Below, one piece after another: positions 1 through 34,276 of a DNA stretch of 34,276 bases (positions are counted from its first letter, which is position 1; each line of letters opens with the position of its first letter). The notes under the pieces were generated by a model that was not told the origin of the DNA, ran no database searches, and was given only the letters and a program-made list of their open reading frames with translations. The position numbers and the translations under genes were made by a program. The DNA comes from Parcubacteria group bacterium (GTDB lineage: Bacteria; Patescibacteriota; Minisyncoccia; Phycocordibacterales; 21-14-all-47-15), in the NCBI GenBank assembly GCA_016181845.1, contig JACOYO010000003.1, positions 80,185 through 114,460 on the forward strand. The letters are read 5' to 3'.

Positions 1-396
1 AATCTCCTGCGCCAATTTTGGATTTTTCATGAGCGCAGCACCCGCTCCTTGTTTTTCTATCGTCCTATCGGGACAGCCCATGTTGATATCAACGCCGTCA
101 AAACCAAGCTCGCAGACAAGCGCCGCGGCTTCACGAATAGTTTTTGGATTTGCGCCGAAAATCTGCGCTACAATCGGACGCTCTTTTTTTGAATACTTAA
201 AATCAATGAGGAGTTTCTCCCTCGCTTTAGGATGCGCCAAACCATCAGCAGACACGAATTCAGTCCACAGCACATCAGGCTTGCCGTATTTCGCTATGAT
301 TTCACGAAACGCAAAATCAGTAACATCCGCCATTGGCGCCAGGGCGAAAAACGGTTTTGGCAATTTTTTCCAAAATCCTCTAGACATACCGTGCAT
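1..396 (-). CDS. dus: tRNA-dihydrouridine synthase (partial, runs off left edge)
   Basis: Minus-strand translation from ATG at 396: MHGMSRGFWKKLPKPFFALAPMADVTDFAFREI...GFDGVDINMGCPDRTIEKQGAGAALMKNP; APMADVTD and the DINMGCP..-GAGAALMK motif of the Dus family. Confidence 0.93.
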   Translation of the reverse strand, partial: MHGMSRGFWKKLPKPFFALAPMADVTDFAFREIIAKYGKPDVLWTEFVSADGLAHPKAREKLLIDFKYSKKERPIVAQIFGANPKTIREAAALVCELGFDGVDINMGCPDRTIEKQGAGAALMKNPKLAQEI

Positions 397-438
397 ACTA
401 CAATAGATGCCGCCTTTTCTAAAGAGCCTAAATATTTG

Positions 439-1314
439 CTATTTCACCAATTTATAAAACACTTTATTGCCGAAACGGAGGTCAATGTATTGAAGAAAGG
501 CGCCGTCAAGCGCTTTGGATAAATCGCTCACGCGGAGCGCCGCGCTCAAATTTTCAAGCACAGTGTCAAAATTTTGTTTGCCGTTAAAAATAATTTTCCC
601 GCCGTTTTTTATGCGCAATTCGTAATCATCGCCCGGCAGTACACGAAGCGCGATTGTTTCAATGCCGGCGACAGAAAGACGGTCTTTGAAAACCACTATC
701 TTTTTTAACGCTTCTTCAGGAAGAATAAAATTACCGACCGGGTTGCCAGCGCGCGGTGAACCAAACTCATTGACCAGAGGGCTTTCTACTTCAAAAAAAA
801 CAGGGTTGGAAAAAGAGGGAGCACGGTCAAAAATATAACCGGAGTCGTCGGCAAAATAACAGGTCGGTGTTTCCGCGATTTCCTTTGCCACAGTCGGATG
901 ATTACACCAAACATATTCCGGTTTTCTCTCGGTTAAAGAAAGTACTATGGTGTCAAAATTTTGAGTTTTTATGTCGGCGGTTTTAATACGCGGATAGGCG
1001 GATAATATGCTTGCGACCATCGCCTCGCGCGGATAAAAAAGCACGGTGTCTTTCGGCACGAGAAATGCATACGTTCCCGCTATTGATTCCGTCATCATCG
1101 CCGTAAGTGTCGTGCTCGCAATAGCCACATTCCCCTGCACTGTCACCACATGTACCCGCACCGAGTCCTGATGCAATCCCCATATCGCAAGCCCGCCGAC
1201 AAGAAGCGCAAAAGCCGCCATGCCGGTAATTCTAAAAAGCATCCGTTGACGTTCTCTTTTTAACAACGGGGAACTCTTTCTTGAGAGAGCTATCATTTCA
1301 CGTCGCGATTTCAT
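439..1314 (-). CDS. FtsQ/DivIB-like cell division protein with single TM and POTRA-type region
   Basis: 291 aa; N-terminal basic segment, one TM helix, then VHVVTVQGNVAIAS... and IKTADIKTQNFDTIVLSLTERKPEYVWC, typical of FtsQ. Confidence 0.7.
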   Translation of the reverse strand: MKSRREMIALSRKSSPLLKRERQRMLFRITGMAAFALLVGGLAIWGLHQDSVRVHVVTVQGNVAIASTTLTAMMTESIAGTYAFLVPKDTVLFYPREAMVASILSAYPRIKTADIKTQNFDTIVLSLTERKPEYVWCNHPTVAKEIAETPTCYFADDSGYIFDRAPSFSNPVFFEVESPLVNEFGSPRAGNPVGNFILPEEALKKIVVFKDRLSVAGIETIALRVLPGDDYELRIKNGGKIIFNGKQNFDTVLENLSAALRVSDLSKALDGAFLQYIDLRFGNKVFYKLVK

Positions 1315-1340
1315 TTTTTGCTTGTTAGGTTGTTAGGAAT

Positions 1341-2603
1341 TTATGACAACATATCCGTGCCGACATATTTTTGCAAAGCTTCCGGAATCTTGATAGAGCC
1401 GTCTGCCTGCTGGTGGTTTTCAATAAGTGAAATGAGAATACGCGGAGTCGCGATGGCTGTATTGTTGAGCGAATGCGCAAATCGAAGCGTACCGCTCGCA
1501 TCGCGGTATTTGATATTGAGCCGCCGCGTCTGAAAATCATGAAAATATGACGACGAGTGCGTTTCGCGATACGTGTTTTCAGACGGCACCCACGCTTCAA
1601 TATCATATTTCTTCACCTGCCCCAATCCCAAATCACCGCCGCAATTGAGCACCACCCGATACGGGATTTCAAGTTTTTGCATAAACGCTTCCGCATTTAG
1701 GGTAAGCTCTTCGTGGTGCTCTACCGAGATTTCGTGATTGGCTTCACATAGAACAACCTGCTCAAGCTTGAAAAATTCATGCACACGCATCAGCCCTTTG
1801 GTGTCCTTACCGTGACTCCCAGCTTCTCGGCGGAAACACGGAGAAAATGAAACGAATTTTTTCGGCAGAGCTTCCATTGGGATGACCTCATCCATGTGAT
1901 ACGCCATCGTCGGCACTTCTGCCGTGCCTGAAAGAAAATCGCCGTCTTGTGTTTTATATAAATCTTCTTCTCCCTGCGGCAAATACCCCGTGCCCAAAAA
2001 TGCTTCGCGACGCACGAGCGATGGCGCAATCATCGGTGTAAAACCTTTCGCAGTCAATTCATCTAGTATCAGCCGCCAAACGGCGAACGATAAAATCGCA
2101 CCATATCCTTTCAAAAAGTACCCGCGGAAGCCGGCTACTTTTGCACCGCGCGCGAAATCCGCCATATCAAACGCCTCCATCAGCTCAATGTGACTTTTCA
2201 CAGAAAAAGAAAATTCCGGCGGCGCGCCCCACTTTCGCACTTCTTTATTTTGAGCGTCGCTCTCACCCTCCGGCACTGACATATCGGGAATGTTTGGCAC
2301 GGCAAGCATCAGAATCTGCCACTCTTTCATAACGTCTTTTAATTGTGTTTCAAAACGGCCGAGCTCGTCTTTCACAGCTTTCATATCGCCTATCAGACTT
2401 TGGCGGACTGTTGCATCTTTTACCACACTGATATCTTTGCTCGCTTTGTTTTGCCTAGCGCGCATTTCTTCCACTTTGGCGAGTATTTCAAGCCGCCGCG
2501 TATCAACAGCAAGCAATGCTTCCACATCAAAATTGATATGCTTTTTTCGAGCCGCTTCAGCCACTAAGTCTTTATTGTCACGAATGAATTTAATGTCGAG
2601 CAT
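1341..2603 (-). CDS. serS: seryl-tRNA synthetase
   Basis: 420 aa; MLDIKFIRDN N-terminal coiled-coil domain, FSPCFRREAGSHGKDTKGLMRVHEFFKLEQ class II motif 2, C-terminal HSLNNTAIATPRILISLIENHQQADGSIKIPEAL. Confidence 0.97.
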   Translation of the reverse strand: MLDIKFIRDNKDLVAEAARKKHINFDVEALLAVDTRRLEILAKVEEMRARQNKASKDISVVKDATVRQSLIGDMKAVKDELGRFETQLKDVMKEWQILMLAVPNIPDMSVPEGESDAQNKEVRKWGAPPEFSFSVKSHIELMEAFDMADFARGAKVAGFRGYFLKGYGAILSFAVWRLILDELTAKGFTPMIAPSLVRREAFLGTGYLPQGEEDLYKTQDGDFLSGTAEVPTMAYHMDEVIPMEALPKKFVSFSPCFRREAGSHGKDTKGLMRVHEFFKLEQVVLCEANHEISVEHHEELTLNAEAFMQKLEIPYRVVLNCGGDLGLGQVKKYDIEAWVPSENTYRETHSSSYFHDFQTRRLNIKYRDASGTLRFAHSLNNTAIATPRILISLIENHQQADGSIKIPEALQKYVGTDMLS

Positions 2604-2694
2604 ATATATTTAGCTGCTTAGCTTATTAGAAAAATTAGCTTTTAGCTATGTTGCATGTTTCCATATTATCAAAAATTGTTACAATAAGCGAACA

Positions 2695-3549
2695 ATGAGC
2701 GAAATAAGAAAACTTAATCTTAGAGAATTTCCGCCTGCTCTTATGGAAATCCCAGAGCCGCCCAAAACACTCTATCTTGCAGGCACCCTTCCTCCTGAAG
2801 ACGCCATTCTCCTCACCGTTGTCGGTTCTCGAAAATATACATCATACGGAAAAATGGCGTGTGAAAAAATAATCGCCGGACTTTCGGGATATCCGATTGC
2901 TATTGTTTCCGGGCTTGCATTGGGTATTGATACCATCGCTCATCGCGCCGCTATGGAAGCTGGGCTCAAGACAATCGCCGTGCCTGGTTCTGGTCTTGGC
3001 GAGCAAGTCCTCTATCCCTCTTCCAACAAAACACTTGCCAAAGAAATTATCGCGCATGGCGGAGCGCTACTTTCAGAATTCCCTTCTGATTTTCGCGCAA
3101 CGCAATGGAGCTTCCCCCAGCGCAATCGCATCATGGCAGGACTTTCGCGAGGCGTACTCATTATTGAAGCAAGCGAACAATCTGGCACACTCATCACCGC
3201 GCGACTTGCGCTTGATTACAATCGTGATGTGTATGTCATTCCGGGTTCCATTTTTTCAGACGGAACACGCGGCTCAAACGCGCTCATAAAAGGCGGGGCA
3301 ACGCCAATCACCTCAAGCTCCGATATGCTTGTTGCGCTCGGGTTTGAAACAGCACAAGAACATCCGTCCGTTAAAGAGAACGCGAACCACGAAGAGAGAG
3401 CGGTGCTTGAACTGCTTCTAGAACCACTGCCGCGCGATGCAATCATTCAAGCGTTAAACCGACCGACGCATGAAGTTAATATGCTTCTGTCCGTCATGGA
3501 ATTGAAAGGACTTATAAAAGAAAGACTCGGCTCTATTTATAAAACATAA
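2695..3549 (+). CDS. dprA: DNA-processing protein DprA
   Basis: 284 aa; VVGSRKYTSYGK, SGLALGIDTIAHRAAMEAGLKTIAVPGSGL, FPQRNRIMAGLSRGVLIIEASEQSGTLITARLALDYNRDVYVIPG. Confidence 0.96.
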   Translation: MSEIRKLNLREFPPALMEIPEPPKTLYLAGTLPPEDAILLTVVGSRKYTSYGKMACEKIIAGLSGYPIAIVSGLALGIDTIAHRAAMEAGLKTIAVPGSGLGEQVLYPSSNKTLAKEIIAHGGALLSEFPSDFRATQWSFPQRNRIMAGLSRGVLIIEASEQSGTLITARLALDYNRDVYVIPGSIFSDGTRGSNALIKGGATPITSSSDMLVALGFETAQEHPSVKENANHEERAVLELLLEPLPRDAIIQALNRPTHEVNMLLSVMELKGLIKERLGSIYKT

Positions 3550-3714
3550 AATTCAAAAAACCTTTCGATATATCGAAAGGTTTTGTATTGAATCTTTATA
3601 CTTCTCTTTTCATACGATATATCGTATGAAATAGAAAGTTGATACAGTTACGCAGTTAAGAAACTATTCCTGTATATTTGCATAAAAAAATAATATATAG
3701 TATCAATACACACC

Positions 3715-5934
3715 ATGCACACAAAAGAAGGAAAAAAACTTTTGATTGTTGAATCGCCGTCAAAAGCAAAAACAATTTCAAAATATGTCGGAGACGCGTA
3801 TGTCGTCCGCGCATCTGTTGGACACATTCGCGACCTTCCAAAAAATAATAAAAAAGCGATTGATATTGAGCGCGACTTCACGCCTCATTATGAAATCCCG
3901 AAAGAGAAACAAAAAATCGTAGATGAGCTCGCGAGCATAGCTGAAACTTCTGACGAAATCATTTTGGCAACCGACCCCGACCGAGAAGGTGAAGCAATCG
4001 CCTGGCATATCTCTCTAGCCCTGGATATCCCCAAGAAAGAGACCAACCGCGTGGTATTTCATGAAATCACGCAAAATGCCGTGCTGGAAGCGCTCAAACA
4101 TCCACGAAAAATAGACCAGAATCTCCGCAAAGCGCAGGAGGCACGGCGCGTGCTTGACCGCCTTGTCGGCTACGACCTATCGGGTCTGATATGGAAAAAA
4201 GTACGGTACGGTCTTTCTGCCGGCCGCGTCCAATCACCTGCGCTCCGCATCATTATGGAGCGCGAGCGTGAGATTCGCGCCTTTATACCAGAAGCATACT
4301 GGACCATCACCGCTATCCTTTCTGATGAGGCAAACAAAAAAGCGTCGGGGCTTCTTTCCACTTGTGTTGATGAGCCGAAGACCAAAACGGAAGCAGAGCG
4401 TATTGTCGCCAACGGAAAAAATGGGAGATGGAATATCACCGACATAAAAGAATCCGAGATGAAGCGCTCGCCAAAAGCGCCTTTCACTACTTCTACCCTC
4501 CAACAAGCGGCAAGCTCTCGGCTTGGCTTCTCTCCCTCGCGCACCATGGGCATCGCGCAAAAACTCTACGAAGCAGGCCACATCACTTACATGCGCACCG
4601 ACAGTACCACCTTGAGCAAAGAAGCGGAAGGCGCCATTGTTAAGGTCATCAATTCGGAATACGGAAATAAGTACGCAATGCCGCGGCATTATCAAACAAA
4701 AAGCAAAAACGCGCAGGAAGCGCACGAGGCCATTCGCCCGACAAACATGTCGCGCGCTTCGCTTGGCACAAATCCCGAGCAAAAAAATCTCTATGACCTC
4801 ATCTGGCGGCGAACCATTGCTTCTCAAATGGCCGATGCGATTCTCATGAAGACACGGATTACCGCGAATGTTATCGCGAAGTCTCATGATGGAACGATAC
4901 CTGATTTTACTCTCAATGGTTCTCGCGTGCTCTTTGATGGGTGGCTTCTTGCCGACCACGCGGCGCGCGGCGAAGATGTGCTGGTACCTGAAATAAATCC
5001 GGGGAATTCGCTCACGCTCCAAGAAATTAACGCGGAGCGCAAAGAAACAGCCCCTCCATCGCGGTATACGGAAGCAGGGCTCGTGAAAGAGCTCGAGAAA
5101 CGCGGCATCGGCAGACCGAGCACCTACGCGTCAATCATGAAAACGCTCGCCGACCGTGGCTATGTGACCAAAGAAGGACGAACTCTTTTCCCCACGGACA
5201 CCGGAGACGTCGTGAGCACTTTTTTGGAAACGCAATTCCCAACATATATCAGCGATTCGTTTACCGCCGAGATGGAAGAGGAGCTCGATGACATCGCGGA
5301 AGGCAAGCGCGAATATGCAAAAACACTTTCCGACTTTTATAAGCCGTTCCACAAAGAAGTTCTGTCAAAAGAAGACATAGAAAAATTGACCACGCTCGGC
5401 GATGCGCCGAAAGGAGTCCTCTGCCCAGTCTGCGCAAGCAATATGATTATCAAATTGGGGAAAAATGGAAAATTTTTAAGCTGTTCGCGATTTCCCGATT
5501 GCGCCGGCGCTCGTACGATTGACGGAAAAGAAATTGAACCGCCAAAAGACATCGGCGAACACTGCCCGAAATGCAAAGAAGGAAAATTGATGGAGCGCGA
5601 GGGACGGTTCGGCCGTTTTGTTGCCTGCTCAAGGTATCCAAAATGCAAGTATGTAAAAAAAGATGCCGCGACGGAAGCCAAAAATGACACTGGCATCCCG
5701 TGCCCCGTTTGCGGCAAAGGCAACATGACAGAGCGCCGCGGCAGATTCGGCATTTTCTTCAGCTGTTCAAACTATCCTGAATGCAAGCACGCGATTAAAG
5801 CGCGCCCGACCGGCGACCACTGCAAGCTCTGCGGAGCACTCATGATGGAAGGCACGAAAACTATTCCGGTACGTTGTAGTAATAAAGCGTGTCCCAACCA
5901 CAACCCGCACAAAATCAAAAAAGAGGAAAAATAG
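3715..5934 (+). CDS. topA: DNA topoisomerase I with four C-terminal Cys4-type zinc-finger segments
   Basis: 739 aa; LLIVESPSKAKTISKYVG, ATDPDREGEAIAWH, AGRVQSPALRIIMEREREIRAF, YMRTDSTTLS; C-terminal CPVC/CPKC/CPVC/CKLC repeats. Confidence 0.97.
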   Translation: MHTKEGKKLLIVESPSKAKTISKYVGDAYVVRASVGHIRDLPKNNKKAIDIERDFTPHYEIPKEKQKIVDELASIAETSDEIILATDPDREGEAIAWHISLALDIPKKETNRVVFHEITQNAVLEALKHPRKIDQNLRKAQEARRVLDRLVGYDLSGLIWKKVRYGLSAGRVQSPALRIIMEREREIRAFIPEAYWTITAILSDEANKKASGLLSTCVDEPKTKTEAERIVANGKNGRWNITDIKESEMKRSPKAPFTTSTLQQAASSRLGFSPSRTMGIAQKLYEAGHITYMRTDSTTLSKEAEGAIVKVINSEYGNKYAMPRHYQTKSKNAQEAHEAIRPTNMSRASLGTNPEQKNLYDLIWRRTIASQMADAILMKTRITANVIAKSHDGTIPDFTLNGSRVLFDGWLLADHAARGEDVLVPEINPGNSLTLQEINAERKETAPPSRYTEAGLVKELEKRGIGRPSTYASIMKTLADRGYVTKEGRTLFPTDTGDVVSTFLETQFPTYISDSFTAEMEEELDDIAEGKREYAKTLSDFYKPFHKEVLSKEDIEKLTTLGDAPKGVLCPVCASNMIIKLGKNGKFLSCSRFPDCAGARTIDGKEIEPPKDIGEHCPKCKEGKLMEREGRFGRFVACSRYPKCKYVKKDAATEAKNDTGIPCPVCGKGNMTERRGRFGIFFSCSNYPECKHAIKARPTGDHCKLCGALMMEGTKTIPVRCSNKACPNHNPHKIKKEEK

Positions 5935-5984
5935 TTTCTCATAATTCATAATTCTGTTTTTTTGTGTATGATACTGATATGTCA

Positions 5985-7439
5985 GCACACATGAACGAAG
6001 AATCTCTTGAGGCGCTTCTTAAAATAAGCAAGCAGGAGAAAAGAGACGCTGAATTGCTCACCAAAGCGTACCATTTTTCAAAACAGGCGCATGTAGGGCA
6101 AAAACGATTTTCGGGCGAACCATATTTTAACCACGCCTTTGCAACCGCATATAAATTGGCCGAGCTCGGCATGGACACTGAAACCATAGCCGCGGGCTTG
6201 CTTCACGATACCATTGAAGACGGCGAGGCGACCGAAGAAATACTCAAAAAAGAATTTGGCGATGATATAGCGTTCTTGGTTGAGGGCGTGACCAAATTGG
6301 GAAAATTGCGCTACCAAGGCATTGAACGGCACACGGAGAGTCTCCGAAAATTATTTTTTGCCGTGGCAAAAGATATCCGTGTACTTATCATAAAACTGGC
6401 GGACCGATTTCACAATGTGCAAACGCTTGCGCATGTACGGGAAGAGAAACAAAATCGCATCGCGCTTGAGACGCTTGAAATATACGCGCCGTTCGCAAAC
6501 CGGCTAGGTATGGGCGAGCTGAAAGGAGCGCTTGAAGACGCCGCTTTCCCGTTTGCATACCCCGAACAATACAAAAATATCACAGAGCAACTGCGAGACC
6601 GAAAAAATATAAAACGAAAACATTTGGAAAAAATAAACCGCACGCTTCAAAAAGAGCTCGCGGCGCACGGCATCACCGATTTCAAAACCGATTATCGCAT
6701 CAAACACACATACAGCACCTACCAAAAATTGCTCAAAAAAGAAAAGGATATTGAAAAAATATACGATATCGCGGCCCTGCGGATTATCGTGGGGAGCGTA
6801 GAAGAATGTTACAAGACACTTGGTATTATTCACTCGCTTTGGCGGCCACTTCCTGGCAGAATCAAAGATTATATCGCCTTCCCAAAACCAAACGGCTACC
6901 AGAGCATCCACACCACCATTTTTACCGGCGATGGCGATATTGTTGAAATACAGATACGCACCGAGGTCATGCACCAGGAAGCGGAATACGGCATTGCCGC
7001 GCATTTCGCCTATAAAGAAGGAGACATCGCCGCTTCGGATGGCAACGCGCTAAACAAGCGATTGCGCTGGGTAAAACAATTATCGGAATGGCAAAAACAG
7101 GTGCACGAATCAAAAGAATTTTTGGAACACTTAAGAATGGATTTTTTCCAACATCGCGTCTTTGTGTTTACTCCTGAGGGAGATGTGATTGATTTGCCTG
7201 AAAATGCTTCGCCCATAGATTTTGCATACGCAATACATTCCGATATCGGCAATCACGCATCCGGCGCAAAAGTAAACGGAAAATTTACGTCGCTTGATAC
7301 GCAACTCAAAAACGGAGATATCGTGGAGATTATCGTGAAAAAATCAAGCATGCCGAACCAAAAGTGGCTTCAGTACGTGAAAACTACGCTTGCTCGCAAA
7401 CAAATACGCTCCGCGCTTGGGAAACATACGTCTCTATAA
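5985..7439 (+). CDS. RelA/SpoT family (p)ppGpp synthetase/hydrolase (HD + RelA_SpoT + TGS, no clear ACT domain)
   Basis: ORF opens at 5964; M at 5982-5990 region is the likely start. LLHDTIEDG HD motif, GRIKDYIAFPKPNGYQSIHTTIF synthetase motif, TGS FVFTPEGDVIDLPENASPIDFAYAIHSDIGN. Confidence 0.93.
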   Translation, partial: AHMNEESLEALLKISKQEKRDAELLTKAYHFSKQAHVGQKRFSGEPYFNHAFATAYKLAELGMDTETIAAGLLHDTIEDGEATEEILKKEFGDDIAFLVEGVTKLGKLRYQGIERHTESLRKLFFAVAKDIRVLIIKLADRFHNVQTLAHVREEKQNRIALETLEIYAPFANRLGMGELKGALEDAAFPFAYPEQYKNITEQLRDRKNIKRKHLEKINRTLQKELAAHGITDFKTDYRIKHTYSTYQKLLKKEKDIEKIYDIAALRIIVGSVEECYKTLGIIHSLWRPLPGRIKDYIAFPKPNGYQSIHTTIFTGDGDIVEIQIRTEVMHQEAEYGIAAHFAYKEGDIAASDGNALNKRLRWVKQLSEWQKQVHESKEFLEHLRMDFFQHRVFVFTPEGDVIDLPENASPIDFAYAIHSDIGNHASGAKVNGKFTSLDTQLKNGDIVEIIVKKSSMPNQKWLQYVKTTLARKQIRSALGKHTSL

Positions 7440-8507
7440 TGAAAAATTTTTGATGGAGTACAGGTCATCTTCATCTTCTGAAGCAGCCGGTGAGTTTTCG
7501 GTTGCTTGTTCTTCTTCAATGGTTTCCGGTTCTGTTTCGTCTGCTTGTAGCTCTTCTTGCAACGGCGTTTCTGTTTCCTGCGCTATGGACTCGGTGTTCT
7601 CTTGCGGCAAAGATTCATCGTCGCGAAGTGATTGCTCATACGCCTGCATCATTGCATGAGGAGAAGCGCCGCCGTTTTTTTCTGTTGTTTCAATCAGTGT
7701 CAGGATATTTCGCAAATCATCGTTTGAAAAAAAATCAATCATGACGCGGCCGCCGATGTCTTTGCGTTCAATCTGCACACGTGTGCCGAATTTTTCCGAC
7801 ATGCGCTCTTCAAGCTCAACTATTTCCGGATCAAATGCTCGCTCTTTCTTGCGCACTCGATCATACGCAATGCGCCGAGCAATCGCTTCAGCATCACGAA
7901 CCGTCAGTTTTTTGTAGAGCACCTCTTTAAACAATGTCATTTGTTCTTCTGGACGGTCCACCAACATGAGAATCGGACGCGTATGTCCGTCGGTAATCTG
8001 CCCGCTGGAGAGCGCCTCAAGTATCGGTTCGGGGAGGAGAAGCAGGCGGATAGTATTGGAAACATATTCGCGGCTTTTGCCGACTTTTTTTGCGATTTCG
8101 CCGTGCTTGAAACCGAATTCTTCCGCGAGTTGTTTGAACGCGCGCGCTTTTTCAACGGAATTCAAATCCTCGCGCTGAAGATTTTCAATAATCGCCAATT
8201 CAAGTTTTTCACGGTCGTTGTCTTCACCGATGCGAATGATGACCGGCACCTGCATAAGCCCGGCTTGCTTGGACGCGCGGAGACGCCGCTCTCCAGAGAT
8301 GAGCTCATACTCAACAGAGAGTCCGCCGTCTTCCCTTTCTATTTCATGGCGTGTTACCACGAGCGGCTGGAGCACACCATACTGTCTGATAGAATCGGCA
8401 AGTTCATTTAGCCGCGTCGGGTCAAATTCTTTTCTCGGCTGATACGGATTCGGATGGATTTTCCCAACCTCAACCCAAAATATGGAATTGCTGTATAATT
8501 CGGACAT
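7434..8507 (-). CDS. parB: ParB/Spo0J-like chromosome partitioning protein
   Basis: 357 aa; VGKIHPNPYQPRKEFD, ELISGERRLRASKQAGLMQVPVII, ENLQREDLNSVEKARAFKQL, HTH GEIAKKVGKSREYVSNTIRLL, acidic C-terminal tail. Confidence 0.93.
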   Translation of the reverse strand: MSELYSNSIFWVEVGKIHPNPYQPRKEFDPTRLNELADSIRQYGVLQPLVVTRHEIEREDGGLSVEYELISGERRLRASKQAGLMQVPVIIRIGEDNDREKLELAIIENLQREDLNSVEKARAFKQLAEEFGFKHGEIAKKVGKSREYVSNTIRLLLLPEPILEALSSGQITDGHTRPILMLVDRPEEQMTLFKEVLYKKLTVRDAEAIARRIAYDRVRKKERAFDPEIVELEERMSEKFGTRVQIERKDIGGRVMIDFFSNDDLRNILTLIETTEKNGGASPHAMMQAYEQSLRDDESLPQENTESIAQETETPLQEELQADETEPETIEEEQATENSPAASEDEDDLYSIKNFSL

Positions 8508-8611
8508 GTTTTTTAGATGATTGATGTATTGATTATATCATACTACTGCTAGCAGACAACCATAATTTATAATTTGATTTATACAAAAAATACGCTATGC
8601 TTGACACACGG

Positions 8612-8697
8612 GCCGCGGTGGCGGAATGGCAGACGCGATGGACTCAAAATCCATTGATGGCAACATCGTGAGAGTTCGAGTCTCTCCCGCGGCACCA
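8612..8697 (+). tRNA. tRNA-Leu (anticodon CAA), CCA encoded
   Basis: GCCGCGG...CCGCGGC acceptor, loop CTCAAAA, long variable arm, GTTCGAGTC T-loop, genomic ACCA end. Confidence 0.93.
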
Positions 8698-8704
8698 CGA
8701 ATTA

Positions 8705-8738
8705 AAAATTGTCTCACTTCTCGTGAGACAATTTTTTC
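8705..8738 (+). terminator. Rho-independent terminator after tRNA-Leu(CAA)
   Basis: AAAATTGTCTCAC-TTCTC-GTGAGACAATTTTTT hairpin plus T-tract. Confidence 0.85.
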
Positions 8739-8778
8739 TAAAAACTAATAAGCTAAGACCTAATAAACTGAATCCTTC

Positions 8779-9432
8779 TCATATCTTCCCCACCAGACCA
8801 AGCCCGGGGCGAAGCGTGTCGTCTCCAGGATTCCAGCTTGCCGGACACACTTGCCCGCCGTGTTCACGGACAAATTTTGCCGCCTGCAGTTTGCGGAGCA
8901 ATTCTTTTGCGCTTCTGCCGATGTTGTTGTCATGCACTTCCATCGCGCGCAGTATGCCATCAGGGTCAATAATGAAACTGCCGCGGAGCGCCACCCCTTC
9001 GTCTTCCAAGTAAACTCCCATCATGCGCGAAAGTTTCCCTGCCGGGTCGGCAAGCATCGGGAATTTTATTTTTTTCACCGCGTCTGAAGCATCGTGCCAT
9101 GCTTTGTGCACAAACACCGTATCGGTGCTCACCGACAAAATTTCAGTGTCCAATTTTTTAAACTGGTCATAGGCATCTGCCAATTCTTCAAGCTCGGTCG
9201 GGCAGATAAATGTAAAGTCGGCAGGATAGAAAAATAGCACCGTCCACTTGCCGCCTTTTTTCCCGCGATAATCCGAGAGTTTTATTTTTTTAATTTTATC
9301 TTGATGGTACGCCTCAAGCTCAATGTCGCGCACCATTTCTCCGACAGAACCGCATTCCAAAGATTCTTCGCATGAATAATCGCACGGACAATCGCCGCAT
9401 GCCCCGTTATTTTTTTCCATATCGTGATTCAT
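8779..9432 (-). CDS. 2-Cys peroxiredoxin (AhpC/TSA family) with Cys-rich N-terminal extension
   Basis: 217 aa; FYPADFTFICPTE (peroxidatic Cys), GGQVCPASWNPG (resolving Cys); N-term ACGDCPCDYSCEESLEC. Confidence 0.93.
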   Translation of the reverse strand: MNHDMEKNNGACGDCPCDYSCEESLECGSVGEMVRDIELEAYHQDKIKKIKLSDYRGKKGGKWTVLFFYPADFTFICPTELEELADAYDQFKKLDTEILSVSTDTVFVHKAWHDASDAVKKIKFPMLADPAGKLSRMMGVYLEDEGVALRGSFIIDPDGILRAMEVHDNNIGRSAKELLRKLQAAKFVREHGGQVCPASWNPGDDTLRPGLGLVGKI

Positions 9433-9624
9433 ATATATATTTTGTTACATTAGTAATGTGAAAAATTATTTTGATATCTGCATGATAACATCGCGCCGTT
9501 TGTCTGTCTACGCCAGCCCGCCCAAATGATACAGAAAAAAGAAAATCATTCGATATATCGAATGATAGTATGCCAGTATACTGGCATAGCAAGAAGAAAA
9601 AGTTAGCCATAATAATTTTGACAA

Positions 9625-10569
9625 ATGGCGAAAGAGGTGAAGAATATGATTGATATGCGTATAGCGCAAAAAAAGAAAATAAAGCCATTTATTACCGCCA
9701 TAATCGGACCGACATCGTCCGGAAAAAGCGATATCGCTGTGCTCTTGGCGGAAACATTCGGCGGAGAAGTCGTCTCTGCGGATTCACGGCAAGTGTATCG
9801 CGGGCTTGATATCGGCACTGGGAAAATTACCAAACAAGAAATGCGTGGCGTCCCACACCACTTGCTTGATATCGCGAGCGCTACTCGCCGCTTCACTGCT
9901 TCTCTCTATCAGAAAAAAGCCCGGCGCGCCGTGAGTCAAATCCTCAACCGCGGGAACATCCCCATTGTCTGCGGCGGCACCGGATTTTACGTAGACACAT
10001 TTTTGAAAGGTCTTTCGTTACCGGAAGTACCGCCAAATCGCCCATTGCGCCAGGCACTTGAAAAAAAATCGACACAAGAACTTTTTGAAATACTCTGTGC
10101 TCTTGACTCTCGTCGCGCCAAAACAATTGACCGAAAAAATCCAAGGCGTCTGGTGCGCGCGATAGAAATCGCTACCGCATTGGGAGAAGTGCCGCCGGTA
10201 ACGCACGCGCCTGCTGTGCCAGCACCAGTCCTCACTATCGGCATCGTCATTCCGGATAAGAAATTGAAAAAAAATATTCATGCGCGGTTGTTAAAACGAG
10301 TGAAATTAGGAATGATTTCTGAAGCGCGCCGCCTGCATAACAACGGCCTATCGTGGAAGCGGTTTGATGAGCTCGGATTGGAGTATAGATTCCTCGCGCG
10401 CTATTTGCAGAAAAAAATGCGCAAGCAAGAAATGCTCACGCAACTTGAAACTGCTATCAACCAATACGCCAAGCGGCAAAAACAATGGTTCAAACGCGAC
10501 CCTTCTATCGTATGGGTGAAAAATGCCAAAGAGGCAATGCGGACGGTCAAAAAATTTGTTGCTTGTTGA
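9625..10569 (+). CDS. miaA: tRNA dimethylallyltransferase
   Basis: 314 aa; IIGPTSSGKSDIAVLLAETFGGEVVSADSRQVYRGLDIGTGK, GVPHHLLDI, CGGTGFYVD, RRLVRAIE, QYAKRQKQWFKRD. Confidence 0.97.
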   Translation: MAKEVKNMIDMRIAQKKKIKPFITAIIGPTSSGKSDIAVLLAETFGGEVVSADSRQVYRGLDIGTGKITKQEMRGVPHHLLDIASATRRFTASLYQKKARRAVSQILNRGNIPIVCGGTGFYVDTFLKGLSLPEVPPNRPLRQALEKKSTQELFEILCALDSRRAKTIDRKNPRRLVRAIEIATALGEVPPVTHAPAVPAPVLTIGIVIPDKKLKKNIHARLLKRVKLGMISEARRLHNNGLSWKRFDELGLEYRFLARYLQKKMRKQEMLTQLETAINQYAKRQKQWFKRDPSIVWVKNAKEAMRTVKKFVAC

Positions 10570-10701
10570 TTTTTAAGCTGTTTAGGAATAGTTTGAAAAG
10601 AGAGATAAAAAGTCGCATTGCTATCGTGATATGCGTAGCTCGCAGATTGATAAAGAGCCATATCGCCATACAGTGAAACACCAATAAGCAACGGAGGGGT
10701 T

Positions 10702-11163
10702 ATGAAGAATATGCATCCGATACGCTTTGTGTTGATTGTTTTTTTCATCCATCTCTTGTTCGGTTTTTTGACACAATCTCTGGTGCGGGCGGCAAATAAT
10801 AAAATCACCGTTTTGGAAGAGACTGCGGACGGTAAAGTGATCGCCATCCCAACCATCGGCATCAAACGCGGTTTACTGCCTACGAACGAAGACGGGCTCA
10901 TCATTATAGAAGTGGATAAGCAAGGCCCATTGCGGTGGATGATGCGTGATACAAAATTGATGTCGGTAACATGGAACAGACAGGAGATTCCGATGAATGA
11001 ATGGGCTATTCCAGCATTGGACTTCATTACCAAACATCAAGAGATTTTTGTGCATTTTTTGCGCCCAGGGGACATTGACGAAAAAAAAATTGAAACTCGG
11101 AATGTAGATATTCTTTTTAGTATATACCTAACTCCAAACTACACCGATTATTCTTCAAAATAA
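10702..11163 (+). CDS. hypothetical secreted/membrane-anchored protein
   Basis: 153 aa; hydrophobic N-terminal segment FVLIVFFIHLLFGFL; preceded by ggagggg SD-like sequence at ~10693. Confidence 0.7.
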   Translation: MKNMHPIRFVLIVFFIHLLFGFLTQSLVRAANNKITVLEETADGKVIAIPTIGIKRGLLPTNEDGLIIIEVDKQGPLRWMMRDTKLMSVTWNRQEIPMNEWAIPALDFITKHQEIFVHFLRPGDIDEKKIETRNVDILFSIYLTPNYTDYSSK

Positions 11164-11228
11164 TAGGAGTTAAATCGGATACGCGAAAAGCGCGTATCCG
11201 GTTTTTATGTGGATAAAATGTGCTAGGG

Positions 11229-11376
11229 CGGGCCCACGAGGATTCTTTCCTTACAGGAACAGTACAGTTTTCGCATCGTGCTCGCTTCGCTCCGCGCGAT
11301 ATGCTCAAACTTTTCGAATCCTCACGCAAGCCAAATTGTTGGCTTGCTGTGGGCACTTCGTTCGCTTCGCTCTCTA
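11229..11376 (-). repeat. tRNA-tail-associated structured element, type A (tRNA-Trp locus)
   Basis: Lies 3' of tRNA-Trp. Direct repeat cgggcccacgaggattc at 11229-11245 and 11377-11393; reverse-complement T-arm copy at 11313-11323; hairpin GCAAGCC/GGCTTGC 11326-11347; TTCC-TGTAA-GGAA hairpin (minus strand) at 11247-11259. Confidence 0.85.
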
Positions 11377-11447
11377 CGGGCCCACGAGGATTCGAACCTC
11401 GGTCAACGGTTTTGGAGACCGCTATTCTACCACTGAACTATAGGCCC
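11377..11447 (-). tRNA. tRNA-Trp (anticodon CCA)
   Basis: Minus: GGGCCTATAGTTCAGTGGTAGAATAGCGGTCTCCAAAACCGTTGACCGAGGTTCGAATCCTCGTGGGCCCG; cloverleaf pairs by eye. Confidence 0.94.
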
Positions 11448-11494
11448 TTGTATTCACTCTTTTAAAAAACATATATATCATAGCGCAGAACATA

Positions 11495-11518
11495 AAAACT
11501 CCCAAACGCGGGAGTTTT
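11495..11518. terminator. hairpin terminator
   Basis: AAAACTCCC-AAACGC-GGGAGTTTT between tRNA-Trp and rpmG. Confidence 0.7.
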
Positions 11519-11546
11519 ATAGGTAACATAAAAATAGAGAGGTCTC

Positions 11547-11705
11547 CTATTTCTTCACCTCTTTGTGAGCGACGTGCTTTCGGCACCATCGGCAAAATTT
11601 CTTGAGCTCGATTTTTCGCTCAACCAATTTTTTATTTTTCCGGCTCCAATAATTGATGCGTTTGCATTTTGAGCAGGCAAGTTTTATCAATTGTTTCTGC
11701 GCCAT
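11547..11705 (-). CDS. rpmG: 50S ribosomal protein L33 (missed by the supplied ORF track because it is short)
   Basis: Minus translation MAQKQLIKLACSKCKRINYWSRKNKKLVERKIELKKFCRWCRKHVAHKEVKK; CxxC...CxxC of L33. Confidence 0.9.
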   Translation of the reverse strand: MAQKQLIKLACSKCKRINYWSRKNKKLVERKIELKKFCRWCRKHVAHKEVKK

Positions 11706-11740
11706 ATGTTTGAGTACTCTATCAAATATCAGGTAAAAAG

Positions 11741-11777
11741 AAAAGCCCCCAAGAATTACCGGTCTTGGTGGGCTTTT
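11741..11777. terminator. hairpin terminator
   Basis: AAAAGCCCCCAAGA...TCTTGGTGGGCTTTTTT. Confidence 0.75.
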
Positions 11778-12781
11778 TTGTCCATTGTTTTTAATGTTTT
11801 GAAAACTCTTTTGCGGATTTCCCCGTCAAAGAGCCCGCGCAGTACCCCGCGTATAACAAACCACACATTCGCTGGTCGTTCTGCCATGCGGCGCATAAAA
11901 TACGGAAACCAACGCGTCCCATACGGGACATAAATGCGCATCTTGTATCCTTCTTTCACCAGCCGATGCTGTTCTTGCACACACATGCCGTAGAGCATTT
12001 GAAATTCAAACGTGTTTTTGGGCAACGCCATCTGTTCAAGCACATGTTTGGCATGCTTAATCAGAATCTGGTCATGCGTGCCGATAGCAAGATGATTGCC
12101 CCGCGCACAGACATCCTCGCGGGCAAAATAGTTTATAAGCATAGCACACACGCCGCGGATACTCTCCATATGTTGATACGCAACGAGCGGAGATTCTTTA
12201 TACGCCCCTTTGACCAGTCTGATTGCCACTCCTTCTTCGGCAAGCTTTTCTATATCGCATTCATGCGTACGATGCAGATACGCCTGAAGAGCGAGCCGAA
12301 AAGAAACCATAGGATATTTTTTCAGCAACATTCTAAACACTTCAATCGTGTTTTCAGTGTCTTCGCTACCCTCCATGTCTATTTCAATGGCAATACCGTA
12401 TTGCTCGGCGGTCTCCGCAATACGGCAGATGTTGGCATCGCAACATGTTCTGCCGATAGACAACCCGACATGCGAGAGTTTGATGGAAATACTCGCGCGA
12501 AGCTTTTCATCATGAATGCGGCGAATGAGCGTTTGATATTCTGAAACAACCTCATCGATTTTTTCGGAAGCGATGACGCTCTCGCCCAAAATATCAATAG
12601 TCGCGGCGCACCCGTCTTTGTTGAGTTCTTTCACAACGTCAACCGCCTCATCCATTGTCTCGCCGGCGACAAAAGCCCGCGATATCGGATGGAGAATGTG
12701 GCAATGAACGGCAAACAAGTTCAATAGACGATTTTTTGAAAAACCAATAAATAGTTTTTTCATTACGTTCTCAAGAAACAT
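11756..12781 (-). CDS. proline dehydrogenase family protein (FAD-dependent TIM barrel)
   Basis: 341 aa; SIKLSHVGLSIG, IEIDMEGSEDTENT, LALQAYLHRT, RLVKGAYKES, NHLAIGTHDQ, FEFQMLYGM are PRODH-family motifs. Confidence 0.88.
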   Translation of the reverse strand: MFLENVMKKLFIGFSKNRLLNLFAVHCHILHPISRAFVAGETMDEAVDVVKELNKDGCAATIDILGESVIASEKIDEVVSEYQTLIRRIHDEKLRASISIKLSHVGLSIGRTCCDANICRIAETAEQYGIAIEIDMEGSEDTENTIEVFRMLLKKYPMVSFRLALQAYLHRTHECDIEKLAEEGVAIRLVKGAYKESPLVAYQHMESIRGVCAMLINYFAREDVCARGNHLAIGTHDQILIKHAKHVLEQMALPKNTFEFQMLYGMCVQEQHRLVKEGYKMRIYVPYGTRWFPYFMRRMAERPANVWFVIRGVLRGLFDGEIRKRVFKTLKTMDKKAHQDR

Positions 12782-12974
12782 GGCTTCCTCGCCTCCTTTT
12801 TTTGATTTTTTCTTTTGCTATTTTACCATATTTAATTTATAAAGTAAAGATTTTATCATTCCAGCAAAGGCAGGGCCTTTGTTTCTCTTTGGCATATTTG
12901 CTCTGTTGTTGATTAAAAGGTATAGTATACTAGCGTTTTTGTGCGCGTTAGCTAACCTTACCAAAGAATACATT

Positions 12975-13058
12975 GCGTCGGTGGCGGAGTGGTCAATCGC
13001 AGCAGACTGTAAATCTGCCGGCCTTAGGCCTACGCAGGTTCGAATCCTGCCCGGCGCA
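12975..13058 (+). tRNA. tRNA-Tyr (anticodon GTA)
   Basis: GCGTCGG...CCGGCGC acceptor, loop CTGTAAA, long variable arm, GCAGGTTCGAATCCTGC T-arm. Confidence 0.94.
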
Positions 13059-13220
13059 TTCGGAGCGAAGCGGAGAATGAGACGGAGAAAGTCGCCTGCG
13101 CGACTTTCGTGCAGGATTCGAAAAGTTTGAGCATATCGCGCGGAGTCCAGTTCTCAAACCAGACGAGCACGATGCGAAAACTGTACCGTTCCTGTAAGGA
13201 AAGAATCCTGCCCGGCGCAT
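13059..13220 (+). repeat. tRNA-tail-associated structured element, type A (tRNA-Tyr locus)
   Basis: Direct repeat gaatcctgcccggcgcat at 13042-13059 and 13203-13220; hairpin GAAAGTCGC/GCGACTTTC 13087-13108; inverted T-arm gcaggattcgaa 13111-13122; conserved AAGTTTGAGCATATCGCGCGGAG and GATGCGAAAACTGTACCG-TTCC-TGTAA-GGAA to 13201. Confidence 0.87.
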
Positions 13221-13324
13221 CATTTAAGAAATTGTTCGAAATTAAGAATATGAAGTGATTTTGCGGAAGGCAAAATCATAGTGTGCATAGACCTAGCATA
13301 TATATCTACATAATTTATAAATGT

Positions 13325-13495
13325 ATGAAAATATTTTTCAAAAATATAGGCATACTTTTTATCTTTTTCAGTATTGTACCAATTCTTCTAATGTTTGGTG
13401 ATGGATTTAAAATGGAAACTGCAATCATAAGTCTTTTTTCTTTTGCGCTAGGAATAACTTTATTAATAACTAATAAAGAAATTCTAAAAAAATAA
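13325..13495 (+). CDS. small two-TM membrane protein
   Basis: MKIFFKNIGILFIFFSIVPILLMFGDGFKMETAIISLFSFALGITLLITNKEILKK; internal ATG at 13325 of ORF 13283..13495. Confidence 0.55.
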   Translation: MKIFFKNIGILFIFFSIVPILLMFGDGFKMETAIISLFSFALGITLLITNKEILKK

Positions 13496-13496
13496 A

Positions 13497-13877
13497 ATGT
13501 TTCCATATTATAAATTTTTATTCCAACGAGCAAACTACCCAGAAAATTGGGACGGATTAAGAAAAGCGGTTTATCGTCGTGATAGATGGCAATGTCAAAA
13601 ATGTGGTATTAAAAATACTCAACTTCACGCGCACCATCAAACTCCATTGTCTATTGGCGGCTCAAACGATACGAGCAATCTCATTACTCTTTGCAAAAAT
13701 TGCCATATTGATTCCCACCCACACATGTGGCTAAAACGATGGAAAGAAAGCAATCCTCAAGCTGTGCTTGCGCTTCGTATTGTTACTCTTTCCACAGTAA
13801 TTTCATTACTCATAATATTTGGTTTTAGTTGGTGGAAAATTATAGCTTTAATTATTATATTCCAGTATTTATTCTGA
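13497..13877 (+). CDS. HNH endonuclease with C-terminal TM segment(s)
   Basis: 126 aa; RRDRWQCQKCGIKNTQLHAHHQTPLSIGGSNDTSNLITLCKNCHIDSHPH is a canonical HNH; then VTLSTVISLLIIFGFSWWKIIALIIIFQYLF hydrophobic tail. Confidence 0.87.
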   Translation: MFPYYKFLFQRANYPENWDGLRKAVYRRDRWQCQKCGIKNTQLHAHHQTPLSIGGSNDTSNLITLCKNCHIDSHPHMWLKRWKESNPQAVLALRIVTLSTVISLLIIFGFSWWKIIALIIIFQYLF

Positions 13878-13920
13878 TTTAAGAGTTAATATACAGTCAA
13901 AGAAAAACTTAAATTGTATT

Positions 13921-14448
13921 ATGAAAAAATCTGTAAACAACGTCGCGTATATAGACGGAGCAAATCTACACCACGGCATAAAACAGCTTGATTGGAATTT
14001 TGATTACGGTCGTTTCCGCGTATGGCTTCAAGAAAAATATAGCGTCACACAGACATATTTATTTCTCGGGATGGTGCCTAGGTATAAAGACCTTTATACC
14101 CAACTACAGGAATTTGGGTACACCCTTGTTTTCAAAGAAGTAATTTTTGATGGGGAGGGTAAGGCAAAAGGTAATTGTGACGCTGATATTGTTGTATCTG
14201 CGATGCAAAACGCATACGAGAATAGATTTGATAAAGCAATTCTTGTTTCAAGCGACGGAGATTATACTCCGCTTGTAAAGTTTTTAATGAGTAAAAATAA
14301 AATGGCGACTATCATATCGCCATACGAAACAAAAAAATGCTCCGTTTTGTTGAAAAGAACCGGTGTAAAAATTGCTTATATCACTGAACAGCAAACGATT
14401 CTAGAAACCCAAAAAGAAAAAGCCCCCGATGCGGACGAAACCGCATAA
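13921..14448 (+). CDS. NYN-domain (LabA/DUF88-like) PIN-fold protein
   Basis: 175 aa; VAYIDGANLHHGI, KGNCDADIVVSAMQNA, KAILVSSDGDYTPLVKFLMSKNK. Confidence 0.88.
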   Translation: MKKSVNNVAYIDGANLHHGIKQLDWNFDYGRFRVWLQEKYSVTQTYLFLGMVPRYKDLYTQLQEFGYTLVFKEVIFDGEGKAKGNCDADIVVSAMQNAYENRFDKAILVSSDGDYTPLVKFLMSKNKMATIISPYETKKCSVLLKRTGVKIAYITEQQTILETQKEKAPDADETA

Positions 14449-14460
14449 GGGTCTTTTTCG
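14416..14460 (+). terminator. terminator overlapping 3' end of NYN gene
   Basis: AAAAAGCCCCCGATGCGG-acgaaa-CCGCATaaGGGTCTTTTT. Confidence 0.7.
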
Positions 14461-14574
14461 TAAGGATATTATGTATATACCAGGTTTTTATAAAAAAAGC
14501 AAGTTATCCACAGTAGAATGTAAATAATGCCTCTTCTAATGATCACTAAATTACTTCTAGTGATATTTTTATGT

Positions 14575-17289
14575 TTAAGCGCTCACCTTCTCTTTCTTGT
14601 CCTCCGAAGATTTTTCGCTAGCTTTTTTAGAGCCTCCCGCACCGGGCCCCAGCTTCTCAACACCAATAATGATGTCGTTATCTTTGACATCAATCAAAAG
14701 CGCGCCGCCTTTGAGCATGTTTTTGGAAATCATCAGGTTCGCAATCGGATTTAGAATCTTGTTTTGAATCAAACGCTTAAGCGGACGAGCGCCGTAGTGC
14801 GGGTCATACCCTTCTTTTGCCAAGTACGTCATCGCGCTGTCGGTAACCGTTATCGTGATTTCTTTTTCTGTCAGACGCTGTTTGACGAGCTCAATTTGTT
14901 TGCCGACAATTTCGCGCACAACAATTTCAGAAAGAATATCAAAAATGATAATGCCATCGAGCCGGTTCAAAAACTCCGGTCGGAAATGGTCTTTCAAGCT
15001 TGCCATCACCTTGCTCTTTGCTTCCGTGTAATCTTCTTTCGCGTTGGTATTGGTGAAGCCGATAGATTCCATTTTATCAATATGCTGGGCGCCGATGTTT
15101 GAGGTCATCACGATGATGGTGTTTTTGAAGTTCACAGTTCTGCCTTTCGCGTCCGTGAGTCGTCCGTTATCAAGCACCTGCAAGAGGATATTGAACACTT
15201 CAGGATGCGCTTTTTCTATTTCATCAAACAAAATGACCGAGTACGGGCGATGGCGGACTTTTTCGGTGAAATCACCTCCTTCTTCGTGGCCAACATATCC
15301 TGGCGGCGAACCGATGAGTTTTGATACCGAATGCTTTTCCATAAATTCCGACATGTCCACGCGGATGAGCGCCTTTTCATCATTAAACATAAATTCCGCG
15401 AGCGCTTTGGTGAGCTCGGTCTTGCCGACGCCCGTTGGTCCAAGGAAAATAAACGAGCCGATCGGGCGCTCCGGGTCTGAAATGCCGACGCGCGAACGCT
15501 TCACTGCATTGGCAATCTCCGTGATAGCGGCGTCTTGCCCCACCACCCGATGTCTAAGCGATTCTTCAATGCGGCTCAATTTTTGCACTTCTTCCTCAAG
15601 CATGCGTACCACAGGCACTCCGGTCCAGCGCGACACGATATCGGCAATATCGCTCTCTTCAATTTCTTCGCGCAAAATCCGGCGCGATTGCTGAAGTTTT
15701 TTCAAGCGGCCTGTCTTTTGCGAAAGTTCTTTTTCAAGCGATGGAATTTTCCCATAGCGGATTTCAGCCGCGGCAGAAAGGTCTACGCGAAGCTCGGCGT
15801 TTTCCGCTTCAACCCGTAATCGGTCGAGTTCTTTTTTTACATCGCGGATATTTGCCAAAATAGTTTTTTCATTTTTCCATTTCAATTCAAGCTCGCGGGT
15901 TTTTTCTTTGAGGTCTCCGATGTCTTTGTCTATTTTTTTGACGCGCGCTTTTGCTTTCTTTGCTTTGGCGCTCGCGGCATCTGCCGACTCTTTTTTGAGC
16001 GCTTCTTTTTCTATCTCAAGCCGCATAATCTTTCTGTGCGCGTCTTCAAGCTCTGCCGGTTTGTTTTCAAGCGCGATGCGAAGCGAGGAAGCCGCCTCGT
16101 CAATCAAATCAACAGCCTTGTCCGGCAAATAGCGTTCGGTAATGTAGCGACTGGAAAGCTGTACCGCCGCGACGATAGCATCATCGGTAATTTTGACACC
16201 ATGGTATAGCTCGTACTTATCTTTAACGCCACGCAAAATAGCGACCGCATCTTCAATAGACGGTTCAGAGACTTGCACCGGCTGAAAGCGCCGCGTCAGC
16301 GCAGGGTCTTTTTCAATATATTTTTGATACTCTTTGAGCGTAGTCGCACCGATGACTTTGAGCTCGCCTCGCGCAAGCGCGGGCTTCAGCATGTTTGAAG
16401 CGTCCATAGAGCCCTCCGCGGCTCCAGCGCCAACAATCGTGTGCAGTTCGTCAATAAAAAGAATAATCTGCCCTTCGGCGCGCGTAATTTCTTTCATAAT
16501 CGCTTTCAAGCGCTCTTCAAATTCGCCTCGGTATTTGGTGCCAGCGATAAGCGAGCCCAAGTCGAGAGATACCAATTGTTTGTCTTTGAGCGACTCGGGC
16601 ACTTCGCCTTTTGCCATGCGCACCGCAAGCCCTTCGACGATAGCCGTCTTGCCGACGCCTGCCTCTCCGATAAGCACCGGATTATTTTTTGTCCGCCGTG
16701 AAATGATTTGAATCACCCGACGTATTTCCTCGTCTCTGCCGATGACTGGGTCGAGCTTGTCTTCCGCGGCAAGTTTGGTGAGATTACGCGTGTATTTTTC
16801 AAGCGCCCGAAATTTTTTGGCCGCGGTCGCGTCACTCACATTGCCTTGCTTGATTTCCTCAAGCACGCGGACCACTTCTTCTTTGGTAATTCGAAACCGC
16901 GCCAATATTTCGCGCGCGTGCCCAGGAACGTCAATGACCGCGAGAAACAAATGCTCGGTTGATACAAATTCGTCTTTGAACGCCGCCGCGATTTTGCCAG
17001 CGCTATCAAGCACCCGCGCAAATTCAGGGGTCAAATACATTTGGTATGAAGGAGAAAGAATAGTGCCTGCTTCCGGCGCTTCAATCGCTTCAAGCAAAGT
17101 ATCGGAAAGAAGCATCGTGTCAATTTCCAATTTATCAAGAATGGAGAGCACCATGCTTTCTTCCTGCAAAATGAGCGCCGTCAAAAGGTGCACTGGATTC
17201 ACATGATTTTGCCCGCGTTCAATCGCAAGCTCGTGAGCCCGCTTCACCGCTTCTTTTGCTTTTGATGTGAAATTATTGAAAGGAAACAT
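14575..17289 (-). CDS. clpB: ATP-dependent chaperone ClpB (Hsp100)
   Basis: 904 aa; two AAA+ Walker motifs ([28 protein letters not shown]), Clp_N repeats, long coiled-coil middle domain, [10 protein letters not shown]. Confidence 0.94.
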
Positions 17290-17361
17290 ATATTATATAT
17301 TTAATATACTTATTGATTTTATAAGTAATATCTTGCCATATTTATATTGGCTAGTCAAGCA

Positions 17362-18303
17362 TCATGGTTTTGCTTGCGAAGACGGTGCAAGAGCGTTCAA
17401 CAACGAGGTAATCAGGTCAGATGGAACTGCAAACGCGCGATTCCCGCGTACAATGTTCATGCCCACTACTTCTCCTTCCGTGTTGATGAGAGGCCCTCCG
17501 GAGCTTTCGGACGAAAGCGCTATATTAGTATATATGGCACTGATACTCTGCGCGGTAGTATCTTTGACGCTATCTCCTTCTTCCGCTTTTTCAATCGTAC
17601 TGTTTTGTTCAATACGTGAAATAATGCCGGTTGATATCTCGTCGCCCATTTTACCGCCAAACGCGATAACGCTTTGCCCTAGTTTTATCGCCGACATACT
17701 GCCAAAAGAAACTGGAACAAATTGAGATTCAGCTTGAATCCCGACTGCTTGTTTTACAGAATCAATAATTTTTTGCCCGTCTGTTTTATTTTCAGCCGGT
17801 GCCTGCTCTGTTGCATGGAGACGCAAGAGTGTTATGAATTCGCTGGTTGTTGCAATATCAGCGTTAAATGATTTGCCGTCAGGAAAGCGCGCCTGGTATG
17901 ATGACACCCCAGCGCTTAGTATGCCGCTGTCAACCGCAACATATCCATCACTTGAGACAAGAAACCCGATTCCGCTTTTTGGAAGAGCAATATCCACCGC
18001 ATCAGTATTTTGCGTATTTGCAGACCCCGTGACCAGTGCAATATGCGGCACATTCTTATCCACGGCATTCACAATCAAATCTTCTTCTTTCACCACCACT
18101 TTCACTTCTTTAGTGATGACGCTTGCAGGCTGTATCACTCGCTCAATCGTCTTTTCAACAACACGATTGAGCGTCTGCGTGATTGCAGGCGGCGCTTGGT
18201 CCATGAGCGTTACGGTCGTGATACCGGTCGCGATGGAGGTGACAAAGCTCACAAAGAGCGTGAGCAAGACAATTTGTGTTTTATTTAGTTCTTCTATTTT
18301 CAT
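17362..18303 (-). CDS. trypsin-fold (DegP/HtrA-like) membrane-anchored protein, probable pseudoprotease
   Basis: 313 aa; N-terminal TM; SGIGFLVSSDGYVAVDSG, ESSGGPLINTEGEVVGMNI, FAVPSDLI; no His at the usual TNNHV position. Confidence 0.8.
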   Translation of the reverse strand: MKIEELNKTQIVLLTLFVSFVTSIATGITTVTLMDQAPPAITQTLNRVVEKTIERVIQPASVITKEVKVVVKEEDLIVNAVDKNVPHIALVTGSANTQNTDAVDIALPKSGIGFLVSSDGYVAVDSGILSAGVSSYQARFPDGKSFNADIATTSEFITLLRLHATEQAPAENKTDGQKIIDSVKQAVGIQAESQFVPVSFGSMSAIKLGQSVIAFGGKMGDEISTGIISRIEQNSTIEKAEEGDSVKDTTAQSISAIYTNIALSSESSGGPLINTEGEVVGMNIVRGNRAFAVPSDLITSLLNALAPSSQAKP

Positions 18304-18364
18304 TGTTTTTTATTATAGAGAATAATAAAAGATTAGTCAAGCGGTTTGCAACTTTCTGCCGTAT

Positions 18365-18445
18365 AAGACGTCCGACCTCTGATGTGGTAATTATTTTATT
18401 TGCGGTCAATGCAGATGTTTTACCACTGCAGAGGTCGGACGTCTT
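18365..18445. repeat. 81-bp inverted-repeat element
   Basis: AAGACGTCCGACCTCTG (18365-18381) ... CAGAGGTCGGACGTCTT (18429-18445) perfect 17-bp arms, plus inner TGGTAA/TTACCA. Confidence 0.85.
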
Positions 18446-18460
18446 CATTCGGCGCGTATT

Positions 18461-19030
18461 TCAAGAAAATCGTTCTGATACCACGCTCCAATTGATCGCT
18501 TTCATAAACGCAACGATATAATCAGCTCGTTTCAATCCATAATCAAGCATAAAGGCGTGTTCAAAGACGTCCATGATGAGTATCGGTTCCGCTCCCGCCA
18601 AGTGGCCAACATCGTGTTCATTCACCCATGTATTAAAGAGCCGCCCACCTTTCCTGTCGTAAGAAAGCGCCGCCCAGCCGATGCCTCGCAGAGCCCCAGT
18701 GTTTTTGAAATCATTTTCCCACGCTTCGTATGAACCGAAATCAGAAACAATCTTTTTGTATAACGCGCTTTCTTGCGAGAGAGTTGCTCCAGCATCTTTT
18801 GTCATGTTTTCAAAATAGAGCTCGTGCAGTCGCATGCCGTTCCATTCCCATCCGAAGCGGCGTTTTTGTTCGGCATACTCGGGTGTCCCCGCTTGTGCTT
18901 GCGCGAGCTTCTCTGCGAGCGTATTTACATTCCCAACATATCCTTCGTAGAGCTTAAAATGATTTTCAAGCAGTGCGTCCGAAAAACCGGACGTGCCAAG
19001 CAGGTATTTGAAATCTTTTTTTTCGTACAT
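18461..19030 (-). CDS. superoxide dismutase [Fe/Mn]
   Basis: Start at MYEKKDFKYLLG; LENHFKLYEGYVGNVN, RLHELYFENM, GALRGIGWAALSYD, WVNEHDVGHLAG, DVFEHAFMLDYGLKRADYI. Confidence 0.92.
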   Translation of the reverse strand: MYEKKDFKYLLGTSGFSDALLENHFKLYEGYVGNVNTLAEKLAQAQAGTPEYAEQKRRFGWEWNGMRLHELYFENMTKDAGATLSQESALYKKIVSDFGSYEAWENDFKNTGALRGIGWAALSYDRKGGRLFNTWVNEHDVGHLAGAEPILIMDVFEHAFMLDYGLKRADYIVAFMKAINWSVVSERFS

Positions 19031-19153
19031 AGTACCTAGTTGCATTATTTTTAATAAAGGGTAAATATACATATAGTATATCACATAACCCTTACGTGAA
19101 AACCTCCCGTATGCCGTTATTTGTTTCTTGACATTTTTTCGGAGGGCTGGCTC

Positions 19154-19753
19154 ATGGAAACACCGGAAGACAGTGTGATCAAACAATTGATGCAAAAGCT
19201 AAATAAGGCAGTTTCTTTAAGCAAGGGGGTCAGGTATGTCTGTCATAATATACACACAAAAGACCCTCTGCTTATAACAAAAATTGGAAAAATAAGCATC
19301 TCCTTTTGGAACATTGTTGACCAGGTAATCAATTATGCCGACAGAATGGAGAATGTAAAAAGTCAAATAAAAAACAAGCCAAAGGAAATTCAGATGCTTA
19401 TCATCGCTATTTTCAGCGCTATTATTACATCTTCTGAAGTGCAAAAATTCATGCGCGATGATGAAAATTGTAACCTACTCATTACAATCTTTGAAAATGA
19501 CAAGGAAATAAGTTACAGCATTGATGTGGAAGGATTGATTAATAACATGCTTGCTCTCGCAAACCCGCAACAATTACCAACGATGTCGCCACAACGAATA
19601 GACGGCATTCCGCTCACAAAAAAGGAAGAGAAGTTTGAGGAATACTATGCGGACAAATTTAATGAGGAAGATTGGTTAAAAAAAAATCAGCTAACATTTG
19701 AACCAAAGCCGGAAAAAAACGACAAAAAAAAGAAGAAAGACAAAAAAACGTAA
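19154..19753 (+). CDS. hypothetical protein with Lys-rich C-terminus
   Basis: Internal ATG at 19154 preceded by cggagggctggctc SD; 199 aa METPEDSVIKQLMQ...KPEKNDKKKKKDKKT; followed by a strong terminator. Confidence 0.7.
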   Translation: METPEDSVIKQLMQKLNKAVSLSKGVRYVCHNIHTKDPLLITKIGKISISFWNIVDQVINYADRMENVKSQIKNKPKEIQMLIIAIFSAIITSSEVQKFMRDDENCNLLITIFENDKEISYSIDVEGLINNMLALANPQQLPTMSPQRIDGIPLTKKEEKFEEYYADKFNEEDWLKKNQLTFEPKPEKNDKKKKKDKKT

Positions 19754-19789
19754 AGCCCCTTTTGATGCGTCACGCGCGAAAGGGGCTTT
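19752..19789. terminator. bidirectional-type terminator
   Basis: AAAGCCCCTTT...AAAGGGGCTTT between convergent genes. Confidence 0.85.
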
Positions 19790-19798
19790 TGCTTATCA

Positions 19799-21607
19799 TT
19801 ATATTTTCCCTAATTTCTTCGCGAGAGCTTTCGTCTCTTCTAGCAACCGGCTCACTTCACCAAGCCCAGTTTCCCAAAATGTCTCGTCGGTGATATCAAT
19901 GCCCATCTTGGCAAAAATATTTTTGGGAGAATCAGACGTGCCGGAAGACAAAAATTCTTTTACTTTGCCGATAAACGCCTTGTCTTTTCGCACCGCCGCC
20001 TGCATGGCTTTGGAAATGAGGAGCCCACTTGCGTATGAATAGACGTAGAAAAAATTGCGGATATGACTCCAGTAGACCCACCAATTTTCGGACCCAGGCG
20101 ATTGTTCCACGGCATCTCCCATGTAAGCGCTCATGTGTTTTTGAAAAAGCACGCCGATGTCATCTTTTGAAAAATATCCATTCTCGCGATATTCTGCGTG
20201 CAATTCCTGCTCAAACCGATATAGCGCGATTTGGCGAAAAATAGTAGACACGTCGTCGTTTAGTTTCGCGAGCATGAGCGAGAGCCGTAATTCATCTGTG
20301 GCGTCTTGCATCAGCCGTTCAAGCACAAAATCTTCCATAAAGGTGCTCGCCACTTCCGCGGTTGATACCGGTGTATCAAAATAGAGCGCATGCTGTTTTT
20401 TTCTCATCATTTCATTGTTGATACCATGCCCTGATTCATGCGCGAGTGTCAGCACATCGCGGAGCTTGTTTGTATGATTGAGCAGTATATAGGTTGGTTG
20501 AGACAAAAGAACATGCGCGCAAAACGCGCCCCCTGTTTTCCCTTTTTTAGGAAAGACGTCCGCTAAACCGCTCTCAATAAAATGTTTAAATATCAGACCA
20601 AATTCAGTGTCCAAATTTGAAAACACATCGTAGACAAGCTCTGACGCGTCTTCATACGTATACGTTTTTTCAATGGAACCATACGGCACACTGCGTTCGT
20701 GATACGCAAGCCGCGGCACTCCCATCAAGCGCGCTTTGAACGCGTAGTATTCTTTCGCGACAGAAAATTTTGACACAACCGCTTTTATCAGCGCATCAAT
20801 CACGTTCGTATCAATATCGTCGGCAACGTGACGGCTTTCATCTGGTCGTTTGATTCCGCGTAGCGCATTGCCCACTTTTTCTGTTTCAAGGATAGAATTT
20901 ATTTCTGCTTCGGCGACATCGGCATTGGCGCGCATAATGTCGTGGACATGCGCCACTGCTTCATCACGCACCTGTTTTTGTATGCTTGAAGTCAAACTCA
21001 ACAGTTCGTTGAAATTTTTTTGTGCTCGAGTGCCATCTTCGTCAAGTGTTTCCCGCTCTTCACGGTTTACAAACCGCGACGTCATGTCTACCCAATTACC
21101 ATAACTTGGTTTGCTGACCAAATTCAAAATCTTTTCTTCCGGTTCAGTCAACAAATATTTTGCGTTTGCAAACGCCCGTTCCAAATAGTGCCAGTATGAT
21201 GCGAGCGGCTGGTATTGCAGAAACTTTTTTTGTTCTGACGCTGGAATTTTTGCCACACGCATTCCAAAAAATTGAATGTCGTTGGCAATGGCAAGAGAAA
21301 AATCGTGAATTTTTGATTCGTACGCTTTGAGCGCGGTGTTGTCTTCATCTTGCGCGCCGCGAAGAGAGAAATAATACCCTTCATCGCCAGACACGCCATA
21401 ATTCCGTTCCAGCGCCTCATATTCGTCAAGCGCTTTTTTCAAAACTGACGGCTCTTTCAAATAATCATCTCTGTCTTTCCATTTATTGATAAACGCGTAA
21501 TTTGCCGCGCGAATTGCTTCGCGTTTTTCGGCAAATGTTTTATCATCATCGCCTTTGCCAAGCGGCGACAAATCCCATTCTGTTTTTGACGTGTTAAGTT
21601 TGGTCAT
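19799..21607 (-). CDS. M3-family oligoendopeptidase (PepF-like)
   Basis: Start MTKLNTSKTEWDLSPL; TLAHESGHGINNEMM (HEXXH-type metal site), DTPVSTAEVASTFMEDFVLE, YSYASGLLISKAM. Confidence 0.93.
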   Translation of the reverse strand: MTKLNTSKTEWDLSPLGKGDDDKTFAEKREAIRAANYAFINKWKDRDDYLKEPSVLKKALDEYEALERNYGVSGDEGYYFSLRGAQDEDNTALKAYESKIHDFSLAIANDIQFFGMRVAKIPASEQKKFLQYQPLASYWHYLERAFANAKYLLTEPEEKILNLVSKPSYGNWVDMTSRFVNREERETLDEDGTRAQKNFNELLSLTSSIQKQVRDEAVAHVHDIMRANADVAEAEINSILETEKVGNALRGIKRPDESRHVADDIDTNVIDALIKAVVSKFSVAKEYYAFKARLMGVPRLAYHERSVPYGSIEKTYTYEDASELVYDVFSNLDTEFGLIFKHFIESGLADVFPKKGKTGGAFCAHVLLSQPTYILLNHTNKLRDVLTLAHESGHGINNEMMRKKQHALYFDTPVSTAEVASTFMEDFVLERLMQDATDELRLSLMLAKLNDDVSTIFRQIALYRFEQELHAEYRENGYFSKDDIGVLFQKHMSAYMGDAVEQSPGSENWWVYWSHIRNFFYVYSYASGLLISKAMQAAVRKDKAFIGKVKEFLSSGTSDSPKNIFAKMGIDITDETFWETGLGEVSRLLEETKALAKKLGKI

Positions 21608-21848
21608 TTTTATTATCTTTGAATTACGAAACATTAACCTGTAAATCCAAGCCATCTAATGGTAATAAATGAAACGAAAAACTAAAAATGAAAAAAGCAA
21701 AACAACAACTTAAAATTCAAAATATTTTACACTTTACGATGTTGTTTTACGTTTTTCGATTTGCGTTTTGCATTTTTGTAACTAATCGTTTGTAATTCAT
21801 TATATCATTATACATTACGATATTTTTGAACAATCTCCACAATACACA

Positions 21849-21873
21849 TTGTTGGACATCGGATGTCCAACAA
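21849..21873. repeat. palindrome TTGTTGGACATC-G-GATGTCCAACAA
   Basis: 25-nt near-perfect palindrome just past the stop of the cysteine desulfurase gene; second copy at 22182-22204. Confidence 0.9.
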
Positions 21874-21881
21874 TTTATGCC

Positions 21882-23153
21882 TTATTGTACAGGCCGGGCG
21901 TATTTTTTTAAAATGGCTGAAAGCGTCAATATCGTCTTGTCTATCTCTTTTTTTGTAGTTTCACGTCCCAAACTAAACCGCACCGAATTATCGGCGAGCC
22001 ACTTATGGCCGCCAAGCGCGGAAACCACATACGATGCGTCTTCGTCTTCACTTGAGCACGCGCTTTTTGCCGATACCGCGACGCCTTTTGCATCTAGTAA
22101 AATAACCATAAGCTGGCTTTCTATATTTGGAAAAGAAACATTTATATTATTTGGAAGCCGCGTAACACGTGATCCGTTAACTGTTGGACATCCGATGTCC
22201 AACAATTTTGTGATAAAGTAGTCGCGAAGTTTAGTTTGCCGTGCCGACTCTTTTTCAGCAACTGCGCGAGTTATTTCAATCGCTTTTGCCAAACCAACGA
22301 TAACCGGCACATTTTCCGTTCCGCTTCGCAATCCTTTCTCTTGCCCGCCGCCATAGAGCATCGGCACGAGTGGAACATTACGTTTTTTGTAGAGCACTCC
22401 GACTCCTTTCGGTCCATAGATTTTCGCGCCATTGAATGTGAGCAAATCAACGCCAAGCCGCTCAATATGCGCATCAAGATAATTCATCGCCTGGCACGCG
22501 TCAGTATGAAAATACGGATATCGGTTCAACTTGGACGTCGGGTTTCCAAGTTGACTTGGAAACCCGACGTCCAAGTTAGATTTTTCACTTAGTGGCTCAA
22601 CCACTAAGTGATTCTTTCTATGAAGGCGAATTATTTTTGCGATTTCGCGAATCGGCTGGATTGTTCCGATTTCATTGTTGGCATACATGATTGAAACAAG
22701 CACAGTTTCCGGACGAAACGCTTTTTTCAATTGGGCAAGATTTGCAATGCCTTCTTTATCTACGCCGAGGTAATCCACTTTCGCCTCGCCATTTTTTTCC
22801 AGCGCACGGCAGACATTAAGAACCGATGGGTGCTCAATCACGCTCGTAATGATGTGTGGCTTTTTTATTCCAAGCTCACGCGCCGCGCGAGCCACGCCGA
22901 AAATCGCCAGATTGTTTGCCTCCGTCCCGCCACTGGTAAAAATTATTTCATCTGGGTGTGCGAAAATTGCCCGCGCGATTTTCGCGCGTGAATCTCCTAT
23001 CGCCTTTTTTGCTTCCACACCTTTTTTATAAATCGCCGATGGATTCCCCTGCTCGCGAGAAAAATACGGCTTCATCGCGAGAAACACCCGCTTATCAAGC
23101 GGCGCGCCTCCGGCGTGGTCAAGATATATATTTTTTTTGGAAAACGAGCTCAT
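21882..23153 (-). CDS. cysteine desulfurase (NifS/IscS-like)
   Basis: Start MSSFSKKNIYLDHAGGAPLDKRV; FTSGGTEANNLAI, HTDACQAMNYLD, LTFNGAKIYGPKGVGVLY, GGGQEKGLRSGTENVPVIVGLAKA, KSACSSEDEDASYV. Confidence 0.95.
   Translation of the reverse strand: MSSFSKKNIYLDHAGGAPLDKRVFLAMKPYFSREQGNPSAIYKKGVEAKKAIGDSRAKIARAIFAHPDEIIFTSGGTEANNLAIFGVARAARELGIKKPHIITSVIEHPSVLNVCRALEKNGEAKVDYLGVDKEGIANLAQLKKAFRPETVLVSIMYANNEIGTIQPIREIAKIIRLHRKNHLVVEPLSEKSNLDVGFPSQLGNPTSKLNRYPYFHTDACQAMNYLDAHIERLGVDLLTFNGAKIYGPKGVGVLYKKRNVPLVPMLYGGGQEKGLRSGTENVPVIVGLAKAIEITRAVAEKESARQTKLRDYFITKLLDIGCPTVNGSRVTRLPNNINVSFPNIESQLMVILLDAKGVAVSAKSACSSEDEDASYVVSALGGHKWLADNSVRFSLGRETTKKEIDKTILTLSAILKKYARPVQ
22182..22204. repeat. palindrome TGTTGGACATC-C-GATGTCCAACA inside CDS
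   Basis: Same palindrome as 21849-21873, within the cysteine desulfurase reading frame (LLDIGCPTVNG). Confidence 0.9.
22528..22577. repeat. 50-nt palindrome (24-bp stem, 2-nt centre) inside CDS
   Basis: AACTTGGACGTCGGGTTTCCAAGT-TG-ACTTGGAAACCCGACGTCCAAGTT. Confidence 0.95.
22586..22610. repeat. 10-bp hairpin inside CDS
   Basis: CACTTAGTGG-CTCAA-CCACTAAGTG, adjacent to the 50-nt palindrome. Confidence 0.9.
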
Positions 23154-23339
23154 CGTGTTTGAGCGTAACATTCTGTTTCGTTTTTTGCAAAATCTAAAAA
23201 AGTATTGTAAAATCAAGAAACGAAAAGCGTAAAGCGAAAAACGTAAAACAACAGCGTAAAACTTAAAGTTTTTTGTTTTTCGTTGTTAATTTTCGTTTTG
23301 CATTTTTCGTTTTTCGTTAAATATTCAAAATATCACAAA

Positions 23340-24863
23340 ATGGAAAAGAACGCGTCAAAACAAAATACAATCCCAAGACCACCGATAATAGTCGTCATGG
23401 GGCATATTGACCACGGCAAATCAACACTTTTGGATTATATACGAAAAACAAACATTGTTGAAAAAGAGGCGGGCGGTATTACCCAGCATATTTCCGCATA
23501 CGAAGTGGCGCACGGCGAACGAACTATCACTTTCCTTGACACTCCAGGGCATGAAGCATTTTCTTCCATGCGCGAGTGCGGAGTTTGTGCGGCAGATATT
23601 GCCGTCCTCGTGGTGTCCGCCGAAGACGGCGTAAAAGCGCAAACACTTGAAGCAGAGAAAACCATACGAACAAGCGGCATCCCCTACCTCGTCGCATTGA
23701 GCAAAATTGATAAACCGAACGCGAACATTGAAAAAGCAAAACAGAGTCTCGCTGAAAATAATATTTTTGTTGAAGGATACGGCGGAGATATTCCTATCGT
23801 CGCTCTCTCATCAAAAACAGGCGAAGGAATAGACGAACTTTTGGAAACAATTCTTTTGGTTGCAGACATGAATACATTAACCGGAGATCCCCAAAAAAAT
23901 GCCGAGGGCATCGTGCTTGAATCAAACGTAGACCCGAGAAAAGGCATTTCTGCCACGCTCATCATAAAGGACGGCGCCATTCGTACCGGCATGTTTGCCA
24001 TCGCGGGGGAAAGCATATCGCCGGTACGCATCATGGAAAATTTTTTGGGCAAATCGCTCAAAGAAGCGCGATTTTCTTCTCCTGTGCGTGTCATCGGGTG
24101 GGACACTCCACCGCCTGTGGGTGTTTTGTTTAAAACATTTGTAACAAAAAAAGAAGCCGAGGCATCCATTCGTATCGCCAAAGAATCAAGCGCCTCAAAC
24201 ACAAGCCGCCCACTGCATGAAACAGAAACAAAAAAACTGCGCCTGCCGATCATTGTCAAAACAGATGTGATGGGGACTGCATCGGCAATCAGAAAAGAAA
24301 TTGAAAAACTGGAAGGAGACGCGGTGCGTTTCCAAATATTAAACGAGGGTATAGGAGACATCTCTGAAAATGACGTGAAAAGCGCGCTTGGGTCCCGAGA
24401 CGCCGCCGATGGCGCGGGGCACCATGCTATTATTATCGGATTTCACGTTGGGATAGACAGCCGCGCGCATGCGATGGCGGAACGTTCCGGTGTAGTCATA
24501 AAAATCTTTACCGTTATTTATGAACTGACCAAATGGCTCGCGGAAGAAGCAGAAAATAGACGCCCGCGCGTTACCATTGAGGAAACGACCGGCGCGGCAA
24601 AAATCCTCCGTGTGTTCAGCCAGAACAAAAACAAGCAGGTGCTCGGAGGGCGTGTGTTGTCGGGTTCAATCTCGCAACAGAGCCAAATAAAAATCCTGCG
24701 GCGCGAACACGAAATCGGACGCGGAAAAATCATTGAGCTTCAACAAGCAAAAACGCCTGCAAGAGATGTATCCGAAGGAAATGAATTTGGCGTTATGGTT
24801 GAATCAAAAATAGAAATAGCTCCAAATGACGTGATTGAAAACTTCAAACTGGTAACAAAATAA
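23340..24863 (+). CDS. infB: translation initiation factor IF-2 (short form)
   Basis: Start MEKNASKQN; VVMGHIDHGKSTLLDYIR, GGITQHISAYEV, TFLDTPGHEAFSSMR, NKQVLGGRVLSGSI. Confidence 0.96.
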   Translation: MEKNASKQNTIPRPPIIVVMGHIDHGKSTLLDYIRKTNIVEKEAGGITQHISAYEVAHGERTITFLDTPGHEAFSSMRECGVCAADIAVLVVSAEDGVKAQTLEAEKTIRTSGIPYLVALSKIDKPNANIEKAKQSLAENNIFVEGYGGDIPIVALSSKTGEGIDELLETILLVADMNTLTGDPQKNAEGIVLESNVDPRKGISATLIIKDGAIRTGMFAIAGESISPVRIMENFLGKSLKEARFSSPVRVIGWDTPPPVGVLFKTFVTKKEAEASIRIAKESSASNTSRPLHETETKKLRLPIIVKTDVMGTASAIRKEIEKLEGDAVRFQILNEGIGDISENDVKSALGSRDAADGAGHHAIIIGFHVGIDSRAHAMAERSGVVIKIFTVIYELTKWLAEEAENRRPRVTIEETTGAAKILRVFSQNKNKQVLGGRVLSGSISQQSQIKILRREHEIGRGKIIELQQAKTPARDVSEGNEFGVMVESKIEIAPNDVIENFKLVTK

Positions 24864-24865
24864 AA

Positions 24866-25198
24866 ATGGGACGACGGCAAGAAAAAATAAGTGAACTGTT
24901 GACACAGCTTGCGGCGACTTTTTTTCGTGACCACGCGGGGTCTCACTCGCTTATCACCATAACCCGCGCGTCTGTTTCACCTGATTTAACTCGGGCAACC
25001 ATCTACCTCACTGTCTTACCGGAAACGGAAGAAGCGCGGGCGCTCTCCTTTGCAAAGCGCCAGCGGAGCGACCTGCGAGAATATATCAAGAAACATACTG
25101 ATTTCCGCCGCCTGCCGTTTGTAGACATTGAAATTGATTTGGGAGAAAAAAACCGCCAGCACATTGACGAGCTCGGTCGTGCAGATACAATTAAATGA
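24866..25198 (+). CDS. rbfA: ribosome-binding factor A
   Basis: 110 aa immediately after infB; GRRQEKISELL, ITRASVSPDLTRATIYLTVLP, PFVDIEIDLG. Confidence 0.88.
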   Translation: MGRRQEKISELLTQLAATFFRDHAGSHSLITITRASVSPDLTRATIYLTVLPETEEARALSFAKRQRSDLREYIKKHTDFRRLPFVDIEIDLGEKNRQHIDELGRADTIK

Positions 25199-25221
25199 CG
25201 CACAGGCCACGGTGAGTATAT

Positions 25222-25293
25222 GGCCACGTAGCCAAGTGGTAAGGCATTCCTCTGCAAAAGGAATATTCGGGAGTTCGATTCTCCCCGTGGCCT
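25222..25293 (+). tRNA. tRNA-Cys (anticodon GCA)
   Basis: GGCCACG...CGTGGCC acceptor, U73, loop CTGCAAA. Confidence 0.94.
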
Positions 25294-25453
25294 CAAGGTA
25301 ACGGAGCAAAGCAACTGCTTGCTTTGCGTGGAGAATCGAAAGTCGGAGCGATGCCCCGCTCGCAAGCGGGGCCGCGAGACGGGCTCGCGAAAATTTTTCA
25401 TCAGAAAAATTATTCGTGAGCGATTCTCCCCGTGGCCTCAAGGTAACGGAGCA
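25294..25453 (+). repeat. tRNA-tail-associated structured element, type C (tRNA-Cys locus)
   Basis: 33-bp direct repeat 25276-25308 / 25421-25453; hairpin GCAAAGC/GCTTTGC 25306-25327; inverted T-arm GGAGAATCGAA 25330-25340; CCCCGCTCGCAAGCGGGG hairpin. Confidence 0.86.
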
Positions 25454-25454
25454 C

Positions 25455-25536
25455 GCCCGGATGGCGGAATTGGTATACGCGCACGACTTAAAATCGTGTC
25501 CCGAAAGGGTTGTGGGTTCGACTCCCACTCCGGGCA
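25455..25536 (+). tRNA. tRNA-Leu (anticodon TAA)
   Basis: GCCCGGA...TCCGGGC acceptor, loop CTTAAAA, long variable arm. Confidence 0.94.
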
Positions 25537-25585
25537 TAAGCGAACGAGTGGAGTATAAGCAATGTTAGTTAAAATTAAATAATAC

Positions 25586-25610
25586 ATCCGCCCATAGCTG
25601 TCTTGGTAGA
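25586..25610 (+). pseudogene. 5' fragment of tRNA-Lys
   Basis: atccgcccatagctgtcttggtaga vs genuine atccgcccatagctcagttggtaga at 25653 onward. Confidence 0.7.
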
Positions 25611-25654
25611 AATCAAAAAGTAGTGGTAACATTTCTTTAAATATAAAAACATAT

Positions 25655-25727
25655 CCGCCCATAGCTCAGTTGGTAGAGCAACTGCCTCTTAAGCAGAAGG
25701 TCGTAGGTTCGAGCCCTACTGGGCGGA
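25655..25727 (+). tRNA. tRNA-Lys (anticodon CTT)
   Basis: CCGCCCA...TGGGCGG acceptor, loop CTCTTAA, GTAGGTTCGAGCCCTAC T-arm. Confidence 0.94.
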
Positions 25728-25868
25728 CACGGAGCAAAGCGGAGTGTTTGCCCAAGCGAGCAAACAATTTTGCTCGCGTGTAGGGCGAGAAAAGTTTGAG
25801 CATATCCGCCTATGGCGGATGCGAAAACTGTACTGAATCTGTAAGATTCGAGCCCTACTGGGCGGACA
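25728..25868 (+). repeat. tRNA-tail-associated structured element, type A (tRNA-Lys locus, unit 1)
   Basis: 22-bp direct repeat 25708-25729 / 25847-25868; GCGAGCAAACAATTTTGCTCGC hairpin; GTAGGGCGAGAA inverted T-arm; GTTTGAGCATATCCGCC-TAT-GGCGGATGCGAAAACTGTACTG-AATC-TGTAA-GATT. Confidence 0.87.
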
Positions 25869-26055
25869 AGCACGAAGTGATTGGACGGCCAGAGCAAGAC
25901 AACGGCTTGTCTTGCGTTAGGGCTCGAAAGCCGTAGCGATGTTTTTGTTTTGCGGAGCGAAGAAGCGGAGCAAAGGCAAAAACCGCGAGGCGGGGCTGAT
26001 AAAAATTTCCGTTAGGAAATTTATTAGTAGCCGAGCCCTGACTTTGGCGGACAAG
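25869..26055 (+). repeat. tRNA-tail-associated structured element, type C (tRNA-Lys locus, unit 2)
   Basis: Hairpin GCAAGAC/GTCTTGC 25894-25915; inverted T-arm TTAGGGCTCGAA 25917-25928; AAATTTCC-GTTA-GGAAATTT hairpin; diverged tail copy CGAGCCCTGACTTTGGCGGACAAG 26032-26055. Confidence 0.82.
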
Positions 26056-26211
26056 CACGAAGTGATTGGACGGCCAGAGCAAGACAACGGCTTGTCTTGC
26101 GTTAGGTTGAAAAGCGAATACATGGAGCTTTTCAAAACCTTTTGATATAGATTGCGAGTTTACGAGGCAATATATCCAAAAGGTGTACTGTTCCTGTAAG
26201 GAATCGAAAAG
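26045..26211 (+). repeat. tRNA-tail-associated structured element, type B (unit 3, upstream of tRNA-Leu TAG)
   Basis: 62-bp near-identical copy of 25860-25921 at 26045-26106, then GGTTGAAAAGCGAATACATGGAGCTTTTCAAAACCTTTTGA...TCCAAAAGGTGTACTG-TTCC-TGTAA-GGAA-TCGAA. Confidence 0.8.
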
Positions 26212-26233
26212 ATGACTTAATTAAAATTAACAC

Positions 26234-26315
26234 GCCGGGGTGGCGAAATTGGTAGACGCGCCAGTCTTAGGAACTGGTAGAGCAATCTGTGGAGGTTCGA
26301 GTCCTCTCCCCGGCA
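26234..26315 (+). tRNA. tRNA-Leu (anticodon TAG)
   Basis: GCCGGGG...CCCCGGC acceptor, loop CTTAGGA, long variable arm. Confidence 0.94.
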
Positions 26316-26403
26316 CTAGAGAGAACAAGTTGCCGAAAGCAACGAGGTATGATAGTTTTGTCATAGAATATAGAATTTTTGAAACCAAACAAAGAGGTGG
26401 AAA

Positions 26404-27018
26404 ATGCATTCGTGCGCATTTTGCGACAAAAAAGTATTTGAGGAACAGCTCGTTGCCGAATATGAGCAATTTTATATTATCGCCACACTGGGCCAAATCA
26501 CCGATGGCGGCTATATATTAATTTTCCCAAAACGCCATGTGCCGTGCATGAGCGCATTGAACCATAAAGAAATGGTGCAATTGGTCATCATTCTAGGCGG
26601 AGCTGAACATATCATCACTGGGACGTATGGTCTTCCAGCCATATTTGAGCATGGTATTGTCGGACAAACGGTTCCGCATGCGCACTTGCATCTTGCCCCG
26701 GTAAGGTTTGATTTGACCGACACCATTGACCAAGATTTCCCACAAACACAGAAAAAATCATTTGATATTTTGCTTACAGGTATACCGCGTCAATCGCAGA
26801 ATGCGCTACAGCCATATTTATTGTGGCGTCCACCAAATGAAAACGCCATGGCAGAAATGTGGATGAACCCACAAAAAGTGCCAGTACAATATCTGCGAAC
26901 CTTACTCGCCGATGCCGCAGGAAGACCGGAAAGAGGAAATTGGAGAGAGATGGACTCGAAATTGGACAAGCGCCTTTGGTCAGAGACCGTGAAAAATTTG
27001 CGGGCACGTTTTTTATAA
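26404..27018 (+). CDS. HIT-family (histidine triad) hydrolase
   Basis: 204 aa; CAFCDKKV, GYILIFPKRHVPCMSAL, QTVPHAHLHLAPVRF HxHxHxx motif. Confidence 0.88.
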   Translation: MHSCAFCDKKVFEEQLVAEYEQFYIIATLGQITDGGYILIFPKRHVPCMSALNHKEMVQLVIILGGAEHIITGTYGLPAIFEHGIVGQTVPHAHLHLAPVRFDLTDTIDQDFPQTQKKSFDILLTGIPRQSQNALQPYLLWRPPNENAMAEMWMNPQKVPVQYLRTLLADAAGRPERGNWREMDSKLDKRLWSETVKNLRARFL

Positions 27019-27025
27019 AAGAAAA

Positions 27026-27053
27026 AACCACCCAAGCAAACGCTTGGGTGGTT
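27026..27053. terminator. bidirectional terminator
   Basis: AACCACCCAAGC-AAAC-GCTTGGGTGGTT with flanking A/T tracts, between convergent genes. Confidence 0.88.
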
Positions 27054-27060
27054 ATTTTTT

Positions 27061-27975
27061 TTATGCACCAAACTCTTTTCTCAATTCTTCAATCCCATCT
27101 TCAAACGAAACGAGCGGTGTCCAGCCGAGCGTCTGTGTGACCTTGGTAATATCGGCAAGCGTATTGCGAGATTCAATTCGTGCCGAAATATATTCTTTTT
27201 TACCGCCAACCATATCGGCAATTGCATTGACGGAAAAATTGCGCCCGCCGCCGACATTAAAAAATTCTCCGGAAATATCTTTTTCGTGCTCCGCCGCCAT
27301 GATATTGAGCCGCGCCACATCAGACACGTGGACAAAATCGCGTGTCTGTTCCCCGTCGCCGGTAATTGTTAGCGGCCGTCCATCTTTTTTTTGTTTAAAA
27401 AATTTACAAACAACCTGCGCGTACGCGCCGTTTGGGTCCTGCCGTGTACCGAAGACGTTAAAATACCGAAGCGCGACCGTTGAGAGCCCGTACACCGAAT
27501 GCCACATTCTTGCATATTGTTCGCCAACATATTTCTGCAAACCATACGGACTTTTGGGGTTAATTGGCGCCGTTTCAGGCGTGGGCATGATGTCGGTATC
27601 TCCATAACAAGAACTTGACGCCGAATAAACGAGCCGCTTGACCATGCCTTCCTGCGCCGCTTTCAATACATTAACGGTGCCGCCAATATTCACCTTGTTA
27701 GTCTCTTGCGGAAAATCAATTGAATACTGCACGCGCGGCAATGCCGCGAGATGAAACACATACTGCGCGCCCGCGATAATAGGCGCAATCGCCTCATAAT
27801 CGCAAATATCAGCAACATGAAGTATTGCTTGCGGGTTCACGTTTTCTTTTTTTCCTCCAGACAGATTGTCTATCACACTCACTTCATACCCATGCTCTAT
27901 CAACGCGTCTACGAGATGCGACCCGATAAAGCCCGCACCGCCTGTGACTACTGCTTTTTTATTGTCTATTTTCAT
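27061..27975 (-). CDS. NAD-dependent epimerase/dehydratase (extended SDR, nucleotide-sugar)
   Basis: 304 aa; VTGGAGFIGSHLVDALIEHGYEV, SASSSCYGD, SPYGLQKYVGEQYARMW, RYFNVFGTRQDP, TRDFVHVSDVARLN. Confidence 0.93.
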   Translation of the reverse strand: MKIDNKKAVVTGGAGFIGSHLVDALIEHGYEVSVIDNLSGGKKENVNPQAILHVADICDYEAIAPIIAGAQYVFHLAALPRVQYSIDFPQETNKVNIGGTVNVLKAAQEGMVKRLVYSASSSCYGDTDIMPTPETAPINPKSPYGLQKYVGEQYARMWHSVYGLSTVALRYFNVFGTRQDPNGAYAQVVCKFFKQKKDGRPLTITGDGEQTRDFVHVSDVARLNIMAAEHEKDISGEFFNVGGGRNFSVNAIADMVGGKKEYISARIESRNTLADITKVTQTLGWTPLVSFEDGIEELRKEFGA

Positions 27976-28038
27976 AACGATATTTCCCTTTATTTGTGCG
28001 TCTATTTGTAAAATAACAATAATGCTAAAAAGAGTCTA

Positions 28039-29388
28039 TCAGATTCCCACCTGCGAAAGAAGCGTTTTTATCGTCTTTAGGGCAATCTTAATATCAAGCC
28101 ACACCGAGCGGTTTTTTATGTAATAGAGGTCATACGAGAGTTTTTCGCGCGTCTGTGTAATATCCACATCATGATGCGGCGCTTCTTTTTGATAAATCTG
28201 CGCCCAGCCGGAAAGACCGGGTTTGATAAGATAGCGTACGTTATAGTATGGAATTTGTTCCGCATACGCCTCCGCCGGTTCTCTGAATTCCGGGCGAGGG
28301 CCAATGAGAGAAATATCGCCCACTAGCACATTCCAAAGCTGCGGCAATTCATCAATCCGAGTTTTTCTCAAAAATCTGCCGACACGCGTCACTTCATTTT
28401 TTATCCCCTTGCTCCACTCCCCATGGTCGTTTGCGGTCATGGTGCGAAACTTTATCAGGCGAATATTTTTGTTATCCTGCCCGACACGATTTTGATAGGT
28501 AAAAATCGCGCCGTCGTCATCAAGTTTGACTGCAATCCAAACAAACGGATACAGTATGAGTGAAAGCGCTCCAAGAACAAGCGAAATTACAATGTCCATA
28601 AACCGTTTTATGGCATCGTAGATGAGGTGCGGTGCCTGCGAAATATTTTCCAAAAACCAACTGTCTCCCAAAAGCGAAAGCGGCTCGCGATCAAATACTT
28701 CTTCGTATATTTTATACTTATCCACAAAGCGCATTTTTGAGAAGATAAGATTGTACAGATGTGGGATGAGCGGCGTGACTTTGTCGTTTTGTAAGTCAAC
28801 AACAATTGTCGTGACTCCCTGCGCGTAAATAGTATTGATAATTTCATTCTTAAAATCAGTCTCGTTTACTTTTTCAACATCAATCACGCGCACAAAATTA
28901 ATATGGTAGCGAGGATTTTTGTTGACTTCATATTCTAATTCGCGCATTTCAGGGCCCGTGCCGATGAGAATCGCTTTTTCGCGCAGTGCCGACCCAGCAA
29001 GCGCGACGACCGACAAGCGCCACCCGAGGATAAACACAAACGACACCACAAGATAGATAAATAAATTTGTTTTCGGTGTAATTTGGAAAAGCGGAATGAA
29101 ATAAAAAAACAAAATAGCCATGACGCTGTTTAATACCTGCGTCTTTAAAATGAGAGACGGGAGCCGTTTACGCAGGAGAAGCGTATGTTTGTCGTAGAGC
29201 CCGGCAATAAAAAATGAAAGCGTCCATGCGATAAAAATGATTGAGAACGGAAGCAGGTGAGCATATATCGTCAAAGAATCCGGCAACTCAAAATAACGTA
29301 GCGTGAGAGAAACCCATAACGCTACATAAAAAAGCACAATATCTCCTAAAAAAAGGATTGTTGATTCCCAACGATTTTCAATCCCCAT
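28039..29388 (-). CDS. polyprenyl-phosphate sugar-1-phosphate transferase (WbaP/PglC-type)
   Basis: 449 aa; N-terminal TM helices, AIKRFMDIVISLVLG, RVGQDNKNIRLIKFRTM, RKTRIDELPQLWNVLVGDISLIGPRPE, RYLIKPGLSGWAQI. Confidence 0.93.
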   Translation of the reverse strand: MGIENRWESTILFLGDIVLFYVALWVSLTLRYFELPDSLTIYAHLLPFSIIFIAWTLSFFIAGLYDKHTLLLRKRLPSLILKTQVLNSVMAILFFYFIPLFQITPKTNLFIYLVVSFVFILGWRLSVVALAGSALREKAILIGTGPEMRELEYEVNKNPRYHINFVRVIDVEKVNETDFKNEIINTIYAQGVTTIVVDLQNDKVTPLIPHLYNLIFSKMRFVDKYKIYEEVFDREPLSLLGDSWFLENISQAPHLIYDAIKRFMDIVISLVLGALSLILYPFVWIAVKLDDDGAIFTYQNRVGQDNKNIRLIKFRTMTANDHGEWSKGIKNEVTRVGRFLRKTRIDELPQLWNVLVGDISLIGPRPEFREPAEAYAEQIPYYNVRYLIKPGLSGWAQIYQKEAPHHDVDITQTREKLSYDLYYIKNRSVWLDIKIALKTIKTLLSQVGI

Positions 29389-29517
29389 AATACAAATATA
29401 TTATATGAAAATGACCATAAAATCCACTGATTATGTAACGTAGATTCGCAAAAGAATGTTTCAAATAACGATAATGGTCATTTGCTTCATTACACAATAT
29501 CATATATACTACTGTCA

Positions 29518-30666
29518 ATGTATCCGAAGAAAAAAATTTTATACCTTGTAACAAAATCAAATCAGGGCGGCGCGCAGAGAAATGTGTACGACTTGGCGAC
29601 CGATTTATCGCCAGCAAATTTTGACGTGTTGATATGCGCCGGCGGAGAGGGCTGGCTTTTAGACGAGCTCAACAAAAAAAATATCCGCGCCGAATCACTT
29701 CCCTTTCTTTCGCGTGATATAAATATACTTGCCGACCTGTCGGTCTTTTTCCGCCTCATTGCTCTTTTCAAAAAAGAACGTCCTGATGTCGTGCATCTGC
29801 ACAGCTCAAAAGTGGGCGGACTCGGGGCTTTTGCGGCGCGCGTCTCAGGCGTTCCAAAAATTATTTTCACCGCGCACGGCTGGGCATTCAATGAACCGCG
29901 CTTTTTTCTTTCGCGTGCAATGATATGGCTTGCTTCGTGTGTCACCGCGCTTCTTTCTCACCATCTTATTACCATCACTAAAAAAGATACGGCGCAAGCT
30001 CGAGCGATGCCCTTTGTTTCAAAATCAAAAATTAATTATATACCAAATGGAATCGGTGAAATAAAATTTTTACCTCGTGAAATGTCGCGCGAAACTCTTC
30101 TCTCCTCACTCGCAAAAAACCTGTCGCCAGAAACACTCTGGATTGGCGCTATATCAGAACTGACAAAAAATAAAGGGTTGTCATATGCGATTGACGCAAT
30201 CGCCAATCTTTTACGCCGCAAAGAAGGACCATTCGTAAAATTTGTTTTTGTCATTATCGGCGAAGGAGAAGAAAGAAAAGCGCTTGAAAAACAAATCGCG
30301 GACAATAATCTTTCTAATACGGTCTTTCTTGTCGGACACAAAAAAGATGCACGGATATTGTTAAAGGCATTTGATATATTCACGCTCACCTCACTCAAAG
30401 AGGGTCTGCCGTATGCGCTTCTTGAGGCCGGACTTGCTGGATTGCCAGTCGTCGCAAGCAATGTCGGCGGTATTCCTGATATTATTGACAACAATGCTGG
30501 AATTCTAGTCCCCACAAAAAATCCCGAGGCAATCGCTGAAGCATTACAAAAAATGATACAAGACGCTGGTTTGCGACATCATTGCGGAGCGCATAACGCA
30601 AAGAAAATAAGCAACACACATTCTCTGCGAAATATGCTCAACCAAACCACGGCTCTTTACAAATAA
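29518..30666 (+). CDS. glycosyltransferase family 4 / group 1
   Basis: Start MYPKKKILYLVTKSNQGGAQRNV; FTAHGWAF, YIPNGI, IGEGEERKALEKQI, TSLKEGLPYALLEAGLAGLPVVASNVGGIPDII. Confidence 0.92.
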   Translation: MYPKKKILYLVTKSNQGGAQRNVYDLATDLSPANFDVLICAGGEGWLLDELNKKNIRAESLPFLSRDINILADLSVFFRLIALFKKERPDVVHLHSSKVGGLGAFAARVSGVPKIIFTAHGWAFNEPRFFLSRAMIWLASCVTALLSHHLITITKKDTAQARAMPFVSKSKINYIPNGIGEIKFLPREMSRETLLSSLAKNLSPETLWIGAISELTKNKGLSYAIDAIANLLRRKEGPFVKFVFVIIGEGEERKALEKQIADNNLSNTVFLVGHKKDARILLKAFDIFTLTSLKEGLPYALLEAGLAGLPVVASNVGGIPDIIDNNAGILVPTKNPEAIAEALQKMIQDAGLRHHCGAHNAKKISNTHSLRNMLNQTTALYK

Positions 30667-30699
30667 AGGTTCCTCGGGGCTTTACCACGAGGAACCTTT
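30665..30699. terminator. terminator/palindromic hairpin
   Basis: AAAGGTTCCTCG ... CGAGGAACCTTT, 12-bp stem between convergent genes. Confidence 0.85.
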
Positions 30700-31818
30700 T
30701 TATATCCCTAAAAATTCATTTTTCAGCGCGTCACGATGCGCGGGCCGTGCGTATTGACGCATACCCATAAGGATGCCCAGCCCGATAAATTCTGTCAGTA
30801 AATGAGAACCGCCATAACTTAAAAAAGGAACGGTTGTGCCGGTTACCGGCAATAAACCGATATTGATGCCAACATGAATTATGAAGTGACTCATAAAAAA
30901 AATCGCGAGTCCCATGCCATAGAGCATTTCAAAATTAGTGGCGCCCAAAAGAGCGTTTGCCAGTATGCGCCAAATGACCACCCCGAATAAAAAGAAGAGC
31001 ACCAGCGCGCCGATAAAACCCCACTCTTCCACGAACGCGGCAAAAATAAAATCAGTCCTATATTCCGGCAAAAATTTCAAGCGTGATTGTGTGCCATACC
31101 CGACACCCTTGCCAAAAAGCCCGCCGGAACCGACGGCGATAGTTGATTGGTAGGCGTTATAGCCGGCGCCGTGAATATCAGCGAGTGGATTTATAAATGT
31201 CATAACTCGCGCTTTTTGATACGACTCAAGCACTGAAACCCAAAGTCCTCCGAACACTATCGCCCCAAGAAGAAACACAAGAGCCAGATGTTTTTTTGAG
31301 ACGCCGGAAACAATAATCATGCCAAGCCATATACAAAAAATAATAATGGCAGAGCCAAAATCGGGCTGTAGAAATACCAGCACAAACGGAATCCCCGCAT
31401 ATAAACCTGACACTAAGATATGCCTGACATGCGCAATTTCAATGTGACGCCGGGAAAAATATTTCGCCAGCATTAAAATCACTACAAGTTTGAGAGGGTC
31501 GGACGGCTGAAAAGAAAACGCGCCAAAATCAAACCAGCTCCTCGCCCCCTTTATCGCGCTTCCCGCGAAAAGAAGCGTCGCGAGAAGAAAACAAAAGAAT
31601 AAAAATAACGAAACGACCACACCCGTTTGACGCAAAAATCTGAAATCAACCGCGCTTAGAGCAAAAAAAACTACAAGCGAAATCACAATCCACCACACTT
31701 GCTTATCAAAAAAAGAATTCTCACTCACAAACGAATCCATCGTCAAAAGACCCGCGGCAAGAAGCGGAATGATCGCCAAAAATAAAATCCAATCAATATT
31801 TTTTATATACGCACGCAT
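30700..31818 (-). CDS. RodA/FtsW family SEDS protein
   Basis: Start MRAYIKNIDWILF; multi-TM; GARSWFDFGAFSFQPSDPLKLVVILMLAKY, QPDFGSAIIIF, YQSTIAVGSGGLFGKGVG, LPEYRTDFIFAAFVEEWGFIG, GTTVPFLSYGGSHLL. Confidence 0.94.
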   Translation of the reverse strand: MRAYIKNIDWILFLAIIPLLAAGLLTMDSFVSENSFFDKQVWWIVISLVVFFALSAVDFRFLRQTGVVVSLFLFFCFLLATLLFAGSAIKGARSWFDFGAFSFQPSDPLKLVVILMLAKYFSRRHIEIAHVRHILVSGLYAGIPFVLVFLQPDFGSAIIIFCIWLGMIIVSGVSKKHLALVFLLGAIVFGGLWVSVLESYQKARVMTFINPLADIHGAGYNAYQSTIAVGSGGLFGKGVGYGTQSRLKFLPEYRTDFIFAAFVEEWGFIGALVLFFLFGVVIWRILANALLGATNFEMLYGMGLAIFFMSHFIIHVGINIGLLPVTGTTVPFLSYGGSHLLTEFIGLGILMGMRQYARPAHRDALKNEFLGI

Positions 31819-31931
31819 ATTCCGGCAATGTCTTTGCCTTTCTTTGAAAAGTAATTTTACCGGTTCTTTTATTTCGTCCGAGCGAAGACGAAACACAGGT
31901 TAATATCTCGTGGCTTTGCCACTAGGAACCT

Positions 31932-32696
31932 TTATATATCAAACACGTTAACCCGCGGCATAATTTCAATTTTTGCGGGTGCTCCATCAAATGCTTTGGG
32001 CCAGGTGAAAAAAACAGATTCTGATGTATCCGGCAAAATACGGTTGACAATGGTTTCACTCGCCGCAAAAACATTCCCGCTATTATCAAACAGGGCGGCC
32101 GTAACTATCACATTCTTTTGTGGAGAAAAAGAACGGTTGAGAATTGCCGCTTCTATAAGCGGATGGCTACCGGCAGTAAATTTCATATTCTGTAAAGCAA
32201 GCGGCGGCTTTTGTTCGGAAGACTGTCCCCACACCGGGTCCGTTTGAAACATAAGAAAAGCACGCGATGGAATGCGTGTCCCCGTGCGTATGCCGCCCGA
32301 AAAGACAATAAAGCGTTCATTTGGATTGATAAATGTTTTTCCAGACCGTTCCGCAACCAATAGATTTTCTTTGTCGTATAATTTGAACGTATAAGCAATT
32401 GCGGGAATCCCAGCATGTACGTTTGGATTTTCTATAAACCCGACTGCATCATACATTCCTTCTCCAGCGGGCAACACACGGCTCCACAAGGTAATGAGCG
32501 GGCGTACGTCCGATATGCAGGCGTTTGGACATACTCCACCGCAGTCAACGCCGGTTTCATTTTGATTTTGTTTGTTGTCGGTACAAGACGGCAGAGGATT
32601 GAGCGCTTTATATAATGAAAAACTACCAAGTAAAAGAAGCCCGCCGAACACGGCGCTTAAATAGAGTAATTGCCTTCTCGCCGACCAAGAAACCAT
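31932..32696 (-). CDS. hypothetical membrane-anchored extracellular protein with Cys motif
   Basis: 254 aa; one N-terminal TM then CTDNKQNQNETGVDCGGVCPNAC, beta-rich remainder. Confidence 0.75.
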   Translation of the reverse strand: MVSWSARRQLLYLSAVFGGLLLLGSFSLYKALNPLPSCTDNKQNQNETGVDCGGVCPNACISDVRPLITLWSRVLPAGEGMYDAVGFIENPNVHAGIPAIAYTFKLYDKENLLVAERSGKTFINPNERFIVFSGGIRTGTRIPSRAFLMFQTDPVWGQSSEQKPPLALQNMKFTAGSHPLIEAAILNRSFSPQKNVIVTAALFDNSGNVFAASETIVNRILPDTSESVFFTWPKAFDGAPAKIEIMPRVNVFDI

Positions 32697-32731
32697 AGTA
32701 CTTTACATAATAGCAAAATAGAGCGCGAGTG

Positions 32732-32778
32732 ACAAAACAAACCCCCACCGACGTTATGTCGTAGGGGTTTGTTTTGTT
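32732..32778 (-). terminator. terminator downstream of 5S rRNA
   Basis: ACAAAACAAACCCC...GGGGTTTGTTTTGT stem around CGAC-GTTAT-GTCG. Confidence 0.8.
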
Positions 32779-32798
32779 TAAAATTATCCAGAACTTTG

Positions 32799-32908
32799 TT
32801 CCGGCGGCGACCTACTCTTCCCCCGAAGGAGTACCATCGGCGCTGGGAGGCTTAACTTCTGTGTTCGGAATGAGAACAGGTGTTGCCCTTCCGCTCATGC
32901 CACCAGAA
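32799..32908 (-). rRNA. rrf: 5S ribosomal RNA
   Basis: Minus: TCTGGTGGCATGAGCGGAAGGGCAACACCTGTTCTCATTCCGAACACAGAAGTTAAGCCTCCCAGCGCCGATGGTACTCC...GGGGGAAGAGTAGGTCGCCGCC. Confidence 0.95.
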
Positions 32909-32970
32909 CAAAATCCTTGATGATTTCGTTTGCGCGAAAAAACAAGGAAAAAATTATGCACAAATAAAAT

Positions 32971-33149
32971 TTGATACAGCCGGGGGGTTGAAATGCGAAC
33001 ACTTGGAGCATTTCAAGACCTTTTGAGAATTTTCATGAGTCTTGCGAAATGAAAAGTCCAAAAGGTGTACTGATTCTGTAAGAATTTGAACCCCACCAGT
33101 TCAGCGAAAGTGCCATCGGGCACTTTCTCGTCTGTACAAATACATTTGA
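32971..33149 (-). repeat. tRNA-tail-associated structured element, type B, core inverted relative to the tRNA (5S-tRNA spacer)
   Basis: tRNA tail copy tttgatacagccgg at 32970-32983 and 33144-33157; GGGGTTGAA 32984-32992 / TTGAACCCC 33086-33094 closing stem; ATTC-TGTAA-GAAT 33073-33085; GAAAGTGCC/GGCACTTTC 33106-33127. Confidence 0.8.
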
Positions 33150-33222
33150 TACAGCCGGAGGGATTTGAACCCCCGTCTCCCAATCTTTTGGAAAAGGCGC
33201 TCTGCCATTGAGCTACGGCCGC
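33150..33222 (-). tRNA. tRNA-like gene, anticodon uncertain (CCA/Trp or TCC/Gly alignment), weak anticodon stem
   Basis: Minus: GCGGCCGTAGCTCAATGGCAGAGCGCCTTTTCCAAAAGATTGGGAGACGGGGGTTCAAATCCCTCCGGCTGTA; D-, T- and acceptor arms fold, anticodon stem does not pair well. Confidence 0.65.
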
Positions 33223-33374
33223 ATCATATTTTTTTTCGAAAAGAACAAAAATAATAATTCACCGGCACAATACCTGGTATATGAAACCCGTTACCCCGCG
33301 TTTCATATCCCAAGCCTCGTGCGCGACGAGTTTGGTTTCCAAATTTCCATTTTGTGATTTCCACATTTCCTAAT

Positions 33375-34276
<902 letters not shown>

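What the first reader, a model, noticed from the sequence alone, without database searches (positions are those of the whole stretch)
12975..13220. tRNA-Tyr locus: near-identical core inserted with Tyr-specific antisense
Core AAGTTTGAGCATATCGCGCGGAG ... CACGATGCGAAAACTGTACCG-TTCC-TGTAA-GGAA-AGAATCC matches the Trp copy almost exactly, while the flanking antisense (GCAGGATTCGAA) and tail (GAATCCTGCCCGGCGCAT) are Tyr-specific. A recent duplication with target adaptation is the simplest reading.
Basis: partly seen in the sequence, partly recalled or inferred. Interest (0 to 1): 0.72.

Follow-up and report, generated by a model that had tools for sequence, protein, structure and literature searches.

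The report
tRNA-matching DNA hairpin elements in Patescibacteria
Behind many tRNA genes of these ultra-small bacteria sits a short, non-coding, cloverleaf-shaped DNA element whose middle part has spread from tRNA gene to tRNA gene while its two arms match, base for base, the particular tRNA it sits behind; no described family or shared mobilising enzyme was found for it.

Summary
Order: tRNA 3' end (X) - small hairpin or terminator - antisense of acceptor (A') - hairpin - antisense of T-arm (T') - two-hairpin core - second copy of X. In 145 distinct copies from the genome and its order, 119 lie behind a tRNA/tmRNA gene, all 119 on its strand. Arms match their own tRNA, not others. Cores cluster by genome (31/68 nearest neighbours; 4.5 expected), not by tRNA (4/68), so cores move between tRNA genes while arms fit the host gene. 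Sister-genus loci are present, absent or carry other cores. Stems show no G-U excess (9 GU, 13 AC; tRNA stems 92 GU, 11 AC), so structure is kept as DNA, not RNA. Core types A-C were found only in one order; type D occurs across the phylum. No reverse transcriptase, Cas1, IS110, serine recombinase, dedicated tyrosine integrase or RAYT tracks copy number. Best reading: an undescribed non-coding DNA-hairpin element whose arms are copied from the target, possibly by fold-back template switching. 'Target adaptation' holds; a direct Trp-Tyr duplication does not. The mechanism is inferred.

The parts
12974..13059 (+). tRNA-Tyr(GTA), the host gene; no encoded CCA
   Evidence: ARAGORN and Rfam
13042..13059 (+). 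X, proximal copy: T-loop (after TTC), T-stem and acceptor 3' strands
   Evidence: sequence; 18-nt direct repeat with 13203-13220
13057..13079 (+). mini-hairpin CATTC-GGAGCGAAGCGGA-GAATG at the fold-back apex
   Evidence: sequence; the same GAGCRAAGCG loop follows other element-bearing tRNAs
13075..13085 (+). A', acceptor/trailer antisense, largely decayed in this copy
   Evidence: comparison with the other units
13087..13108 (+). hairpin between A' and T' (GAAAGTCGC-CTGC-GCGACTTTC)
   Evidence: DNA fold; found in 95 of 99 units, 793 of 800 pairs Watson-Crick
13111..13119 (+). T', antisense of the tRNA-Tyr T-arm (GCAGGATTC)
13120..13202 (+). core type A: GAAA, hairpin P1 (13124-13182), GTACCG linker, hairpin P3 with GTA loop (13189-13201)
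   Evidence: alignment A1, covariation and model R1
13203..13220 (+). X, distal copy
11377..11447 (-). tRNA-Trp(CCA), host of the sister unit; X = 11393-11377
11229..11376 (-). Trp element: A' 11356-11349, hairpin 11347-11326, T' 11323-11316, core type A, distal X 11245-11229
25655..25868 (+). tRNA-Lys(CTT) with type-A element; X at 25711-25729 and 25850-25868
25869..26219 (+). array behind tRNA-Lys: type-D core (25915-26046) and a further type-C core (26125-26219), joined by a 61-nt direct repeat
25222..25453 (+). tRNA-Cys(GCA) with type-D element bounded by a 33-nt direct repeat (25276-25308, 25421-25453)
32975..33223 (-). aberrant tRNA gene between 23S and 5S rRNA with a type-C core in reverse orientation

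Best explanation
A family of short, non-coding, DNA-level insertion elements specific to the 3' ends of tRNA and tmRNA genes. The element can form a DNA cloverleaf: acceptor-like stem, hairpin, T-arm-like stem, two core hairpins. The core spreads between tRNA genes of a genome; the flanks (X', X) are written from each target. Shown: architecture, tRNA specificity, strand bias, arm-to-target matching, core similarity within genomes across different tRNAs, turnover at orthologous tRNAs, and lack of RNA-type wobble pairing. Inferred: the copying step. Proposed: during replication or repair, a nascent strand copies X' up to the T-loop, switches at T-arm microhomology (GGATTC) into the core of another copy, snaps back on its own X' and copies X, then switches at a palindrome (terminator or mini-hairpin) and copies X' again. 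This gives tRNA-X-hairpin-X'-core-X-flank with no dedicated enzyme. An unidentified enzyme that acts on DNA hairpins could do the same.
For: 119 of 145 distinct copies have a tRNA/tmRNA 3' end within 600 nt upstream, 119/119 on the same strand. T' is perfect over 7 nt in 66/99 and the T copy in 63/99; own versus other tRNA. Direct repeats begin right after TTC of the T-loop. Nearest core in the same genome 31/68 (4.5 expected), next to the same isoacceptor 4/68; the Pro core is 100% identical to another core of the genome behind a different flank. Sister genome: Cys, Lys-CTT, Arg-TCT and Tyr lack the element present here; Trp and Ile-TAT carry other core types; at Asn the terminator and A' are shared but the cores differ. 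P1+P3 stems 9 GU, 13 AC; tRNA stems 92 GU, 11 AC, Fisher p = 3e-6. DNA fold of the Trp unit z = -5.9. Candidate enzyme families do not track copy number. Template switching between inverted-repeat arms is an established process (abstracts of PMC8794818, PMC7202029).
Against: The hairpin placed exactly between A' and T' is not explained by simple fold-back copying. Proximal and distal terminators often differ. In 9 units the distal X keeps CCA while the proximal lacks it, against 2 the other way; simple copying would not predict this bias. Conserved unpaired motifs (GAAR, GTACYG, GTA loops) suggest recognition by a protein. About 40% of the units lack the distal acceptor copy. Absence of an enzyme was tested for six Pfam families only.
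Confidence: 0.6

Rival explanations
1. A non-autonomous element (in the manner of MITEs or REPs) mobilised by an unidentified ssDNA transposase or recombinase that recognises the core hairpins; the arms are then matched to the tRNA by hairpin-templated correction after insertion.
For: Conserved loops and linkers; patchy copy number, 0-38 per genome; elements share the same T-loop position and strand; the housekeeping Xer is present in nearly all genomes tested.
Against: RAYT absent in genomes with 19-27 copies and present in genomes with none; RT and Cas1 do not track copies; no IS110 and no consistent serine recombinase. Cores 95-100% identical already carry adapted arms, so correction would have to be very fast.
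Confidence: 0.27
2. A functional RNA: a tRNA-like or antisense RNA that regulates maturation of the upstream tRNA by alternative pairing of T'/A' with the tRNA or with its copy.
For: Same strand as the tRNA in 119/119; conserved covarying structure; cloverleaf shape.
Against: No G-U excess on either strand; intrinsic-terminator-like hairpins lie between tRNA and element in 47 of 99 spacers; presence, type and copy number change between sister genomes; no Rfam match.
Confidence: 0.08
3. Remnants of classical tRNA-targeted integrative elements that have lost everything but the attachment region; direct repeats are attL/attR with crossover in the T-loop.
For: T-loop crossover, tRNA and tmRNA targets and duplicated 3' ends are typical of integrases (own knowledge); the distal copy keeps CCA in 9 units against 2.
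Against: Only one tyrosine recombinase (Xer) in the own genome and most others; no distant second copy of any tRNA end, hence no large islands in the own genome; conserved cores shared by different tRNAs with target-specific arms are not expected of degraded islands.
Confidence: 0.04
4. Chance similarity through the palindromic T-loop, with no real element.
For: TTCGAA is palindromic.
Against: Own-tRNA against other-tRNA comparison; model hits with E down to 6e-22; 18-nt exact direct repeat.
Confidence: 0.01

Closest known systems
REP elements with RAYT (Y1) transposases
   Same: Short intergenic palindromes maintained as DNA hairpins; multicopy; non-coding.
   Different: Behind tRNA/tmRNA genes for most copies; arms match the target; copy number independent of RAYT genes; the RAYT genes of this genome are flanked by unrelated hairpins.
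tRNA/tmRNA-targeted integrative elements (tyrosine integrases, T-loop sublocation)
   Same: tRNA and tmRNA targets, boundary in the T-loop, duplicated 3' end, tandem arrays.
   Different: About 110-170 nt, no genes, no integrase, inverted copy of the target inside, similar cores behind many different tRNAs.
MITEs
   Same: Small, non-autonomous, multicopy, inverted repeats.
   Different: The inverted repeats are not the element's own but those of each target; no cognate transposase found.
Integron attC sites
   Same: Folded DNA with paired arms; arrays.
   Different: No second tyrosine recombinase in the own genome; no cassette genes.
Quasipalindrome template-switch products (PMC8794818, PMC7202029)
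   Same: Inverted copies of local sequence, perfect stems without wobble intermediates.
   Different: Here a conserved core is placed between the inverted copies and recurs at dozens of loci.

Membership tests
REP/RAYT elements | Associated RAYT (PF01797) gene with matching flanking hairpins | tested here: not met
   G005, G012, G032: 27, 19, 25 copies and no Y1_Tnp hit; G048, G050: none and 5, 4 hits; flanks of the five own RAYT genes differ
REP/RAYT elements | Hairpin kept as DNA, without G-U excess | tested here: met
tRNA-targeted integrative elements | Direct repeat of the tRNA 3' end flanking the insert | tested here: met
tRNA-targeted integrative elements | Own integrase, or a dedicated one in the genome | tested here: not met
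   a single PF00589 protein in the own genome; elements have no room for a gene
Casposons / Cas1-mediated insertion | Cas1 homologue | tested here: not met
   no Cas1 in any of 18 element-rich genomes
Retroelements (SINE-like, retron, group II intron) | Reverse transcriptase in the genome | tested here: not met
   none in G000, G005, G012, G023, G026, G040, G067, G079
IS110 (bridge RNA) elements | IS110 transposase | tested here: not met
   0 of 10 element-rich genomes
Structured RNA family | Match to a curated Rfam family | tested here: not met
Structured RNA family | G-U pairs tolerated in stems more than A-C mismatches | tested here: not met
   9 GU, 13 AC in the element; 92, 11 in tRNAs
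Structured RNA family | Transcription of the element | not testable with these tools
   no transcriptome data
Integron attC | Integron integrase and R/L core boxes | not tested
   only the absence of a second tyrosine recombinase in the own genome was seen; the boxes were not scanned for
MITE | Own conserved terminal inverted repeats and cognate transposase | tested here: not met
   terminal inverted repeats differ per copy and follow the target; no transposase family common to element-rich genomes among those tested

The most novel reading that the evidence does not exclude
A phylum-wide class of genome parasites or by-products that need no enzyme of their own: a DNA cloverleaf core that spreads among tRNA genes by replication template switching and rewrites its arms to the tRNA at each new site.
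Probability: 0.35. Interest if true: 0.9.

Novelty: categorically new. Interest (0 to 1): 0.76.

Why it matters
If true, some of the smallest known cells carry many mobile DNA hairpins that copy part of their target into themselves, and nearly every tRNA family is a potential host. That would extend the known ways in which DNA elements spread, could help explain tRNA 3' ends without CCA, doubled tRNA ends and repeat-broken assemblies in Patescibacteria, and would give a natural, dense record of template switching at replication obstacles.

Tried and rejected
RAYT/REP origin: copy numbers do not correlate and flanking hairpins differ. Tyrosine integrase, reverse transcriptase, Cas1, IS110, serine recombinase: no consistent presence. 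Large islands bounded by tRNA ends in the own genome: none. Spread by phages or plasmids: no matches in viral contigs, phage or plasmid collections. Rfam: only a CRISPR-repeat model far below its cut-off. Hammerhead-like ribozyme: considered by eye; the required core is absent. RNA attenuator: weighed and lowered by the wobble test. Simple target-site duplication: the proximal CCA is lost more often than the distal one, so the proximal end may be the new one; 9 against 2, suggestive only. HNH gene beside the Tyr unit as mobiliser: single copy in the genome. Literature searches found no description; the library holds open-access papers only.

Full report
Observation. The window is part of a 742-kb genome in 11 contigs; named relatives that carry the same core motif are Vogelbacteria, Nomurabacteria, Kaiserbacteria, Zambryskibacteria, Taylorbacteria and unnamed Parcubacteria/Patescibacteria. 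tRNA-Tyr lies at 12974-13059. Behind it: a mini-hairpin, a decayed A', a perfect hairpin, T' = GCAGGATTC (the following GAA is antisense to the invariant TTC), a core, and a second copy of the last 18 nt of the tRNA, ending at 13220. The Trp unit on the other strand has the same plan, with A' = GCCCAC and T' = GAGGATTC.

Family in the genome. All contigs were read as stretches and every tRNA end inspected. Of 46 tRNA/tmRNA genes called, about 20 carry at least one unit; others have remnants, e.g. Val-GAC and Ser-GCT with the fold-back but no core. There are four core types: A (Tyr, Trp, Pro, tmRNA, Lys, Arg-TCT), B (Ile-TAT, Gln-TTG, Arg-CCG), C (Leu-GAG in tandem, Arg-TCG) and D (Cys, Gly-TCC, Arg-GCG, second units at Lys and Gln). 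A covariance model of types A-C (R1, from 31 units) finds 26 copies in the genome at E <= 1. At least five are not behind a tRNA, and those read closely are also bounded by inverted repeats.

Family outside. R1 is found in 58 of 98 genomes, nearly all of them other families of the same order, with 0-38 copies each. In a phylum-wide sample of 287 it was found only in the order. Type D (R2, 10 units) is found in 37 of 287 genomes, including genomes outside the order and outside the class; all ten loci fetched, five of them outside the order, sit behind a tRNA on its strand with the same plan. No match in viral contigs, phages or plasmids.

Anatomy statistics. Of 145 distinct R1 hits, 119 have a tRNA/tmRNA end within 600 nt upstream, all on the same strand, most within 100 nt. 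T' and A' are split at the T-stem/acceptor boundary by the hairpin. Matches to the own tRNA exceed those to other tRNAs by a wide margin. Direct repeats start directly after TTC of the T-loop and run 7-55 nt, 155 where a whole unit is doubled.

Mobility. In genomes with three or more cores, the nearest core lies in the same genome in 31 of 68 cases (4.5 expected) and next to the same isoacceptor in only 4. Compared with a species of the same genus: Cys carries a 112-nt insert with a 33-nt direct repeat, where the sister has tRNA-Cys followed after 9 nt by tRNA-Leu; Lys-CTT, Arg-TCT and Tyr are empty in the sister (the Tyr downstream flanks are not alignable, so this is not a clean empty site); Trp and Ile-TAT carry different cores; at Asn-GTT both share terminator and A' but have different cores. 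Cores are thus gained, lost and exchanged, while arms stay fitted to the tRNA.

DNA or RNA. In P1 and P3 together, 915 of 964 pair cells are Watson-Crick, 9 are G-U and 13 A-C. Control tRNA stems from the same loci: 92 G-U, 11 A-C; terminators in the spacers: 9 and 2; the T'/T stem: 8 and 9. Neither strand shows the wobble excess of a selected RNA. The single DNA strand folds as a cloverleaf (Trp z = -5.9, Tyr z = -2.8).

Mechanism. No tested enzyme family fits: RAYT, tyrosine recombinase, RT, Cas1, IS110, serine recombinase. The own genome has a single tyrosine recombinase, five RAYT-like genes and none of the others. Template switching between inverted repeats is documented in bacteria and known to write and keep perfect stems (abstracts of PMC7202029, PMC8794818 and PMC8604942). 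Fold-back switching at the T-loop and at a terminator palindrome would give the observed order X-hairpin-X'-core-X, would explain why tRNA ends with terminators are the sites, and would need no enzyme. It does not explain the inner hairpin, nor why CCA is kept more often in the distal X (9 against 2). An unknown hairpin-specific enzyme plus arm correction remains a serious rival.

Verdict. 'Target adaptation' is right; 'recent duplication of Trp to Tyr' is too simple. I call it categorically new because each known family it was tested against fails a defining feature, with the caution that the literature search covered open-access papers only, that only six enzyme families were tested, and that the mechanism is inferred.

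Noticed in passing
window 33148-33223 (minus): tRNA-like gene between 23S and 5S rRNA with an aberrant anticodon loop (ARAGORN 'cc'); the orthologue in the sister genome is called tRNA-Val(TAC) and carries a normally oriented element, whereas here the core is inverted.
   Followed up: partly
window 21848-21875, 22179-22206, 22528-22577, 30656-30691, 31907-31942: REP-like hairpins (TGTTGGACATCGGATGTCCAACA, AACTTGGACGTCGGG.., AAAGGTTCCTC..) resembling those flanking RAYT genes of the same genome on other contigs.
   Followed up: partly
window 13497-13877 and 13921-14448: Single-copy HNH endonuclease ORF and NYN-domain ORF directly behind the Tyr element; a 39-nt stretch similar to the HNH start recurs at 2655-2693 with an early stop.
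   Followed up: partly
G000:C2:15600-15853 (minus): tRNA-Thr(TGT) followed by a second copy of its own 3' half including the anticodon arm, also in the sister genome: a different kind of tRNA end duplication.
   Followed up: no
whole own genome: The octamer GCGAAGCG occurs 110 times on both strands against 12.9 expected from base composition; it often forms the apex of the tRNA fold-back.
   Followed up: no
G000:C9:1248-1500 (minus): tRNA-Asn(GTT) probably split by an insertion that may be a group I intron, not called by ARAGORN, with an element behind it.
   Followed up: no
G000 contig ends C1, C2, C3, C4, C11: Several contigs end inside these elements, so the repeats probably break assemblies of this group.
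   Followed up: no

Follow-up and report, generated by a model that had tools for sequence, protein, structure and literature searches.

In-frame REP-like palindromes associated with RAYT transposase genes in the cysteine desulfurase gene and other genes of a Parcubacteria group bacterium

The REP/REPIN-RAYT systems, or REPtrons, of Pseudomonas, E. coli, and Stenotrophomonas resemble the elements described here in consisting of short palindromes, in forming inverted pairs, in their patchy distribution, and in having one Y1/HUH RAYT gene per family that is flanked by the palindromes of that family (PMC3116915, PMC6006769, PMC8266576). RAYT-flanking REPs are already known (PMC6006769), and the E. 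coli, Stenotrophomonas, and Marinomonas enzymes have been shown to act on single-stranded REP hairpins (PMC8266576). Palindromes within genes have likewise been described, both as intragenic REPs and as Rickettsia palindromic elements (RPEs) (PMC3733652; PMC10969869; for the Rickettsia elements, Ogata 2000/2002 as cited in PMC10969869). Like the elements studied here, Rickettsia elements and intragenic GTAG/CGTC REPs occupy unrelated functional genes in frame, add roughly 8-30 residues, and hit DNA repair genes (uvrC in our case). In-frame palindromes of this sort, such as the Rickettsia elements, raise the question of what spreads them.

The window analyzed here, a 34,276-nucleotide stretch of a Parcubacteria group bacterium (GCA_016181845.1, contig JACOYO010000003.1, positions 80,185 to 114,460), carries on its minus strand a cysteine desulfurase gene of the NifS/IscS type (nifS; open frame 21882-23216, likely start ATG at 23153), with orthologues in a same-genus genome, G002 (76% identity), and in a same-family genome of a sister genus, G001 (66%). 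As originally predicted, two palindromes lie within this open frame: one at 22528-22577, whose 24-nt arms (22528-22551 and 22554-22577) are 100% complementary and separated by a 2-nt loop, and a second hairpin, CACTTAGTGGCTCAACCACTAAGTG, at 22586-22610. Perfect stems like the 24-bp one are expected ~1.6e-9 times by chance in a window of the same size and composition. The NCBIfam NifS/IscS profile matches are broken at the insert, covering residues 31-199 and 234/235-438. The linker between HRKN and FHTDACQA, which holds the insert (22512-22610, minus strand), comprises 33 codons here versus 11 in both the G001 and G002 orthologues, a difference of 22 residues or 66 nt, and PDB alignments place the insert in this linker, ahead of the conserved FHTDA strand. 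Given that the orthologues have an 11-residue linker, the alternative that all homologues carry the stretch does not hold, and the original prediction of a lineage-specific, in-frame palindromic insertion is borne out. Because the linker is itself variable, the insert cannot be fixed to exact junctions; an AlphaFold model of NifS based on a 3-sequence alignment (mean pLDDT 44) was too poor for placing it and gave no confirmation of a surface loop.

The larger palindrome is built from a 23-nt repeat of family B, ACTTGGACGTCGGGTTTCCAAGT, present twice in inverted orientation as a REPIN-like pair that encodes NLDVGFPSQLGNPTSKLN on the minus strand. The smaller hairpin belongs to a different repeat family (C) and encodes HLVVEPLSE on the same strand. 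A palindrome of yet another family (A), TTGGACATCCGATGTCCAA, lies elsewhere in the nifS frame (22184-22202, minus strand; encoding LLDIGCPTV), and a further A copy is found just 3' of the gene (21852-21870). The A copy within nifS brings no net gain in length, the protein being one residue shorter than its relatives at this site; judging from the alignment, this copy replaced native sequence rather than lengthening it, which simple insertion leaves unexplained.

The nifS case is one instance of a genome-wide pattern. When the 741,763-bp genome was searched and the sequence examined in stretches around the matches, short palindromes were found in many dispersed copies that make up five families, A to E, against 0-1 matches for reversed-pattern controls. 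The exact family B core, TTGGACGTCGGGTTTCCAA, occurs 12 times (reversed-pattern control, 0), and 10 of these copies are in coding genes: two each in nifS, comEC, uvrC, and the gene for the family B transposase described below, and one each in xerC/D and rsmA. The inverted B pair recurs in frame and with nearly the same spacer in comEC (C8:104111-104154) and uvrC (C10:49370-49413), so the same palindromes do appear in other coding genes, as had been anticipated. Family C has 17 related copies, four of which flank or lie within a single RAYT gene (C11:87627-88381), and in three instances (nifS, C3:39618-39665, and C11:97932-97983) a B copy adjoins a C copy. Family A, TTGGACATCSGATGTCCAA, is represented by 19 exact copies in the stretches examined around matches, including one in nifS and the one 3' of it, and forms inverted pairs at C2:19138/19190, C3:5687/5736, and C7:64981/65043. 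Unlike those of family B, the A, C, D, and E copies lie mostly outside confirmed genes; large open frames at several A sites (one with a bL32-like tail, one resembling aspS, and one resembling a glycosyltransferase gene) and at one B site ahead of secD were excluded from the in-gene count because the palindrome precedes the likely start, these gene names having been read from the sequence rather than obtained by a search. Families A, B, and D are stop-free in all six frames, as are 20-30% of random hairpins, which weakens the idea that the families are special in this respect.

In-frame family copies also interrupt xerC/D, rsmA, ychF, dusB, and mnmA, the last of which carries one D copy. Alignment with relatives identified lineage-specific in-frame palindromes in uvrC, rsmA, ychF, and dusB, and the inserts in nifS, rsmA, ychF, and dusB are absent from the orthologues. 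The rsmA gene carries, all in frame, one palindrome of family B and three of family D, two of them inverted relative to each other as a pair (L024:1070-1107, 1521-1539). At the uvrC insert site (L126 compared with L030), a different palindrome, CCCACTTGGAGGTTCAACCTCCAAGTGGG, is found in the same-genus genome G002, and none in the sister-genus genome G001; a palindrome may either have been replaced in place or have inserted independently into the same loop, which would then be a hotspot. The palindrome families are patchy in relatives more generally, being absent from G001 and present in G006, a genome of another taxonomic family. The dusB insert (L041) contains a family A copy plus an unrelated palindrome, CCTTGCGATATATCGCAAGG, and CysS has a B-like copy at its end.

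The genome encodes five RAYT-like Y1/HUH transposases (PF01797, Y1_Tnp), four of which score above the Pfam cut-off, with the family E gene falling just under it. Each gene has its own palindrome family, both flanking it and inside its coding sequence: family A at the RAYT-A locus (C2:19138/19190/19409/19955), B at RAYT-B (C1:327/575/839/1055), C at RAYT-C (C11:87627/87843/88116/88361), D at its own gene (C2:48517/48557/49060/49278), and E likewise (C11:7216/7248/7466/7976). In every gene, the internal palindrome stands a short distance upstream of the segment that contains the HUH motif (NHYH). RAYT-B and RAYT-C, which are 65% identical, have a second internal site in common, HQLGNPTSKLVRSSW / HQLSGSTTKLAIKSSW, with family B letters in one gene and family C letters in the other. 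Although phmmer found no match to RAYT-B in the PDB, a fold search with its AlphaFold model (pLDDT 88.7) gave as the best match 4er8, a RAYT bound to a REP hairpin (E 2.2e-6), followed by IS608 TnpA. In the model, the peptide encoded by the internal palindrome occupies a lower-confidence loop that precedes the HUH strand (residues about 55-70), and confidence also reaches a local minimum at the second internal site (about 150-160).

The internal palindromes recur in a larger sample. We gathered 80 further RAYT loci by protein similarity, not by their palindromes, mostly from Patescibacteria lineages but including a Spirochaetia record and two Omnitrophota records; with the five loci of this genome added, the usable set came to 84. 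Measured from the HUH codons, the positions of perfect stems of ≥8 bp show peaks near -285, -70, +215, and +440 nt. A palindrome is present at the -90 to -40 site in 38 of the 84 loci versus 1.85 (maximum, 5) in synonymous-codon shuffles, and at the +195 to +245 site in 11 of 84 versus 1.9, while control windows gave 0-4. Among the 43 loci with a clear -70 hairpin, the locus's own flank was the joint best match among all loci in 36, and the total internal-flank match was 813 versus a permuted mean of 525, with 0 of 2,000 permutations as high. Thus, an internal palindrome and those flanking it change together from locus to locus. A quick RAYT tree with weak support requires the internal palindrome to have been gained or lost at least 17 times, with clustering, so a single origin of the internal palindrome is unsupported.

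What the data show is a set of palindrome families with their copies, the association of these families with the RAYT genes, the placement of copies in frame within lineage-specific loops, and recurrent sites inside RAYT genes for their own palindrome. We read the nifS stretch, with a probability of about 0.8, as RAYT-associated REP-like elements, namely, a REPIN-like B pair and an adjoining single C palindrome, that inserted in frame into a length-tolerant linker, each family being tied to its own Y1/HUH transposase gene. Most likely, the transposase of each family would recognize its hairpin as single-stranded DNA and then copy or move the palindrome; fold and association point to RAYT-B and RAYT-C as likely movers of the nifS insert. 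A copy that lands in a reading frame would persist if it adds a multiple of three bases, is stop-free in that frame, and lies in a loop, such that loops tolerating extra residues and frames without stops would decide which copies survive. Cleavage and mobilization of the palindromes by these RAYTs, like tolerance of the insert by the desulfurase, are what we infer from this pattern. Since each family has an identifiable candidate enzyme, the question of what spreads in-frame palindromes becomes directly testable.

These elements nevertheless differ from each of the described systems. Because the GTAG tag of classical REPs was looked for and not found, we call them REP-like rather than filing them as GTAG-type REPs: no conserved, unpaired GTAG-like tag stands next to the A and B palindromes, whose flanks are unconserved beyond two complementary bases. 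Subclass 2.6 and class 3 have also been reported without a GTAG tag (PMC6006769). A CGTC tag is similarly lacking at the stem foot in the A and B flanks, although CGTC occurs inside the family B hairpin. Whereas classical REPs are predominantly extragenic, family B is mostly in coding genes (10/12 exact copies), and a further departure from the REPtrons is that the RAYT gene carries palindromes within it, at recurring positions. The HUH-Y fold is shared with the IS200/IS605 TnpA proteins of IS608 and ISDra2 (2vjv and 2a6o are among the fold matches of the RAYT-B model), but the host-gene copies here are single palindromes or pairs, not an insertion sequence carrying its transposase. The parallel with Rickettsia palindromic elements drawn in the original prediction holds for behavior, albeit in an unrelated lineage; that prediction did not cover the composite (B plus C) nature of the insert, a RAYT-type gene for each family, or palindromes inside the RAYT genes.

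Insertions in frame across many unrelated genes, of the kind seen in Rickettsia, would also be expected of a selfish, RPE-like palindrome that has no dedicated transposase, spreads by replication slippage or template switching, and finds in RAYT genes merely another landing place. CGTC-tagged REPs and RPEs have been reported without a dedicated transposase (PMC3733652), and many A and B copies (L016-L042) have stems lengthened by copy-specific complementary flanks of up to 11 bp (e.g., L022:1243, L029:1313, and L019:1257), as though they had landed in pre-existing hairpins or been lengthened through template switching. We nonetheless consider this explanation unlikely, since it does not account for the pairing of five families with five RAYT genes, each of which contains and is surrounded by its own palindrome, or for an internal-flank match that is far higher within than between the 84 loci.

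Two further explanations fare considerably worse. The nifS palindrome region is predicted to form a very stable RNA fold (-61.9 kcal/mol; z = -11.5 versus dinucleotide shuffles), as would suit an attenuator or pause site selected in nifS, but unrelated genes contain the same sequence and the nifS genes of the nearest relatives lack it, making a regulatory RNA structure highly improbable. Even more improbable is an assembly or chimera artifact: amplification can give rise to a perfect palindrome, yet the copies number in the dozens and differ in context, many of them being in frame within conserved genes, and in G002, an independent genome, the same uvrC site is occupied by a different palindrome.

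Returning to RAYT-associated insertion, the finding that transposase genes have internal sites for their own palindrome suggests that insertion is cis-preferential or that the gene is autoregulated, and it suggests that a protein can be remodeled repeatedly by its own recognition sequence. Self-binding under selection could account for the recurrent internal copies, as could a preference for insertion in cis into loops that tolerate it; given that gain and loss look frequent, we lean toward cis-preference plus tolerance. A functional role is a more tentative proposal, in which RAYT genes of Patescibacteria and some neighbors might keep their own recognition palindrome at fixed in-frame sites, either for self-binding of the gene or transcript in autoregulation or as an identity tag matching transposase and palindrome, with the internal copies changing along with the palindrome of the family. 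We found no description of palindromes inside RAYT genes, or of such a system in Patescibacteria, in the literature, our coverage of which was incomplete.

Other repeats were also seen in the window. An inverted repeat with 26-bp arms (92%) and 29 nt between them lies at 18365-18445 and has a REP-like core, GAGGTCGGACGTC. Between tRNA genes, GCAAGACAACGGCTTGTCTTGC occurs twice (25894-25915 and 26079-26100) and possibly represents a further palindrome family.
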